Below the pieces are notes generated by a model. The model was not told the DNA's origin, did no database searches, and worked only from the letters and a program-made list of their open reading frames with translations. A stretch of 64,000 nt of DNA from an uncultured Lachnospiraceae bacterium (GTDB lineage: Bacteria > Bacillota > Clostridia > Lachnospirales > Lachnospiraceae). Both the position numbers and the translations under genes were made by a program. The DNA is taken from NCBI GenBank assembly GCA_902801515.1, contig CADCII010000003.1:1-64000 (forward strand). The letters are read 5' to 3'. Positions 1-64,000 of the stretch are shown here, piece after piece (position 1 is the first letter of the stretch; each line of letters starts with the position of its first letter).

Positions 1-2492
1 ATCTTCTGGCAGGAGGGATGCGTTACCGCGATATCGCTGTTGTCTGCGGAAGCCTGAAGGATTATTCGGAATACATAAAAAGGGTGTTCGATACCTATGA
101 GATTCCTTATTTCATTGACAGATCGTCTTCGGTGATCCTTAATCCCGCGTTTGAATTCGTGGAGAGCTGCATCGACGTTCTGGAGAAGAACTATTCCTAT
201 GAGAGTGTCATGAGACTCATACGTACCGGCCTGGTTCCGGGGGCAGTGAGCAAAGAAGCGGATCTTCTGGAGAATTATCTGCTCGCAGCCGGAATCCGCG
301 GAAGAAAGGCCTGGAGCAGTTCATTTACCAGACAGACCAAGAATGGCGATGAAGCGCTTCGCCTGGCGGCTGAGAGCGTGAGGGGCGTATTTATGGAAAA
401 GTTCCTCCCCTTTGACGAAGTGATGAAGAAGGGGAAGGCTCCGCTCAGAGAGAGGGCTGCCGCTCTGTGGCAGTTTATACTTGACTGTGATATTCCCGGA
501 AAGATGATGCAGTACAGGGATGCATGCGCGGAAGACGGAAGAGAGGACAGAGCTGCAGAATATGACCAGGTGATCCGGGTGATTGCCGGTGTTCTGGATG
601 AAGCGGCAGGACTGATCGGGGATGAAGCTGTGACCAGGAAGCAGTTCATGGATATCCTCAGGGCAGGCTTCTCAGAGGCAAAGATCGGAGTCATTCCGCC
701 GGGGATCGATGAGGTTCATGTCGGGGATCTCCAGAGGACAAGGCTTGAGCATATTAAGGCGGTACTGTTCCTCGGTCTGAATGACGGATTTGTCCCCCAG
801 AGGAAAATAAAGGGCGGCGTCCTGAACGACATGGAGCGGGAAACCCTGAAGAAAAGGAATGTAAAGCTGGCGCCAACCGCCAGGGAAGATGCCAATATCC
901 AGCAGTTCTACCTGTATCTGACGCTGACCAAGCCGTCGGATCTGCTTGTGCTGTCCTGGTCAGAGGCTGACAGGAAAGGAACCGAGATGAGATGCGCGCC
1001 TGTCGTGAGTACGATCCGCAGACTGTTTCCGGCGTGCGGACTTGTCCCTGCGGCATCGGAAGATCCCTATTATGCTGTCACATCAAGAAAGACAGGCCTG
1101 GGTGTTCTTGCGGGCGGAATCTCCGACTGGCTTTACAGTGATGAAGAGACAGCCTGCCGCAGAGAAGGAAAACTGAGAGAACTGCTGAAGATCTATGACG
1201 AGACACCGGACGAATGGCAGAAGACAGTATCCGCACTGTTTGATGCTGCCCGCGGCAGGGATATCCCATCTTCCATCGATGCTCAGACTGCGCTGCAGCT
1301 GTATGGAAATGTTCTCCACGGCAGCATTACCAGGCTGGAAGAGTTTGCCGGCTGCCCGTTCAGGCAGTTTGTTGATTACGGGCTGAAACTGAAAGAGCGG
1401 GAAGAGTATTCCATAGAGAGTATGGATACAGGTAATCTGCTCCATGCTTCGATCGAGATCTTTTCAAGAAGGATGAAGAACAACCCGGAAGGCTATACCT
1501 GGGATTCCATCCCGGATGATGTGAGAGACAAATGGGCTCAGGAAGCACTGACAGAAGCCCTTGGGGATCGCGGCATGCAGCTGTATCAGGATTCACACAG
1601 GGGCATGAATACGATGGAACGGTGCCGGATGGTCGTGAAACGGTCTGTCCGGACGATCCAGGCTCAGGTGCGCCGGGGGATGTTTGTGCCGGCAAGATTC
1701 GAGGTGGCATTTAATTCGGGAGATGAGATGACCGGCATCGGGGAACTTCCCGGCGGCGCGAAGCTCCAGCTTCGGGGAAGGATCGACCGGATCGATGAAT
1801 GTGTGGATGAAGAGAACGGGAAGGTGTATGTGAAGGTGATCGATTACAAGTCATCTGAAACAAAGCCGGACCTCGACAGTTTTATAGATGGTGAACAGCT
1901 CCAGCTGGTCGTGTATATGGATGCTGCCGCAAGGATGGAGCAGCAGGCGCACAGCGGCAGGAGCATTGTCTGCGCGGGACTGTTCTACTATGCGATGCAG
2001 GATCCGATTCTGAAAAGCGACAAGGCTGGTGATGATCCTGAGAAAGCGATGCTACGGGAGACAAGAGTCGAGGGCCTTCTGAATGCAGACCCGGATGTGC
2101 TCCAGAAACTGGATAAGACACTGGGTCCGAAGGTTAAGTCCCTTGTCATTCCTGCGGAAATGAATAATGACGGTAGTCTGAAAAAAAACAACAACGCACT
2201 TGCCACGGAACAGATCGATGAACTCAGGAAGTATTCCAGGGTAAAGATGAGGCAGATTGCAGCATCGATCCTGGATGGCGAGATACGGCCTGCTCCTTCC
2301 AGGCGATCCGGGAAAACCGCATGCACATTCTGTGATTACGGCGATATCTGTCATTTTAACGCCCGTGAGAGAGGGATGGAGTTCAACGAGAGAGAAAAAA
2401 GGGAAGAAGCACAGAAGTGGTCTGTCATCAGGAATGCGATCCATCCTGAAGGCGAAGGCGCGGAAGAGACCGGAGGTACAGAGAATGGCTGA
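1..2492 (+). CDS. addB: AddB, ATP-dependent helicase/nuclease subunit B (5'-truncated by window)
   Basis: C-terminal part of AddB, which with AddA resects double-strand DNA ends and hands them to RecA. The frame is already open at base 3 and starts mid-domain (RYRDIAVVCGS), so the N-terminal part of what is normally a protein of about 1,150 residues lies outside the window. Visible are the RecB-type nuclease motif VIDYKSS (bases 1836-1856) followed by QLQLVVYMDAA, and the cysteines of the family's 4Fe-4S clamp: one in AGCPFRQF (codon at 1353) and a CxxCxxxxxC group (codons at 2322, 2331 and 2349). The nuclease domain therefore looks intact. The stop overlaps the addA start by 8 bp (ATGGCTGA), which implies translational coupling. 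Confidence 0.95.
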   Translation, partial: LLAGGMRYRDIAVVCGSLKDYSEYIKRVFDTYEIPYFIDRSSSVILNPAFEFVESCIDVLEKNYSYESVMRLIRTGLVPGAVSKEADLLENYLLAAGIRGRKAWSSSFTRQTKNGDEALRLAAESVRGVFMEKFLPFDEVMKKGKAPLRERAAALWQFILDCDIPGKMMQYRDACAEDGREDRAAEYDQVIRVIAGVLDEAAGLIGDEAVTRKQFMDILRAGFSEAKIGVIPPGIDEVHVGDLQRTRLEHIKAVLFLGLNDGFVPQRKIKGGVLNDMERETLKKRNVKLAPTAREDANIQQFYLYLTLTKPSDLLVLSWSEADRKGTEMRCAPVVSTIRRLFPACGLVPAASEDPYYAVTSRKTGLGVLAGGISDWLYSDEETACRREGKLRELLKIYDETPDEWQKTVSALFDAARGRDIPSSIDAQTALQLYGNVLHGSITRLEEFAGCPFRQFVDYGLKLKEREEYSIESMDTGNLLHASIEIFSRRMKNNPEGYTWDSIPDDVRDKWAQEALTEALGDRGMQLYQDSHRGMNTMERCRMVVKRSVRTIQAQVRRGMFVPARFEVAFNSGDEMTGIGELPGGAKLQLRGRIDRIDECVDEENGKVYVKVIDYKSSETKPDLDSFIDGEQLQLVVYMDAAARMEQQAHSGRSIVCAGLFYYAMQDPILKSDKAGDDPEKAMLRETRVEGLLNADPDVLQKLDKTLGPKVKSLVIPAEMNNDGSLKKNNNALATEQIDELRKYSRVKMRQIAASILDGEIRPAPSRRSGKTACTFCDYGDICHFNARERGMEFNEREKREEAQKWSVIRNAIHPEGEGAEETGGTENG

Positions 2493-5400
2493 GAATGTAA
2501 AATGGACAGCTGAGCAGCGGAGTGTGATCGATTCCAGAGATCAGTCGCTGCTTGTAAGTGCCGCCGCCGGCAGCGGAAAGACAGCCGTACTGGTGCAGAG
2601 AATCCTGGACCAGATCATGGATCGAGCTCATCCTGTCGAGATCGACAGGATGCTGATCGTTACCTTCACCAACGCAGCTGCCATGCAGCTTCGCGAAAAG
2701 ATCAGGAGCAGACTTGAGGAGGTGCAGGATGAGGCTTCGGCAGCAGGTGATGAGAGGACCATGGACACAGCCTCCAGGCAGCTTTCGCTTCTTGCCGGAG
2801 ACCATATAGAGACGATTGACCGGTTCTGCAAAGAGGTGGTGCTGGATCACGCATCTTTGATCGGGATCGATCCTTCCTTCAGGATCGGTGATGACGGGGA
2901 ATTAAAACTGCTGCAGTCGGACGCGGCGGCACAGGTGATCGAAGAGGCGTACGCAAATGAAGACGCGAAGTGGGCAGAGGATTACAGGGCCTTTTCGCAG
3001 TTGTATGCTCCGGGCAAAACAGACAGAAAACTGGAGGATCTGATCCTGCGGTTTTACAGATTCTCCCAGTCCCATGCATTTCCGAAGATCTGGAGACGGG
3101 AGTGCGCTCTGAACTACAGCGGCGATGCTTGCGGAAGTGAGTGGATGAAGAGTTTCCTCTCCACGGTGCAGATGACGGTCAGGGAATTCCACGCCATGCA
3201 CCGGAGTGCAATGGATGTCTGCAGGCAGATCGACGGTCCCGCTCATTATCTGGAAGCGATGGAGGATGATGAACGGATACTCAACGCCCTGGAGAACTGT
3301 ACTGAGGCAGAAGAATACCGCAGGATCCTGTCGGGGATTACGTGGACGAAACTGAAAGGCGCGAAGAAGAACGGACCCTGTTTTGATCCGGCAAAGCAGG
3401 AATATGTGAAGTCAGCCCGGGATAAGGTAAAAGACGGGTTGAAGGCGATGTATAAGAAGATTTTCCCGCTTCCGGAGGAGGATATTGATCTTCTGCGGAA
3501 CAAGACAGCCCGGTATATGGATGTCCTTGCCGATCTGACGGATGCCTTTGAGGATACATTTTCTCGGATGAAGAGGGACCGGAACATCGCGGACTTTTCC
3601 GATGTTGCCCATAATGCACTGAGGATCCTGATTCAGACCGATGAGAACGGCGCCCCTCTGAAAAATGAAGACGGCGGTTTTGTTCCGACTCAGACGGCGC
3701 TGGAATATGCCGATTATTATGACCAGATCTATATCGATGAATACCAGGATTCCAATCCGGTCCAGGAGCTTCTGCTGTGGAGTGTTTCAAAGGAGCCGCG
3801 CGGAGAACAGAACCGGTTTATGGTCGGTGATGTCAAGCAGAGCATCTACAGGTTCCGCATGGCTGATCCTGAGATCTTTAACGAGAAGGCACAGTCCTGG
3901 TCTTCGGACACTGAGGCTGCGGAGAGAAGAATCGACCTTCATGCGAATTTCAGGAGCAGGAAATATGTTATCGATGCAGTCAATCTGATCTTCAGGCAGA
4001 TCATGCGGCAGGAGGTCGGGGGTATTGAGTATGACGACAGAGAAGAGCTAAGACCCGGATACCCATATCCGGATGAACCTCAGGATATGGTGCCGGAGCT
4101 TTTGCTGGCTGAGAAAGAAGATTTTCCGGACGCGGGAGACAAGATCAGTGCTGAGGCGCAGATGGTTGCCCGCAGGATCCTTTCCATGGCCGGAAAGATG
4201 AAGATCTACGACAAGGAGACGGCGGAGTACAGGCCTGTCACGTATGGGGATATTACCATCCTTCTGCGCACATCGGGAGAATATGCACAGACCTTCGCCA
4301 GAGTACTGTCAGATCACGGCATACCCAGCCGCTCTGGAGCCAATACAGGGTATTTTGACGCGGCAGAGGTCAGGACGATCCTCTCATATCTGAAGATACT
4401 GGATAACCCTAGGCAGGATATCCCGCTCGCCGCAGCCCTCCGCTCCGGGATAGGAGGACTGGATGACAGGGAACTTGCTCAGATACGCTCGTGCAGCAAG
4501 GATACTTCATTTTACGACAGCGTCCTGCGGTATATGGAATGCGGAGAGGATGAGAATCTTCTCAGAAAACTTGAAAGATTCCTGACCATGACAAAGTCGC
4601 TTCGCACATATGTGAAAGATACGCCCATCCATATCCTTCTGTGGAAGATCTTCGATGAGACCGGCTATGCGGATATGATCCTCGCTTCAGAAGGCGGCAG
4701 ACAGAAAAGAGCGAACCTTGATCTGCTGGTGGACAAGGCAATCGCCTATGAGGAGACCAGTTACCGCGGACTGTTTCATTTTGTAAGATATATCGAAAAA
4801 CTCAGAAAGGGTGAGATGGATTTCGGTCTTGCCGAGAGCCCGGGCGAAAACGGCAATGAAGTCCGGATCATGACGATGCACGCCAGCAAGGGACTGGAGT
4901 TTCCGGTCACATTCGTCAGCGGTCTGGCCAAACATATAAACCGGACGGATTCAGATGCACAGTTTGTGTTAAACGCGGATCTCGGTGCCGGTATAGACTA
5001 TGTAGATGAGGATCTGCGTGTCAGGACGCCCAACCGGATCAGGAGTGTGATCTCGGACCGGATCCGTTCGGATTCCGTCGGTGAGGAACTGCGTGTCCTC
5101 TATGTCGCGATGACCAGAGCGGAGCAGAAACTGATCCTCACAGCCTGTGTGGATGACAGGGCAGATTACCTGAAGAAGGCTGCGCTGCAGCGTGCGGTAA
5201 CCGAAGAAAAGTATCCTTCCACTATGATCCTGCAGACAAAGTGTATGCTTGAATGGGTAATCTGGGGGCTGATACGCCACGGTGCAGAGAGTGATTTCTT
5301 TGATGACGGGAGATGGGAACTGTCGCAGGCACCTGACAGCCCTGTGAGGGATCTTGAAGGACGGGTTAAGATCATAACCGGCAAGGAGATCGTAACTGAC

Positions 5401-6327
5401 GCGGCAGTCAGCTCACTGGTGAATATCAGGCGTGTAGAGGATCTCCTGCGCAATGGGAGCACAGAGGTAAATGATGAGAAACTCAGGGAGCGTCTGGCAG
5501 GAGTGCTGGCACAGCATTACGGATATGAGGATTCTGCCGGCATGCCTGGCAAGCTGTCTGTATCTGAACTGAAACATGCCGCTTATGAAGCAGAGATGGA
5601 GCGCCTTGAGGAAGAGAGAGACTCCGTGCGTCTTGAGGAGATCACCGGCTGGGAAACTGCCGGGGGGACCGCTGACGCTTCCGACAGCAGTGCGGAAGGA
5701 ACAGGTACCGCCGGGAGTGGTGCGGAAGGAACCGGCACCGCCGTCAAGGCAGATATCCCCGTTCCGGCGTTCCTGCAGGAGAGCCGGGAGGGCGGTCTGT
5801 CCGGAACCGCAAGAGGTACAGCGTACCATGAAGTTCTGGCGGCTGCTGATTTTGCTTCGGATCCGTGGCCTGGACAGGTCGCTGCACAGTTGGAAACAAT
5901 GGTCAAGTGTGATAGAATCCAGAAAGACGAGGCACAAAGTGTAGATCCTGGTAAGATCGAGAGATTCCTTAAGTCGGATCTTGCCGCCCGCATGCGGCAG
6001 GCGCAGCGCGCAGGCAGACTGTGGCGGGAGCAGCCGTTTGTCATTGGTATGCGCGGGGATGAGATCCGTGATGACTGGAGCCGGGATGAGACGGTCCTGA
6101 TCCAGGGGATCATTGACGCCTTCTTTATAGAAAATGAAAACATTATTCTGATTGACTACAAGACAGACGTGGCACAGCCGGGCGATGAGCAGAGTCTTGT
6201 GAACCGCTACCGGAAACAGTTTGAACTGTACCAGAAAGCGCTGGAGAAACTTCTGGGCAGAAATGTCACTGAAGGCTGGCTCTATTCGCTGAGCCTGGGC
6301 AGGGCGGTCAGCGTACCGCTGTCATGA
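2485..6327 (+). CDS. addA: AddA, ATP-dependent helicase/nuclease subunit A
   Basis: UvrD-type 3'-5' helicase plus RecB-type nuclease, partner of AddB in recombinational repair. The ATG at 2485 gives 1,280 residues beginning MAENVKWTAEQ, the usual family start. A longer upstream frame runs inside addB and has no family-like N-terminus. Walker A is AAAGSGKT (residues 26-33), the DEYQDSNP motif marks Walker B, LYVAMTRAEQK is helicase motif VI, and ILIDYKTD is the C-terminal nuclease motif. A Gly/Ser/Thr/Glu-rich linker with the repeated word EGTGTA (about bases 5690-5745) joins helicase and nuclease parts; this looks like a lineage-specific spacer. It overlaps addB and is followed 37 bp later by the YfhO-MurB frame. 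Confidence 0.96.
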   Translation: MAENVKWTAEQRSVIDSRDQSLLVSAAAGSGKTAVLVQRILDQIMDRAHPVEIDRMLIVTFTNAAAMQLREKIRSRLEEVQDEASAAGDERTMDTASRQLSLLAGDHIETIDRFCKEVVLDHASLIGIDPSFRIGDDGELKLLQSDAAAQVIEEAYANEDAKWAEDYRAFSQLYAPGKTDRKLEDLILRFYRFSQSHAFPKIWRRECALNYSGDACGSEWMKSFLSTVQMTVREFHAMHRSAMDVCRQIDGPAHYLEAMEDDERILNALENCTEAEEYRRILSGITWTKLKGAKKNGPCFDPAKQEYVKSARDKVKDGLKAMYKKIFPLPEEDIDLLRNKTARYMDVLADLTDAFEDTFSRMKRDRNIADFSDVAHNALRILIQTDENGAPLKNEDGGFVPTQTALEYADYYDQIYIDEYQDSNPVQELLLWSVSKEPRGEQNRFMVGDVKQSIYRFRMADPEIFNEKAQSWSSDTEAAERRIDLHANFRSRKYVIDAVNLIFRQIMRQEVGGIEYDDREELRPGYPYPDEPQDMVPELLLAEKEDFPDAGDKISAEAQMVARRILSMAGKMKIYDKETAEYRPVTYGDITILLRTSGEYAQTFARVLSDHGIPSRSGANTGYFDAAEVRTILSYLKILDNPRQDIPLAAALRSGIGGLDDRELAQIRSCSKDTSFYDSVLRYMECGEDENLLRKLERFLTMTKSLRTYVKDTPIHILLWKIFDETGYADMILASEGGRQKRANLDLLVDKAIAYEETSYRGLFHFVRYIEKLRKGEMDFGLAESPGENGNEVRIMTMHASKGLEFPVTFVSGLAKHINRTDSDAQFVLNADLGAGIDYVDEDLRVRTPNRIRSVISDRIRSDSVGEELRVLYVAMTRAEQKLILTACVDDRADYLKKAALQRAVTEEKYPSTMILQTKCMLEWVIWGLIRHGAESDFFDDGRWELSQAPDSPVRDLEGRVKIITGKEIVTDAAVSSLVNIRRVEDLLRNGSTEVNDEKLRERLAGVLAQHYGYEDSAGMPGKLSVSELKHAAYEAEMERLEEERDSVRLEEITGWETAGGTADASDSSAEGTGTAGSGAEGTGTAVKADIPVPAFLQESREGGLSGTARGTAYHEVLAAADFASDPWPGQVAAQLETMVKCDRIQKDEAQSVDPGKIERFLKSDLAARMRQAQRAGRLWREQPFVIGMRGDEIRDDWSRDETVLIQGIIDAFFIENENIILIDYKTDVAQPGDEQSLVNRYRKQFELYQKALEKLLGRNVTEGWLYSLSLGRAVSVPLS

Positions 6328-6364
6328 TATCAGGTATAAAAGACAGTAATAAACAGGATCAATT

Positions 6365-9300
6365 ATGGCTATACAGGCAAAAAAGAATCGTTCAGGTGCT
6401 GGATATTTCTGGGCGGGGTTTCTGATCCCGACTCTTATTGCGGGAATCGGTTTTTATCTGATCGGAGTCTGGCCGTCAGGAGACGGGACTGTACTTATCA
6501 TTGACTCTCTGCATCAGTATCTCCCGTTCTACACGGATTTTCATGAGAAACTGAGATCCGGCCAGGGACTCCTGTATTCTTTCTCTGCCGGCCTGGGCTA
6601 CAATTTCTGGGCGACGTACGCATATTATCTGGCAAGCCCTCTCAACTTCCTGATTGCCCTGGTACCGAAGGCGAATGTCTGTGATTTCATGGATCTGATG
6701 ATCCTTCTGAAGATAGGGTTGTGCGGGGGTACATTTTCCTGGTATATACATCAGCGCAATACCAGAGCGGTGGCACTTCCTGCCGCGTTTGGCAGCATGT
6801 TCGCACTGAGCAGTTTTGTGATCGGCTATTACTTTAACCTGATGTGGCTTGATTCGATCGCAATGCTTCCGCTGATCAGCTGCGGGATCGAGAGGATCTG
6901 CGGAATCGGCCGGGACAGACGCCTGAGCGGCGACTCTGACGGGAGGCTGTACGGCCTTGCCCTTGCATGCGGGATCTGGTGCAACTACTACATCGGATTT
7001 ATGCTGTGCATCTATGCAGTGTTTTATTTCCTGGTGTGTCTCATTATTGCCGGGAAGTGCAGACCGGTCCTGCTTGTAAAGAGAACCGTACGCTTTGCCT
7101 GGTTTTCTCTGCTGGGCGGTGGGATCGGAGCAGTGGTACTGCTTCCGGCGTACCGCGCTCTGACAATATCAGAGTCCATGCAGAGTAACAGCTTCCCAAA
7201 AGTACTGGATTTCTATGACAGTCTGATGGACATGGTGCTTACTCATTTCGCAGGGATCAGGCCCATCAATATCGCAAGTACCCAGGTTGGCCTGAACGCT
7301 TACTGTGGTGTATCAGTCCTGATCCTGGTATTGCTGTTTGCGCTTGACAGGAGCATAGCACTCAGGGAGAGACTGGCCAGGCTGGCTCTGGCGGGATTTC
7401 TCCTTCTGAGTTTTTCCCTCAGACCGCTGAACTATATCTGGCACGGATTCCATCAGCAGAACGGACTTCCGAACCGGTTTGCTTTTATCTATATAGCGGT
7501 CATACTGACGATGTCTTTCGATGCACTGAAGAATCTGAAGAAAACATCCGTGTGGAGAGTGCTTGTGGCGGGAGTGATCCCCATTGCCGGAGCACTGGTC
7601 CTGTTCATCGGGAATTACGCAAGAGACTTTGAAGACAAAGAGTATCCGGCATACGTATATCTGATCACTGTCGGATTACTGTGCGGGTATTGCCTGCTGC
7701 TGCTCGTGACAAGGCTTACCGGATTCACCAGGCAGGGAGCAGCTTTTCTGCTTGCAGTGCTCTGCTCGCTCGAAGCCGGCGCGAGCGCCGTGTATGGGAT
7801 CATCTGCAATGATTCGGTGACCCGCTCGATCTACCTGGATGACCAGAAGTCGTACAGGGAACTGATGTCGCAGATCGGAGACACAGACTGGTACCGTTCA
7901 GAGGTGGACGCCCAGCGGATGAGGAACGTCACTCTGTTCTGCGGCGGTAATTCCGTTGTGATGTTCAACTCTACCATGCAGCAGTCCGTCACTAAATTCT
8001 GTGACGCGATCGGGATGGAGGCCAGAACGAACAAGAACGGTTACAACGGCGTCACGAAGCTGATGAACGATGTGTTCGGGATCCGCTATGTGCTGAGTGC
8101 GAACGGAACAGGCAGCAGTCTGTACGGCTTTCCCGAAGTGGCCTCGGACAGTAATCTTAAGGTCTATAAAAATGAAGACGCTCTGCCTCTGGGGTTCCTG
8201 GTCAATGATACGATCACTCAGTGGGATACGACAACGGGAACTCCCATCGATGTGCAGGATTCATTTGTGACACTCGCAACAGGCCATGAACCGATCTATA
8301 CGCTGGACCGTTATCTGGATCTTGAGAGCGGTACTGAGAACGGAATCATCATACCTGAGGGCAAGCAGGTGTATGTATACCTGGCGAACCGTGTCAAGGA
8401 GCTGAGGCTTAAGACGCCGGAGTATTCCAAAACATACAGCACCTACACGGACCATCTGTATGTGATCGATGCATGTGATGATAAGTATGACGCCGACCTG
8501 ACAGCAACGCTCAGCGGAGACGGTCTTCAGAAGGCAGTCATCTATACCTGCCCGGATGCACTGGAGAAGGAAGTCAGGGATGAACTCGCGAAGACTCCTC
8601 TGGAAAACGTAACTGCCAGGGGAAGAAAACTTACCGGAACGATCCGCGCGGACAGGGACGGGGAACTGCTGATCACGATTCCGTATGACAGGAACTGGAC
8701 CTGCCGTGTTGATGGAAAGGTCACACAGGCAGACTGTATCGGAAATGCCCTTATGGGGATTGCGCTTACGGCCGGAGATCATGAGATCGCGCTGTCTTAC
8801 ATGCCGGACGGGATGAAGACAGGAGCTGCGGCAAGCATCCTGTGCGCTGTCCTTATGGTCATTTCCTGTATTCTGGAAGACAGACGAAGAAAAAGGGATA
8901 TAGCATTGGGAAGAGTAAGAAAAACAGATGAAGATGTGATCAATACGATCATGGATATTGCGGGCGAGGACCAGGTTCTGGAGATGGAACCGATGAAGAA
9001 GCACACCACATTCAGGATCGGCGGTCCTGCGGATCTGTTCGTGATCCCGGACAGTGAGAAATGTCTGACGAGAGTAGTGGATTACTGCAGACGGTCCGGA
9101 ACACCGTTCTATATCGTCGGAAACGGAAGCAATCTTCTGGTGTCCGACGAGGGATACCGCGGAGTGATCATCCAGATCGGACGGAATCTCTCTGATATCA
9201 CTGTGATCGGGGAACAGATCCATGCCCAGGCCGGTGCGCTGCTCTCGACTGTCGCTCACAGAGCCCTGGATGCGTCTCTTACCGGGATGGAACAGGTGTC

Positions 9301-9847
9301 CGGGATTCCCGGGACGCTGGGGGGCGCCCTGACGATGAACGCGGGAGCCTACGGCGGGGAGATGAAGGATATCACACAGGAGGTGACCGTGCTGACAGCA
9401 GACGGAAAGATCGTCACACTGAAGGCGCAGGATCTGCAGTTCGGTTACAGGACGAGCATTATCCAGAAAGAGAACATGATCGTTCTTTCGGCTGTGCTGA
9501 AGCTTCAGTCAGGAGACAGGGACAAGATTCAGGAGACGATGAATGAACTGCGGGGAAGAAGGCAGGAAAAACAGCCTCTGGATTTGCCAAGTGCGGGCTC
9601 AACATTCAAACGGCCTGAAGGTTATTTTGCCGGAGCTCTGATCGATGAAGCGGGACTTCGCGGATATCGTGTGGGCGGTGCCCAGGTGTCGGAGAAACAC
9701 TGCGGATTCGTTGTCAATAAAGGCGGCGCGACTGCTGCGGATGTGCGGAAACTGATCGATGATGTGAAGCAGATCGTGTATGATGATTCCGGAGTTATCC
9801 TGGAACCTGAAGTGAGGATGCTCGGGTTTGACGGTGATAAGACCTGA
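6365..9847 (+). CDS. murB: YfhO-family membrane protein fused in frame to MurB
   Basis: One uninterrupted frame of 1,160 residues. Residues 1-847 look like a YfhO-type polytopic membrane protein: many membrane segments, the early motif DSLHQYLPFYTDF and the pattern YSFSAGLGYNFWATYAY, a large extracytoplasmic region, and a last membrane helix near residues 818-835. In known YfhO proteins this architecture is linked to lipid-carried sugar modification of wall polymers. From about residue 848 the protein is a complete MurB, the FAD enzyme that reduces UDP-GlcNAc-enolpyruvate in peptidoglycan synthesis: HTTFRIGGPADLF, VGNGSNLLVSD, GIPGTLGGALTMNAGAYGGE and the active-site serine in SAGSTFKRP. The two are normally separate proteins. 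A TTG with its own Shine-Dalgarno lies exactly at the junction, so MurB may also be made alone. MurB then leads into rapZ, as in many Firmicutes. Confidence 0.9.
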   Translation: MAIQAKKNRSGAGYFWAGFLIPTLIAGIGFYLIGVWPSGDGTVLIIDSLHQYLPFYTDFHEKLRSGQGLLYSFSAGLGYNFWATYAYYLASPLNFLIALVPKANVCDFMDLMILLKIGLCGGTFSWYIHQRNTRAVALPAAFGSMFALSSFVIGYYFNLMWLDSIAMLPLISCGIERICGIGRDRRLSGDSDGRLYGLALACGIWCNYYIGFMLCIYAVFYFLVCLIIAGKCRPVLLVKRTVRFAWFSLLGGGIGAVVLLPAYRALTISESMQSNSFPKVLDFYDSLMDMVLTHFAGIRPINIASTQVGLNAYCGVSVLILVLLFALDRSIALRERLARLALAGFLLLSFSLRPLNYIWHGFHQQNGLPNRFAFIYIAVILTMSFDALKNLKKTSVWRVLVAGVIPIAGALVLFIGNYARDFEDKEYPAYVYLITVGLLCGYCLLLLVTRLTGFTRQGAAFLLAVLCSLEAGASAVYGIICNDSVTRSIYLDDQKSYRELMSQIGDTDWYRSEVDAQRMRNVTLFCGGNSVVMFNSTMQQSVTKFCDAIGMEARTNKNGYNGVTKLMNDVFGIRYVLSANGTGSSLYGFPEVASDSNLKVYKNEDALPLGFLVNDTITQWDTTTGTPIDVQDSFVTLATGHEPIYTLDRYLDLESGTENGIIIPEGKQVYVYLANRVKELRLKTPEYSKTYSTYTDHLYVIDACDDKYDADLTATLSGDGLQKAVIYTCPDALEKEVRDELAKTPLENVTARGRKLTGTIRADRDGELLITIPYDRNWTCRVDGKVTQADCIGNALMGIALTAGDHEIALSYMPDGMKTGAAASILCAVLMVISCILEDRRRKRDIALGRVRKTDEDVINTIMDIAGEDQVLEMEPMKKHTTFRIGGPADLFVIPDSEKCLTRVVDYCRRSGTPFYIVGNGSNLLVSDEGYRGVIIQIGRNLSDITVIGEQIHAQAGALLSTVAHRALDASLTGMEQVSGIPGTLGGALTMNAGAYGGEMKDITQEVTVLTADGKIVTLKAQDLQFGYRTSIIQKENMIVLSAVLKLQSGDRDKIQETMNELRGRRQEKQPLDLPSAGSTFKRPEGYFAGALIDEAGLRGYRVGGAQVSEKHCGFVVNKGGATAADVRKLIDDVKQIVYDDSGVILEPEVRMLGFDGDKT
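8894..8908 (+). promoter_or_regulatory. Candidate internal ribosome-binding site and TTG start for free MurB
   Basis: AGGG at 8894-8897, eight bases, then TTG at 8906, in frame with the long YfhO-MurB frame. Starting here would give a 313-residue MurB, the normal size for the family, and would leave 847 residues for YfhO, also near normal. There is no stop codon between the two parts. Whether ribosomes start here is inference. Confidence 0.45.
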
Positions 9848-9883
9848 GAGAAGCTCTGCACATTAAGACAGGGGTGACCAAGT

Positions 9884-10738
9884 ATGAGGTTTGTGATCGT
9901 GACCGGCATGTCCGGATCAGGAAAAACACATGCACTGAAGATGCTGGAAGACATGGGCTATTTCTGCGTGGACAACCTTCCGCTGGAACTGGTCGGCAAG
10001 TTCGCGGAGCTGGCTCAGAGCCCGGCTCAGGAATACAGCAAGGTCGCGCTGGGACTCGATGTCCGCAGCCTGTATAAGGGAAAGAGCAGTGTGGAAGAAT
10101 TCCTGCAGATTCTGGAACTGTATCCCCATGAGATCCTGTTCATGGACTGCAGAGAAGATACTCTGGTGCGCCGTTTCAAGGCATCCCGCCGTCTGCATCC
10201 GCTTGCGAAGAGCGGCAGGATCGAAGACGGGATCCGGAAGGAGAGGGAATATCTCAGGAAACTGAAAGACTGGTCGGATTACGTGGTTGACACCAGCGAC
10301 ATGCTGACAAGGCAGCTGCAGGAGGAGATGTCCCGTCTGTTTGATTCAGACGCGCAGGAAGGGGACATGTTCATCACTATCATGTCTTTCGGATACAAGT
10401 ACGGAATTCCATCTGACGCCGACCTGGTATTTGACGTCCGCTTCCTTCCGAATCCGTTCTATGTGGAGGAACTGAAACATAAGACCGGAAATGACAAAGA
10501 AGTCAGAGATTATGTATGCCAGACGGGTGAGGCGGATGAATTCCTCCGCAGGGTTGAGGAACTTCTTGATTATCTGATCCCGAAGTATAAAGCGGAAGGG
10601 AAACGTCAGCTGATGGTCTGTGTGGGCTGCACCGGCGGCAGGCACCGCTCGGTGACGATGGCAAATAAACTGGCGGATTACTACGAACAGCAGCCGCTGG
10701 CAGCCTGCCTGCTTCACCGTGATATCGCAACTGCGTAG
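9884..10738 (+). CDS. rapZ: RapZ/YvcJ-type nucleotide-binding protein
   Basis: P-loop protein of 284 residues with Walker A GMSGSGKT at residues 8-15, the family stretch MGYFCVDNLP, and the C-terminal signature CVGCTGGRHRSV. In E. coli RapZ is an adaptor that directs RNase E to the GlmZ small RNA and so tunes GlmS. In Gram-positive bacteria YvcJ hydrolyses nucleotides and its target is less clear. Start: ATG at 9884 after GGGGTGACC. It lies 36 bp after murB and 9 bp before whiA. The CofD-like gene yvcK, which often sits between rapZ and whiA in Firmicutes, is absent here. Confidence 0.93.
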   Translation: MRFVIVTGMSGSGKTHALKMLEDMGYFCVDNLPLELVGKFAELAQSPAQEYSKVALGLDVRSLYKGKSSVEEFLQILELYPHEILFMDCREDTLVRRFKASRRLHPLAKSGRIEDGIRKEREYLRKLKDWSDYVVDTSDMLTRQLQEEMSRLFDSDAQEGDMFITIMSFGYKYGIPSDADLVFDVRFLPNPFYVEELKHKTGNDKEVRDYVCQTGEADEFLRRVEELLDYLIPKYKAEGKRQLMVCVGCTGGRHRSVTMANKLADYYEQQPLAACLLHRDIATA

Positions 10739-10747
10739 GAGAATAGG

Positions 10748-11686
10748 ATGTCATTTTCATCAGAGGTTAAGGAAGAACTGTCCAGACAGACGGACAGTGC
10801 AAGACACTGCAGGATCGCGTTCCTGACAGCGTTGTTTCATATGGCCCCTGTATTGACGGAAGACACGATTGGTATACGGACAGATCTGGAGTACGCTGCG
10901 CAGGCTTTTGCAAATGTGCTCAAGAAGGTCGTTCAGGCTCCGGTCAGCGAGGAGAGAAGGTCTAAGGGGAAATCCTGGGAGATCACGGTCACAGTGTCTG
11001 GAAAAGAACAGGTAAAAAGCCTGCTTGAAGCAATGAAACTTGACCGCTCTCCGGACACAGAGCTTATTCCTCAGCAGGATGAGATACGTTCGATCCTTCC
11101 CTCACGGCTTCTTCTGCAGAAGACTTGCTGCAGGAGAGCATATCTGCGAGGAGTCTTCCTGATGACAGGATCGGTCAGCGATCCGTCAAAGAGTTATCAT
11201 CTGGAGATCGTGTTCCAGAGACAGGAAGATGCCCGGATGATCGTGAAACTGATGGATTCACTGGGATTCGGCGCCAGGGTCTCGACCCGCAAGGGCAGGT
11301 TTGTGGTATATCTCAAGGAAAGTGAACAGATCTCTGATCTTCTCGGAGCGATGGGCGCCACACTCTGTCTGATGAAGCTGGAAAATGAGCGGATTCTGAA
11401 GGATATCGCAGGAAATATCAACCGCCAGGTGAATTTCGACGCGGCCAATCTGAAGAAGACGGGGGTCACTTCGAAACGCCAGAGAGAAGATATTGAATTT
11501 ATCGAGAGGACTGTCGGCCTGGGAACACTTCCTGCCACGCTGCAGCAGGCGGCGCGTCTACGCCTGGAGATGCCTGACGCAAGTCTGCAGGAACTGTCAG
11601 AAGCGTCGCAGCCACACGTGGGAAAGAGCGGGATCAATCACCGCCTGAAGAAACTGGAAACTATTGCGCAGGAACTGCGGACATAA
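10748..11686 (+). CDS. whiA: WhiA, DNA-binding regulator
   Basis: 312-residue WhiA. The family combines a degenerate LAGLIDADG homing-endonuclease fold with a C-terminal helix-turn-helix. It controls sporulation genes in Streptomyces, and cell division and chromosome segregation in Bacillus. The N-terminus MSFSSEVKEELSRQ and the C-terminal NRQVNFDAANLKKT and GKSGINHRLKKLE stretches are typical. Start: ATG at 10748 with GGAGAATAGG just upstream. It is 9 bp from rapZ and 15 bp from the next gene, so co-transcription is likely. Confidence 0.95.
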   Translation: MSFSSEVKEELSRQTDSARHCRIAFLTALFHMAPVLTEDTIGIRTDLEYAAQAFANVLKKVVQAPVSEERRSKGKSWEITVTVSGKEQVKSLLEAMKLDRSPDTELIPQQDEIRSILPSRLLLQKTCCRRAYLRGVFLMTGSVSDPSKSYHLEIVFQRQEDARMIVKLMDSLGFGARVSTRKGRFVVYLKESEQISDLLGAMGATLCLMKLENERILKDIAGNINRQVNFDAANLKKTGVTSKRQREDIEFIERTVGLGTLPATLQQAARLRLEMPDASLQELSEASQPHVGKSGINHRLKKLETIAQELRT

Positions 11687-11701
11687 GGATGGAGAAAACT
11701 C

Positions 11702-12913
11702 ATGACGGCCATATACCTGGTATTTACAATATTATCATTGTTTACCTGTATGCTGCCGGCAGGTGTGCTCAGCGTAATCTGGGAACCGCTCAGTGATAAT
11801 CTGACAGTCGGGGTTCCCTATATTGCGATCCTCCGTGTGCTGATAACAGCCGGCGTCATCGCAGCTGTAGTGTTGTCGGACCGGATCCGCGCATATGCGA
11901 TGATCCGTGATATTGTGATCGGTGCAGCGGCTCTGGAGACACTTGCCCTGCTGGGATTCTCCATGTCGAGGGTGTTCTGGAATCTGTGTGTCTGGTCATT
12001 CTGCCTGGGGTTCGGCCTGGGGATGGGAGTTTCGCTTCTGGTCAGGATGGTGCGCTGGGCGGGCAGACAGTATTCACAACTCATATTTGCAGGCGGCTCC
12101 GCAGGGATAGCCGCCGGCGTCTGGATTCTCTCACAGGTTCTGGCAAGAGGAATGGGATGGAGAACTTCATGCCAGATACTGGCAGTGGCGCAGGTGCTTT
12201 TGTGCCTGGTGCAGTTTTCCCTGAGAAGGAGAGGACGCCGGGATTCCGGAGAACTGCTCAGGAAGATGGAGAGGGAGCGAAACCGCGTCAGGTCCGGGAG
12301 ACGGCAGGAGAAGATCCGCAGTGACGGAGAAGTGGATGAACGCTTTGCTCCTTTATATTTCCACAGGATAGTATTCTGCTATCTTGCGTGTGTGCTATGC
12401 GGTATACTGATCCTGGGAATGATGCTGTGGCCGGATACATACCTGATAGCAGCCGGAAAGAGTGCACTGTCTTCTGTCAGCTCCGTTATACTGACAGCAG
12501 GAGGACTCACAGCGGGAAGGCTTCTTGCCCATCTGATCCGGGTCACGGATAAAATGAAACGGCTGCTGCCCGGCATGCTTACGGTTCTTGCATGCGGGAT
12601 CGCCGCAGCCCTGGTACAGACCAGGGCATCGGCCGTGCAGCTTCAGATACTGCAGTTTGCTGTCGGGGCAGCGGCAGGTCCGGTATTCCCCGGACTGATC
12701 CTGACAGAGGATGAGAGACTGGATGAGGAAGCCCAGGATTCTCTGCTGGGACTGATGACGGCTTTTTATTTCGGAGGCTGGGCACTGATCACTCCGCTGA
12801 CACAGGCACTTGTCGGGAGTTCACAGGAAAATATGTTTGCTCTCTGGCTGCTGGCGGCAGCTGCTGTTATGACAGTATGTCTTGCCCTGGCCGGGAAGCG
12901 GGTCAAGAGGTGA
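11702..12913 (+). CDS. MFS-like integral membrane protein
   Basis: 403-residue hydrophobic protein with roughly twelve predicted membrane segments split by a basic, Arg-rich cytoplasmic loop near residues 180-215 (RRRGRRDSGELLRKMERER). This is the 6+6 layout of the major facilitator superfamily. No substrate-specific motif is recognisable. It could be an exporter or a sugar/oligosaccharide facilitator; neither can be supported. Start: ATG at 11702 after AAGGATGGAGAAAACTC. It ends 7 bp before the kinase-like gene. Confidence 0.7.
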   Translation: MTAIYLVFTILSLFTCMLPAGVLSVIWEPLSDNLTVGVPYIAILRVLITAGVIAAVVLSDRIRAYAMIRDIVIGAAALETLALLGFSMSRVFWNLCVWSFCLGFGLGMGVSLLVRMVRWAGRQYSQLIFAGGSAGIAAGVWILSQVLARGMGWRTSCQILAVAQVLLCLVQFSLRRRGRRDSGELLRKMERERNRVRSGRRQEKIRSDGEVDERFAPLYFHRIVFCYLACVLCGILILGMMLWPDTYLIAAGKSALSSVSSVILTAGGLTAGRLLAHLIRVTDKMKRLLPGMLTVLACGIAAALVQTRASAVQLQILQFAVGAAAGPVFPGLILTEDERLDEEAQDSLLGLMTAFYFGGWALITPLTQALVGSSQENMFALWLLAAAAVMTVCLALAGKRVKR

Positions 12914-12920
12914 TAATGGT

Positions 12921-13559
12921 ATGGAAAACTATGTGATCACGATCTCTAGGAAATTTGGCAGCAACGGTCATGCCATAGCAGGGGAAGTCAGCCGGATGCT
13001 GGGGATCCCGGTATATGACCGGAGTGCGGTTGAGGCAAGAGTATCCCAGCTTATGCCTGAGACAGAAGATGTGTCTGATGACCTGGATATTGTGGATTCG
13101 GAGGAGACAGTTCAGAAGTCCGAAACAGGAATCAGCATTCTGAAGGGGCTGTTCAGGCGGGAGAGCCGGGAGAGTGTACAGGATCCGGGACAGATCGAGT
13201 TTGACCGGCAGTGTGAAGCAATCCGTCAGTTAGCGGCAGAAGGTCCGTGCATTATCATCGGACGCTGCGCAGATGAGATCTTCATGGATGATCCGCGCGC
13301 TCTGCATGTATTTATCTATGCGGCAGATGATGTGCGCTTGAAAAACAGTGTGGAGATGCTGCATACCGGAGAAGAGGAGGCAAAGGCGCTGATCCAGAAT
13401 GAAGACCGCGCCAGAGAAGCCTACAGGAAGCGGTTTGCGAAGCATGCGGGAGATGAGATCTTCGGAAGACATCTGCTGATCGATTCCGGGAGATTCGGCG
13501 TTGAAGAGAGTGCGAAGATACTCTTTGAGGCGGCGGAGTACTTGTTTGGGGAGCAGTGA
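12921..13559 (+). CDS. Cytidylate-kinase-like family protein
   Basis: 212-residue protein of the cytidylate-kinase-like family seen in Clostridia, distinct from housekeeping Cmk. The N-terminus MENYVITISRKFGSNGHAIA is the family's modified P-loop region, followed by LGIPVYDRSAVE. IIIGRCADEIF and the basic helix YRKRFAKHAG are also typical. The cellular substrate is unknown. The ATG at 12921, eight bases after GAGGTGA, is preferred to a longer frame inside the MFS gene because it matches the family start. A run of acidic and Ser residues (about 45-85) separates the P-loop region from the rest. Confidence 0.75.
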   Translation: MENYVITISRKFGSNGHAIAGEVSRMLGIPVYDRSAVEARVSQLMPETEDVSDDLDIVDSEETVQKSETGISILKGLFRRESRESVQDPGQIEFDRQCEAIRQLAAEGPCIIIGRCADEIFMDDPRALHVFIYAADDVRLKNSVEMLHTGEEEAKALIQNEDRAREAYRKRFAKHAGDEIFGRHLLIDSGRFGVEESAKILFEAAEYLFGEQ

Positions 13560-13571
13560 GTAAGTTATACT
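13542..13571 (+). promoter_or_regulatory. Candidate sigma-70-type promoter for nrdR
   Basis: TTGTTT at 13542-13547, 18-bp spacer, TATACT at 13566-13571. It lies at the end of the kinase-like gene and 34 bp before nrdR. Confidence 0.4.
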
Positions 13572-13604
13572 TGCTTTAAATAATTAATATGAGGGGGAAT
13601 ACAG

Positions 13605-14054
13605 ATGAGGTGTCCGTATTGTGCAAGTGAAGATACCAGGGTAACAGATTCAAGACCGGTCGAGGAGACGAATTCTATCCGCAGAAGACGCCAGTGCGAT
13701 AAATGCGGAAAGCGGTTTACGACCTACGAGAAGATCGAGACGATCCCGCTGGTAGTTATCAAGAAGGATAACACACGCCAGCAGTATGACCGCAGTAAGA
13801 TTGAATCCGGAGTGATGAGGGCCTGCTACAAGAGAGCAGTTCCTATCGCACAGATACAGTCCATGATCGACCGGGTCGAGGCAGAGATCTATAACCGCGG
13901 AACCGGAGAGATCAAGAGTTCTGAGATCGGAGAGATGATCATAGAGGAACTGAAGGATCTTGATCCTGTTGCCTATGTCCGTTTTGCTTCCGTGTACAGG
14001 GAGTTCAAGGATGTAGGAACCTTTATGGAAGAGCTAAAGAAGATCATCAAATAA
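13605..14054 (+). CDS. nrdR: NrdR, ribonucleotide reductase repressor
   Basis: 149 residues, full length. The N-terminal zinc ribbon has the CPYC and CDKC pairs, followed by an ATP-cone domain (VIKKDNTRQQYDRSKI onward). NrdR senses ATP/dATP and represses ribonucleotide reductase operons by binding paired NrdR boxes. No nrd gene and no convincing NrdR box pair is visible in this window. Start: ATG at 13605 after GAGGGGGAATACAG. It lies 22 bp upstream of the DUF5717-like gene and may share its transcript. Confidence 0.97.
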   Translation: MRCPYCASEDTRVTDSRPVEETNSIRRRRQCDKCGKRFTTYEKIETIPLVVIKKDNTRQQYDRSKIESGVMRACYKRAVPIAQIQSMIDRVEAEIYNRGTGEIKSSEIGEMIIEELKDLDPVAYVRFASVYREFKDVGTFMEELKKIIK

Positions 14055-14076
14055 CAGATGAAGTGAGGGATACGCC

Positions 14077-17000
14077 GTGCGCAGACGACTGGAAGAGCTG
14101 CTGAATGAGACATTTGAATATGAGACTCCTCAGCTGCAGCTGACAGGGGACCTGCCCGGCGGCCAGGCCCGGGAGAATGAGACTCTCTCCGGGACACTGG
14201 TTCTTTCTCATCCGGAAGGAAAGAAGATAAGAGGGTTCGTATATACTTCCAGTCCCCGGATGGCGTGCAGTGTGCAGGATTTTTACAGTGCGAAACCACA
14301 GGTGCGCTGGCAGTTGGACCTGACAGGAATGGAACCTGGCGAATCCACTCAAGGATCAATCATTTTCTGCACTGACATCGGAGAGAAAGAGGTCAGTTAT
14401 GTAGTCTCGATACTTGAGCAAGGCAGCAGGATCACTGTTCCTGATGTGGACGGACTTGCGAAACTTGCCGCTGCAGATTTTGATACTGCCTGCGACATCT
14501 TTCAGTCTCCGGATTTCGGCAGATACCTGGAGGATGGAAAATGTGAGGAGCACACGCTGTGGAAGGTGTTCCAGGATGAGCCTGTCCGTGAGCATGCGCT
14601 GGAGGAATTCCTCATCGGGACAGGACGCAAGGAACCGATTGAACTGTCGCTGTCATCCGACAGCAGAAAAGTAGAGAATCCGGAAGGAACCGTCCTGGAG
14701 CAGGTGACTGTTTCCAGGAGTACATGGGGATGGCTGGAACTGGAGATCTCCTCAGACGCAAGATTCCTGAGAGTAGAGAAGAAGCGGGCCACAACGGATG
14801 ATTTTATTGGATCCGGATGGGAACTTCGCTATATCATAGACTCCAATTTTCTTCACGCAGGAAGAAACTGGGGAAGGATTACGATCCGTACCTGTTATCA
14901 GACGCTGACATATGAAGTCTGCGCGGAGATCCGCAGCCGTTCTGATCTTCGTTCACACCGTGTGAGAAGTGTCATGTGGAGAAAGGCAGCTTCGCTCTAT
15001 CTTGACTACAGGATGGGGAGGCTGGAACCGAAGCAGTGGGCTGAGCGGACACAGTCTGTGATCGGCAGCTACAAGAGAGCAGGGGGCGAGGATATACGTG
15101 CGGATCTGCTGTCTGTTTTTGCGATGCAGGCAGAAGGAAAGCGGTCTTCGTCTGAGAGAGAACTGCGCAGGATCGAACGTGTGCAGGATGTACTGGGCAA
15201 TCCGGAAGCAGAGGCCGCATGGCTGTATCTTTCAACCTTCTTTTCCAGAGACCAGGACTATATTAATCAGGTAAGAGGCAGGATCCGCATCCTTCATCTG
15301 GAACATAAGTCCTCCTGGCTGATCCAGTGGATCGCACTCTATCTTCTGGAAGATGAGATGGGCGGAGACGCCGGTAAGCTGGAGATAATTCTCCGCCATA
15401 TAGAGAGTTATCACGCCAGTCCCATACTGCTGCTGGAGGCGGTCCAGATCGCCCTGAAGAATCCTTTTCTGCTCCATGACTGGACAGCAGGGACCAGGAT
15501 GGTGATCAACTATGCTGTTAAGGAAGGCATCACGGACGAGAGACTGGTCCTTCACAGCATGAACCTGATCCGCAGAAGGAACAGGTTTGATCCCGCCACG
15601 TTCCGCATGCTTGCCCGCTGCTATGAGAATACCCGTCTTGATGACGTGCTGGCAGTGTGGACACAGATGGCGATCGTCGGCGAGAAGAAGGAAGAGAAAT
15701 ATTTCAGCCTGTATCAGGCGGCGGTAGCCCGTGACCTGAAGATTACCGGACTGTATGAATATTACATGGAGACCATGGGGGAGGTACGCATTGAGCAGAT
15801 GCCGCAGGTCATCCGCCGGTTCTTTGTGATGAATGAATCGCTTGACTGGAGAAAGAAGGCAAGGATCTACCGGAATATGTCTGACTCTGCGGACAGTATT
15901 CCCCAGATCTTTGCAGCCATGCGGCCTTCGGTGGAGAAGTTTATCACAGATCAGATTCAGATGCTGAGGATCAATGAAGATCTGGCAGTCCTGATCTCGC
16001 GTTATCTGAACCGCCAGATGATCACAGCTTCCCTCGCGAAGAAGCTGATAAGGCTGCTGTTTACATTTGAGATCGACTGCAGAAATCCTCTGATGAAGAA
16101 GGTGGCAGTGGCTGATACAAGACTCAGCCGTGTCCGTACGGTCCCGATCACAGGACACAAAGCACAGATCGAGATCTATTCCGAACAGTCCAGAATCCTC
16201 CTGGAGGACGAAGAAGGGCATCGCTACGCATCGACCTCACTCTATCTTGCAAAACACCTTCTGGATGACGCCAGACTGCTCAATCTCTGTGTGCAGGAAA
16301 CGAGGGATGACCCGCACCTGGTTCTGTTCTTCACCCTGAATCCGAAGGTACAGCAGCCCATTACGCATCAGACACTGGGATTCTTCCTTGATGCAGAGCG
16401 GCAGGCAGGGATCTCTGAGGATTACCGCATGCAGTTAAGGACCTGGCTGCTGGATTATTACGATACGCATACTTCCGAAGAGACTATGGGAACGTTTCTG
16501 AGGGAGATTGATACCGACACCTATGTCCGGATCGACAGGCGCAAACTCCTGGCGCTTCTCGCACAGGAGGGTATGTATGAGACTGCCTGGCCGGTTATTG
16601 AAAAGTACGGAACAGAAGGGACGGACCTGAACCTGCAGGTAAGAATCCTCTCCCAGACCGTTCTGGACAGGGATTATGAAGAAGACCGGACGCTTCTCAA
16701 GTTCTGTGCGGTGCTGTTTGAGTCGGGCAAGGTGGAGGAGCATCTGCTGTCTTACCTTCTGATGTATTATGATGGTCCTGTCAGGAAAATGAAGGAACTG
16801 TGGCGTCTTGGCCAGGAGTATGGACTGGATACCATGGCTATCGAGAAGAAGATACTCAGCCTGATCATTTTCACGAGAGAGGGAAGTGAGGGCAGTGAGC
16901 AGATCTACCTGTCCTACCGCAGGGCACTGGGAAGCAGAAGACTGAGCAGAGCCTACGTGATCCTTCGCTGTTATGAGTATCTGGTGAAGGAGCATCCGGT

Positions 17001-17610
17001 CGCAGAACCGATCTTTGAAGAATGCCAGAGAGAATATCTTAAGGGGAGCAAACTTCCTGACGTATGTGCTCTGGCACTGCTGCAGTACCTCAGTTCAGTC
17101 CCGCAGCTCAATGATGAACAGTTGGAAACAGCGCGCGGACTGCTGTCATTCTATACCGGGCGAGGGATATGTTTTGCGTATTTCCAGAGATTCCCGGTGG
17201 AACTGGTCTCGGGACTGGGAATCCAGGACAAGGTATTCTGCGAGGCAGTCGCGAATCCGGCGAACACTGTGAAACTGTTCTACCGGTACAAGCATGAAAA
17301 CCATCCGTTCACAGAAGAGACGATGAGGGATGTGTTTGAAGGAATAAGGGTCAGAGAGTTTGTACTCTTCGAGGGAGAAGAACTGGAGTGTTATACAGTT
17401 GAGACAGGACAGGACGGGAAGTCTTCTGTCAGCCCTCACCGTTACCTGAAGGCAGGTATGGTGCCTGAGAATCTGAAAGACAGCCGCTATGGAAGGATCA
17501 CTGCCATGTCACAGCTGCTCACATCCGGGGATAAGACGGGATTCTCGGAAGCTTTGAAGGAATACCGGCAGCTGGACAGCCTGACGAAGGAGATCTTTAC
17601 CCTGATGTGA
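14077..17610 (+). CDS. Large DUF5717-like protein: beta-sandwich N-terminus, helical-repeat body
   Basis: 1,177-residue protein that I recognise as resembling the DUF5717 family of Lachnospiraceae; its function is not known. No signal peptide or membrane segment is visible, so it is probably cytoplasmic. Residues about 1-110 and 185-285 look like two related beta-sandwich modules: both have a short acidic lead, a paired-aromatic core and a closing strand (SYVVSI; TYEVCAEI). From about residue 300 the chain is almost wholly helical, with TPR/HEAT-like spacing of Leu, Ala and Tyr. Start: GTG at 14077, six bases after GAGGGA. Its stop is 7 bp before the DUF5716-like gene, so the two are surely translated together. 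A scaffold role is inference. Confidence 0.8.
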   Translation: MRRRLEELLNETFEYETPQLQLTGDLPGGQARENETLSGTLVLSHPEGKKIRGFVYTSSPRMACSVQDFYSAKPQVRWQLDLTGMEPGESTQGSIIFCTDIGEKEVSYVVSILEQGSRITVPDVDGLAKLAAADFDTACDIFQSPDFGRYLEDGKCEEHTLWKVFQDEPVREHALEEFLIGTGRKEPIELSLSSDSRKVENPEGTVLEQVTVSRSTWGWLELEISSDARFLRVEKKRATTDDFIGSGWELRYIIDSNFLHAGRNWGRITIRTCYQTLTYEVCAEIRSRSDLRSHRVRSVMWRKAASLYLDYRMGRLEPKQWAERTQSVIGSYKRAGGEDIRADLLSVFAMQAEGKRSSSERELRRIERVQDVLGNPEAEAAWLYLSTFFSRDQDYINQVRGRIRILHLEHKSSWLIQWIALYLLEDEMGGDAGKLEIILRHIESYHASPILLLEAVQIALKNPFLLHDWTAGTRMVINYAVKEGITDERLVLHSMNLIRRRNRFDPATFRMLARCYENTRLDDVLAVWTQMAIVGEKKEEKYFSLYQAAVARDLKITGLYEYYMETMGEVRIEQMPQVIRRFFVMNESLDWRKKARIYRNMSDSADSIPQIFAAMRPSVEKFITDQIQMLRINEDLAVLISRYLNRQMITASLAKKLIRLLFTFEIDCRNPLMKKVAVADTRLSRVRTVPITGHKAQIEIYSEQSRILLEDEEGHRYASTSLYLAKHLLDDARLLNLCVQETRDDPHLVLFFTLNPKVQQPITHQTLGFFLDAERQAGISEDYRMQLRTWLLDYYDTHTSEETMGTFLREIDTDTYVRIDRRKLLALLAQEGMYETAWPVIEKYGTEGTDLNLQVRILSQTVLDRDYEEDRTLLKFCAVLFESGKVEEHLLSYLLMYYDGPVRKMKELWRLGQEYGLDTMAIEKKILSLIIFTREGSEGSEQIYLSYRRALGSRRLSRAYVILRCYEYLVKEHPVAEPIFEECQREYLKGSKLPDVCALALLQYLSSVPQLNDEQLETARGLLSFYTGRGICFAYFQRFPVELVSGLGIQDKVFCEAVANPANTVKLFYRYKHENHPFTEETMRDVFEGIRVREFVLFEGEELECYTVETGQDGKSSVSPHRYLKAGMVPENLKDSRYGRITAMSQLLTSGDKTGFSEALKEYRQLDSLTKEIFTLM

Positions 17611-17617
17611 GACAGTT

Positions 17618-18781
17618 ATGGATGATGAAAAGAGTGTATTAATAGGCATACAGATCTCCGGAGACGGAGCGCAGATCACCTGGTATGACCAGAGCCTGGA
17701 AGAACCTCAGACACTGTCCCTGCCCGGAGAGGGTGAGGACGGTCTGATCAGTGTACCCGCGGACGCCTGGAAAGGAGCACTTCGCGGGGGACGGTTCGGT
17801 ATGCAGTCTCTCGGAAAATTCATGGCAAAGCTGATCGGCATGGTTCCCGGAAGTCCCTCCATGGATAATGTGAGGGTGTCGGTCACTGTCCCGAGCCTTA
17901 CGCAGGAACTGGGAGACCATATCATTGCCTGCCTTGAGGAACTGGGGATCGGACGCAGGAATCTCTTCCTGCAGGACTGGCGGACCAGCTTCTACTACTA
18001 TGTTGTCAGCATGAAGAAAGAACTCTGGAATGCGGATGTGGCGTTTATCCGTCTGCGGAATATGCAGATGCACGGGAGCATCCTTCACATTGACCGCACA
18101 GTACGTCCCTGGGTCGTAACGATCCAGGATGTCGCGACTGCAGACGTAAGTGACCGCGCCAGAGGTAAGCGGAATGATGAGGACTGGGACAAAGAAAGAG
18201 ACAGGATCTTCTATGAGTTCCTGGGAAAACTGTTTGAGAGACGGACTGTATCGACCAGTTACCTGTATGGCAATTATTTTGACAGAAGCTGGGCAGAGCG
18301 CTCTTTCCAGTATCTGACATTCCGCAGACATGCGTTCCAGGGACAGAATCTGTTTTCCAAGGGGGCTTGCTACAGCCTGCTGATCAGGATGGGGATCCGC
18401 CATATCCCGGACATGCTGTTCATGGGCGTGGACATGGTCACCCACAATATCGGAATGCGCCTTAGAGTGAAAGGCAGAGAGCAGTATCACATGCTGATCC
18501 CCGCGGGAGTCAACTGGTATGAGGCACACAGCCGCATTGAGATGATACCGGACGGAGAATCCAGCATAACGATCCTGACAACGCCCATGGAAGGCGGGGA
18601 GACGGTGGGGAGAGTTCTCAGGCTGGATCATTTCCCTGACAGAAAGAACAGAGCAACCAGGCTGCGGATGACGATTTATTTTTCATCTGCCCACCGGTGT
18701 GAGATAGAAGTCGAAGACCTGGGATTCGGAGGGATCACTCCCTCCAGCGGCAGAGTCTGGAAAAGACAGGTGATCCTATGA
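17618..18781 (+). CDS. DUF5716-like protein resembling a degenerate Hsp70
   Basis: 387 residues, recognised as DUF5716-like. Read against Hsp70, the N-terminus (SVLIGIQISGDGAQITWYD, residues 6-24) sits where the phosphate-1 loop would be, but the usual Asp is Gln12. The stretch VRVSVTVPSLTQELGDHI resembles the Hsp70 VPA segment. From residue 272 (DMVTHNIGMRLRVKG, then MLIPAGVNWYEAHSRIEM, then TILTTPMEGGETVGRVLRL) the pattern follows the beta-sandwich substrate-binding domain of Hsp70: a SLG-like turn, a LIP.NT-like loop, and an EGE-like turn before the closing strands. It may therefore be an inactive chaperone-like protein; this is my reading, not an established fact. It overlaps the next gene by 4 bp (ATGA). 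Confidence 0.75.
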   Translation: MDDEKSVLIGIQISGDGAQITWYDQSLEEPQTLSLPGEGEDGLISVPADAWKGALRGGRFGMQSLGKFMAKLIGMVPGSPSMDNVRVSVTVPSLTQELGDHIIACLEELGIGRRNLFLQDWRTSFYYYVVSMKKELWNADVAFIRLRNMQMHGSILHIDRTVRPWVVTIQDVATADVSDRARGKRNDEDWDKERDRIFYEFLGKLFERRTVSTSYLYGNYFDRSWAERSFQYLTFRRHAFQGQNLFSKGACYSLLIRMGIRHIPDMLFMGVDMVTHNIGMRLRVKGREQYHMLIPAGVNWYEAHSRIEMIPDGESSITILTTPMEGGETVGRVLRLDHFPDRKNRATRLRMTIYFSSAHRCEIEVEDLGFGGITPSSGRVWKRQVIL

Positions 18782-19575
18782 GTTTTGACCTTTGTATGGA
18801 AAAAAAGGCGGAACATCCGTTTTTTATAGAGAGTATCGGGATCCGGATCTATACGATCGAAGAGCTGTGCTGGTTTTTGCACAACAATCTGTACCTGATC
18901 GACAGAAATGTAACTTCCGCCGCCCTGGCAGCCTGGATCCGGGATGAACTCGGCCTGAAGTCACTGGCAAGGAAACTGATGGACGCGGTTGAGCGGCCGG
19001 ACAAAGATGCGAGTTATTTTATCGTTCCCATTTTCCAGGAGATCGGGTATCTGTCTCCGGAGGAGATGCGGCGTCTTCGCGAGGAACTGACCAGGGTGCA
19101 GGTCCAGCCGGAAGACCAGAGAGCAAAGATACGTGCTGACTATCTGGTCAGCGGAGGGCGCAGCGCAGCAGCGATCACAGCCTACAGGAAGATCCTGGAT
19201 AAGAAGGCGGAAGGAAACCTGGGGACTTCATTTTACGCGTCTGTCTGGAACAATCTGGGGTGTGCCTATGCGCAGCAGTTCAGGTTCAGTGACGCGGCTG
19301 ACGCATTTCTGGCCGGATGGAAACTGGTCCAGACCAGGGAACTGATGCGCAAATATGTCAGCACACTGCCGCTGTTTCTGTCAGAGGAGGAATACAAGGA
19401 AAAACTCACTTCGCTGGGAGCCGACGGGATGCTGATCGGAAAGATACAGGAATACAATGCTTCTGTTGCCAGGGAAGTCGAGGAGAAGGTCGCTTCCAGA
19501 AGAAATCCCGGAGAAGATCCGGCAAAGGAACTGGAACAGCTGAAGACAGAATACAGAAGAGGGGCATTTCATTAA
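18778..19575 (+). CDS. Helical-repeat (TPR-like) protein coupled to the DUF5716-like gene
   Basis: 265-residue soluble protein, family not recognised. Residues 1-110 are helical with conserved-looking aromatic stretches (YTIEELCWFLHNNLYLID). The middle (SVWNNLGCAYAQQFRFSDAADAFLAGWKL) is a clear TPR unit: the N.LG.AY and A...F. spacing is canonical. The C-terminus is a charged helix (EVEEKVASRR ... ELEQLKTEYRR), possibly a coiled coil. It starts inside the stop of the preceding gene (ATGA), and its own TAA shares a base with the next ATG (TAATG). This indicates strict co-translation of the set. A likely role is as adaptor to the Hsp70-like protein; that is inference. Confidence 0.75.
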   Translation: MSFDLCMEKKAEHPFFIESIGIRIYTIEELCWFLHNNLYLIDRNVTSAALAAWIRDELGLKSLARKLMDAVERPDKDASYFIVPIFQEIGYLSPEEMRRLREELTRVQVQPEDQRAKIRADYLVSGGRSAAAITAYRKILDKKAEGNLGTSFYASVWNNLGCAYAQQFRFSDAADAFLAGWKLVQTRELMRKYVSTLPLFLSEEEYKEKLTSLGADGMLIGKIQEYNASVAREVEEKVASRRNPGEDPAKELEQLKTEYRRGAFH

Positions 19576-20552
19576 TGACCGGAAGAATGCTATATCCTAT
19601 ACGGAAAGCCGCGGCGGTACTGCTTATGACTGCAGGTATCGCGGCGGCAGCTTTTCTCCCTGCTTCAGGTCAGGAAACGGCGGAAAACCCGGGACAGATT
19701 GAAGAAGTCCATGTCACCATCCCGGGCATGGAGGGCAGCAGGAAAATCCTGTGGATCTCCGACATGCATATCTTCAGTTACCCGGATGACCCTGATGTGG
19801 CTGCGGAGCAGCAGGAAGAGGCTGAGGAGAGAGCACCTGTCTTCACAAATACGGAGGGGATCACTTCCTGTGAAAACTGGGAGCTGCTGAGCAGCAGGAT
19901 CGATTCCTACAGCGCTGATTATGTGGTATTTGGCGCGGACATGATCGATTATGTCTCTGTGGCAAATCTGAATGCCCTTCAGGAAGGTCTTGCCAAAGTG
20001 AATACCCCCTGGATGTACATCCGTGCGGACCATGATTACGGCCGCTGGTATGTCGATATGGGAATAAAAAAGATGCGGAAACTCCACCGTCAGATCGCGC
20101 CCCAGAATAAGATCTGGATACAGAGATTTGAAGAATTTACACTGGTCGGGCTGGACAATACGACGTCGGCGGTTGACGATGAGACGCTTCAGGAATTCAG
20201 AAAAGTCTGCGGGGAAGGGAAACCCGTCCTGCTGTGTATGCATGTCCCCGTCGACCAGAGAGAAGGAAGGGCGGAAGCATCCGGCTCCGGCCAGACGCTG
20301 GCACAGGCTTCAGAAGAGATCTGGGGAGGCAGGATCCTGTGCTGGGGAGAAGGGGATGAGTATGATACTCTTTCCGCAGATAATATGAGGGAACTTACGG
20401 ATATGATCTATGAGCCGGGAAGCCCTGTCGCGGCAGTATTCGCCGGTCATCTGCACCTGACATGGGACGGCAGTCTTACCCCGTCATGCACGGAGCATGT
20501 TTTCGGGGCGGCGTATGAAGACCATATCGGGGTGATCACCGTAAGCGGATAA
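19575..20552 (+). CDS. Secreted metallophosphoesterase
   Basis: 325 residues from the ATG at 19575. A basic N-terminus followed by a hydrophobic stretch (AAAVLLMTAGIAAAAFLPASG) is a signal peptide or signal anchor. The calcineurin-like phosphoesterase metal motifs appear in order: ISDMHIF (DxH), VFGADMID (GD-type), RADHDYG in place of GNHD/E, MHVP, and GHLHL (GHxH). The GNH motif is altered, yet the His and Asp ligands remain, so activity is plausible; the substrate is unknown. It overlaps the previous stop by one base, so it belongs to the transcript of the DUF5717/DUF5716 set although it would act outside the membrane. Confidence 0.85.
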   Translation: MTGRMLYPIRKAAAVLLMTAGIAAAAFLPASGQETAENPGQIEEVHVTIPGMEGSRKILWISDMHIFSYPDDPDVAAEQQEEAEERAPVFTNTEGITSCENWELLSSRIDSYSADYVVFGADMIDYVSVANLNALQEGLAKVNTPWMYIRADHDYGRWYVDMGIKKMRKLHRQIAPQNKIWIQRFEEFTLVGLDNTTSAVDDETLQEFRKVCGEGKPVLLCMHVPVDQREGRAEASGSGQTLAQASEEIWGGRILCWGEGDEYDTLSADNMRELTDMIYEPGSPVAAVFAGHLHLTWDGSLTPSCTEHVFGAAYEDHIGVITVSG

Positions 20553-20558
20553 ATGTAG

Positions 20559-20587
20559 TTGCGTCCTTGTCCTCTTTACGCTATAAT
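20559..20587 (+). promoter_or_regulatory. Promoter of purF
   Basis: TTGCGT at 20559-20564, 17-bp spacer, perfect TATAAT at 20582-20587. Transcription would start near 20594, leaving a leader of about 40 bases before the TTG start. There is no room for a purine riboswitch and no palindromic PurR-like site is evident. Confidence 0.75.
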
Positions 20588-20632
20588 CCACATTGTTTTT
20601 TGGCTATTTGTATTAACCTGAGGGAGAAACAT

Positions 20633-22093
20633 TTGCATAAGAGAAATTACGGAATATTTGACGCCGGAGAGATCCTTGACGAGCCGCGCGAGGAGTGCGG
20701 CGTCTTTGGAATGTATGATTTTTCCGGTGAGGAAAATGTTGCACCTTCCATCTATTACGGACTGCTCGCTCTGCAGCACAGGGGGCAGGAGAGCTGCGGT
20801 ATTGCTGTCAGCAACACTGAAGGACCGAAGGGTAAAGTGCTCAGCCGAAAGGGAATGGGACTGGTCAACGAGAACTTTGATGAGGATGATCTGGACAATC
20901 TGTGCGGCAATATCGGTGTCGGCCACGTCCGTTATTCGACAGCCGGCGCCAGCACTATAGAAAATGCACAGCCGCTGGTCCTTCATTATATCAAGGGCAC
21001 GCTTGCCATGGCGCACAACGGCAATCTGGTCAATTCACCGGAACTGACCAGAGAACTGTCCAGGACCGGAGCAATCTTCCAGACAACGATCGATTCTGAA
21101 CTGATCGCTTATGAGATCGCCAGAGCCCGCGTCAATACAGCGTCTGTCGAGGAGGCTGTCTCCAAGGCAATGGAGAGGATCAGGGGAGCTTATTCTCTGG
21201 TCATCATGAGTCCGAGAAAACTCATCGGAGCAAGAGACCCCTTTGGATTCAGACCTCTGTGTATCGGAAAAAGAGGGAACACCTGGGTGCTCGCATCTGA
21301 ATCCTGCGCCCTGGATACGATCGGTGCGGAATTTATCCGCGATGTTGAACCCGGCGAGATCGTGACCATATCTCCGAGATTTGGTATCCGCTCTGACAGA
21401 AGCCACTGCATGCGCACGTCGAAGACAGCAAGATGCATATTTGAATACATCTACTTTGGAAGAGCGGATTCAGAGATCGACAGGATATCTGTTTATAACT
21501 CGAGAATCCAGGCAGGACGTTTCCTGGCGCAGGACAGCCCGGTGGAGGCAGACCTTGTGATCGGTGTTCCGGAATCCGGCAACGTGGCAGCTCTTGGATA
21601 CAGTATGGAGAGCGGCATACCGTTTGGACAGGGATTCGTGAAAAACAGTTATGTAGGCCGGACATTTATCAAACCGTCCCAGCACAGCAGGGAGTCGGCC
21701 GTCCAGGTCAAACTCAATCCGCTGCGTCATGCGGTCGAAGGGAAGAGGATCGTCATGATCGACGACTCCATCGTACGGGGAACGACCAGTGACCGTATCG
21801 TCCGTATGCTCAGAGATGCGGGAGCCACCGAGGTACATATGAGGGTCAGCTCACCGCCGTTCCTGTATCCGTGCTATTTCGGAACCGATATACCGGAGAG
21901 AGAGCAGCTGATCGCCTACAGACGCTCCAATGAAGAAGTATGTGAATTGATCGGTGCAGACAGCCTGGCATATCTGGGCATGGAGAGACTTCCGCAGATC
22001 GTGGACGGACTGCCGATCTGCAGCGGCTGTTTCAGCGGGAAGTATCCTGTTGAACCGCCGAAGGAAGATATACGCGGAGAATATGAACGATAA
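20633..22093 (+). CDS. purF: PurF, amidophosphoribosyltransferase
   Basis: Catalyses the first committed step of purine synthesis, PRPP plus glutamine to phosphoribosylamine. The TTG at 20633, after GAGGGAGAAACAT, gives 486 residues; the longer upstream frame would run into the promoter. The glutaminase nucleophile is Cys22 in EECGVFG, so a 21-residue propeptide must be removed. LQHRGQES and GHVRYST follow. The PRPP loop is IVMIDDSIVRGTTS, and CSGCFSGKYP near the C-terminus supplies two cysteines of the Bacillus-type 4Fe-4S cluster. purB follows 44 bp later. Confidence 0.96.
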   Translation: MHKRNYGIFDAGEILDEPREECGVFGMYDFSGEENVAPSIYYGLLALQHRGQESCGIAVSNTEGPKGKVLSRKGMGLVNENFDEDDLDNLCGNIGVGHVRYSTAGASTIENAQPLVLHYIKGTLAMAHNGNLVNSPELTRELSRTGAIFQTTIDSELIAYEIARARVNTASVEEAVSKAMERIRGAYSLVIMSPRKLIGARDPFGFRPLCIGKRGNTWVLASESCALDTIGAEFIRDVEPGEIVTISPRFGIRSDRSHCMRTSKTARCIFEYIYFGRADSEIDRISVYNSRIQAGRFLAQDSPVEADLVIGVPESGNVAALGYSMESGIPFGQGFVKNSYVGRTFIKPSQHSRESAVQVKLNPLRHAVEGKRIVMIDDSIVRGTTSDRIVRMLRDAGATEVHMRVSSPPFLYPCYFGTDIPEREQLIAYRRSNEEVCELIGADSLAYLGMERLPQIVDGLPICSGCFSGKYPVEPPKEDIRGEYER

Positions 22094-22137
22094 AGATGCA
22101 TAATCCATGCGGCAGTTTATTTCACCAGGAGGATATC

Positions 22138-23571
22138 ATGAACTACGACGGATATACCAGCCCGCTGTCACAGCGTTACGCTTCAAAGGAGATGCAGTAC
22201 CTCTTCTCGCAGAACAAGAAGTTCCGCACCTGGAGAAAACTCTGGATTGCTCTGGCTGAGACTGAGAAGGAACTGGGACTGAATATCACGCAGGAACAGA
22301 TTGATGAGCTGAAAGCGCATCAGGACGATATCAATTATGCGGACGCCGAACAGAGAGAGAAGGAAGTGCGCCATGACGTCATGAGTCATGTATATGCTTA
22401 CGGGCTGCAGTGCCCGAAAGCAAAGGGCATCATCCATCTGGGCGCCACCAGCTGCTATGTCGGCGACAATACTGATATCATCATCATGCGTGATGCTCTG
22501 GACCTGCTTCACAGGAAACTGGTCAATGTGATCGCGAAGCTCGCACAGTTTGCGGAAGAGTATAAGGACCTTCCAACTCTTGCGTTTACTCATTTCCAGC
22601 CGGCGCAGCCCACCACAGTGGGAAAGCGCGCCACTCTGTGGATGAATGAGTTCATGATAGATCTGGAAGACCTTGAGTATGTGCGCTCTACATTGAAGCT
22701 GCTTGGCTCCAAGGGAACCACCGGAACCCAGGCTTCCTTCCTGGAACTGTTTGACGGGGATAATGAGACTGTCGACAGGATCGATCCGATGATTGCTCAG
22801 AAGATGGGATTTGATTCCTGCTATCCGGTCTCCGGCCAGACCTACTCCCGCAAGGTCGATACGCGGGTTATGAATGTGGTTGCGGGGATCGCGGCAAGCG
22901 CGCATAAGATGTCCAATGACATCCGTCTGCTTCAGCATCTGAAGGAGGTCGAAGAACCGTTTGAGAAGTCGCAGATCGGCTCCAGTGCGATGGCCTACAA
23001 GAGGAATCCGATGCGCTCCGAACGTATTGCTTCCCTGTCGCGCTATGTGATGGTGAACAGTCTTAATCCGGCTATTACAAGCTCTGTACAGTGGTTTGAA
23101 CGTACGCTGGATGATTCCGCAAACCGCCGCCTGTCAATCGCGGAAGGTTTCCTTGCGATCGACGGAATCCTGGACCTGTGCCTGAATGTTACGGACGGCC
23201 TGAAGGTATACCCGAAGGTCATTGAAAAGAGGCTTCGTTCGGAACTTCCGTTCATGGCCACGGAGAATATCATGATGGATGCGGTCAAGGCGGGCGGAGA
23301 CCGCCAGGAACTGCATGAGAAGATCCGTACTCTGTCCATGGAAGCGGGCAGAACGGTCAAGGAAGAAGGAAAGGACAACAATCTTCTGGAACTGATCGCC
23401 GGAGATGAGACCTTCCCGATGGACCTTGAGGACCTGGAGCGGTCCATGGAACCATCCAGGTACACGGGCAGAGCTTCCTATCAGGTCACAAAGTACCTGG
23501 ATGAGGTGATAAAGCCGATGCTGGAGGATAATAAAGAGGAGCTTGGGGTCACGGCTCAGATCAATGTGTAA
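22138..23571 (+). CDS. purB: PurB, adenylosuccinate lyase
   Basis: 477-residue fumarase/aspartase-superfamily enzyme that acts twice in purine synthesis (SAICAR to AICAR, adenylosuccinate to AMP). The signature loop GSSAMAYKRNPMRSE is intact, and LGATSCYVGDNTD and THFQPAQPTTVGKR are the other active-site regions. Start: ATG at 22138 after CCAGGAGGATATC. An in-frame upstream ATG at 22096 lacks a ribosome-binding site. It lies between purF and purA. Confidence 0.97.
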   Translation: MNYDGYTSPLSQRYASKEMQYLFSQNKKFRTWRKLWIALAETEKELGLNITQEQIDELKAHQDDINYADAEQREKEVRHDVMSHVYAYGLQCPKAKGIIHLGATSCYVGDNTDIIIMRDALDLLHRKLVNVIAKLAQFAEEYKDLPTLAFTHFQPAQPTTVGKRATLWMNEFMIDLEDLEYVRSTLKLLGSKGTTGTQASFLELFDGDNETVDRIDPMIAQKMGFDSCYPVSGQTYSRKVDTRVMNVVAGIAASAHKMSNDIRLLQHLKEVEEPFEKSQIGSSAMAYKRNPMRSERIASLSRYVMVNSLNPAITSSVQWFERTLDDSANRRLSIAEGFLAIDGILDLCLNVTDGLKVYPKVIEKRLRSELPFMATENIMMDAVKAGGDRQELHEKIRTLSMEAGRTVKEEGKDNNLLELIAGDETFPMDLEDLERSMEPSRYTGRASYQVTKYLDEVIKPMLEDNKEELGVTAQINV

Positions 23572-23612
23572 CTGTAAGTTTGCAGAATTTGCAGTTCAGT
23601 CAGGAGGTTATC

Positions 23613-24905
23613 ATGGTACAGGCAGTTGTCGGTGCAAACTGGGGAGATGAAGGAAAGGGCAAGATCGTAGATACACTTGCTGACCGCGCGGACATCGTCG
23701 TGCGCTATCAGGGCGGCGCCAATGCCGGACACACCATTGTCAACAAGTATGGTAAGTTCGCATTGCATACGCTTCCCAGCGGAGTCTGCCATCCGGAATG
23801 TGTCAACGTTCTGGGCAATGGCGTTGCTCTGAATATCCCGCTGGTGGTGAAGGAGATCCAGGAACTGGTCTCCAGAGGAGTTCCAAAGCCGCAGGTTCTG
23901 ATCTCTGACAGAGCACAGGTGGTCATGAGCTATCACATTAATTTTGACGCATATGAAGAAGAGCGCCTTGCAGGAAAGAGCTTTGGCTCCACCAAGTCCG
24001 GCATTGCTCCTTTCTTTTCGGATAAATATGCGAAGATCGGTTTCCAGGTCTCTGAACTGTTTGATGATGAGATACTTGAGGAGAAGGCAGAGCGTATCTG
24101 CACTCTGAAAAATGTTATGCTCGAGCATCTGTATCACAAACCGCTTCTGAAGAAAGAAGACCTCATGCAGGAGCTGCATGAATACCGCGATATGGTCAGG
24201 CCTTATGTCGCTGATACCGCGACCTTCCTTCAGAAAGCAATTAAGGAAGGAAAGACCATCCTTCTGGAGGGACAGCTGGGCACCATGAAGGATCCCGATC
24301 ACGGAATCTATCCCATGGTGACATCCTCTCCGACACTCGCCGGATATGGAGCCATAGGGGCAGGCGTTCCGCCCTATGCGATCGAGAAGATCGTAACTGT
24401 CACGAAGGCATATTCCTCTGCAGTAGGAGCGGGAGAGTTTGTATCTGAGATCTTCGGTGATGAAGCGGAAGAACTGAGAAGACGCGGCGGAGACGGCGGA
24501 GAATACGGTGCGACCACGGGACGTCCCAGAAGAGTCGGCTGGTATGATGTGGTCGCCTCCAGGTATGGCTGCCGGCTGCAGGGAGCGACGGATATCGCGC
24601 TCACAGTCGTTGACTGCCTGAGTTATCTTGATGAGATTCCTGTCTGTGTCGCATACGAGATCGACGGACGCCGGACGGATGATTTCCCGACCACGTCTGA
24701 CCTGAAGAAGGCGAAACCGGTCTGGACGACTCTTCCGGGCTGGAAATGTGATATCCGCGGTATCCGCAGCTATGACGAGCTGCCGGAGAACTGCAGAAAG
24801 TATATCGAATTCATCGAGGAGCAGATTGGTTTCCCGGTCACTATGGTTTCCAACGGACCGGGCCGTGATGATATTATCTATCGCGAGAGTACCCTGAAGA
24901 ATTAA
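23613..24905 (+). CDS. purA: PurA, adenylosuccinate synthase
   Basis: 430 residues. Converts IMP and aspartate to adenylosuccinate using GTP. GDEGKGKIVD is the P-loop, GGANAGHTIV the IMP-site segment, and TTGRPRRVGWYD the C-terminal signature. Start: ATG at 23613 seven bases after CAGGAGG, preferred to an upstream ATG at 23580 that has no ribosome-binding site and adds non-family residues. It lies 41 bp after purB; a hairpin follows the stop. Confidence 0.97.
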   Translation: MVQAVVGANWGDEGKGKIVDTLADRADIVVRYQGGANAGHTIVNKYGKFALHTLPSGVCHPECVNVLGNGVALNIPLVVKEIQELVSRGVPKPQVLISDRAQVVMSYHINFDAYEEERLAGKSFGSTKSGIAPFFSDKYAKIGFQVSELFDDEILEEKAERICTLKNVMLEHLYHKPLLKKEDLMQELHEYRDMVRPYVADTATFLQKAIKEGKTILLEGQLGTMKDPDHGIYPMVTSSPTLAGYGAIGAGVPPYAIEKIVTVTKAYSSAVGAGEFVSEIFGDEAEELRRRGGDGGEYGATTGRPRRVGWYDVVASRYGCRLQGATDIALTVVDCLSYLDEIPVCVAYEIDGRRTDDFPTTSDLKKAKPVWTTLPGWKCDIRGIRSYDELPENCRKYIEFIEEQIGFPVTMVSNGPGRDDIIYRESTLKN

Positions 24906-24922
24906 TCCGGGTAAATGAGACT

Positions 24923-24950
24923 GCCGGATACCGCTTTGCCGGTATCCGGC
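24923..24950 (+). terminator. Hairpin after purA, weak terminator candidate
   Basis: Perfect 10-bp inverted repeat (GCCGGATACC at 24923-24932 and its complement at 24941-24950) with an 8-base loop. Only TT plus a loose TTTA follow, so it may terminate poorly or protect the 3' end of the pur transcript. Confidence 0.5.
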
Positions 24951-24976
24951 TTAAGGTTTACAGGGAGTATACGGTT

Positions 24977-26101
24977 ATGAAGATTCTGTTTCTTGCATGT
25001 GCGGCGCTGGTGATACAGCTGTTTCTGTTTCTGTGTACCGGCTCTGTTGTCATGCGCGTAAGGGGGAAAGATGAATACTCCCTGAGCAGTGCGCTGCTCC
25101 TGGGATACTTCACCTATTTCGGCATTTTTGAAGTGATCTGTCTTCTGAGCGAAGTGTTTCTGCTTCCATTGCGGACACTGACTCTGATCATGGCGTTATT
25201 TGCCGCCGGAGCAATCTTCCTGGGGCTTTTCACAGGATACCGGAACTGGATACAGAGTACGAATTCTCTTCGTTACAGACTGAAGCTGCACGGACCGGTT
25301 CTGATCGTGGTCCTGTTCGCTCTTGCCGCAACTGTAGTATTTGTGCTGCTCTATTCGGACGCGTCCGCGGATTCCGGATGGTATGTCGGAACTTCTGCGA
25401 CAGCGCTGGCGACCAACACGATCGGGAGATTTGATCCCTCAACAGGTACGAAGGTGCTGCGCTTCCAGGCAAGGTACGCACTGAGCTGTTATCCGTATCA
25501 CAGTGCTGTGATCTGTTCTCTGATCAAGGGGCTTCCCGTCATTGTGCAGGCAAGAAGCGTCATGAGTGCCATCAATGTACTGGTCAGTTTCATAGCGGTC
25601 TATTATCTTGGACGGGTCCTGTTCCCCGACAAGGCACAGAAAACCGGCAAAGTCCGTTCCATTAAGGACAGGCCGGGCAGTGTCACACGGCGCAGGGCAG
25701 ATCTGTTCACTGTCACGGTATTCTTCCTGAATGTCCTGTCATCAACGATCTATTTGCCGGGAATCTTCCTGTTTGACCGCTCCTATGAGGGCAAGTCACT
25801 GATCCTGAATGTGGTACTGGTTACGGTGCTGGCAGTGAGCATACTGCTCTGGAGAGATGAAGAGGAGGGGACATATCCCTACCGCACCCTGTTCTGGGTG
25901 ATGGCAGCGGGCGTCTGCTTCTCCGCAAGCAGCCTCATGGCTCTGGTTCTTGCTCTGTCGGCTATCCTTCCTGCGATAGCGGTCCGCGGCAAATGGAACC
26001 AGCTTCCGGGTCTGATCTTCGGCTGCTTCCCTGTCATATGCTGGGCGGCTGTCTATTATCTGATGCAGCACGGCACGATCGTGCTTCGGACATGGAGGTG
26101 A
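24977..26101 (+). CDS. Polytopic membrane protein, DUF6077-like, N-terminal part
   Basis: 374 residues with about nine hydrophobic segments. The layout resembles the N-terminal half of large DUF6077-type membrane proteins of Firmicutes; function unknown. Start: ATG at 24977 after GGGAGTATACGGTT. The frame ends abruptly after a membrane segment (VYYLMQHGTIVLRTWR), and the next gene starts 4 bp later with more membrane segments. The pair may be one ancestral gene split by a frameshift, or two subunits. Alternative reading: a glycosyltransferase-C-like membrane protein, but no catalytic motif is seen. Confidence 0.6.
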   Translation: MKILFLACAALVIQLFLFLCTGSVVMRVRGKDEYSLSSALLLGYFTYFGIFEVICLLSEVFLLPLRTLTLIMALFAAGAIFLGLFTGYRNWIQSTNSLRYRLKLHGPVLIVVLFALAATVVFVLLYSDASADSGWYVGTSATALATNTIGRFDPSTGTKVLRFQARYALSCYPYHSAVICSLIKGLPVIVQARSVMSAINVLVSFIAVYYLGRVLFPDKAQKTGKVRSIKDRPGSVTRRRADLFTVTVFFLNVLSSTIYLPGIFLFDRSYEGKSLILNVVLVTVLAVSILLWRDEEEGTYPYRTLFWVMAAGVCFSASSLMALVLALSAILPAIAVRGKWNQLPGLIFGCFPVICWAAVYYLMQHGTIVLRTWR

Positions 26102-26105
26102 TCAG

Positions 26106-27128
26106 ATGGGCGGAGTAACAATAAAAGAATACGGGCTTTCATTTGTCTGGGTATGTCTGAAGAATTATATCGGCAGAAGCTGGCCGGTCCTGGCAATCTT
26201 CCTCGCGGGGATCATTATCTCCATCATCGTGAGTGTTCTGGGGAAAAAGAAAGAGAATCCTCTGGAAGTTGTGACTGTGGACGGTGCTGACAGGAAAATG
26301 AACTACGGGGATCCGGATTATGAAGATGAGACGGATGATGGCGCCACCTGGGCTTTTATCTGGGTGATCATAATCTGTGGCCTGACCGTATTTAACCCAT
26401 TTCTTGTCAGGGCGCTGATCCCGAAGCTGGGAATGACAACGGTCTATTACCGTTTCTTCTGGGTGCTGCCCATCACTTTCGGCGCTGCTTACTATATGGT
26501 GAAGGCAGTCACGTCGATCCCGAAACTGCTGGTCAGAGTGATCGCCTGCATCGTGATCGCAGCTGTTCTGGTTCTGGCCATACCGGTCAATCCAGGTCTT
26601 ACGAACCTGAGGATGCCGACCAACGTCTATAAGGTTGACGGAGCGGTTCCTGTACTGTGCGACGCGATCCATGCAGACTTTGAGAAAACACAGACATATC
26701 AGAGAGCACTGGCAGGGATTGAGAAGTATACCAACCGCAATTCCAAAAACTGGCTGAAGGCACAGGCGCGCCTGAGACCGCTCTGCGTTTTCCCATATGA
26801 GATCGAATTCTCCATACGACAGTATGATCCGGAGATAAGGCTGCTGTTCAACCGGAATCTGAGGCTGTACTATGAAGGTAACCGGACGACAGGGATTACT
26901 TACGATGAGACCAAGAATAAGTATCAGAGGAGAGCACGGATCCTGGATGCAATGTATGGCCGCAATGACAGCATCACCGCGGAACAGTTCATTGCAGATA
27001 TGAATCGGACCAAGACAAAATACCTGGTTGTGGAGGAGCATCTGGCAAACGGCGGGTTCCTCGTACAGGCAGGCTGCACCCAGGTGGGCGTGGTAGCCGG
27101 CTATACGATCTTCAGGTACGGAGACTGA
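26106..27128 (+). CDS. Membrane protein, likely C-terminal half of the DUF6077-like protein
   Basis: 340 residues. About five membrane segments in the first 180 residues are followed by a soluble domain ending FLVQAGCTQVGVVAGYTIFRYGD. That kind of tail (TKTKYLVVEEHL ... G...V....Y.I....) is typical of the extracytoplasmic end of large GT-C-like and YfhO-like membrane proteins. The ATG at 26106 has GGAGGTGATCAG directly upstream, so it can be translated by itself. The ribosome-binding site overlaps the end of the upstream gene. Function unknown. Confidence 0.6.
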   Translation: MGGVTIKEYGLSFVWVCLKNYIGRSWPVLAIFLAGIIISIIVSVLGKKKENPLEVVTVDGADRKMNYGDPDYEDETDDGATWAFIWVIIICGLTVFNPFLVRALIPKLGMTTVYYRFFWVLPITFGAAYYMVKAVTSIPKLLVRVIACIVIAAVLVLAIPVNPGLTNLRMPTNVYKVDGAVPVLCDAIHADFEKTQTYQRALAGIEKYTNRNSKNWLKAQARLRPLCVFPYEIEFSIRQYDPEIRLLFNRNLRLYYEGNRTTGITYDETKNKYQRRARILDAMYGRNDSITAEQFIADMNRTKTKYLVVEEHLANGGFLVQAGCTQVGVVAGYTIFRYGD

Positions 27129-27180
27129 TCCGAAGGCTGTTCAGGAGAACGGTTCGGAAATAAATACTGGGTAAAATGAA

Positions 27181-27209
27181 CCCGGCGGAAACTTGTGAGT
27201 TCCGCCGGG
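27181..27209. terminator. Bidirectional terminator between converging genes
   Basis: Perfect 10-bp stem (CCCGGCGGAA at 27181-27190, complement at 27200-27209) with a 9-base loop. The minus-strand side continues TTCATTTTA; the plus side continues TAATTGTATGCTTT. It lies between the plus-strand membrane gene and the minus-strand small membrane protein. Confidence 0.7.
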
Positions 27210-27268
27210 TAATTGTATGCTTTATGCAATCCGGATTTTGTGCTGCTGTTCATCCTTCCTGCCCTTTG

Positions 27269-27520
27269 TTACGGTTCGTCCTTCCTGTCTTTGAGATCCC
27301 TGAGTGATCTGTCAAGCTCGTCTTTGACAGGCTTTCCTGAGACGACCCTCCCCACCAGGAGGATTCCGTAGATCAGGACCGGGACCAGGACGGAGAGTAC
27401 GATAAATGCTGTCAGCAGATCCTGATGACTGCCTGTGAGAGCGATGACAAGGGTTGCGATCCAGATACCTGCTACCAGGATCACTCCTGCCATAGCCATG
27501 ATTCGTTTTATATTCTTCAT
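27269..27520 (-). CDS. Small two-helix membrane protein
   Basis: 83 residues from the ATG at 27520 ([20 protein letters not shown]), preceded by GGAAAGGACAG. A longer frame to 27580 covers the promoter and is not used. Two membrane segments (about residues 6-28 and 38-60) are followed by a short charged cytoplasmic tail ([17 protein letters not shown]). Small proteins of this shape recur in Lachnospiraceae, but I know of no assigned function. The gene is divergent from the SEC-C gene and has its own promoter. Confidence 0.7.
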
Positions 27521-27568
27521 AAAGACTGTCCTTTCCGTGAAACGCAGCTTGCTATCTGCGACAGCGCC

Positions 27569-27597
27569 AGTGTAGCACATTCCGGGGTTGGGGACAA
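27569..27597 (-). promoter_or_regulatory. Promoter of the small membrane protein
   Basis: On the minus strand: TTGTCC (27592-27597), 17-bp spacer, TACACT (27569-27574) with an extended TG one base upstream. About 45 bases of leader precede the ATG. Confidence 0.6.
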
Positions 27598-27677
27598 CAT
27601 TACGGGCAGAGGACAGGAATCCTTATGGAAACAGCAGGAGAATGCAGTACGGGAGAAAGCAGTATATACAGAATTTC

Positions 27678-27706
27678 TTGAATCCGGAGTAAAGATACGA
27701 TATACT
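27678..27706 (+). promoter_or_regulatory. Promoter upstream of the SEC-C gene
   Basis: TTGAAT at 27678-27683, 17-bp spacer, TATACT at 27701-27706. It gives a leader of about 120 bases before the ATG at 27833. The whole gap 27521-27832 holds only this promoter, the divergent minus-strand promoter and unassigned leader sequence. Confidence 0.6.
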
Positions 27707-27832
27707 GGTCAAGTGCCTGCGCGCAGAGCCGTGACGGAGGTGATTGATCCGTACCGGGAACAGGAAGAGCGCCGCAGCAGGAAAGATCCCGCTGAGGATC
27801 GAGAACAACAGAAGAATAAGAGGTATAAAGAT

Positions 27833-28384
27833 ATGGCATTACTTGAACAGTGGAGAGCTTATGCTTACGATCAGCAGGCTGACAAGAATAAGATGCAGGC
27901 CTTCTGGGCAGATTATTTCGAGAAGGAAAAGAGCGTGTATGAGCAGCTGCTGGAGAATCCGGACGAGGAAGTAAAGGGCACTGTCAAAGAACTGGCTGAG
28001 AAGTACGGACTTGATATCCAGACTATGACCGGTTTCCTGGACGGGATCAATGACTCTCTGAAGGTGAAGAACCCGATCGACACGATGGAAGAAGATACTG
28101 AAGTATCTCTGGCATTTGACAAAGAGATGCTCTATAAGAACATGGTCGATGCCAAGGCTGACTGGCTGTACGGCCTTCCGCAGTGGGAGAACATCTTCGA
28201 TGAGGAAACGCGGAAGCAGTTCTACCTGGAAGCCAAGAAGATGAACACCATCGTTAAGCCGAAGAAGATCGGCCGCAATGAGCCCTGCCCCTGCGGAAGC
28301 GGGAAGAAGTACAAGCAGTGCCACGGCCGCACCAAAGAACTTGAGGCTGAACTTCAGCAGATGCTTGCAGAGCAGGAACAGTAA
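27833..28384 (+). CDS. SEC-C motif protein
   Basis: 183 residues starting [18 protein letters not shown]. The C-terminus carries a full SEC-C zinc-binding motif, [20 protein letters not shown], as at the end of SecA; the helical N-terminal part is a family found in Lachnospiraceae. A role in secretion or ribosome contact is only suggested by the motif. The ATG at 27833 (after AGAGGT) is chosen because the frame upstream of it runs through the promoter region and shows no family-like sequence. ydcF-like follows after 49 bp. Confidence 0.8.
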
Positions 28385-28433
28385 GTGAGGTTTTGCTCAG
28401 AATACCGGAAATGAATGAGGAGGGAGGTGACCC

Positions 28434-29168
28434 ATGGGTATGATTACGCTGATCGCCGGGGCAGCCTGCCTCCTTTATTATGCGGTTATTGCGGTCTATG
28501 CGGGAATCGACGTCAATTTCGGCTGGTTCTGGATCGGGCTCGGATGCGCGTTCATAATAGTTCATTTTACAGAAAAATCACGAAGCAGGATATTCCATCT
28601 GGGAGGGCGGCTGCTTCTTGCCGCAGTGATACTGGGGCTGTTGATTCTGTCTCTGCAGTGCGTACATGTAATCTCGGGAATGCGTCAGAAAGAGGTTTCC
28701 GATGTGGAGTATGCGATCGTGCTCGGGGCAGAGGTGAAAGGTACCCGGCCGTCCAGATCGCTTCTGATGCGGCTTGAGAAAGCGGCAGAATACGGACTGG
28801 AGAATCCGGGGACGATCTTGATCCTGTCCGGCGGGCAGGGAAATGGCGAGGATATCTCAGAAGCGCAGTGCATGTATAACTATCTGACTGAGAAGGGAAT
28901 CGCGAAGGAGCGCCTTGTCATGGAGGACCGGTCTTGCACAACGAGAGAGAACCTGATGTTTTCCGATGAGCTGACGGGCTGTGCTGACAAAAGATGCGGC
29001 ATTATATCCAACAGCTTTCATATCTGCCGCGCGCTGCTGTATGCAAAGAAAGCAGGATACACAGATCCCGTGGGGCTCCCGGCGCGCAGTGACCCCATTC
29101 TTCAGGTACATCTTGTCATGCGGGAAGCTGTGGCTCTGACAGTCGGGAAACTGAGAGGAATTCTGTGA
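28434..29168 (+). CDS. YdcF/ElyC/SanA-type DUF218 protein
   Basis: 244 residues: about three N-terminal membrane segments (residues 3-20, 27-45, 58-80), then a DUF218 domain with the typical YAIVLGAEVKGTRPS, ILSGGQGNGEDISEAQ and TRENLMFS segments. Members of this family affect envelope integrity in E. coli (ElyC, SanA); the biochemical role is unsettled. Start: ATG at 28434 after a very strong GGAGGGAGGTGA. It is followed at once by the PatB-like aminotransferase. Confidence 0.85.
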   Translation: MGMITLIAGAACLLYYAVIAVYAGIDVNFGWFWIGLGCAFIIVHFTEKSRSRIFHLGGRLLLAAVILGLLILSLQCVHVISGMRQKEVSDVEYAIVLGAEVKGTRPSRSLLMRLEKAAEYGLENPGTILILSGGQGNGEDISEAQCMYNYLTEKGIAKERLVMEDRSCTTRENLMFSDELTGCADKRCGIISNSFHICRALLYAKKAGYTDPVGLPARSDPILQVHLVMREAVALTVGKLRGIL

Positions 29169-29224
29169 TAAAGGAAGATGAGACAGGGATACTTTCAGGC
29201 ATGGTGACCGGGGGAGAGGGATCA

Positions 29225-30466
29225 ATGGATTCTTTCAAATATGATTTTATTTCAATCATGGATCGCAGGGGCAGGGATGCCTATGCGGTAGACGGCGTCG
29301 GCAAAAACAGATGGCAGATCGAGCCGCAGCCGCCGAAGAACGGGTTTGATTTTATCCCCATGTGGGTTGCGGACATGAACTTCCCGACCTGTCCGGCAGT
29401 GACAGACGCGATCATAGAGAGGGCGAAGCATCCTGCATTCGGGTATTTTGAGATCTCTGATGAATACTATGAGTCGATCATCCGCTGGAGACAGAGTTCT
29501 CCTTCTGACGGTGCGGGTATCATACCTCACAGGGACCTGCAGCGGGAGCACATCGGCTATGAGAACGGAGTGCACGGTTTTGTCACCAGCGCAGTACGCG
29601 TGCTGACCCGTCCCGGAGAGAGTATCCTTCTGCACAGTCCGAATTATGTAGGCTTTCGCAGCGACACATGGGCGCAGGGGCGAAAGTGCGAATTCAGTCC
29701 GCTGAAGATGGATGCACAGGGGATCTGGCGCATGGATCTTGACGACATGGCGCGCAGGATCGAGGAAAATGACATTCACGTCATGATCTTCTGTTCTCCG
29801 CAGAATCCCTCGGGAAGGGTCTGGGAGCGGAGCGAGCTGGAAGCGATGATGGAGATGCTCGAGGCTCACAGCGTGGATGTGATCTGCGATGAGATATGGG
29901 CGGACCTGACATTTGAAGGGCACCCGCACACACCTCTCCAGGATGTAAGCCCCTATGCGAGAGAACATGTACTTGCAGCCTATGCCCCGAGCAAAACATT
30001 TAACATCGCAGGACTGATCGGCAGCTACCACATCATTTATAACGATGAACTGCGGAAGCAGGTCACGGAGCAGGGATCCCTGACGAATTACAACGAGATC
30101 AATGTACTGTCCATGCACGCACTGACCGGCGGCTATTCGGAGACGGGAAGAGAGTGGCTGAATGAACTCAACCGCACACTTGAAGGAAACGGGACGTTTG
30201 CCCTTGACTATATCAGACAGAACCTTCCGGGCATCAAGGCAGCAAAGCCGCAGGGAACCTATATGATGTGGCTGGATCTTGCGGAATATCTTGAGACATC
30301 CGGAAAAAGCCTGGATGAGGTGCTTCACGCAGGATGGGACGTCGGCGTCGGCTGGCAGAGCGGCGTACTGTTCGAAGGACCGACCCACATCCGCCTGAAT
30401 CTCGCTTCCCCCCTGTCCAGGATACAGGAAGCATTCCGGCGCATGAAAGAATACGTCTTTATTTAG
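29225..30466 (+). CDS. PatB/MalY-type PLP aminotransferase or C-S lyase
   Basis: 413-residue fold-type I PLP enzyme. MDSFKYDFISIMDRRGRDAY and PMWVADMNFPTCPAV are the MalY/PatB N-terminal signatures. NPSGRVW and DEIWADLTF bind the cofactor ring, and the Schiff-base lysine is in APSKTFNIAGL. The likely reaction is beta-cleavage of cystathionine or another cysteine S-conjugate. The ATG at 29225 has GGGAGAGGG upstream and matches the family start. A GTG at 29165 overlapping the ydcF stop also has an AGAGG and would add 20 residues. The gene converges on the GTPase gene with only 8 bp between stops. Confidence 0.9.
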   Translation: MDSFKYDFISIMDRRGRDAYAVDGVGKNRWQIEPQPPKNGFDFIPMWVADMNFPTCPAVTDAIIERAKHPAFGYFEISDEYYESIIRWRQSSPSDGAGIIPHRDLQREHIGYENGVHGFVTSAVRVLTRPGESILLHSPNYVGFRSDTWAQGRKCEFSPLKMDAQGIWRMDLDDMARRIEENDIHVMIFCSPQNPSGRVWERSELEAMMEMLEAHSVDVICDEIWADLTFEGHPHTPLQDVSPYAREHVLAAYAPSKTFNIAGLIGSYHIIYNDELRKQVTEQGSLTNYNEINVLSMHALTGGYSETGREWLNELNRTLEGNGTFALDYIRQNLPGIKAAKPQGTYMMWLDLAEYLETSGKSLDEVLHAGWDVGVGWQSGVLFEGPTHIRLNLASPLSRIQEAFRRMKEYVFI

Positions 30467-30474
30467 GCACTTAT

Positions 30475-31410
30475 TCACGAACCGGCGGCTGCGTTGAGGA
30501 TCAGTTCATCCGGCGCAGGTGCTGCGGTATACTTTTTAACTCTGAGCTTCAGGTACTTTCTGCGGTAGATGTCGGTCCCGACAAATGCCTCTGTGTCAGC
30601 GAGGATCCATTTCACGCCGACTTCTTCCCGGACATCGAGTCCGAATCCCATATACTGAAGATCTGCCATGCAGCAGGTCATCACGACCCGGCCGGCGTTA
30701 TATCCTGGCATGGGTGCGTCCTGTCGAATCTCAAGCGGATCCGTGAACCGGATCCGTTTTCCTTCGTAATGCTCCGGGTGATCGTGGGCGTCCAGCCAGA
30801 AGGGGATGTATTCCCGCGCTGAGATCTCCAGCTCCGGGACATCCAGCGAGTAGGGCACGAAGAGGTCAAACGCCTTTTCGTGGTATCCCATGGGATCGCG
30901 TCTGAGATAAGAGGCTGTGCGGTTCATGACCCGAAACTGCTGGCTGTATGGCGCAAGCAGTTCTTTGGACGGGCAGTCCCGGAAAATGACCTGGTGTGAA
31001 GCGGATACCATGGTGCTGATGTGCTGCTTCAGATTGGCCATGCAGACACCAAGCGTCGCCCAGTCGAAAAGAGTCACATTAAATGTGGGCTTCATTTCAG
31101 AGGGGAACCTGCCGGCAAGGTCATCCATCATAATGTTCATTTCCACATATACGCGGTCCGGGCGGTATTGCTCCAGCATACGCAGACAGAAATCCGTGAC
31201 ATCTTCCCCATCCTCATAATATGCGGCACTGGTACGGAAAGTGGAAAGGAGGCTTTCATCGTAAGACTCCTCGCCTTCTTCGAAGCACAGGATCAGTGTC
31301 GTACCATACTTATGGAAATAATCGTGAACGATGCAGTCCTGGATGTAGGTGGTCTTGCCTGCCTCCAGAAATCCGTATACAAGTCTGGTATCGATCGTAT
31401 GCGTGCTCAT
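30475..31410 (-). CDS. CobW-type P-loop protein with DUF1980/YcgQ-like C-terminus
   Basis: 311 residues. The N-terminus is a CobW-like GTPase core with Walker A GFLEAGKTT (residues 13-21; most CobW proteins have GFLGAGKTT), and LILCFEEGEESYD and VYVEMNIMMDDL in the switch and Walker B regions. The C-terminal 110 residues (YEGKRIRFTDPL, then PGYNAGRVVMTCCMADLQYMGFGL) resemble the C-terminal domain of YcgQ/DUF1980 proteins, which often sit with a permease and CobW-like genes in metal homeostasis loci. No permease is next to it here. Start: ATG at 31410 after GTGAGGAACC. It lies downstream of the alcohol dehydrogenase on the same strand, separated by a terminator. Metal-cofactor handling is inference. 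Confidence 0.7.
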   Translation of the reverse strand: MSTHTIDTRLVYGFLEAGKTTYIQDCIVHDYFHKYGTTLILCFEEGEESYDESLLSTFRTSAAYYEDGEDVTDFCLRMLEQYRPDRVYVEMNIMMDDLAGRFPSEMKPTFNVTLFDWATLGVCMANLKQHISTMVSASHQVIFRDCPSKELLAPYSQQFRVMNRTASYLRRDPMGYHEKAFDLFVPYSLDVPELEISAREYIPFWLDAHDHPEHYEGKRIRFTDPLEIRQDAPMPGYNAGRVVMTCCMADLQYMGFGLDVREEVGVKWILADTEAFVGTDIYRRKYLKLRVKKYTAAPAPDELILNAAAGS

Positions 31411-31441
31411 TCAAGGTTCCTCACTCTTCCTGATAACACAA

Positions 31442-31465
31442 CAGGCCTGCCGGGGGGCAGACCTG
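31442..31465 (-). terminator. Terminator after the alcohol dehydrogenase
   Basis: 10-bp stem with one wobble pair (CAGGCCTGCC at 31442-31451, GGCAGACCTG at 31456-31465) around a 4-base loop. Read on the minus strand it is followed by the T-rich TTGTGTTAT. Confidence 0.6.
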
Positions 31466-31537
31466 CTGCGGAAATCTTACTGTATGACTATTCCGGTATG
31501 ACAGCATCTCCGAAAACAGTCTCCGATCCGGTTATGA

Positions 31538-32488
31538 TCAGTCGTAGATGCAGACCAGACGTCCGTCGACCTCGCCCCTGCGAAGTCTCTCGATGCCTTC
31601 ACCGATCTCTTCGAACTTGCAGGTATGGATCTTCGGATCCAGCTCGCCGCTTGCAAGAAGCTCAAGGCAGTCACGAAGGTCGTCGGTAGTGCTTCCCTGG
31701 GAACCCTCGATGCTCATTTCCTTGAAAATGAGAGGATAGGTGTTGATCTCTGCTTTGTCTGCAGCCATTCCGACCAGGACGACCTTGCCGTACTGGGCAA
31801 CAGTGTTGATAGCGTCCGCGGTAGTTTTGCCGGCGCCTGCAAAGTCAACGATCACATCAAGATTCTTATCTGCAAAATCAGCGATGCAGGGCTTTACTTC
31901 CTTCGCGCCAAGGCTGAGAGCGAGCTCCTGTGCAGCCGGCTTTCTGGTAGCGACATAGACTTCACAGCCCTTAACAACAGCAATGCGTACAGCAAACTGT
32001 CCCAGGCCGCCGACGCCGATGATGCCGACCTTCATGCCGGGCTTGATTCCGCCGACAGTGCATACAGCATGGTAGGAAGTTGCACCTGCGTCAGTGGCAG
32101 CAGCAGCTTTGGCAACAGACAGTCCCTCCGGAACCTTGACCAGCTGCTCGACCGGAGCGGTCGTCATAGTGCCGTAACCACCGTCACGGGTATATCCGGG
32201 AGTCGTTCCGTCCTTCGCATACAGCGGGCAGACAGAGACAACATCGCCGATCTCATAACCTTCAACACCTTCGCCGATCTCAACGATCTCACCGCAGACC
32301 TCATGGCCCATGATAACCGGAACGTTGAAGCTGGGCATCCAGCTCTCAAGATCCAGAGCACTGACGTCAGAGTGGCACAGACCGCCTGCCAGAGTCTTCA
32401 GAACGACATAACCCGGCTTCGCTTTCGGATCCGGCTTCTCGACAATCTTCAGCGGCTGATGTGTTCCGGTAAATTCCCAACCTTTCAT
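31538..32488 (-). CDS. Zinc-type alcohol dehydrogenase lacking the structural-zinc lobe
   Basis: 316-residue medium-chain dehydrogenase. Catalytic-zinc residues Cys38 (GLCHSDV), His62 and Glu63 (MGHEVCGE) are present, and the nucleotide fold has GVGGLGQFAVRIA. The region after GDVVSVCPLYAKDGTTPG, where most tetrameric ADHs carry four cysteines for structural zinc, is missing, which accounts for a length about 25 residues below the usual 340. Substrate not predictable. Start: ATG at 32488 after GTAAGGAGGTTATGCATC. A strong promoter with a palindrome between its boxes lies upstream, so the gene is probably controlled by a dedicated regulator or a redox sensor. Confidence 0.88.
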   Translation of the reverse strand: MKGWEFTGTHQPLKIVEKPDPKAKPGYVVLKTLAGGLCHSDVSALDLESWMPSFNVPVIMGHEVCGEIVEIGEGVEGYEIGDVVSVCPLYAKDGTTPGYTRDGGYGTMTTAPVEQLVKVPEGLSVAKAAAATDAGATSYHAVCTVGGIKPGMKVGIIGVGGLGQFAVRIAVVKGCEVYVATRKPAAQELALSLGAKEVKPCIADFADKNLDVIVDFAGAGKTTADAINTVAQYGKVVLVGMAADKAEINTYPLIFKEMSIEGSQGSTTDDLRDCLELLASGELDPKIHTCKFEEIGEGIERLRRGEVDGRLVCIYD

Positions 32489-32552
32489 GATGCATAACCT
32501 CCTTACGCATAAACAAAATAAAAAAATGAATAAAGAAACTTTCAGTAAGAAT

Positions 32553-32582
32553 AATTTATCGTCATGAAAGATAAATTGTCAA
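32553..32582 (-). promoter_or_regulatory. Promoter and candidate operator of the alcohol dehydrogenase
   Basis: On the minus strand: TTGACA (32577-32582), 17-bp spacer, ATAAAT (32554-32559), or TAAATT with an 18-bp spacer. An 8-bp perfect inverted repeat (AATTTATC at 32553-32560, GATAAATT at 32570-32577, 9-base spacer) fills the space from -10 to -35, the place for a repressor. It does not match the Rex consensus. Confidence 0.6.
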
Positions 32583-32602
32583 GAAAAAAACAAGCAGATA
32601 AG

Positions 32603-32626
32603 GAACAAGTGCCTGTCACTCGTTCA
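32603..32626. repeat. Palindromic repeat, copy A
   Basis: 24 bases that recur, exactly reversed and complemented, at 33103-33126. It forms a hairpin: GAACAAGTG and CACTCGTTC with one mismatch around CCTGT. It lies between the alcohol dehydrogenase promoter and the GntR promoter. The core word is GTGCCTGTCAC. Confidence 0.85.
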
Positions 32627-32642
32627 AATTCAAAGAACCCTC

Positions 32643-32671
32643 TTGACAGGATAGGAACCATGTACTATATT
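32643..32671 (+). promoter_or_regulatory. Promoter of the GntR-ABC cassette
   Basis: TTGACA at 32643-32648, 17-bp spacer, TATATT at 32666-32671: near consensus. Transcription would start about 32678, inside the palindromic operator. Confidence 0.75.
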
Positions 32672-32675
32672 CTAG

Positions 32676-32698
32676 GTGTACTAGTAATGATAGTACAC
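32676..32698. promoter_or_regulatory. YtrA-type operator, autoregulatory
   Basis: Perfect 8-bp inverted repeat GTGTACTA (32676-32683), 7-base spacer, TAGTACAC (32691-32698), which equals GTGTA-N13-TACAC. The B. subtilis YtrA operator is AGTGTA-N13-TACACT, so spacing and core agree. It covers the start of transcription, as expected for repression by the GntR protein encoded just downstream. Confidence 0.75.
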
Positions 32699-32718
32699 AC
32701 AATACAAAGGAGACAGAC

Positions 32719-33087
32719 ATGTTTCAGATTGATCCGTTAAACAGAACGCCGGTATATGAACAGCTGATCCGGCAGACAGAGCGCTTCGTGCTCACGGGCA
32801 TATTCAAGCCCCAGGACCAGGTTCCTTCGGTGCGTGCTCTCTCGGTTGAACTTGGAGTAAATCCGAATACGATCCAGAAGGCATACAGCCAGATGGAGGC
32901 GTCGGGAATTCTTCAGTCTGTTCCGGGCAGAGGCCGGTTCGTCACGGGAGAAGCGAAAGAGATCATCGGGCGTCAGAAGAGGGAACAGCTGAATATCCTT
33001 CGGGAACGGCTGAAGGAATTCGCAGAGGCAGGGATCACAAGGCCCGAGATAGAGAACTGCCTGGATGAAGTGTACGGGAATAAGTAA
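32719..33087 (+). CDS. GntR-family regulator, YtrA subfamily
   Basis: 122 residues, the short YtrA type: an N-terminal winged helix (PVYEQLIRQTERFVLTGIF, then PSVRALSVELGVNPNTIQKAYSQME, then VPGRGRFV) and a short helical tail without the ligand-binding domain of larger GntR proteins. YtrA-type regulators repress neighbouring ABC transporter genes and respond to wall-active compounds in Bacillus. Start: ATG at 32719, ten bases after AAGGAG. Its own promoter and operator lie directly upstream; a repeat element begins three bases after the stop, then the ABC ATPase follows. Confidence 0.92.
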   Translation: MFQIDPLNRTPVYEQLIRQTERFVLTGIFKPQDQVPSVRALSVELGVNPNTIQKAYSQMEASGILQSVPGRGRFVTGEAKEIIGRQKREQLNILRERLKEFAEAGITRPEIENCLDEVYGNK

Positions 33088-33090
33088 CCA

Positions 33091-33127
33091 TGAACGAGTG
33101 ATTGAACGAGTGACAGGCACTTGTTCA
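33091..33127. repeat. Palindromic repeat, copy B
   Basis: TGAACGAGTG (33091-33100), AT, TGAACGAGTG (33103-33112), ACAGG, CACTTGTTCA (33118-33127). The last two arms pair with one wobble. Bases 33103-33126 are the exact reverse complement of copy A. It begins three bases after the gntR stop and could form a stem between gntR and the ATPase gene. Confidence 0.85.
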
Positions 33128-33162
33128 GTATGGGCGCTTGTTCAGCATGAAGGAGTGTTGAG

Positions 33163-34080
33163 ATGATTAAGGCGGATGGTGTTCGTAAGTTATTTGGGAT
33201 GAAGGAGGCGCTGAGCGGGATTTCCTGCAGTATTCCGGACGGGAGTATCTATGGCCTGGTTGGGTCGAATGGTGCGGGAAAGTCTACGCTTCTGAGAATC
33301 CTTTCAGGGGTGTACAGGCCGGATGCAGGTTCGGTGATGATCGACGGAGCGTCTGTCTGGGAGAATCCGGAAGCGAAGGGTAAGGTCACGCTGGTGGCGG
33401 ATGAGGTATATTTTCCCGCCGGGACGACGCTGGAGAAGATGGCTGCGCTGATGGCTGCGGCTGATCCTGGATTTGACAGGGGACGGCTTGCGTATATGTC
33501 GGATCTTCTGCACCTGGATGTGAAGGCTTCCCTGGGGAGTTTTTCCAAGGGAATGAAGAGGCAGGCTGCGATCGCGCTGGCCCTGTGCCGCAAACCGAAG
33601 TACCTGCTTCTGGATGAGGCTTTTGACGGACTTGATCCTGTGATGAGACGCCTGGTGCGCGGCCTGCTGGCGGAGGAGATCATGGACCGGCAGATGACGA
33701 CGGTGATCACGTCACACTCACTCAGGGAACTGGAGGATACCTGCGACACTCTGGCGCTGCTGCACAGGGGCGGCCTTATCCTGGAGAGTGATATCGGAAC
33801 TCTCAAGACGAACCTGTTCAAGGTCCAGATAGCGTTTGAGGATGATTTTGATAAGAGCAGGTTTGAGGGGATCGAGATTCTGGACTTCAGGAAGAGCGGT
33901 TCTGTTGCGACTATGATCGTGAAGGGAGACAGCAGTCAGGCGGCGGCTGTGCTCCGGGAAATGAATCCGCTTCTGATGGATATTCTTCCGCTGAGTCTGG
34001 AAGAGGTCTTTGCTTATGAAATGGAAGCTCTGGGGTACAGCTTTACGGCGCAGGGGATTGCGTTTGCTGATGAGTCCTGA
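33163..34080 (+). CDS. ABC transporter ATP-binding protein (YtrB-like)
   Basis: 305-residue ATPase. Walker A is GSNGAGKST; LGSFSKGMKRQAAIALAL holds the ABC signature in the variant form SKGMKRQ; YLLLDEAFDGLDP is Walker B with the D-loop; TSHSLREL carries the switch histidine. The C-terminal 80 residues are the accessory domain common to YtrB/EcsA-type exporters. With the following permease it likely forms an export or membrane-stress pump, controlled by the upstream YtrA-like repressor. Start: ATG at 33163 after AAGGAGTGTTGAG. Confidence 0.92.
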   Translation: MIKADGVRKLFGMKEALSGISCSIPDGSIYGLVGSNGAGKSTLLRILSGVYRPDAGSVMIDGASVWENPEAKGKVTLVADEVYFPAGTTLEKMAALMAAADPGFDRGRLAYMSDLLHLDVKASLGSFSKGMKRQAAIALALCRKPKYLLLDEAFDGLDPVMRRLVRGLLAEEIMDRQMTTVITSHSLRELEDTCDTLALLHRGGLILESDIGTLKTNLFKVQIAFEDDFDKSRFEGIEILDFRKSGSVATMIVKGDSSQAAAVLREMNPLLMDILPLSLEEVFAYEMEALGYSFTAQGIAFADES

Positions 34081-34121
34081 GGTTACGGTATATATGGTAT
34101 ATAGAGAAGGAAGGGTATGAG

Positions 34122-35975
34122 ATGACTGGAATGGCTGTAAATGTAAATATGGCAGACAGGGTGGTTAAGAGTGTCCCGGTGCGCAGGAACAGGGGATTGT
34201 TTGACGGGGCACTGATTATGGAAGGACTGCGCAGGACCAGGACGCTTGCCCTGATCATGGGGATTCTGGCGTGGACCGCGGCGGTACTGGTCCCGGTGAT
34301 GAGAGGCGGGTACGGACCGCAGACGCCGGTGCTGTACGGACCGGTCCAGATCAATCCGGTATTGCTTTTGTGCGTTCCGGTGTTTGCGCCGTTTCTGACG
34401 ATGAAGGCATTTGACTTTTTGAACAGCAGAGCAGGAAGCGACATGTTTCATTCATTTCCGGTGAAACGCCAGTCGCTGGCAGTCAGCTTCCTGACAGCGG
34501 TATCAATGTGGCTAATCATTATAATCGGCCTGAGCATCCTGCTGTCCATGGCAAGCTGTGCAGTCATGCATTCATCCGTCACTCTGGACAAGTCGCACCT
34601 GGGAATCTGGTTTCTGCAGATGCTGGCAGGCTCATTTCTGGTGGAAATGAGTGTGTTCCTCGCGATGTCGGTTACGGGTACGTATCTCACAAATATCGTG
34701 ACTGCTATGGGACTGATCTTCCTGCCCAGATTCCTGATCATTGCAGCAGGACAGATGCTGGCGGAGATGGTGCCCATGATCAGCAGTGCGCATCTGCCGC
34801 TGTTTTTCACAAACCGGCTCAATACAGTCACCGGACTGATCTTCAGCTATTTCCTGGGTGCGTTCTACATGAGTGAAGCCGGGCCGCTGTACTATATGCC
34901 GTCCGTGATCTATACATTTGTCCTTGCTCTGATCTACGCACTGATCGGCTGCGTACTGTTTGTCCGCCGCCCCTCGGAGACGGCCGGCAGGCCGACACTC
35001 GGAGAAAAACTTCAGGGCGCTACAAGGATTGGGATCGGATTCCTGATCACGGTGCCTGCGGCTATGGCAATCTGCACGGATATTGCAGACCGCGTCCGGA
35101 CACGTTCTCTGTCGGAGATCGCGGTACTCATCGCCCTGTTCCTTACCGCATTCGGCGCCATGTTCGTCTATGAATATCTGAGTGCGCACCGTCTTCTTTC
35201 ATGGAAGGCAATGCTCACCGGGATCGCAGCAGTCCTGGTACTGGACGCGCTCTGGGTCGGGGGCGGCCTCCTGATGGCACACGCCTACAGCACAGAACAT
35301 TTTGACAGGGAAAAGATCGAATCTGTCGAACTTACATCCGAAGGATACTATAACGCTGCCGAACTGTTCAGTTCAGCCGGTGAGTACCGGCAGGAATACT
35401 GGGGAAATAAACTGCGCAAAGTGCCGCTTACAGACGAACGCATACTGAGCATTGCAGCGCTTCGCCATGAACAGACCGCACAGGAGACCGAACTTCTGGA
35501 TGAAGTTGAGATCCTGGAAAATGAAGCAGTTGATCCGGATTCTGCCTTCGACAGCCAGTATGTCACCCTGGAGACGAAGATACGTTTTGCAGGCGGAAGA
35601 GAAGTGTACAGGAATCTGAATTACACCAATGAAGATCTTGCCCTCATCTGGGAAGCCGCAGCACCTCTGATCGGAGACAGCATGCTGGAACTTCCCCGCG
35701 CGGAAGAACTGACCGATGTCTATGCGCAGGATTATTACAGCATAGATATGGTAAAAGCCTATGAGACTTACCAGGAAGAACTCAGGAAACTTGCTCCGGA
35801 AAAATGGGTCAGAATCCTGTCCGATCCTGACTCCTACAGTGAGGAAGTCCTCCAGTTCTACACCATCAGAAATGGGATCTACACAATGGGCGCCCTGCCC
35901 GTGACCAAAGACTTCCCGAAGACATGGAAACTGCTGGAGGGATCGCGCATACCGGCTGAAACCGAAGCTGGCTGA
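34122..35975 (+). CDS. ABC transporter permease (ABC-2/YtrC-like) with soluble C-terminus
   Basis: 617 residues. About ten membrane segments between residues 45 and 390 (first pair LALIMGILAWTAAVLVPV and LLCVPVFAPFLTM), with the last ending GGGLLMAHAYSTEHF. About 225 hydrophilic residues follow, probably outside the membrane. This shape matches the permeases paired with YtrA/YtrB-type genes in Firmicutes. Substrate unknown. Start: ATG at 34122 following GAAGGAAGGGTATGAG. Its TGA is the first triplet of repeat copy C. It forms one cassette with the GntR and ATPase genes. Confidence 0.85.
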   Translation: MTGMAVNVNMADRVVKSVPVRRNRGLFDGALIMEGLRRTRTLALIMGILAWTAAVLVPVMRGGYGPQTPVLYGPVQINPVLLLCVPVFAPFLTMKAFDFLNSRAGSDMFHSFPVKRQSLAVSFLTAVSMWLIIIIGLSILLSMASCAVMHSSVTLDKSHLGIWFLQMLAGSFLVEMSVFLAMSVTGTYLTNIVTAMGLIFLPRFLIIAAGQMLAEMVPMISSAHLPLFFTNRLNTVTGLIFSYFLGAFYMSEAGPLYYMPSVIYTFVLALIYALIGCVLFVRRPSETAGRPTLGEKLQGATRIGIGFLITVPAAMAICTDIADRVRTRSLSEIAVLIALFLTAFGAMFVYEYLSAHRLLSWKAMLTGIAAVLVLDALWVGGGLLMAHAYSTEHFDREKIESVELTSEGYYNAAELFSSAGEYRQEYWGNKLRKVPLTDERILSIAALRHEQTAQETELLDEVEILENEAVDPDSAFDSQYVTLETKIRFAGGREVYRNLNYTNEDLALIWEAAAPLIGDSMLELPRAEELTDVYAQDYYSIDMVKAYETYQEELRKLAPEKWVRILSDPDSYSEEVLQFYTIRNGIYTMGALPVTKDFPKTWKLLEGSRIPAETEAG

Positions 35976-36050
35976 ACAAGTGACCATGAACAAGTGACAG
36001 GCACTCCTTCAATTTTGAAGGAGTGCCTGTCACTTGTTCATGGTCACTTG
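35973..36050. repeat. Palindromic repeat, copy C: perfect 36-bp palindrome
   Basis: Two units of the repeat family head to head. Bases 35977-36012 are perfectly complementary to 36015-36050, with only two bases (TT) between. The left half reads TGAACAAGTG (35973-35982), four bases, TGAACAAGTG (35987-35996), ACAGG, CACTCCTTCA. The permease stop codon is its first three bases. No T-run follows on either strand, so it is not a standard terminator. Confidence 0.9.
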
Positions 36051-36074
36051 CCCAACTTGTTTGAAATTCTCCGC

Positions 36075-36103
36075 TTGTATATTTTTATGCGTTCAGATAG
36101 AAT
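36075..36103 (+). promoter_or_regulatory. Promoter of the malic enzyme gene
   Basis: TTGTAT at 36075-36080, 17-bp spacer, TAGAAT at 36098-36103. It leaves a leader of about 60 bases before the ATG at 36169. Confidence 0.5.
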
Positions 36104-36168
36104 AATTTCGACGTTACAGTGAGTGGCTGCCCGGGAACGGGAGTGTGGATATACAGGAGGTTTTATTC

Positions 36169-37341
36169 ATGGATTATGCAGCGGAATCTCTGCGTCTTCA
36201 CAGAGAATGGAAGGGAAAGATCGAGGTGACATCCAGAGTCCCGGTTAAGAATTCCGAGGATCTGTCGCTGGCGTACACACCGGGTGTCGCGCAGCCTTGC
36301 CTGGAGATCGAGAAGGATGTTGATCAGAGTTATGAACTGACCCGCCGCGGCAATCTGTGCGCGGTTATCACGGATGGTTCTGCTGTGCTTGGCCTTGGCG
36401 ATATCGGGCCTGAAGCCGGCATGCCGGTTATGGAAGGGAAATGTGTCCTGTTCAAGAGTTTCGGTGACGTGGATGCTTTCCCGCTGTGCGTGAAGACGAA
36501 GGATGTGGACGAGTTTGTCAATGCGGTTGCTCTTCTGAGCGGTTCCTTCGGCGGGATCAATCTGGAAGATATCGCGGCTCCGAGATGTTTTGAGATTGAG
36601 CGCAAGCTGAAAGAAAGATGTGACATCCCGATCTTCCATGATGATCAGCATGGAACTGCCATCATTACGCTGGCAGGTCTTACCAACGCGCTGAAGCTTG
36701 TCGGAAAGAAGAAGGAAGAGATAAAGGTCGTTACCAGCGGAGCCGGTGCTGCAGCGGTCGCGATCGTGAAGCTTCTTATGAGCGCCGGGATCAAAAATGT
36801 GATCATGTGCGACAGGAAGGGCGCGATCTATGAAGGCCGCGACGGCCTGAACTGGATCAAGAAGGAGATGGCGCAGGTCACAAACCTTGAGAAGAAGACC
36901 GGAAGCCTTGCCGATATGCTGGTCGGCGCGGATGTGTTCATCGGCGTCTCCGCGCCGGGAACGGTTACCGCAGATATGGTAAAGACCATGAACCGTGACG
37001 CGATCATCTTTGCCTGCGCAAATCCGACTCCGGAGATCTTCCCGGATGAGGCGAAGAAGGGCGGAGCGGCTGTCATCGCTACCGGGCGCAGTGATTTCCC
37101 GAACCAGGTCAACAACGTGCTCGCGTTCCCGGGCATTTTCCGCGGGACCTTCGACGTGAGGGCGAGCGATATCAACGAGGCTATGAAGGTGGCTGCGGCA
37201 AATGCGATCGCCGGCCTTGTCACGGATGAGGAACTCAATGCGGAATACATCCTGCCGAAGGCATTTGACCTGAGGGTTGGACCTGCTGTTGCCGAGGCAG
37301 TTGCGCAGGCGGCGCGTGAGTCCGGGGTTGCCCGCATCTGA
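36169..37341 (+). CDS. NAD(P)-dependent malic enzyme
   Basis: 390 residues, the short bacterial form. Decarboxylates malate to pyruvate. SLAYTPGVAQPCLEIEKD and DIGPEAGMPVMEGK are the substrate-site signatures, IFHDDQHGTAI includes metal ligands, and TSGAGAAAVAIVKLL is the dinucleotide-binding loop. No phosphotransacetylase-like extension is present. Start: ATG at 36169 after ACAGGAGG; an in-frame upstream ATG at 36145 lacks a ribosome-binding site. It is a single gene between the ABC cassette and the polysaccharide locus. Confidence 0.94.
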   Translation: MDYAAESLRLHREWKGKIEVTSRVPVKNSEDLSLAYTPGVAQPCLEIEKDVDQSYELTRRGNLCAVITDGSAVLGLGDIGPEAGMPVMEGKCVLFKSFGDVDAFPLCVKTKDVDEFVNAVALLSGSFGGINLEDIAAPRCFEIERKLKERCDIPIFHDDQHGTAIITLAGLTNALKLVGKKKEEIKVVTSGAGAAAVAIVKLLMSAGIKNVIMCDRKGAIYEGRDGLNWIKKEMAQVTNLEKKTGSLADMLVGADVFIGVSAPGTVTADMVKTMNRDAIIFACANPTPEIFPDEAKKGGAAVIATGRSDFPNQVNNVLAFPGIFRGTFDVRASDINEAMKVAAANAIAGLVTDEELNAEYILPKAFDLRVGPAVAEAVAQAARESGVARI

Positions 37342-37442
37342 TATTCTTAAAAGGTCCATGGACGGTTCTGTGTATGAATTATTCGCGGACTGCAATTCAC
37401 TGTCATGAAGCTGTTTTGATTCTGTAAAATGAAAAACAATCT

Positions 37443-37490
37443 GCGCCTGCTTCTCTGTTTTGTGTAAGAAACCGGAGGGCAGGCGCTTTA
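37443..37490 (+). terminator. Possible terminator after malic enzyme
   Basis: 8-bp perfect stem GCGCCTGC (37443-37450) with GCAGGCGC (37479-37486) around a 28-base loop, followed by TTTAAAAT. The large loop makes this uncertain. It precedes the next promoter by 10 bases. Confidence 0.4.
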
Positions 37491-37499
37491 AAATCCATG

Positions 37500-37529
37500 T
37501 TGGACACTCTGCCTGAAGTGTGCTATACT
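37500..37529 (+). promoter_or_regulatory. Promoter of the polysaccharide locus
   Basis: TTGGAC at 37500-37505, 18-bp spacer, TATACT at 37524-37529 with an extended TG one base upstream of the -10. It fits transcription of the following membrane-protein, aminotransferase and glycosyltransferase genes. Confidence 0.6.
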
Positions 37530-37567
37530 ACCTTGTCAAGTATGCTCTGAAGGGGAGTGCATTTTTA

Positions 37568-38026
37568 ATGAAAAAAACTGACAAGGGCAGATTTGTGGGG
37601 GAGGTTCCGCTGAAGTGGTTTATTCTGCTTCACCTGAGCCTGGTTCTTAATTCCCTCGCCGGCACTGCCTCCAAGTTGGCTGGACGACAGAAGTTTCTGT
37701 CGTTCAAATTCATGTTCTGGTACGGTGTCATGCTGCTGATCACGATGTCTTTCGCGGTTGCGTGGCAGCAGATCCTCAAGAACATGTCGCTGACTTTCGC
37801 ATTTACCAACAAGCCCATCACGATCGTCTGGGGACTGATCTGGGGGGTGATGATCTTCAGAGAGACTCTGACCTGGAAGATGATCCTCGGTTCGGCGATT
37901 ATTCTGATCGGAATCGTCGTGGGAGTGTCTGACGGCGGCTCGTCCTCCGGAGAGAAGACAGAATCTCCGGGAAGTGTGAAAGAGTCACTGGATAAACTGT
38001 CCGCAGGTCAGGAGGTGGAATCATGA
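37568..38026 (+). CDS. Four-helix SMR/EamA-type protein, ArnE/ArnF-like subunit 1
   Basis: 152 residues from the ATG at 37568 (MKKTDKGRFVGEVPLKWF). Four membrane helices (about residues 15-38, 47-67, 77-96, 101-121) in the small-multidrug-resistance pattern, then a Ser/Gly/Glu-rich tail of 30 residues. The gene overlaps a second such gene by 4 bp. Paired four-helix proteins next to a WecE-type aminotransferase and glycosyltransferases suggest a heterodimer that flips a lipid-linked sugar, as proposed for ArnE/ArnF with undecaprenyl-phosphate-aminoarabinose. A drug efflux pair is the alternative. Confidence 0.75.
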   Translation: MKKTDKGRFVGEVPLKWFILLHLSLVLNSLAGTASKLAGRQKFLSFKFMFWYGVMLLITMSFAVAWQQILKNMSLTFAFTNKPITIVWGLIWGVMIFRETLTWKMILGSAIILIGIVVGVSDGGSSSGEKTESPGSVKESLDKLSAGQEVES

Positions 38027-38403
38027 GTATTCTGCTGACTGCCGCGCCAGGCTCCATGTTTGCCGGGCTTGAAAAGTATATCGCCATTTGGATCATCTCC
38101 GTGTTTATTTCCTCGGTCGCGCAGATCATGCTGAAGGTTGAGGCTAACAAGGAACATGAGAGCAGGATGAAGGAGTATCTGAATCCGATGGTAATCGGGT
38201 CCTACGCGATCTTCTTCCTGTCGACGTTCCTGACGATGTACGCACTGAAATTCGTACCCCTTACCTACTCGCCGATCATTGAACCGCTGAGTTATATCTT
38301 TGTTCCTGTGATCGGCGTGCTGGTACTGAAAGAGAAAATATCTAAGAGAAGACTCCTGGGAATAGCTATCATGTTTGTCGGGATCGCGGTCTTCTCTATG
38401 TGA
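38023..38403 (+). CDS. Four-helix SMR/EamA-type protein, ArnE/ArnF-like subunit 2
   Basis: 126 residues, four membrane helices (about 17-37, 52-72, 79-97, 103-124), ending at the membrane without a tail. VPLTYSPIIEPLSYIFVPVIGVLVLKEKIS is the EamA/SMR-like pattern in which a Pro- and Leu-rich helix precedes a KEK loop. ATG overlaps the stop of subunit 1 (ATGA), which ensures equal synthesis and supports a heterodimer. The aminotransferase begins 18 bp after the stop. Confidence 0.75.
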   Translation: MSILLTAAPGSMFAGLEKYIAIWIISVFISSVAQIMLKVEANKEHESRMKEYLNPMVIGSYAIFFLSTFLTMYALKFVPLTYSPIIEPLSYIFVPVIGVLVLKEKISKRRLLGIAIMFVGIAVFSM

Positions 38404-38421
38404 GAAAGAAGGAAAATGAAA

Positions 38422-39555
38422 ATGATTGATTTCAATAAGTCACCTGTTGTCGGAACGGAACTTGAATACTTCAGCCAGGCTCTTCAGAGCGGCAAACTCT
38501 GCGGAGACGGTCCGTTTACCAAACAGGTATCAGCGTGGTTCAGAGAGCGCATGAACGTGCGTCATGTCTACATGACGACCTCCTGCACCTCTGCCCTTGA
38601 GATGGCAAGCTGGCTGTGCGATCTTGAGCCCGGCGATGAAGTCATCATGCCTTCCTATACATTCGTATCCACGGCTGACGCCTTTGTCCTGCGCGGGGCG
38701 AAGATCGTATTTGTAGATATCGATCCGAAGACCATGAACATCGATCCGGACAGGATCGAGGAAGCAGTGACGGAGAAGACCCGCGTGATCTGCCCGGTGC
38801 ATTACGCCGGCGTGTCCTGTGATATGGACAGGATCCTTGCCATCGCGAAGAAGCATAACCTGAAGGTGGTGGAGGATGCCGCCCAGGGCGTCAATGCCTT
38901 TTATAAAGGAAAGGCGCTTGGAACGATCGGCGACTTCGGCTGCTACAGTTTCCATGAGACCAAGAATTACTCCATGGGTGAAGGCGGGGCGCTTTTATTT
39001 AACAATGACGCTGACCAGGAGAGAGCTGAGATCGTCCGAGAGAAGGGAACGGACCGCAGCAAGTTCTTCCGCGGCCAGATCGACAAATACAGCTGGGTGG
39101 GCTACGGATCTTCCTATCTTCCCAGCGAGCTGAACGTAGCTTACCTCTGGGCGCAGCTGCAGAAGTTCGACGAGATCAATGACAAGAGGATGAGCATCTG
39201 GAACCGCTACAATGAGGCGCTGAAGCCGCTGGCGGACAGAGGACTGATCGAGCAGCCTTATGTGCCGGATTACGCAGTCCACAATGCTCATATGTACTAT
39301 ATCAAGACAAAGGACCTGGAGACCAGGACCGACCTGATCCGCTATCTGAAAGAGCAGGGCGTCCTCAGTGTCTTCCACTATATCCCTCTGCATTCATCCG
39401 CTGCCGGACAGAAGTTCGGAGAGTTCAGGGGCGAGGACGTCTACACGACGAAGGAATCAGAGCGTCTGATGCGTCTCCCGCTGTTCTACAATCTGGAAGA
39501 AGAACAGGTGGAGCATGTGGTGAAGAGTGTCCTGAGTTATCCGGGATGGAAATGA
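38422..39555 (+). CDS. wecE: WecE-type sugar aminotransferase (DegT/DnrJ/EryC1 family)
   Basis: 377 residues, the size of E. coli WecE (376), and starting MIDFNKSPVVGTELEY against MIPFN.PPVVGTELDY in WecE. The PLP lysine falls at residue 181 (FHETKNYSMGEGG). WecE converts dTDP-4-keto-6-deoxyglucose to dTDP-4-amino-4,6-dideoxygalactose. The second of two closely spaced ATGs (38422) fits both the spacing from AAGGA and the WecE start; the first is at 38416. The flanking flippase-like pair and glycosyltransferases place the product in a surface glycan. No rml genes are in view, so the dTDP-sugar precursor must come from elsewhere. Confidence 0.88.
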   Translation: MIDFNKSPVVGTELEYFSQALQSGKLCGDGPFTKQVSAWFRERMNVRHVYMTTSCTSALEMASWLCDLEPGDEVIMPSYTFVSTADAFVLRGAKIVFVDIDPKTMNIDPDRIEEAVTEKTRVICPVHYAGVSCDMDRILAIAKKHNLKVVEDAAQGVNAFYKGKALGTIGDFGCYSFHETKNYSMGEGGALLFNNDADQERAEIVREKGTDRSKFFRGQIDKYSWVGYGSSYLPSELNVAYLWAQLQKFDEINDKRMSIWNRYNEALKPLADRGLIEQPYVPDYAVHNAHMYYIKTKDLETRTDLIRYLKEQGVLSVFHYIPLHSSAAGQKFGEFRGEDVYTTKESERLMRLPLFYNLEEEQVEHVVKSVLSYPGWK

Positions 39556-39556
39556 G

Positions 39557-41377
39557 ATGAGCAGATCGCTCCTTCAGAAAATGAAACCATACTATATCAG
39601 GAAGGCGTTGCGGTACCTGAAACACTACGGGCCGAAGGACTTCCTGATTCGTGTACGCGAACGGCTGACGCCTGACGATGTCCCTTACGGTCCCTGGTAT
39701 GAAGCACATAAAGCCTGTGAGGAAGAACTGGACAGACAGCGCAGCGAGTGTGCGTCGATGCCTTGCAGAGAGAAACCGCTGTTCTCCATCGTGGTACCAG
39801 CCTGGAAGACACCGGAGGCTTTCCTTCGGGGACTCCTGGACAGCGTGCTGGGACAGACATATCCGTATCTGGAGCTGGTGATAGCGAACGCCAGTCCCGA
39901 AGATGAGAATATGGCGAAGATCCTTGAGGAGTACAGCCGCCGGGACAATCGCCTTGTGGTGGTTGACCTGCTTGAAAATGAGTCCATCGCCGCGAATACC
40001 AACGCTGCCATTGCGAAGGCGTCCGGTGAATTTATCTGCTTTATGGACCATGACGACCTGATCGCACCGGATGCGCTGTATGAAGCACACAGGGCTGCGT
40101 CATCGGGAGATTTCGATCTGATCTATACGGATGAGGATAAGATCCGGGATGACGGCAAGGGAGGACTGGAACATTTTCAGCCTCATTTCAAGCCTGATTT
40201 CAGTCTGGATCTGCTCCGGTCGAACAATTATATCTGTCATTTCCTGATGGTGAGAAAGAGTCTGGTACAGAAGGCGGGCGGACCGGATGACCGGTTCGAA
40301 GGCGCCCAGGATTACGAGTTCATATTGAGATGTATCGATATGATAGATTCTGAGAGGATCGCCCACATACCGGGCATCCTGTATCACTGGCGCACGCACG
40401 CAGCGTCCACTGCGGATAATCCGGACAGCAAGGCTTACGCTTATGACGCAGGAAAGAGGGCTCTTGAAGAGCATCTTGCAAGACGCGGCGAACACGGAAA
40501 GGTCAGCCAGACCAAAGACCACGGATTCTACAGAGTGCGCTATGAGGTGCAGGGTCATCCGAAGGTTTCGATCATAATCCCGAACCGGGAACAGAAGCAG
40601 ATGCTGGAGAAGTGTCTGAATGCGGTCCGGGAGCATACACACTATGACAATTACGAGGTCATCGTTGTGGAGAATAATTCCTCCTCAAAAGAGATCCTCG
40701 ATTACTACAGGCAGATTCAGGGAAAGGATGGCGTGAAGGTCATCCGCTGGAAGAGGGAGTTCAACTTCTCCGCGATCAACAACTTTGCCGCAAAAAAGGC
40801 TGAGGGTGAGTATCTTGTCTTCCTGAACAACGACGTGGAAGTAAGAGACGGATGGCTGACCGAACTTCTGGGTGTCTGCTCCAGGAAGGACGTAGGAGCT
40901 GCCGGCGGCAGGCTCTGCTATCCGGACGGCAGGATACAGTCCGCAGGCATTGTGGTCGGGATCGGCGGTGTGGCTGGTTCCCTGTTTACCGGGATGAACG
41001 GAAGCTTCTCCGGATATCTTCACAAGGCATCGATCATGCAGGATCTGTCCGCGGTCACAGCCGCGATGATGATCGTGAAGAAAGACGCGTTTGACGCTGC
41101 GGGAGGTTTTACGGAGGAACTGGCGGTCGCGTTTAATGATGTCGACCTGTGCCTGAAACTGAGAGCGGCGGGCTGGCTGATCGTGTACGACCCCTGGGCT
41201 GAAGCAACACACTATGAGTCAGTGAGCCGCGGAGATGAATATACAGCAAAGAACGCAGAGCGCTGGCGCTTCGAGGCTGCCTGGATGAAGGAACACTGGG
41301 CAGATTATTACGGGAAGGGGGATCCTTATTACAATCCGAACTTCTCACTCGCCCGCTGGGACTATACGCTCCGCTGA
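39557..41377 (+). CDS. Glycosyltransferase with two GT2 domains
   Basis: 606 residues. The first GT-A domain begins about residue 74 (PLFSIVVPAWKTPEAF) with FICFMDHDDLIAPDAL as its metal-binding DxD-like region. The second begins about residue 333 (PKVSIIIPNREQKQML) with YLVFLNNDVEVRDGWL. The N-terminal 70 residues are basic and aromatic (YYIRKALRYLKHYG), likely for membrane or acceptor contact. Tandem GT2 proteins of this kind add two different sugars of rhamnan-like or O-antigen-like polymers. It starts one base after the wecE stop. Confidence 0.9.
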   Translation: MSRSLLQKMKPYYIRKALRYLKHYGPKDFLIRVRERLTPDDVPYGPWYEAHKACEEELDRQRSECASMPCREKPLFSIVVPAWKTPEAFLRGLLDSVLGQTYPYLELVIANASPEDENMAKILEEYSRRDNRLVVVDLLENESIAANTNAAIAKASGEFICFMDHDDLIAPDALYEAHRAASSGDFDLIYTDEDKIRDDGKGGLEHFQPHFKPDFSLDLLRSNNYICHFLMVRKSLVQKAGGPDDRFEGAQDYEFILRCIDMIDSERIAHIPGILYHWRTHAASTADNPDSKAYAYDAGKRALEEHLARRGEHGKVSQTKDHGFYRVRYEVQGHPKVSIIIPNREQKQMLEKCLNAVREHTHYDNYEVIVVENNSSSKEILDYYRQIQGKDGVKVIRWKREFNFSAINNFAAKKAEGEYLVFLNNDVEVRDGWLTELLGVCSRKDVGAAGGRLCYPDGRIQSAGIVVGIGGVAGSLFTGMNGSFSGYLHKASIMQDLSAVTAAMMIVKKDAFDAAGGFTEELAVAFNDVDLCLKLRAAGWLIVYDPWAEATHYESVSRGDEYTAKNAERWRFEAAWMKEHWADYYGKGDPYYNPNFSLARWDYTLR

Positions 41378-41425
41378 CGGAAGACTCTGACGGAAGTCCT
41401 GCCAGAATACAGCAGTGGTGACTCT

Positions 41426-42397
41426 ATGAAAAGTATTACGGTTGTGATACCGAATTACAACGGAATGAAGTTTCTCCAGGGCTGTCTGGACAGTCTGAGG
41501 GAACAGTCGGACAGAGACTTTGAGACAGTTATGATCGACAACGGTTCGACAGATGAGAGTGTCGCTTTCGTTAGATCCGGTTATCCGGAGGTGAAGATCC
41601 GCGCATACCACAGGAACACCGGTTTCTGCGGTGCTGTCAACGCCGGGATAAAGCTGTCTGAGTCTCCCTTTGTGCTGCTTCTGAACAATGACGTGGTCTG
41701 CGACCCTGACATGGTGAAGGAACTGCGAAGGGCGATCACAGAGCGGGAGGATACATTTTCCTGCTGCGCAAAACTGATCGGGCTGTATGACCCGACAAAA
41801 CTTGACGACGCCGGCGATTACTACAGCGCCATGGGCTGGGCATTTGCCAGAGGCAAGGGACAGAGCAGTTCCCTGTATGACAGGGAAGAGAAAGTATTTG
41901 CCTGCTGCGCGGCTGCCGCGATCTACCGAAGGGACATCCTGGACAGGATCGGGCTGTTCGACGAAAGGCATTTTGCATACCTGGAAGATATTGACATCGG
42001 GTACAGGGCGCAGATATACGGATATTCCAACCGTTATATCCCTTCCGCCATTGTGTATCACGCAGGGTCGGGAACCAGCGGAAGCCGTCACAATGCTTTC
42101 AAAGTAAAACTTGCCGCACGCAACAGTGTATGGCTGATCCACAAGAATATGCCCCGCTGGCAGGTCGTGCTGAACGCGCCTCTGCTGGGGGCAGGCTTCC
42201 TGATCAAATGGGTTTATTTCTGCAGAAAGAAGCTTGGAAGAGAATACCTGAGCGGACTGTCAGAAGGTTTTAAGGGCTTGCCCAGGATACCCGGAGCGCC
42301 CGCGGGACATACAGGCGCATACCTGAGCATACAGCTTCAGCTGTGGAAGAACTGCTTCCTGAGAGCAGAAGACGCTCTGAGGGGCAAACTGAGCTGA
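41426..42397 (+). CDS. GT2 glycosyltransferase
   Basis: 323 residues with one GT-A domain: ITVVIPNYNGMKFLQGCL at the start, NTGFCGAVNAGI for nucleotide-sugar binding, VLLLNNDVVCDPDM as metal site, and YLEDIDIGYRAQIYGY as the catalytic ED region. The C-terminal 80 residues contain amphipathic or membrane-associated helices (LNAPLLGAGFLIKWVYF). This is the pattern of rhamnosyl- or dTDP-sugar transferases in rhamnan clusters; donor and acceptor cannot be told from sequence. Start: ATG at 41426, spaced 48 bp from the previous gene. Confidence 0.88.
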   Translation: MKSITVVIPNYNGMKFLQGCLDSLREQSDRDFETVMIDNGSTDESVAFVRSGYPEVKIRAYHRNTGFCGAVNAGIKLSESPFVLLLNNDVVCDPDMVKELRRAITEREDTFSCCAKLIGLYDPTKLDDAGDYYSAMGWAFARGKGQSSSLYDREEKVFACCAAAAIYRRDILDRIGLFDERHFAYLEDIDIGYRAQIYGYSNRYIPSAIVYHAGSGTSGSRHNAFKVKLAARNSVWLIHKNMPRWQVVLNAPLLGAGFLIKWVYFCRKKLGREYLSGLSEGFKGLPRIPGAPAGHTGAYLSIQLQLWKNCFLRAEDALRGKLS

Positions 42398-42413
42398 GAA
42401 GAGAGAATACAGC

Positions 42414-43814
42414 GTGATTAAGGATAACCAGAAACATCTCAACCGCATACATGTCGTGCTGGATGCACTGATCATAGTAGTGTCGTATATCGCCGCATGG
42501 TGGATACAGTTTACCTTCCTGGCAGACCCGAAGGCAGGCAAACTCCCGATGCAGGTGTATATGATGGCACTGTTATTTGTGGTGCCGGGATACCTGCTCA
42601 TGTATGACGCGTTCCATCTGTACAAACCCAAGAGGGTGTCCGGACGGATGCTGGAGGCAGGCAACCTGTTCCTTGCGAACATGGTAGGACTTCTGGGATT
42701 CATTTTCGTGCTGTTCATTATCAAGGAAAATAACTTTTCCAGAAGGCTGATCTTTATCTTTACTGGGATCAACTTCTTCCTGACACTGTGCGAGCGTAAT
42801 TTTATCAGGATCGTACTGAGAGATATCCGCTCCCGCGGAATGAATCTCAAGCACATGATCCTGGTTGGATATTCCAGCGCAGCTGAAGGGTATATAGACC
42901 GTATCTTTGCCAACCCGCAGTGGGGATATCAGATCGACGGGATCCTGGACGACAACTCGGCTGTCGGCCGGTTTTATCACAATGTGCCGGTGATCGGGGA
43001 TACGGAAGATATCGACCAGATCCTGGCGGAAAACCAGCTGGATGAGATCGCAATCACTCTGGGACTGGATGAGTACTCAAAACTGAAGCGTATCGTCGCA
43101 GCCTGTGAGAAGAGCGGCGTCCACACACAGTTCGTCCCGGATTATACGGATATCATTCCTTCAAGGCCATACACGGAGGATCTGCTGGGACTTCCTGTCG
43201 TGAATATCCGTTACGTGCCGCTGTCCGATACATTTAACGCGCTGGTTAAGCGGACCATGGATGTCGTCGGCTCCCTGATGTGCATCGTCCTGTTCTCGCC
43301 GGTCATGCTGGTCACAGCGATCGCGATCAAGAGAAGCAGTCCCGGACCGCTGATCTTTACGCAGAACAGAGTCGGACTTCACAATCAGGAGTTCCGCATG
43401 TACAAGTTCCGCTCCATGACGGTCCAGGAGGAGACGGAAGAAAAGAAGGGTTGGACGACCAGGAATGATCCCAGGGTGACGAAAGTCGGCAAAGTGATCC
43501 GCAAGACGTCCATCGACGAACTGCCGCAGCTGTTCAACGTGCTCAAGGGCGACATGAGTCTGATCGGCCCCCGCCCCGAGCGTCCGCAGTATGTGGAGAA
43601 GTTCAGGGAAGAGATCCCGCGCTATATGGTCAAACACCAGGTCCGCCCCGGTATGACAGGCTGGGCTCAGGTAAACGGGTACCGCGGGAACACTTCGATC
43701 CGCAAGAGAATCGAATATGACATCTACTATATCGAACACTGGTCAGTCGCGTTTGATATCAAGATCCTCGTACTGACTGTGTTCAAGGGATTTATCAACA
43801 GAAACGCATACTGA
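42414..43814 (+). CDS. Polyprenyl-phosphate sugar phosphotransferase (WbaP/WcaJ/CpsE type)
   Basis: 466 residues. Four N-terminal membrane helices, a nucleotide-fold middle domain (ILVGYSSAAEGYIDRI), a fifth hydrophobic segment (VVGSLMCIVLFSPVMLV), and the bacterial sugar transferase domain: KRSSPGPLIFTQNRVG, MYKFRSM, DELPQLFNVLKGDMSLIGPRP and VRPGMTGWAQVNGYRG. It starts glycan assembly by moving a sugar-1-phosphate to undecaprenyl phosphate. Start: GTG at 42414 after AGAGAG. An initiating enzyme at this position marks the locus as a full synthesis unit. Confidence 0.93.
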   Translation: MIKDNQKHLNRIHVVLDALIIVVSYIAAWWIQFTFLADPKAGKLPMQVYMMALLFVVPGYLLMYDAFHLYKPKRVSGRMLEAGNLFLANMVGLLGFIFVLFIIKENNFSRRLIFIFTGINFFLTLCERNFIRIVLRDIRSRGMNLKHMILVGYSSAAEGYIDRIFANPQWGYQIDGILDDNSAVGRFYHNVPVIGDTEDIDQILAENQLDEIAITLGLDEYSKLKRIVAACEKSGVHTQFVPDYTDIIPSRPYTEDLLGLPVVNIRYVPLSDTFNALVKRTMDVVGSLMCIVLFSPVMLVTAIAIKRSSPGPLIFTQNRVGLHNQEFRMYKFRSMTVQEETEEKKGWTTRNDPRVTKVGKVIRKTSIDELPQLFNVLKGDMSLIGPRPERPQYVEKFREEIPRYMVKHQVRPGMTGWAQVNGYRGNTSIRKRIEYDIYYIEHWSVAFDIKILVLTVFKGFINRNAY

Positions 43815-43830
43815 CCGGAGCAGGTGGGAC

Positions 43831-45360
43831 ATGGCGTTAGGCAGAGACCGAAAAAAGAATCCTTCTAGCCGGTATTCCAGGATGGAAGAGCCGTGGCTGG
43901 ATGACAGAGGGAACCGGGATACGCGGGAGAATGCGGCCGATCCCAGAGACGAAGGATACGGAGTCCGGGACAGTTATTCCAGGCAGGCTTCCTACGGAAG
44001 ACCGGATGGTTATTATGATTCCTACAGACCGGCGGGAAGCCTGGGGGATACCAGAGTCTATTCCGCCGAAGTACAGAGAGAAATAAATGAGAGGGCGTCT
44101 TACGACAGCGGGCGGGATACTGCTTTTCGGAATACTGTCCCTGAGGAAGATGAGCGCAGAAGGCGTCCTGTCTCTGACTACGATGAATGGGACGACCCGG
44201 ATTATGACGACCGCTATGCGGACCGCCGTGATGACGATTACGCCCGGTACGATGACAGATATGACTCCCGCGACGCCGGGGACGGCAGAGAACGGGAAAG
44301 GATGCGTTCGCGGAGAAGGGACGCAGCAGCAGCCACTGCAGATAACCGCCGCAGAATGGCGGACCCGGACAGACCTTCAAGGACAGGGTTTATCGTAAAA
44401 CTGATCCTGCTTCTGATCGCTGCCGCGCTGCTTGCCGCAGTCTGGCGCTTCTCCCGCATGGATCATCAGAGCCTGAAGGATATCCTTACCAATGCAGGCG
44501 TCACGGGACATGACGGGTACCAGGATTTTGTGATATACGGGGTGGATTCCCGGGAGGGAAGCCTGACAAAGGATACCCATTCCGACACGATCATCCTGTG
44601 CTCGATGAATAAGAAGACAAAAGAGATCCGGCTGGTGTCTGTCTACCGCGACACCTACCTGGACAATACAAACGGTGAGTACCGCAAGGCGGCTGAGTGT
44701 TATTTCTTCGGCGGTCCTGCGCGGTCCATCAATATGCTGAACAAGAACCTGGATCTGAGTCTGTCGGACTACATCACTGTGGACTTCAATGCGGTGGTCC
44801 GGGCAGTGGACCTGATCGGCGGGGTCGACGTAGATGTGACAGAGGAGGAACTTCCCTACATTAACGGATACCAGACCGAGAACGCAGAAGTGACAGGGGC
44901 GCAGATCACGCCGGTCACGTCAGCCGGCTACCAGCACCTCAACGGCATTCAGGCTCTTGCGTACTGCAGGATCCGCTATACAGCCGGATCTGACTACAAG
45001 AGGACTGAACGGCAGAGAGCCGTGCTGACCCAGATATTCCAGAACGCGAAGCAGCAGGGGCCTGTAAAACTGGCTCAGATCGTGGATGCCATGATCCCGA
45101 GCATCTCAACAAGCTTCTCGGCAACAGAACTGCTTAGCCTGGCTTCGGCAATCACGGACTGCAGTCTCACTGAGACCGGGGGATTCCCCTTTGACCTGCA
45201 GGCTGTCAATATATCCGCCGGCGACTGTGTGGTGCCGGTCAACCTGGCACAGAATGTGGCGCAGCTGCATACATTCCTGTATGCGGAGACAGGGTACACA
45301 CCGTCTGAGACCGTGCAGCAGGTCTCAGCGCAGATCTCGGCTGCGACAGGTATATACTGA
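43831..45360 (+). CDS. LCP-family (LytR-CpsA-Psr) protein with charged cytoplasmic N-terminus
   Basis: 509 residues. The first about 180 residues are disordered and very rich in Arg, Asp, Tyr and Ser (for example DYDEWDDPDYDDRYADRRDD). A single membrane helix follows at about 187-205. The LCP domain comes next, with FVIYGVDSREG, SDTIILCSMN, LVSVYRDTYLD, and the late AYCRIRYTAGSDYKRTERQR with its conserved arginines. LCP enzymes attach undecaprenyl-linked glycans to peptidoglycan, so this is the probable last step for the polymer of this locus. The long cytoplasmic tail is unusual and could bind partners or be phosphorylated. Confidence 0.92.
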   Translation: MALGRDRKKNPSSRYSRMEEPWLDDRGNRDTRENAADPRDEGYGVRDSYSRQASYGRPDGYYDSYRPAGSLGDTRVYSAEVQREINERASYDSGRDTAFRNTVPEEDERRRRPVSDYDEWDDPDYDDRYADRRDDDYARYDDRYDSRDAGDGRERERMRSRRRDAAAATADNRRRMADPDRPSRTGFIVKLILLLIAAALLAAVWRFSRMDHQSLKDILTNAGVTGHDGYQDFVIYGVDSREGSLTKDTHSDTIILCSMNKKTKEIRLVSVYRDTYLDNTNGEYRKAAECYFFGGPARSINMLNKNLDLSLSDYITVDFNAVVRAVDLIGGVDVDVTEEELPYINGYQTENAEVTGAQITPVTSAGYQHLNGIQALAYCRIRYTAGSDYKRTERQRAVLTQIFQNAKQQGPVKLAQIVDAMIPSISTSFSATELLSLASAITDCSLTETGGFPFDLQAVNISAGDCVVPVNLAQNVAQLHTFLYAETGYTPSETVQQVSAQISAATGIY

Positions 45361-45367
45361 GGTAATT

Positions 45368-46303
45368 ATGATGGAGGTAACAGTTCTGATACCGACCTTC
45401 AGGCCGGACAGAAAACTGAATGAACTTCTGAGAAGACTTTCAAAGCAGACGATGCTGCCCTCCAGGGTCCTTCTTATGAATACAGTGGAAGGGGACGAGG
45501 ACGGACAGCTTACAGACAGTGTGGATGAATTCAGGGACTGCTTCCCGGTCTTGTCAGTGTTTCATGTGGACAGGAAGGAATTCGACCACGGGGGGACCAG
45601 ACATCTGGGGATGTCATTTGCCGATACGGAACTTGTCCTGTGTATGACACAGGACGCAATCCCGAAGGACAGGCATCTGATCAGTTCCCTGGCGAAGTGG
45701 TTTGATGATCCGCTCGTAGCTGCGGCATACGGAAGACAGCTTGCCGCAAAAGGGTGCAGCCCCGAGGAGAGATTCACCAGATCCTTCAACTATCCTGAGA
45801 CATCCAGGGTGAAGTCGAAGGAAGACCTGGAGGAACTGGGGATCAAGACCTTCTTCTGCTCGGACGTCTGTGCCATGTGGCGCAGGGAGACTTATTTCGA
45901 GATGGGCGGATTCGAGCGCCGGACGATCTTCAATGAGGATATGATCCTTGCCGGGAAAATGATCCGTGCGGGGTACCGTGTCGTCTATGACGCTGACGCA
46001 CAGGTGTGGCACTCACACAGCTATTCGTGCGTAAAGCAGCTGAAGAGGAACTTTGACCTGGGAGTATCGCAGGCGGAGCATCCAGAAGTCTTCTCCATGG
46101 CGTCCTCCACAGGCGAAGGCATAAAAATGGTAAAACAGAACGCGGCGTGGCTGCTTCGAAGCGGAAACGTGATCCGCATCCCGAAACTGATCCTGGACAG
46201 CGGATGTAAATACATTGGTTATTTTCTGGGGAAACGATACAGAAAACTGCCGCGGAAACTGATCCTGAAACTGACAGATAACAGAACGTACTGGGATAAG
46301 TAG
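45368..46303 (+). CDS. GT2 glycosyltransferase, rhamnosyltransferase-like
   Basis: 311 residues. MEVTVLIPTFRPDRKL opens the GT-A fold. KEFDHGGTRHLGMSFADTEL is the hallmark of RfbN-type dTDP-rhamnosyltransferases, and FNEDMILAGKMIRAGYRVVY contains the catalytic ED. YDADAQVWHSHSYSCVKQ and a basic C-terminus complete it. Two adjacent ATGs (45368 and 45371) follow GAGG; either could be used. It lies 7 bp after the LCP gene and is the last gene of the locus; a small hairpin follows. Confidence 0.88.
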   Translation: MMEVTVLIPTFRPDRKLNELLRRLSKQTMLPSRVLLMNTVEGDEDGQLTDSVDEFRDCFPVLSVFHVDRKEFDHGGTRHLGMSFADTELVLCMTQDAIPKDRHLISSLAKWFDDPLVAAAYGRQLAAKGCSPEERFTRSFNYPETSRVKSKEDLEELGIKTFFCSDVCAMWRRETYFEMGGFERRTIFNEDMILAGKMIRAGYRVVYDADAQVWHSHSYSCVKQLKRNFDLGVSQAEHPEVFSMASSTGEGIKMVKQNAAWLLRSGNVIRIPKLILDSGCKYIGYFLGKRYRKLPRKLILKLTDNRTYWDK

Positions 46304-46310
46304 CGATCAT

Positions 46311-46328
46311 GCAGGAAAAAGGTCCTGC
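46311..46328 (+). terminator. Weak hairpin after the polysaccharide locus
   Basis: 6-bp perfect stem GCAGGA (46311-46316) with TCCTGC (46323-46328) and a 6-base loop, followed by GCGGGCTTTCTTT. A terminator role is uncertain because the T-run is interrupted and late. Confidence 0.35.
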
Positions 46329-46410
46329 GCGGGCTTTCTTTCCACACATTTGACACAGGTATGTGATAAGTTGCAGGCATAGACACCGCTAAAGCACAGA
46401 GGGGTGAATT

Positions 46411-48477
46411 ATGGACGAAGATAAGAGATACACAGATACAGATGGTCTGAATACAGAATATCCTGATAACAATCAGCAGGATACAGACGTATATGGCGAT
46501 ACTGTGCCGGCGTCAGAAGGCACGGAAGAAAGTGTTCAGGACAATGCAGGCTTTGCTGATGACACATCCAATGCGGATCAGGAGACGGCGCCTGGTGAAA
46601 ACGTGTTCTCCGAAGAACCAGCCATAGACGAATCTGCTGACACGGTCCCTGCGGAGGATGCCGGTTCTGAAGATTTTGCATCTTCAGACGAGGTCAGCAG
46701 TGATATGACTTCTGACAGTGAAGTGTCTGGCCAGACGGTTCCTCCGCAGGACCGCCCGCATGATTATGATGTGGATGAGCCGAAGTTTGACACCCAGACT
46801 GGAGAGCGGCTTGACAGACCGAAGAAAAAGTATCCGGGCGTCATCCTGACTCTTGCGGTGACAGCTGCGGCTGTCGGCGCGTTCGTATATGCTGTCCTGC
46901 CCGGGAAACTGCCTTCTCTTGGGAATCTGGAAGAGGATGATGTGGAGACGGAGATCCATCTTGCTGTCGCTTCCACAGAGTCTGATGAGACAGAAGCTGC
47001 AGCTGTTGTCCAGACCGAGGCTGAGATGTCTGAGACGGAAACAGAAGCGGCAGCTGTGATGAATAAGGAAGCCCAGACAGAATCCGAACCAGGCGCCGAG
47101 ACCGAGACCGAGACGGAGACCGAGAAGGGATCCGGGACAGGGAAAGATTCTCAGGCAGGTAAGGACAAGAAGAATGAGAAGCCGGAGTTCAAGACGGAAG
47201 GCATAGCCCTGAGTGCGACACTGGATGTGTCTGATATGGTGGAAGAAGTGATGCCGGGCATCGTTTCTGTCACATGCAAAAACATCAGGACTGTGCAGGA
47301 CTTTTTCTACGGACTTCAGCAGATCGAACAGACCGATGCCGGCTCCGGGATTATCGTGGATGAAGATGATGACGCGTACTATATTGTGACGGACGCATGG
47401 GTCGTCGAAGGAGCCGATGAACTGACCGTAGGCTTCTCTGTTTCGAGAGAGGCAACCGAAGGCCTGTCCGATGAGGATACCCTTGCGGATGCTTCCGTGA
47501 TCGGAATTGACCCGGAGACAGAGCTTGCAATGCTCAGGGTAGAGAAGGACGGTGTAAATGAAGTTGTCCGCTCTCTGGTTAAGCCCGCTGTGATCGGGGA
47601 TTCAGATTCGATCCGTGTCGGAGAGAGAGCGATCGCAATCGGCAATGCCATGGGATACGGCCTGTCAGTTACGGAAGGCATCATCAGTGCACTGGACCGT
47701 CAGATGTCATCCGGCGCAGGCGTTCATTCCTACATTCAGACGGATGCATCTATCAATTACGGCAACTATGGCGGAGCACTTCTCAACCGGGACGGTGAAG
47801 TGATCGGAATCAACGCAGGCAAGATCTCCAGGGATTCCGGAGAAGGCATGGGTTATGCATTTCCGGTCAATGCAGCAAAGGACGCGATCAGCAGGATGCT
47901 CGGGAAAGACACCCAGGACGCGCCTGAGGTTAAGGAGACTGAGGAAAAGAAGGAAGAGTCGTCCGGCAAAGTGATGCTTCAGGTGGCTGAGCCTGAGACA
48001 GAAGCGCAGGCGGCAGAGACTGAAGCCCAGGCGGCAGAGACCGAAGCGGCGTTTGAGACCGAAGCGCAGGCAGCAGAGACCGAAGCAGCGCCTGAGGCAG
48101 AACTGAAGGCTGCTGAAACAGAGACAGAAGCTGAGTCGGAGAATCGTACTGAGGTGTCTGTGACACAGGCAGGCGGCGGAAAACTCGGCGTCAGTGTCGC
48201 GGAAGTATCGGATGAGTACAGTATCATCTACCGCATCCCGAAGGGCGTGTATGTTGTCGGTGTCGTGGATGGCGCCGGGGCTGATCAGGCAGGTCTCAGG
48301 GAGGATGATGTGATCACTTCCGTCGACGGCAAAGAGACTCCGACCGTTGTCAAGCTCAAAGAAGTTCTTTCTTCCACCAGCGCAGGAGATGAGGTGGAGG
48401 TCACTTACGTACGTCCTGATGAAGATGGGGACTACAGTGAGGACAATGTCGTTACAGTCACAGTAACGCTCCAGTAA
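46411..48477 (+). CDS. HtrA/DegP-like protein with all catalytic residues replaced, plus PDZ
   Basis: 688 residues: acidic cytoplasmic N-terminus (about 1-145), one membrane helix (about 148-168), a Glu/Thr/Ala-rich spacer, a trypsin-like HtrA domain (about 270-500), a second Glu/Ala/Thr repeat spacer, and a C-terminal PDZ domain (about 585-688, VYVVGVVDGAGADQAGL). The HtrA fold is easy to follow (GSGIIVDEDDD, AIAIGNAMGYGLSVTEGIIS, IQTDASINYGNYGGALLNRDGEVIGINA). Yet the catalytic His position in TNNHVV is Trp330 (TDAWVV), the Asp position in TDLA is Glu371 (TELA), and the Ser in GNSGGP is Tyr453 (GNYGGA). It should be an inactive membrane-bound binding protein or regulator. Start: ATG at 46411 after GAGGGGTGAATT. 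Confidence 0.9.
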   Translation: MDEDKRYTDTDGLNTEYPDNNQQDTDVYGDTVPASEGTEESVQDNAGFADDTSNADQETAPGENVFSEEPAIDESADTVPAEDAGSEDFASSDEVSSDMTSDSEVSGQTVPPQDRPHDYDVDEPKFDTQTGERLDRPKKKYPGVILTLAVTAAAVGAFVYAVLPGKLPSLGNLEEDDVETEIHLAVASTESDETEAAAVVQTEAEMSETETEAAAVMNKEAQTESEPGAETETETETEKGSGTGKDSQAGKDKKNEKPEFKTEGIALSATLDVSDMVEEVMPGIVSVTCKNIRTVQDFFYGLQQIEQTDAGSGIIVDEDDDAYYIVTDAWVVEGADELTVGFSVSREATEGLSDEDTLADASVIGIDPETELAMLRVEKDGVNEVVRSLVKPAVIGDSDSIRVGERAIAIGNAMGYGLSVTEGIISALDRQMSSGAGVHSYIQTDASINYGNYGGALLNRDGEVIGINAGKISRDSGEGMGYAFPVNAAKDAISRMLGKDTQDAPEVKETEEKKEESSGKVMLQVAEPETEAQAAETEAQAAETEAAFETEAQAAETEAAPEAELKAAETETEAESENRTEVSVTQAGGGKLGVSVAEVSDEYSIIYRIPKGVYVVGVVDGAGADQAGLREDDVITSVDGKETPTVVKLKEVLSSTSAGDEVEVTYVRPDEDGDYSEDNVVTVTVTLQ
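48001..48081 (+). repeat. 21-bp in-frame tandem repeats in the HtrA-like gene
   Basis: Units starting GAAGCSCAGGC at 48001, 48022 and 48061, with an 18-bp variant at 48043, encode ETEAQAA-type repeats between the protease-like and PDZ domains. Copy number may vary between strains. Confidence 0.8.
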
Positions 48478-48486
48478 AGGAAGGTT

Positions 48487-49896
48487 ATGTCAGAAGATAA
48501 GAAAGAGATCCGTTCCTGTTTCATGTGCCACCGCACAGAGGAACAGGCCGGGGAGATGATACAGCTGCCGGGAGGCATCACCGTGTGCCGGGACTGCATG
48601 CAGAAGTCATTTGACGCCATGGACAACCCGGAAATCCGCAGTATGCTGAACCTGCAGAATCTTACCAGCCTCCGGAATTTTCCTGATATGGGCATGTTCC
48701 GGATGGATAACTCTCTGAACCGGGAAGAAAAGAAAACACAGGAGACCCGGGATAAAGCAGAGGAAGAAGAGAAGAAGCCGAAGCCGGTGTTTGACATCAA
48801 TTCACTTCCGGCTCCCCACAGGATCAAGGCTGCTCTGGACGATTACGTGATCGGTCAGGAATACGCGAAGAAAGTGATCTCAGTGGCTGTGTATAACCAC
48901 TACAAGCGCGTCAGGACCAACACGAATTCTCTGGATGAGATTGAGATCGAGAAGTCCAACATGCTGATGGTCGGACCGACCGGAAGCGGCAAGACCTACC
49001 TGGTAAAGATACTGTCGAGGCTCCTGGACGTCCCGCTTGCCATTGCGGACGCGACAGCCCTGACAGAAGCGGGGTATATCGGAGACGACGTCGAGAGTGT
49101 GCTCAGCAAGCTGCTCGCGGCTGCCGGAAATGATGTTGACAGGGCTCAGAAGGGCATCGTTTTTATCGACGAGATCGACAAACTGGCCAAGAAGCAGAAT
49201 ACCAACCAGAGAGATGTAAGCGGAGAGTCTGTGCAGCAGGGTCTGCTGAAACTCCTGGAAGGATCCGAGATCGAAGTTCCGGTCGGCGCTACCAGCAAGA
49301 ACGCGATGGTGCCGATGACCACAATGAATACGAAGAACATACTGTTCATTTGCGGCGGCGCATTTCCGGGACTGGAAGAGATCATTAAAGAGCGGCTTAC
49401 CAGGTCTTCCCTGATGGGATTCGGGTCTTCGCTGAAAGACGAGTATGACGATGATCCGGATATCCTGACCAGAGTCAAGACAGAGGATCTTCGAAAGTAT
49501 GGGATGATTCCCGAATTCGTCGGAAGGCTTCCCATGATCTTCGCACTGAGGAAACTGGACAGAGATATGCTGGTCCGGATCCTGAAAGAGCCGAAGAATG
49601 CGATCCTTAAACAGTACCAGAAACTGCTGGAACTGGATGAGGTAAAACTTGATTTTGATGACAGCGCCCTGGAGGCGATCGCGGAGCAGGCGCTGGAGAG
49701 AGATACCGGCGCCAGGGCACTGCGGTCTGTCATCGAGGAGTTCATGCTGGATATCATGTATGAGATCCCCAAGGATGATAATATCGGACAGGTTCTCATA
49801 ACCAGAGCGTACATCGAGAAAACAGGCGGCCCGGTGATCACCATGCGCGGCTCGCAGACGCCGGCGCTGGAAGATCACAGCAGGGATGAGAATTAA
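48487..49896 (+). CDS. clpX: ClpX, ATP-dependent unfoldase
   Basis: 469 residues, about 45 longer than most ClpX. The N-terminal zinc-binding domain has Cys11, Cys14, Cys34 and Cys37. Walker A is GPTGSGKT (residues 163-170), and GIVFIDEIDK and ERLTRSSLMGFG carry Walker B and the pore/sensor regions; the C-terminal ATPase small domain is complete. ClpX feeds tagged proteins to ClpP. The extra length comes mainly from a Lys/Glu-rich linker (EEKKTQETRDKAEEEEKKPK) before the AAA domain. No clpP or tig gene is adjacent. It starts 9 bp after the HtrA-like stop, so both protein-quality genes are probably co-transcribed. Confidence 0.93.
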   Translation: MSEDKKEIRSCFMCHRTEEQAGEMIQLPGGITVCRDCMQKSFDAMDNPEIRSMLNLQNLTSLRNFPDMGMFRMDNSLNREEKKTQETRDKAEEEEKKPKPVFDINSLPAPHRIKAALDDYVIGQEYAKKVISVAVYNHYKRVRTNTNSLDEIEIEKSNMLMVGPTGSGKTYLVKILSRLLDVPLAIADATALTEAGYIGDDVESVLSKLLAAAGNDVDRAQKGIVFIDEIDKLAKKQNTNQRDVSGESVQQGLLKLLEGSEIEVPVGATSKNAMVPMTTMNTKNILFICGGAFPGLEEIIKERLTRSSLMGFGSSLKDEYDDDPDILTRVKTEDLRKYGMIPEFVGRLPMIFALRKLDRDMLVRILKEPKNAILKQYQKLLELDEVKLDFDDSALEAIAEQALERDTGARALRSVIEEFMLDIMYEIPKDDNIGQVLITRAYIEKTGGPVITMRGSQTPALEDHSRDEN

Positions 49897-49954
49897 CGCA
49901 ACACAGTTCAAACAGATCTGGGCAGCAATGCCCGGGAGGGAGCGGTAACAGTTT

Positions 49955-51151
49955 ATGAGTGATAACGCACAGGCGCAGTTTGTGCAGACACTGCAGGATA
50001 TTGTCAGCAGGGCAAGGAGTAACAAAGATACCATCGGGATGGATGAGATCTCCAGCGCGTTCGAGGGAATGGACCTTCCGGTTGAGCAGATGGAGGAGAT
50101 CTATGAACACATCCGGAGCCAGAATATCATTGTTACACAGGGAAAAGGCCCTGAGGAGAGTATTGACGGCGAAGAGGTTCCGGAGGAATCCGACGACGAT
50201 ATACTGATCGATGTCGACGCGGATGAAGATGATCTTCTGGACAGCGATGAAGAGGATCTGGAGAATCTGGATGATGTGGAAGAAGTCCGCATCGAGGAGA
50301 CTTCCGAGGTTCTGGAAGGCGTATCTACAGAAGATCCGGTCCGCATGTACCTGAAAGAGATTGGTAATGTTCCGCTGCTTACTTCCGAGCAGGAAGTGGA
50401 ACTTGCCAGACGTGTAGAGGAGGGAGATCCGGAGGCCAAGAAGGCGCTGACGGAAGCGAACCTCCGTCTTGTCGTGTCTATAGCCAAGAAATACGTCGGG
50501 CGCGGTATGCCTTTCCTGGATCTGATCCAGGAAGGAAATATGGGTCTGATGAAAGCTGTCGACAAGTTCGATTACACGAAGGGATATAAGTTCTCAACCT
50601 ATGCGACCTGGTGGATCCGCCAGGCGATCACCCGCGGCATCGCGGATACCGGCAGGACCATCCGTGTTCCGGTCCACATGGTCGAGACCATCAACAAGAC
50701 GCTGCGTATGACCAGACAGCTGCTCCAGGAACTCGGGCGCGAGCCTACCCCGGAGGAAGTGGCGGAGAAACTCGGCGTGCCTGCGTCCAGAGTGCGTGAA
50801 GTCCTGAAGATCTCGAGAGATCCGGTATCACTGGATACCCCGATCGGTGAGGAAGACGATTCACATCTCGGCGACTTCATCGAGGACGATACCGCACTGT
50901 CTCCGGCAGACAGCGCTACGTTCTCCATGCTGAAGGAAGAACTGTCCAATGCTCTTGAGTCGCTTACTGAGAGGGAGAGACAGGTAGTAAAACTGAGATT
51001 TGGTCTGGAAGACGGAAGGGCAAGGACACTGGAAGAAGTCGGCAAGGAGTTCAACGTTACCAGAGAGCGTATCCGCCAGATTGAGGCGAAGGCACTGAGG
51101 AAACTGAGACATCCGAGCCGTTCCAAACGCCTGAAGGACTTCCTTACGTGA
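49955..51151 (+). CDS. rpoD: RpoD/SigA, primary sigma factor
   Basis: 398 residues. A region 1.1-like N-terminus is followed by a very acidic stretch (residues about 75-110). Region 1.2 is [17 protein letters not shown]; region 2 includes [20 protein letters not shown] and [13 protein letters not shown]; regions 3 and 4 are complete, ending with TREVR-type [20 protein letters not shown]. Such full conservation fits the primary sigma factor, and the consensus promoters seen in this window suit it. In many Firmicutes dnaG lies just upstream; here it is clpX. The stop overlaps the GTG start of folC (GTGA). Confidence 0.95.
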
Positions 51152-52473
51152 ATACAATCAGGTATGAACAGGCCGTGGAGTATATCTCACGGATCCCTAA
51201 GTTTACGAAGAAAAATGAAGCCGGCAATACGATAGAACTTCTGCGCAGGCTTTCACATCCGGAGCGGGAATTCAGGGTGATACACATTGCCGGGACCAAT
51301 GGAAAAGGCAGTGTGTGCGCGTTTCTGGAATCCATATTCAGGAAAGCCGGATACAGGACGGGGCTGTTCACATCTCCCCATCTTGTGAGGATCAACGAGC
51401 GGTTCCAGACAGACCGGACTCCGGTATCGGATGAAGACTTTCTGGAGGCGTTCCTCCATGTGATGCGGGCTGTGGAAGAGATGATGGCGGACGGATACGC
51501 CCATCCCACTTATTTCGAGTTCCTGTTCGCAGCCGGCATGTGGTATTTCCGGGAGCAGAAGATCGATATTCTTCTGTGTGAGACCGGTCTTGGCGGGCGT
51601 CTGGACGCGACCAATACCATAGAGAAACCGATCCTGTCGGTGATTACATCGATCAGCCTCGATCATACGGAGTATCTCGGTGATACCGTTCCGGAGATTG
51701 CTGCTGAGAAGGCAGGCATCATCAAGAGAGGCGTGCCGGTGGTCTATGACGCGTCAGATCCCGGGGCGGCAGAAGTGATCCGGGAGAGAGCACAGCAGAC
51801 GGGCAGTGAGGCGATCGCCTGGTGCCCGGAGATGAGTGTCATCACAGACCGCACGGACCGCAGTGTAAAATTCAGGATAACTGCTCCATACTTTGACGAT
51901 GTAAATGTCTGTGTTCCGTTTGCCGCGGATTACCAGGCGGCGAACGCATCGATTGCCATGATCGCAGCGGGCACTGTAAGCAGAATGGATGATCCGCTTG
52001 TGAAAGAACATCCGGTGAGCCTTCCGGATATCCTTGCCGGGATCGCCGAGACCAGATGGAGCGGCCGCATGGAAGAGATCCTGAAGGACGTGATACTGGA
52101 CGGAGCTCACAACGAAGACGGGATAAGGCAGTTTCTGAAGACAGCAGAGCGGATTGCCGAAAAACGCCCGGTGTCGCTGCTGTTCTCGGCCGTAGCGGAC
52201 AAGAAATGGAAAGAGATGATCGGCAGGATCTGCAGGAGCGTTCATTTCCAGTCAGTGACCGTGACAAGCGTCGGAGGAAGCCGTCAGATTGCAGCGCAGG
52301 AACTGGCCGGGGAATTCAGGCGGCATGCCGGATGCCCCGTATATGCCTTTGAGGATGTTAAGTCTGCTTTCAGGCAGGCAAGGCGCGTGCAGAAAGACAG
52401 CGTGCTGCTGTGCTGCGGCTCACTGTATCTTGCAGGTGCTGTTGAAGAGGAGATAAACAATGCTGAACTATGA
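51148..52473 (+). CDS. folC: FolC, folylpolyglutamate/dihydrofolate synthase
   Basis: 441-residue Mur-ligase-like enzyme that adds glutamates to folates. The P-loop is [15 protein letters not shown], the omega-loop region [12 protein letters not shown] follows, [15 protein letters not shown] is the metal-site segment, and [11 protein letters not shown] and [11 protein letters not shown] are Mur-ligase signatures. Start: GTG at 51148, sharing four bases with the rpoD stop. Its own 3' end overlaps a 50-residue gene by 14 bp, so three genes are translationally linked. Confidence 0.94.
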
Positions 52474-52612
52474 GGAAGAACTCAAGAAGTTTCATCCGAG
52501 CATGGATGTAAATGAGGCTGAAGATGCGATCTACAGCCGCGACCTGACGGATGTGACGGATATTCTCAAAGAGATGATGCGCGATGAGAAGGAGCGCAAG
52601 GCGAAGAAATAA
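52460..52612 (+). CDS. Small 50-residue acidic protein overlapping folC
   Basis: ATG at 52460 inside the last codons of folC, stop TAA at 52610-52612. The product begins [20 protein letters not shown] and ends with a basic tail (KERKAKK). It is predicted to be all helix, with a charged, codon-usage-normal composition. The 14-bp overlap, and GAAGAGG seven to eight bases before the ATG, support real translation. A similar small gene after folC is, as far as I recall, common in this family of bacteria. Function unknown. Confidence 0.65.
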   Translation: MLNYEEELKKFHPSMDVNEAEDAIYSRDLTDVTDILKEMMRDEKERKAKK

Positions 52613-52641
52613 ACGCCGGAGAGTATAAAGGGGACTGACAC

Positions 52642-54342
52642 ATGAAATGTATCTATTGCGGAGCGACACTCGGACCGGGGGAGTACTGCATTAACTGCGG
52701 TGCTGACCTGACGCTGCCCAGGCGCATCGTCCGAATCTCGAATCTGCTGTATAACCAGGCACTGGAGAAGGCGCAGGTCAGAGACCTGTCAGGCGCAATC
52801 TCCCTGCTGCAGCGGTCGCTCAAATTTAACAAAGAGAATACCGATGCAAGGAATCTGCTGGGACTGTGCTATTTTGAGACCGGCGAGGTCGTTAACGCCC
52901 TTGTGGAATGGGTCATCAGCAACAATCTGAACAGCAGGAAGAATCTTGCGTCTGAATATATTAAGAAACTGCAGAGTTCCAAAAACCGTCTGGACCAGTA
53001 CAATACTGCGATCAGAAAGTACAACCAGAGCATCGCTTACTGCAGGCAGGGCAATGAAGACATGGCACTGATGCAGCTTCGGAAGGTGGTGAACCAGAAT
53101 CCGAAGTTTGTGCGCGCCTATCAGCTGCTGGCTCTTCTGTACATGCACAGAGAGCAGTGGGAGAAGGCCAGAGGGCTTCTCAAGAAATGCTCCAGGATCG
53201 ACAATACGAATACGACGACACTGAGGTATCTGACCGAGGTAGAGGAGTCCACCGGAAAACTGTCTCTGTTCGGACGAAAGACCAGACCGAAAGTTGAGCG
53301 GTCCGGGCCGTCTGAGGCAGACGGGAAAGAGGAGACTCCGAGAGAAGCAGCGCTTCGGTATGTCAGCGGAAACGACGTGATCATAGCACCGACTACCTTC
53401 CGCGACAGCTCCACAGTTGCCACATTTATCAATATTATGCTCGGCATTCTTCTGGGTGCCGCGATCGTATGGTTCCTGACGGTTCCCGCGATCCGCCAGA
53501 GCGCCAATGACAAAGCCAATAAACAGGTATCTGACGCGAATACTTCCCTTGCCACGGTTACAGCAACAGTGCAGGACCTGCAGGATGAGGTGGATTCCGC
53601 CAACGCGAATACTGCCACGGCCCAGGCAGACGCCAAGAATGCCAATGACAGGGTGGATTCCTACAACGAACTGCTGAGCGTCGCTGACCTCTTCGTCAGA
53701 GGAGATCAGACGAAGACCGTTGAAGCGCTCGGCAAACTGAATGCGGATGATTTTGACGGAAACGGCAAACAGCTCTATGATGATCTGTCAGCCATGGTAG
53801 GCGACGCGCTGTTCTCCCAGTATTACTCGGCAGGAACTACCGCTTATGTGGCAGGCAATTATGAGGAGGCGGCGAAGCAGCTGCAGCTGGCAATCGACTC
53901 GGATGAGGCAGGAGAGAACGGGCAGTACTACGATGCACTGTATTATCTGGGATTCGCGTATCTGAATGCCGGCAATACAGACAAGGCCAATGAGGTCTTT
54001 ACCACTTTCTCCAACAAGTATCCGGATTCCGCTTCGATCGTGGCACCTTACATGAATGGAGGCGGCGGGAACGTCCAGCAGGTAGACACCACCGGTTCCC
54101 AGGGGGCAGCTTCCATGGATGAGTCAGCAGGGACTTCCCAGAACTCGTCAGGCGGCGGGACAACAGACAGTTCGGCACAGATTGCATGGACTGATCCCTA
54201 TACGGGGCAGGGATATGACATGTACGGCAACCCGGTGGGATCACCGTCAGGCGGATCTTCAACCGGTTCAGCACAGATTGCCTGGACAGACCCGACAACC
54301 GGCCAGGGATATGACATGTACGGCAATCCGGTTTATCAGTAA
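52642..54342 (+). CDS. Zinc-ribbon, TPR and single-helix membrane protein
   Basis: 566 residues. A zinc ribbon opens the protein (Cys3, Cys6, Cys16, Cys19). Cytoplasmic TPR repeats follow (about 35-190; ALEKAQVRDLSGAISLLQRSL, NARNLLGLCYFETGEV-type units). One membrane helix lies at about 261-282 (TFINIMLGILLGAAIVWFL). Outside come a coiled coil (about 290-340), further TPR units (about 375-460), a Gly/Ser-rich linker, and two copies of a 22-residue motif at the C-terminus. Function unknown; the layout suggests a scaffold linking cytoplasm and wall. Start: ATG at 52642 after AAGGGGACTGACAC. Confidence 0.8.
   Translation: MKCIYCGATLGPGEYCINCGADLTLPRRIVRISNLLYNQALEKAQVRDLSGAISLLQRSLKFNKENTDARNLLGLCYFETGEVVNALVEWVISNNLNSRKNLASEYIKKLQSSKNRLDQYNTAIRKYNQSIAYCRQGNEDMALMQLRKVVNQNPKFVRAYQLLALLYMHREQWEKARGLLKKCSRIDNTNTTTLRYLTEVEESTGKLSLFGRKTRPKVERSGPSEADGKEETPREAALRYVSGNDVIIAPTTFRDSSTVATFINIMLGILLGAAIVWFLTVPAIRQSANDKANKQVSDANTSLATVTATVQDLQDEVDSANANTATAQADAKNANDRVDSYNELLSVADLFVRGDQTKTVEALGKLNADDFDGNGKQLYDDLSAMVGDALFSQYYSAGTTAYVAGNYEEAAKQLQLAIDSDEAGENGQYYDALYYLGFAYLNAGNTDKANEVFTTFSNKYPDSASIVAPYMNGGGGNVQQVDTTGSQGAASMDESAGTSQNSSGGGTTDSSAQIAWTDPYTGQGYDMYGNPVGSPSGGSSTGSAQIAWTDPTTGQGYDMYGNPVYQ
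54172..54333 (+). repeat. Two copies of a 22-codon repeat
   Basis: Bases 54172-54237 and 54268-54333 encode near-identical segments beginning SAQIAWTDP and ending GQGYDMYGNPV; only one residue differs (Y versus T after DP). They are separated by a Ser/Gly linker and end two residues before the protein's C-terminus. Confidence 0.9.
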
Positions 54343-54351
54343 ATGAGTTAG

Positions 54352-54371
54352 GCACAGGCTTTGTCCTGTGC
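54352..54371 (+). other. Intergenic hairpin before the RelA/SpoT-like gene
   Basis: 7-bp perfect stem GCACAGG (54352-54358) and CCTGTGC (54365-54371). It ends 12 bases before the ATG at 54384 and has no T-run, so it is more likely to affect initiation or mRNA stability than termination. Confidence 0.4.
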
Positions 54372-54383
54372 GGAATTGCAGAT

Positions 54384-56396
54384 ATGAACGATTATATGAA
54401 TGAAAACAGAGAGGTACTGCCGGGGCAGGAAACATCATATCCTGAAAACGTAGTAACCTTTACAAAAGAAGAGCTTGCGGACGGGGTAAAGGTCCCGCCC
54501 GTGGTGGAGCAGGACCTTCGCCGCATCATCAGCGACAGGCTTGAGCAGTGCGGCCTCTATTACAGATGCTTCTCAAGGATCAAAACCGCCCAGTCAATGG
54601 CGCGGAAGTTTGATATGAAGGATCTCAATGAGGAACACAAACTGCAGGACCTGATCGGGGTGCGCATCAACCTGTATTTTGATGATGATGTGGATATCTG
54701 CAGAGACATCATGGCGCAGACTTTTGACGTTATCGAGTGGTCTACCTCCAAGAGGAGCGAGGATGAATTCAAACCCGCCAAGCTGAACGGCGTATTCCGT
54801 CTGCCGACTTATCTGAAGGAAGAGATATCGCCTCAGACATGGAATATGTGTATCGACGATACATTTGAGATCCAGATCAAGACCATGTTCTTCGAGGGCT
54901 GGCATGAAGTCGAACACGACATGAGATACAAAGGCGAGGAACTGTGGAGCCACTATCCCGGATTCTCACGGTATTTCAATTCGATCCTTGCCACACTGGA
55001 ACTGTGCGACAAGTCCATGGTCACTCTGTTTGAGGACCTTGGCCATGCACTGTACAAGTCCGGCAGGTGGAGCGACATGATCAAGAGTCATTTCCGCCTG
55101 AAGCTGGGAGAAGCGCAGCTTTATCCGGAGGTCGAGCAGATCCTGAATGAAGATATGGCAAGGTCGGACAATCTTGCCAAACGGATCTTCCGGACTCCCA
55201 GACCGATCCTGATCGGCCAGCTTCTGTCGCGGACCCGCCATGTGCCGATCAATGTCAATACCATCATCGCACTGCTCAACGAGAGCATCTTCCATGATGA
55301 CAGGCTGACCGCAGTGTTCCGGCATATGGACGTCTTCAATGACGGAAGAGATGATACCGAGGCTGAGTCCAGGCACTATGAACTGCGCCCGTTCCGTCCC
55401 CACACTGTCTTCCAGATGATGACACGGATAGACGGCAACCGTATGAAGACCGAAGAGGAGATCACGGATGACTTTCTGTTTGAGGAAAGTGCGAAACTGA
55501 TCTGGCGCTGGATACGGATGAAGTACGGAGTGCTGTTCCATAACATGCCGGAGCAGGTTTCGACCTACAAGGCTTACCTTCTCGCCTATCATATAGAGGT
55601 GAAGTATCATCCGGAAAAACATGTGATGAAGATGCATGTCCGGCATACGGATCCGGAGGCGAACGGACGCATCTGGTATACGGAAGCCTGCCTCCACGAG
55701 GTGAAGGAAGGGGAAGGCACCAGGCACGAACATACGCCGGGGATCTGGATCGATATCATAAACGGATATGCTCAGCCGGATCCGGAGGATTCAGCCACGG
55801 TGGAGGAGAAGTCCACGAATTTCTCCTATCCGGGCTTCTATAAGAATATCGTGGATATGATCGGAGTGGTCAGCTCTCTTCCCTGCAGCGGAAGGCGCAG
55901 GATCCTCAAGGAGGACGAGGCTGAGACCATCGCCCAGGCGATCATGGATCCGGAGAGACAGTTCCCGATCGTCCTCATCATCTCCAAAGAGGACGCAAAC
56001 GGCATGATGGATGAAGACTGGCTGATGCAGTTCAGAGTGTCAGACTTCACCAGGACCGTGTGGCGCTATGCCCATGTCCTGTGCTGCTACGAGAACGTCG
56101 GAAGGCAGATACTGAAGTTGGCAGGCGACGTCAGGTTCTCCAGTGAGCCGCAGGTTCCGCGCTTCTATGTATACTGGCCGGACGGGACCCAGGACGACTA
56201 CGGGGCGGACGACGTGGAGAACTGTGCGTTCGGCAGACACCTGGAGGCCAGAGGGGATGCCCGGACCTATGACATCGTGTACGGAGGACAGGCCTTCTAC
56301 CACAAGATCGTCACGGACCTGCGCGACTGGAACGTGAATGCGAATATGTGGAAGGGCTTCCAGCTGGATGTGATGCCCGGCATACCCGATGACTGA
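54384..56396 (+). CDS. RelA/SpoT-synthetase-like protein with long unknown C-terminus
   Basis: 670 residues. Residues about 40-220 follow the (p)ppGpp-synthetase fold: SRIKTAQSMARKF, DLIGVRINLYFDDDVD (metal Asp89), FEIQIKTMFFEGWHEVEHDMRYK (Glu162; the usual Arg of EIQIRT is Lys166). The guanosine loop, normally GYxSLHT, reads GVFRLPT at 136-142, losing the stacking Tyr and the His. There is no HD hydrolase and no TGS or ACT domain. The remaining about 440 residues have no family I recognise. It may make a different nucleotide or none. Start: ATG at 54384; the ribosome-binding site is weak (GCGGAATT). Confidence 0.65.
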   Translation: MNDYMNENREVLPGQETSYPENVVTFTKEELADGVKVPPVVEQDLRRIISDRLEQCGLYYRCFSRIKTAQSMARKFDMKDLNEEHKLQDLIGVRINLYFDDDVDICRDIMAQTFDVIEWSTSKRSEDEFKPAKLNGVFRLPTYLKEEISPQTWNMCIDDTFEIQIKTMFFEGWHEVEHDMRYKGEELWSHYPGFSRYFNSILATLELCDKSMVTLFEDLGHALYKSGRWSDMIKSHFRLKLGEAQLYPEVEQILNEDMARSDNLAKRIFRTPRPILIGQLLSRTRHVPINVNTIIALLNESIFHDDRLTAVFRHMDVFNDGRDDTEAESRHYELRPFRPHTVFQMMTRIDGNRMKTEEEITDDFLFEESAKLIWRWIRMKYGVLFHNMPEQVSTYKAYLLAYHIEVKYHPEKHVMKMHVRHTDPEANGRIWYTEACLHEVKEGEGTRHEHTPGIWIDIINGYAQPDPEDSATVEEKSTNFSYPGFYKNIVDMIGVVSSLPCSGRRRILKEDEAETIAQAIMDPERQFPIVLIISKEDANGMMDEDWLMQFRVSDFTRTVWRYAHVLCCYENVGRQILKLAGDVRFSSEPQVPRFYVYWPDGTQDDYGADDVENCAFGRHLEARGDARTYDIVYGGQAFYHKIVTDLRDWNVNANMWKGFQLDVMPGIPDD

Positions 56397-56490
56397 GCGG
56401 ACCCCGGACAGGGCAGTACATGGCCGCGGCAGGAGCGTTGGGATATGCACTCTGTATATGCAGAAATATGCACCTACAAGTAAAATGCAA

Positions 56491-56519
56491 TAGACAAATA
56501 TACAAACGAGGTTTATAAT
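56491..56519 (+). promoter_or_regulatory. Promoter upstream of the M18 aminopeptidase
   Basis: TAGACA at 56491-56496, 17-bp spacer, perfect TATAAT at 56514-56519. Predicted transcription start about 56526, exactly where an intrinsic terminator begins. Confidence 0.6.
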
Positions 56520-56524
56520 AAACG

Positions 56525-56551
56525 CGCCGTCTGCTTCAGGCGGCGTTTTTT
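56525..56551 (+). terminator. Intrinsic terminator directly after the promoter
   Basis: 9-bp stem with one wobble (CGCCGTCTG at 56525-56533, CAGGCGGCG at 56537-56545), 3-base loop, then six T. It can end transcripts from the RelA/SpoT-like gene; it is also the first thing transcribed from the TATAAT promoter. Confidence 0.85.
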
Positions 56552-56568
56552 CATGAGAGGGAGGAAAG

Positions 56569-57903
56569 ATGGGAACAGATACCAGAAAGATCAATGAAGA
56601 ACTGCTCGCGTTTCTCGATGCAAGTCCGAACGCTTTTTTCGCCGTGGACAACATGAAGCGGATGCTCGTTCAGGCAGGATTTACCGAACTGAAGGAGCAG
56701 GAACGGTGGGAGATCCGGCCGGGAGATTCATGCTTTGTCACACGCAACAATTCCGCGCTGATCGCGTTCAGGATGCCGGAGACGGAGGACTTTGACGGAT
56801 TCCAGATCATGGCCGGCCACTGCGACTCCCCGGTGTTCAAGATCAAACCGAACGCAGAGATCACGGTGGAGGACCGTTACGTCAGGCTGAACGTTGAGAA
56901 GTACGGCGGCATGCTGTGCGCTCCCTGGCTGGACAGACCTCTGTCTGTTGCGGGCCGTGTGATCGTACAGACACCGGACGGGATCGGGACCAGGCTGGTC
57001 AACATCGACAGGGATCTTCTGATCATTCCCAGTCTGGCGATCCACATGAACCGCAGCGTCAATGACGGGTACGCCTACAACGCGCAGAAGGACCTGCTTC
57101 CCCTCTTCTGTGAAGCGGGAGAGGAGGCGGCGCTTCTTGAGCAGCTCATCGCGCAGGAGGCCGGAGTGGAGGCGGATCAGATCCTCGACAGTGATCTGTA
57201 CCTCTACAGCCGCATGAAGGGAACCTTCCTCGGCGCGAAGGAGGAATACATCGCGAGCGGCCGCCTGGACGATCTTCAGTGCGTATTCGCTTCCCTGAAG
57301 GGACTGCTCGCCGCACGCCCCGCCAGGAGCGTCGCGGTGCACTGCGTTTTTGACAACGAGGAGGTCGGCAGCGGCAGCAGGCAGGGCGCGGCAGGCACTT
57401 TCCTGAAGGATACGCTCCGGCGTCTGGCTCTCTCATACGGGTATGGTGAGGAAGAACTGCAGCGAAGAACAGCCTCCAGCTTCATGGTATCGGCGGACAA
57501 TGCCCATGCGCTGCACCCGAACTATACGGACAAGGCGGACCCGAAGAACCGGCCTGTCCTGAACCGCGGGATCGTCATCAAGTACAGCGCCAACCAGAAA
57601 TACACCACGGATGCGGTGTCGGGAGCAGTCTTCAGGCAGATCTGCCACCGCGCGGAAGTTCCCTTCCAGACCTTCGCGAACCGCTCCGACATGGCCGGCG
57701 GCTCTACGCTGGGCAATATCTCGCAGAGCCAGGTGTCGCTGAACACGGTGGACATCGGACTGCCGCAGCTGGCCATGCATTCTCCCTTCGAGACAGCCGG
57801 CGCCGAAGATACGGCGTATCTGGTGCGGGCGGCGAAGGAACTGTTCTCCTGCAGCGTGCAGTGCCTGGGAGACGGAGAGCTGAAGCTCTCATTTTCGACC
57901 TGA
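56569..57903 (+). CDS. apeB: M18-family aminopeptidase
   Basis: 444-residue metallo-aminopeptidase, cytoplasmic. MAGHCDSPVFKIKPN holds the first metal His, DNEEVGSGSRQGA the metal Glu pair, SADNAHALHPNY the next metal Asp and His, and DMAGGSTLGNISQSQV the C-terminal active-site region. M18 enzymes remove N-terminal residues, often acidic ones, from peptides. Start: ATG at 56569 after GAGGGAGGAAAG, only 17 bases after the terminator T-run. An amino-acid permease follows after 40 bp, which fits joint use in peptide and amino-acid nutrition. Confidence 0.94.
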   Translation: MGTDTRKINEELLAFLDASPNAFFAVDNMKRMLVQAGFTELKEQERWEIRPGDSCFVTRNNSALIAFRMPETEDFDGFQIMAGHCDSPVFKIKPNAEITVEDRYVRLNVEKYGGMLCAPWLDRPLSVAGRVIVQTPDGIGTRLVNIDRDLLIIPSLAIHMNRSVNDGYAYNAQKDLLPLFCEAGEEAALLEQLIAQEAGVEADQILDSDLYLYSRMKGTFLGAKEEYIASGRLDDLQCVFASLKGLLAARPARSVAVHCVFDNEEVGSGSRQGAAGTFLKDTLRRLALSYGYGEEELQRRTASSFMVSADNAHALHPNYTDKADPKNRPVLNRGIVIKYSANQKYTTDAVSGAVFRQICHRAEVPFQTFANRSDMAGGSTLGNISQSQVSLNTVDIGLPQLAMHSPFETAGAEDTAYLVRAAKELFSCSVQCLGDGELKLSFST

Positions 57904-57943
57904 GGAAGCTCAGGAAAAATAACTACAATGAGGTGACAGAAAA

Positions 57944-59362
57944 ATGGACTCAAAACGTATCAAATGGACTACACTTGCCTTCATGGCATTCTCAACCGTA
58001 TGGGGCTTTGGCAACGTCCTGAACGGATTCGTGTATTTCAACGGCATTCAGGTGATCTTCAGCTGGATCCTGATGTTTGCCCTGTATTTTGTGCCGTACG
58101 CGCTCATGGTGGGTGAACTGGGATCCGCATTCAAGAATTCCGGCGGCGGCGTCAGCTCCTGGATCCATTCCACGACCGGCCCGAAGCTGGCCTACTACGC
58201 AGGATGGACCTACTGGGCGTGCCACATCACGTACATCGCTTCCAAGTCCTCGGGCGGACTGAAGGCACTCAGCTGGGCGGTTTTCCGCAACGGCGAGACC
58301 TACGACAGCTTCCCGACACTGGCGGTGCAGCTTGTCACACTGGCGATCCTGCTGTTCTTCTGCTGGGTCGCGTCCCGCGGACTGAACCCGCTCAAGAAGC
58401 TTGCGATGCTTGCGGGCACCAGCATGTTCGTCATGTCGATCCTCTACATCCTCATGATGTTCGCAGCGCCGGCCATCAATCCGCAGGGCGGCTATCTGGC
58501 CATGGACTTCAGCCTGAAGAACCTGATCCCGCGCTTTGACGTCCGTTATTTCACATCTCTCTCGATCCTGGTGTTTGCGGTAGGCGGCTGTGAGAAGATC
58601 TCTCCGTATGTCAATAAGGTAGAGAATCCGAGCAAGGGCTTCCCGCGCGCGATGATCTCCCTGGCGGTCATGGTCGTGGTCTGCGCGATCCTCGGGACTA
58701 TCGCCATGGGCATGATGTTCGATCCGGCGGTGATCAACGCATCCCCGGAGAGCTTTAACTCCTACAATTCCAACGGTTCCTACTGGGCGTTCCAGAAGCT
58801 GGGCGGTTATTATCATGTAGGAAACCTTCTTCTGATCGTCTACGCGGTATGCAACGCGGTGGGGCAGCTCTCCACACTGGTCATCAGCATCGACGCGCCG
58901 CTGCGCATGCTGCTGGATAATGAGGCGGCCCGCACCTATATCCCGTCCGGACTTCTGAAGAAGAACGATGCCGGAGCGTATGTGAACGGCATCAGGATGG
59001 TTGCCATCCTGTCTGGATCGATCATCCTGATCCAGTCAGTCGTCCCGGGCGCCGCCGCGGTGCTCAAGCAGCTGACCAAACTGAACTCCGTGTGCATGCC
59101 GATGCGTTATCTGTGGGTGTTCTTCGCCTATCTGGCGCTGCGCAGGACAGAAGACAGGTTCCCGCGCGAATACAGGTTCGTGAAGAACCATGGAGTTGCC
59201 ATGTTCTTCGGCGCCTGGTGCTTTGCGGTCACCGCGGCAAGCTGCATCCTCGGCATGTATGACGCAGATCCGTTCACATTTGCGCTCAATGTCGTCACGC
59301 CTCTTGTGCTGACGGCTCTGGGTGTCATTCTCCCGATCATCGCAAAGCATGAGAAACGATGA
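57944..59362 (+). CDS. APC-superfamily amino-acid permease
   Basis: 472 residues, about twelve membrane helices. The first helix carries FMAFSTVWGFGNVLNGF, the APC-type unwound glycine segment, and ELGSAFKNSGGGVSSWI follows. It resembles amino-acid/GABA-glutamate antiporters, but the substrate cannot be fixed. ATG at 57944 follows GAGGTGACAGAAAA. It lies 40 bp after apeB, with a small CCTGAG-GAAG-CTCAGG hairpin spanning the apeB stop, and ends before a strong terminator. Confidence 0.85.
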   Translation: MDSKRIKWTTLAFMAFSTVWGFGNVLNGFVYFNGIQVIFSWILMFALYFVPYALMVGELGSAFKNSGGGVSSWIHSTTGPKLAYYAGWTYWACHITYIASKSSGGLKALSWAVFRNGETYDSFPTLAVQLVTLAILLFFCWVASRGLNPLKKLAMLAGTSMFVMSILYILMMFAAPAINPQGGYLAMDFSLKNLIPRFDVRYFTSLSILVFAVGGCEKISPYVNKVENPSKGFPRAMISLAVMVVVCAILGTIAMGMMFDPAVINASPESFNSYNSNGSYWAFQKLGGYYHVGNLLLIVYAVCNAVGQLSTLVISIDAPLRMLLDNEAARTYIPSGLLKKNDAGAYVNGIRMVAILSGSIILIQSVVPGAAAVLKQLTKLNSVCMPMRYLWVFFAYLALRRTEDRFPREYRFVKNHGVAMFFGAWCFAVTAASCILGMYDADPFTFALNVVTPLVLTALGVILPIIAKHEKR

Positions 59363-59421
59363 ACATGTAACAAAAATGTAATAAATAGAAATAAAAATTT
59401 TAAAAAGAAGCGCTAAGCCGT

Positions 59422-59459
59422 GCGTCCGGAAGCTGAGAGAAGCTCCGGACGCTTTTTTT
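59422..59459 (+). terminator. Strong intrinsic terminator after the permease gene
   Basis: 8-bp stem GCGTCCGG (59422-59429) with CCGGACGC (59445-59452), extended inward by AGCT/AGCT past a bulged A, then seven T at 59453-59459. It separates the permease transcript from the dcw cluster. The remaining bases 59460-59560 show nothing I can assign. Confidence 0.9.
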
Positions 59460-59560
59460 GTCGTCTGATCACTATATCTGGTATGAACCGGACGGGTAGA
59501 AGACTATATAGGCGATTGTGCGCTTTGCACAAGAAACCAAACCCAAACGGACGTTCTGCC

Positions 59561-59589
59561 TTGCAGATTCCCATAAAATTCGTTAAGAT
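59561..59589 (+). promoter_or_regulatory. Promoter of the mraZ-dcw operon
   Basis: TTGCAG at 59561-59566, 17-bp spacer, TAAGAT at 59584-59589. The MraZ boxes begin 11 bases downstream. Confidence 0.6.
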
Positions 59590-59599
59590 ATGCACATGA

Positions 59600-59624
59600 G
59601 TGGCAAAAAGTGGTGAGTTGTGGG
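59600..59624 (+). promoter_or_regulatory. MraZ-binding repeats (three GTGG boxes, 10-bp period)
   Basis: GTGGC at 59600, GTGGT at 59610 and GTGGG at 59620, exactly one helical turn apart, overlapping the start of transcription. MraZ of other bacteria binds three such direct repeats to control its own operon. A fourth GTGG at 59641 is out of phase by one base. A stem-loop (AGGAAATG 59634-59641, CATTTCCT 59652-59659) follows in the leader. Confidence 0.85.
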
Positions 59625-59694
59625 TCATAAGGGAGGAAATGTGGTAAATCTCATTTCCTGACGAAGCAACTTCAGAGAGGGAAGTCCAGGCAGA

Positions 59695-60126
59695 ATGTTT
59701 TACGGTTCATATAAAAACATATTGGATGCCAAGGGCAGACTGATCGTCCCAAAGCAGTTCCGCGAACAACTGGGAGCGGAATTCATGATCACAAGGGGAC
59801 TTGACGGCTGTCTGTTTGCGTATCCGATGGATGAATGGGCTGACTTCGAGGAAAAGCTGTCAAAACTGCCGCTTACAAATAAAAAAGCCAGGACAGTCGT
59901 TCGGTTCTTTGCTGCAGGCGCGACACTCTGTGAGATGGACAAACAGGGAAGAGTCCTTATCCCGGAAAATTTGAGGGAGTTTGCCGGGATGCAGAAAGAG
60001 GTCGTCGTGGAAGGTTCCATGAAGAGAGTGGAACTGTGGAGCAGAGAGAAGTACATCGATGCGACGTCGGCAGATGACATCGACGAGTCCATAGAAGCTC
60101 TTGACGGGCTGGATATCGACCTGTAA
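59695..60126 (+). CDS. mraZ: MraZ, dcw operon regulator
   Basis: 143 residues with two MraZ/AbrB-like halves: MFYGSYKNILDAKGRLIVPKQFRE and FFAAGATLCEMDKQGRVLIPENLREFAG, each with the DxxGR motif that contacts DNA in the ring-shaped oligomer. It is a repressor of its own operon. Start: ATG at 59695, after AGGCAG. The region to rsmH (226 bp) contains degenerate repeats. Confidence 0.97.
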   Translation: MFYGSYKNILDAKGRLIVPKQFREQLGAEFMITRGLDGCLFAYPMDEWADFEEKLSKLPLTNKKARTVVRFFAAGATLCEMDKQGRVLIPENLREFAGMQKEVVVEGSMKRVELWSREKYIDATSADDIDESIEALDGLDIDL

Positions 60127-60160
60127 GGGGGTCGAAGCCGGGATGGAGCTGTTGCCGGAC

Positions 60161-60278
60161 GTAAGGGAGCGGACGGTGACAGGCTGCAGTGCTGTAGGGA
60201 GCAGCAGGGCGGCCGGAATGCCGGATTGCCGTAGGGAGCGGCAGGAGGGCAGAATTGCCGAAGAACTGTAGGGAGCGG
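60161..60278 (+). repeat. Degenerate ~37-bp direct repeats between mraZ and rsmH
   Basis: The word GTAGGGAGCRG recurs at 60194, 60231 and 60268, and as GTAAGGGAGCGG at 60161. Spacing is 33, 37 and 37 bases, and the bases after each word are loosely similar (for example CAGG...GGC...TGCC). No open frame or clear secondary structure explains them. Confidence 0.7.
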
Positions 60279-60352
60279 TTCCAGGCGTATGGACAGAAGG
60301 ATCCCCGTGTTTCCAGGGGAGTGGAGACATGTGCGGGAGAAAGGAGGAGCGT

Positions 60353-61300
60353 GTGGAATTCAGACACACATCGGTCCTCCTCAGAGAGACAGTTGATGCG
60401 CTGCACGTGAGACCGGACGGAATCTACGTCGACGGGACACTTGGCGGTGGCGGACATTCCAGTGTGATCGCAGGGATGCTTTCTGAGGGAGGAAGGCTGA
60501 TCGGGATCGACCAGGACGCCGCGGCTATCGAGGCTGCCGCAAAACGCCTCGGGGAGTTTGGTGACAGGGTCACGATCATCCGCTCGAATTACGCGGATAT
60601 GAAGACCCGGCTGCTGCAGGCAGGTATCACATCAGTAGACGGAATCCTGCTGGATCTGGGAGTCTCTTCCTACCAGCTGGACGACGCACAGCGTGGATTT
60701 ACTTACCGCGAAGAGGACGCTCCTCTGGACATGAGAATGGACCAGAGGCAGGAATATACGGCGAGGGAGGTCGTTAATTCCTGTTCAGCCGAAGATCTGA
60801 CCCGGATTATAAGGGAATTCGGGGAGGAGAAGTTCGCGGGTAAGATCGCGCACCGCATCGTGCAGGAGAGGGAGAAAGGTCCGATCGAAACGACTGGTCA
60901 GCTGACGCAGATCGTGAAGGACGCCATTCCCGCAAGGGCAAGGGCGACGGGCAGACATCCGGCCAGAAGGACATTCCAGGCAATCCGCATCGAGGTGAAC
61001 GGGGAACTGCGTGTACTCAGGGAATCTCTTGACGACATGATCGATCTCCTGAATCCGGGCGGAAGGATCTGCATCATTACATTTCATTCTCTTGAGGACC
61101 GTATCGTCAAGGATGCGTTCCGCAGGGCAGAGAATCCGTGCATATGCCCGCCGGAGTTTCCGGTATGTGTGTGCGGAAAGAAGCCGAAGGGCAGGGTCAT
61201 AACAAAGAAACCGGTTATCCCTTCGGAAGAAGAAATGGAGCAGAATCCACGTTCAAAAAGCGCGAAACTGCGTGTATTTGAAAAGAGGGAAACAGAGTAG
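60353..61300 (+). CDS. rsmH: RsmH (MraW), 16S rRNA C1402 N4-methyltransferase
   Basis: 315 residues from the GTG at 60353, five bases after AAGGAGG; the in-frame ATG at 60329 has no such site and adds eight non-family residues. SAM-binding starts at [35 protein letters not shown] and DAPLDMRMD are the family signatures, and [16 protein letters not shown] lines the active site. It methylates C1402 in the ribosomal decoding centre. It lies 1 bp before ftsL. Confidence 0.97.
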
Positions 61301-61301
61301 A

Positions 61302-61781
61302 ATGGCACAGACAAAGATGGTACAGATTGAAAGTAAGCGCCAGTTGCGTTATACTACGGAAGTGGTTGACGGCAACACCGTCCGGGTTGAGACAGCATCG
61401 CCTCAGATCCGGGAGAAGGAACTTCGGCGCACTCAGGTTGAGCAGAACCGTCAGCGGGCTCTTTCGATGAACCTGCACTATGTTCTGTTCATGACCATTG
61501 CTGCCGTTGCTGTCGTTACAATCTGTATTTTTTATTTGAGACTTCAGGCGACCTCTACAAAGCTTCAGAAAAGGACTGTCAATCTCCAGACACAGCTCAA
61601 GAACCTGCAGATAGAAAATGATATCGTCTATAATGAGATCATTTCAGGGGTAGACCTTGAGCATGTCAGGGAAGTGGCGACTGAAGAACTGGGCATGACC
61701 TATCCGGCACAGAGCCAGATTGTAACATACAGCGCCGTGTCCAGCGATTATGTCAAACAGTACGAGGAAATCCCTGATTAA
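61302..61781 (+). CDS. ftsL: FtsL-like cell division protein
   Basis: 159 residues: basic cytoplasmic N-terminus of about 57 residues, one membrane helix (about 58-82, YVLFMTIAAVAVVTICIFYL), then a coiled coil (TSTKLQKRTVNLQTQLKNLQIEND) and a short tail with EELGMTYP. This is the FtsL/DivIC layout; position after rsmH and before a penicillin-binding protein supports FtsL, a scaffold of the divisome. The ATG at 61302 is one base after the rsmH stop and has only a loose ribosome-binding site, so it probably depends on coupling. Confidence 0.88.
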   Translation: MAQTKMVQIESKRQLRYTTEVVDGNTVRVETASPQIREKELRRTQVEQNRQRALSMNLHYVLFMTIAAVAVVTICIFYLRLQATSTKLQKRTVNLQTQLKNLQIENDIVYNEIISGVDLEHVREVATEELGMTYPAQSQIVTYSAVSSDYVKQYEEIPD

Positions 61782-61795
61782 GAGGGTAAAGTATC

Positions 61796-64000
61796 TTGAC
61801 CCATATCAACAGAAAGAATAAAGAAAAAAAAGAAAGAAGATTTACCAAGACGATGCAAAAAAAGCTTCTGGTTTTTTTTGCATTTGTTTTGTTATTACTG
61901 TCCGTTCTTCTGATCAGGATCGGGACTATCTCTGCGACAAAGGGTAATAAATATGCCAAGAAAGTCCTGTCCCAGCAGTCATATGATTCACGTTCCATTC
62001 CCGCCAGGCGTGGGGAGATCCAGGATAAAAACGGCATCGTGCTCGCAAAGAGTGACCGTTTTTACAACGTTGTACTTGACTGCTACGCGATCAATGAGAA
62101 TACGGATTATATCGAGCCGACAGTCAGCGCGGTGGCGGATATCTTCGGGATCGATCAGGCACAGGTGAGGGATGTCATAGTGGACGACAAGACGTCCTCC
62201 TCCCGCTATCAGGTGATCAAGAAGAATATAACGTCAGACCTGAAGGAAAAGTTTGAGGATTTCCGCAGCGGAGCGGATCTGGATAAAGACAAGCTTGGAA
62301 ATGATACATACTATGCTCTTATGAATGAGAGGGCAAATGTGCAGGGCGTCTGGTTTGAGGAGCGGTATCTCAGGTCATATCCCTACAACAACCTTGCCAG
62401 CAAGGTCGTTGGTTTCTCCAATGCGATCGACGTCGGGACCACCGGCGTTGAGAATTACTACAATGACATACTGAACGGAACAGACGGAAGGACGTTCGGT
62501 TATCTCAATGAGAATTCTGAGTTTGAGCGCACTACGATCGCCCCGGAACACGGGAAGACTCTCAGGCTGACTCTGGACATGAATGTTCAGGAGATCCTGC
62601 AGGAGAAGATCGACCAGTTCGACAAAACCTACGGCGACGAACAGCATAACGGCAAAGGAGCCAGAAATGTTGGCGTTGTTGTCATGAATCCCAATACGGG
62701 AGAGGTCCTCGGAATGGCTACGAACCGGGAATATGACCTCAATGATCCCACGGATCTGACTACGGAGGGTTATTCCGGAGCGCAGATCAAGTCGATGGAT
62801 GACAAGACCTATGTCAATGAGCTGAATACGAAATGGGAGAACTTCTGCGTATCAGAAGGCTATGAGCCGGGTTCCGTTTTCAAACCGATCACCGTCGCGT
62901 CCGCGCTGGAGACAGGGTCTGTGCATGACGGAGACACATTTGTATGCAATGGCTCCCTGTTCATCACAGATACGACTATCAAGTGCGACAATATCTACGG
63001 CCACGGCGGCGAGACTCTGGAATACGGTATCGTCAACTCCTGCAACGTTGTTCTGATGACGGTCGGCATGGAGATGGGGATCACGAATTTTGTCAATTAC
63101 CAGCAGGCGTTCGGATTCGGAAGCCCGACAGGCATCGACCTTCCAAATGAGAACGCCGGCGTTGTATACAACCGTGATACGATGCATGAAGTCGAGCTTG
63201 CCACCTGTACGTTTGGACAGGGCTTCACCATCAATATGATCCAGGAAGCCGCGGCATTTTCGACCGTCGTAAACGGCGGCTATTATTACCAGCCTCATGT
63301 AGTGGGGCAGATCCTGAGTGCGGACGGAACATCTGTGGAAACGATCGAACCGCTTCTTCTCAGGCAGCCGGTTTCAAGTTCAGTGTCAAAGCTTCTGCGC
63401 AGATATCTGAAAACCGCAGTAAAAGAAGGTACCGGACGAAAGTCCCAGGTTCCGGGATATCTGACTGGCGGTAAGACAGGAACGGCAGAGAAGATCGATC
63501 CTGCCGACGGAACCAGATGGAAGGGGCATTACGTCGTCTCCTTCATCGGAGCGGCTCCGATCGATGACCCGCAGGTAGTCATGTATGTCGTCATTGACGA
63601 ACCGAATGTTGCGCAGCAGGCTGACTCAAGCTATCCGCAGGTCCTGTTCAGACAGATCGCAACGGATCTGTTTCCTTACCTGGGACTGTACCCGACAGAG
63701 CCGGTTACGGATGAGCTTCTCCAGTTTTTGGGAATATCCAAGGACGAGACCGTGGAGAGCAACGTAAAGAGTGCTTATTTCCAGTGCTTCGATTCTTCGG
63801 GCAATTTGTATAACAATGCCTACATCCAGGAAGACGGAACCGTCATGGATTCCTCAGGCAATCCGATCCCGGGCTGCACGGCTGATATGGAAAATGGAAT
63901 CGTCACAGACGGCTACGGCAACCAGATTGAGGTCGATACGACGGTATTCTTCGATACGACGACTCAGGTTGCGGAGAATCCCGATATTGCGGCGCCTCCC
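61796..64000 (+). CDS. Class B penicillin-binding protein (FtsI/SpoVD type), 3'-truncated by window
   Basis: Open to the window end, 735 codons seen. A TTG at 61796 (nine bases after GAGGG) begins a Lys/Arg-rich cytoplasmic stretch (THINRKNKEKKERRF) before the membrane helix at about 24-42. The in-frame ATG at 61853 has no ribosome-binding site. The dimerisation domain starts IPARRGEIQDKNG. Transpeptidase motifs are SVFK with Ser360, SCN at 415-417 and KTG at 560-562. The remainder (about 640-735) is an accessory region with Asp/Gly/Asn-rich, PASTA-unlike sequence and continues beyond the window. By position it is the divisome transpeptidase or the sporulation paralogue SpoVD; the sequence seen cannot decide. 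Confidence 0.93.
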   Translation, partial: MTHINRKNKEKKERRFTKTMQKKLLVFFAFVLLLLSVLLIRIGTISATKGNKYAKKVLSQQSYDSRSIPARRGEIQDKNGIVLAKSDRFYNVVLDCYAINENTDYIEPTVSAVADIFGIDQAQVRDVIVDDKTSSSRYQVIKKNITSDLKEKFEDFRSGADLDKDKLGNDTYYALMNERANVQGVWFEERYLRSYPYNNLASKVVGFSNAIDVGTTGVENYYNDILNGTDGRTFGYLNENSEFERTTIAPEHGKTLRLTLDMNVQEILQEKIDQFDKTYGDEQHNGKGARNVGVVVMNPNTGEVLGMATNREYDLNDPTDLTTEGYSGAQIKSMDDKTYVNELNTKWENFCVSEGYEPGSVFKPITVASALETGSVHDGDTFVCNGSLFITDTTIKCDNIYGHGGETLEYGIVNSCNVVLMTVGMEMGITNFVNYQQAFGFGSPTGIDLPNENAGVVYNRDTMHEVELATCTFGQGFTINMIQEAAAFSTVVNGGYYYQPHVVGQILSADGTSVETIEPLLLRQPVSSSVSKLLRRYLKTAVKEGTGRKSQVPGYLTGGKTGTAEKIDPADGTRWKGHYVVSFIGAAPIDDPQVVMYVVIDEPNVAQQADSSYPQVLFRQIATDLFPYLGLYPTEPVTDELLQFLGISKDETVESNVKSAYFQCFDSSGNLYNNAYIQEDGTVMDSSGNPIPGCTADMENGIVTDGYGNQIEVDTTVFFDTTTQVAENPDIAAPP

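Follow-up and report, generated by a model that had tools for sequence, protein, structure and literature searches.

The window analysed here is a stretch of 64,000 nucleotides, positions 1 to 64,000 of contig CADCII010000003.1 from an uncultured Lachnospiraceae bacterium. Three co-directional genes lie on its forward strand. Gene A (14077..17610) begins with a GTG start codon and encodes a DUF5717 protein of 1177 aa, a putative scaffold. Gene B (17618..18781) encodes a DUF5716 protein of 387 aa, shorter than most of its relatives, and gene C (18778..19575) encodes a TPR protein of 265 aa, a putative adaptor. When the open reading frames (ORFs) were re-derived, the arrangement given in the original prediction proved exact: A and B are spaced by a 7-bp gap, and B and C share a 4-bp ATGA overlap. 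The family names that it had offered also hold. Pfam recognizes A as a full-length DUF5717 protein (PF18984 and PF18983; DUF5717_N, E 2.2e-204; DUF5717, E 2.3e-80) and B as a DUF5716 protein (PF18980; DUF5716_C, E 1.2e-88), while TPR matches to C stay below threshold (best 1.9e-4). NCBIfam assigns no family to A or B and only below-threshold matches to C and to the next gene, D.

Gene D (19575..20552, forward strand) encodes a metallophosphoesterase-like protein with one computed N-terminal hydrophobic stretch; its start overlaps the stop codon of C by one base, an overlap from which we read D as translationally coupled to C. We rejected D as a member of the conserved system. It has no relatives in 90 neighborhood loci, and it is left out because it is barely alike (E 0.003) to the metallophosphoesterase that precedes a related operon at locus L173. 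Further 3′ (20567-24905) are purF-like, purB-like, and purA-like genes, which often lie 3′ of the operon in relatives too; such genes occur in 64, 53, and 12 of the 90 neighborhood loci, respectively. Elsewhere in the window, an ORF of 1160 aa (6365-9847) encodes a YfhO-type membrane protein (Pfam E 9.7e-137) and, continuous with it, a MurB-type domain (MurB_C, 2.1e-37); this ORF is either an unusual fusion or the product of a lost stop codon.

The description of A as a beta-sandwich and helical protein is borne out by its AlphaFold model (pLDDT 85.7, pTM 0.57). By the secondary structure of this model, a first Ig/ASH-like beta-sandwich spans residues ~20-112 (14134..14412, forward strand, as for all domains of A), and a second, PapD/ASH-like, spans residues ~190-285 (14644..14931). 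A long alpha-solenoid follows (14947..17217; residues ~291-661 and ~732-1047), interrupted at 663-727 by a small beta domain, and the protein ends in a C-terminal beta domain (17230..17451; residues ~1052-1125). Fold comparison matched the solenoid to common TPR-like solenoids, and some matches of A are to ciliary, IFT, and nuclear-pore scaffolds. The folds of A are common ones, and no function is readable from them; searches of the A and B sequences against PDB chains gave nothing useful. The TPR-like character proposed for C is confirmed by a profile of 39 C proteins, which has clear matches to TPR structures, and by the C homologue in L173, which has strong TPR matches (TPR_2, 2.2e-21).

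The 3 genes are near-universal in the family. In a sample of 150 Lachnospiraceae genomes from 149 genera, A is present in 148, B in 147, and C in 148 (one C match is weak). Conservation of the neighborhood had been set beforehand as a test that could refute the proposal, and the neighborhood is conserved: A and B are adjacent in 142 of the 146 genomes that list both, with the genes on separate contigs in the remaining 4, and B adjoins C in 146/147. B and C even form a single ORF, a fusion, in 6/147 genomes. In an evenly drawn phylum sample of 299 genomes, DUF5717_N was found in 4, all Lachnospiraceae, and DUF5716_C in exactly those 4. Named relatives agree with this family: of 556 loci, the 80 kept are mostly labeled Lachnospiraceae, a few with broader or odd labels. 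Among named relatives, A, B, C, and a fourth protein, D4, diverge fast and in step with each other. Spearman correlations of pairwise distances are 0.825 for A-B, 0.817 for A-C, and 0.835 for A-D4, against control values, from the same distances, of 0.663 for A-PurB and 0.255 for A-PurF; the low A-PurF value is due in part to extra purF copies, so PurB is the fairer control. These computations support joint inheritance of the three genes A, B, and C.

Two family genomes, G320 and G373 (completeness 93% and 98%), have neither A nor B, and G373 also has no C. These may be real losses of the system, and two family genomes without A and B imply that it is not strictly indispensable. HSP90 genes are present in 31 of the 90 neighborhood loci (e.g., L064:2947-5028); HSP90 never adjoins A, and we set it aside as a member of the system, taking the association as synteny. 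A scan for CIRCE elements was positive in 1/106 upstream regions, and the control performed likewise poorly (1/17).

The original prediction called the proteins cytoplasmic. For A, B, and C this stands: no hydrophobic stretches were computed in any of them. In many relatives, however, D4, a coiled-coil protein of ~395 aa, lies 3′ of C, and it has two hydrophobic stretches in 8/8 rows computed. D4 is found in 62 of the 150 family genomes (2 of them weak matches) and adjoins C in 60 of the 62. The cytoplasmic label is therefore incomplete for the system at large, though D4 was not found in the window's own genome.

A search for Hsp70 in relatives led to Hsp70 gene clusters in other families of the order. 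There, a larger operon of 8-9 genes has the order AN-AC-Hsp70a-X-Hsp70b-Hsp70c-Hsp70d-C. We picked 20 loci from genomes with a match to A. The full order, with AN-AC or a fused A, is seen in 15 of these, AN and AC being fused in 4; among the 15, L225 has other ORFs inserted and L231 has split genes. D4 was recognized in larger-operon loci L173, L219, L220, and L231. The computations support 3 correspondences: A in the window corresponds to a single-protein fusion of AN with AC, C is the TPR protein of the larger operon, and B is related to its Hsp70b paralogue. The larger operon carries parts that the window's operon does not. Of 17 X proteins, 16 carry a GrpE domain at the C terminus, and this nucleotide exchange factor domain occurs in the larger operon only. 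All 14 Hsp70d rows given carry a vWA domain at the C terminus, each with D-x-T-x-S and a later D, and the domain is predicted to bind metal.

The 5 remaining picked loci fall short of the full order: 3 have AN-AC alone, 1 has AN-AC-Hsp70b, and 1 has a Lachnospiraceae-type A-B-C. In the genomes with AN-AC alone (G667, G822, and G735), Hsp70s elsewhere in the genome fit the four types by length and score, so the set seems to co-occur without close linkage. L229 (G657) retains AN-AC-Hsp70b, the other Hsp70s being missing at the locus; this would be a second reduction that again retains the pseudo-ATPase, possibly an independent one. The A-B-C locus, L227, comes from a genome with another family label and 5% contamination (G797), and may be a contaminant.

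How far does the system extend? The original prediction envisaged a system specific to Lachnospiraceae. Its near-universality there is confirmed, but the system is not confined to the family: with an alignment of both forms of A, 94 of 196 genomes in an order sample match, comprising 22 Lachnospiraceae and 72 others, and these 72 carry 15 other family labels, most with A split in two. None of the 20 unmatched order genomes listed is from Lachnospiraceae. In a class sample of 196 genomes, only 8 Lachnospiraceae match, plus one genome (G496) at E 6.6e-4; the sample lists only two other order members, neither matching, so that the outer limit of the system is only thinly sampled. A weak DUF5717_N match in G539 (E 8.3e-5) was treated as chance, its stretch L053 having no match to the A, B, C, D4, or Hsp70 profiles.

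The central identification is that of B, which the original prediction had called a degenerate Hsp70-like protein. Profile-profile comparison, intermediates that match both Pfam models, and the AlphaFold model of a relative agree, and B as an Hsp70 homologue is well supported by sequence and model alike. Against an Hsp70 profile, B scores a probability of 96.4 (E 1.2e-9); among the controls, none of 12 other profiles exceeded 1.1 and none of 8 column shuffles exceeded 0.6. The Hsp70 profile comprises 16 sequences, including 4 Hsp70a or Hsp70d sequences of the larger operon (L159, L161, L163, and L164); with these removed, the probability is 94.8 (E 5.3e-8), and against a profile of 9 DnaK alone it is 72.7 (E 3.2e-5). 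Hsp70b of L173 matches DUF5716_C (1.8e-25) and HSP70 (1.9e-16) simultaneously, and Hsp70c of the same locus matches HSP70 (2.5e-57) and DUF5716_C (1.2e-10); by sequence, these two proteins are direct bridges between the families. The AlphaFold model (pLDDT 91.8), built for a relative that shares 27% identity with window B, has Hsp70s as its structural matches. It shows an actin-like nucleotide-binding domain of the Hsp70 type and a beta substrate-binding domain, and ends after the latter: the helical lid (SBD alpha) is missing.

ATPase residues are numbered here as in E. coli DnaK. In the alignment of B proteins, K70 is kept in 0/38, E171 in 0/41, and T199 in 2/41. All three together occur in 19/19 Hsp70a, 18/18 Hsp70c, and 17/19 Hsp70d (2 of the 19 Hsp70d rows being pieces of one split gene), and in 0/18 Hsp70b and 0/41 B. 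The first adenosine-loop glycine is kept in 18/18 Hsp70b and 41/41 B, and D8 in 17/18 and 38/41, respectively. Window B itself has Q at D8, W at E171, and a gap at the K70 column; of the residues checked, a single adenosine-loop glycine is left, the others being replaced or missing. As judged from these residues, B is a pseudo-ATPase homologue without the catalytic residues of an active Hsp70, and Hsp70a, Hsp70c, and Hsp70d are predicted to be ATPase-competent while Hsp70b is not. In trees, B groups with Hsp70b (support 0.879 and 0.988), Hsp70c joins next (1.0), and then Hsp70a (0.999 and 1.0); the placement of Hsp70d relative to DnaK has a support of only 0.478. Since K70, E171, and T199 are together in 0/18 Hsp70b, the paralogue retained by Lachnospiraceae already lacked catalytic residues. 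Besides B, the Hsp70-type matches in the window's genome are one DnaK, one MreB-like protein, and one weak match.

The account that we favor, and regard as falling just on the probable side, is that the window's operon represents what is left, as a reduced core, of a dedicated Hsp70-type machine for chaperoning or assembly. The homologies beneath it are well supported, and from them we infer a complex, a client, and a function along the following lines. A would be a scaffold that holds B, and B would act without ATP hydrolysis, as a structural hub that binds peptides weakly. C may recruit a client, or else the ordinary cellular DnaK, which the reduced form is predicted to borrow, and D4, where present, could be the membrane anchor of the complex. 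The scaffold of the complete machine would be where three Hsp70s able to hydrolyze ATP, among them the one bearing a metal-binding vWA domain, run through their cycles, served by a dedicated GrpE-type exchange factor; the window's lineage would have lost this ATP-driven arm.

The main alternative is that the operon encodes a structural complex and no chaperone: a scaffold or coat linked to the membrane, with the Hsp70 fold as a building block and nothing more. The missing ATPase residues and lid of B, the beta-sandwich and solenoid build of A with its scattering of ciliary, IFT, and nuclear-pore matches, and the two hydrophobic stretches of D4 (8/8) fit such a complex. Yet the scaffold matches of A are generic, and the three ATPase-competent Hsp70s and GrpE domain of the larger operon point to an ancestor with an active chaperone cycle; we consider a purely structural role unlikely, if the most serious of the competing readings.

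Lower still we place a conflict (defense) system akin to the GAP1-N2 GTPase systems or the CoCoNuTs, which strikes us as improbable. The part lists are alike: according to PMC7159879, GAP1-N2 systems combine HSP70 and GrpE with beta-sandwich (FNIII) proteins that carry a TPR or DnaJ fusion, and, according to PMC11090510, the CoCoNuT proteins CnuD and CnuCD pair degenerate Hsp70-like NBD/SBD regions with helical repeats. PADLOC candidate models also give weak matches at L173 (Hsp70a, 4e-5; C, 2e-9), but window A, B, and C have none. The operon is near-universal at one site in the family, whereas defense genes are patchy, and no GTPase, McrB, or nuclease is among the operon proteins scanned. The defining GTPase and GAP1 of GAP1-N2 systems are unseen among the proteins scanned, a scan that covered part of the neighbors with models other than GAP1 and DO-GTPase; CnuD and CnuCD belong to McrBC-type restriction systems, and neither McrB nor McrC homologues are among the proteins scanned. 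That B is an actin-like filament protein of the MreB/FtsA type is largely disfavored and highly improbable: actin and Hsp70 share a nucleotide-binding fold, and Hsp70c and Hsp70d of the operon also match an MreB model, but the model of the B relative has the beta substrate-binding domain of Hsp70 and Hsp70s as structural matches, and the intermediates match HSP70 and DUF5716_C.

The favored reading, a reduced chaperone or assembly machine, can be set beside familiar Hsp70 systems. Like bacterial DnaK-DnaJ-GrpE, it has the Hsp70 fold and, in the larger operon, its own GrpE domain; it differs in that B is without lid and ATPase residues, the window genome has a separate, ordinary DnaK, and four Hsp70 paralogues share one larger operon. 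Lidless Hsp70s exist, e.g., Ssz1 (PMC7083937), and by analogy B would probably be Ssz1-like in its mode of action: lidless and non-hydrolyzing, a hub that binds weakly. In the eukaryotic ribosome-associated complex (RAC), Ssz1 is partnered by the J-domain protein Zuo1; the putative partners of B are instead a TPR protein and a protein built of beta-sandwiches and a solenoid, and a J-domain, the partner anticipated for any Hsp70 system, had no match in the operon proteins scanned.

We advance a broader proposal more tentatively, as possible rather than probable: a hetero-oligomeric chaperone line with its own exchange factor, in which one beta-sandwich/solenoid scaffold carries four Hsp70s that cannot stand in for each other (a pseudo-ATPase and three ATPases, of which one has a metal-binding vWA domain), and from which one family evolved an ATP-free remnant, now near-universal there. 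If true, this would be a class of Hsp70 machine without known counterpart. Literature searches, in a collection largely of open papers, found no description of the operon. Lachnospiraceae are abundant in the animal gut, and a near-universal operon of this family so far carries DUF names only. With DUF5716 assigned to the Hsp70 family and linked to the larger operon, these genes become a testable chaperone system. The series from full set to remnant may offer a natural route to the role of a pseudo-ATPase Hsp70 after the loss of its active partners.
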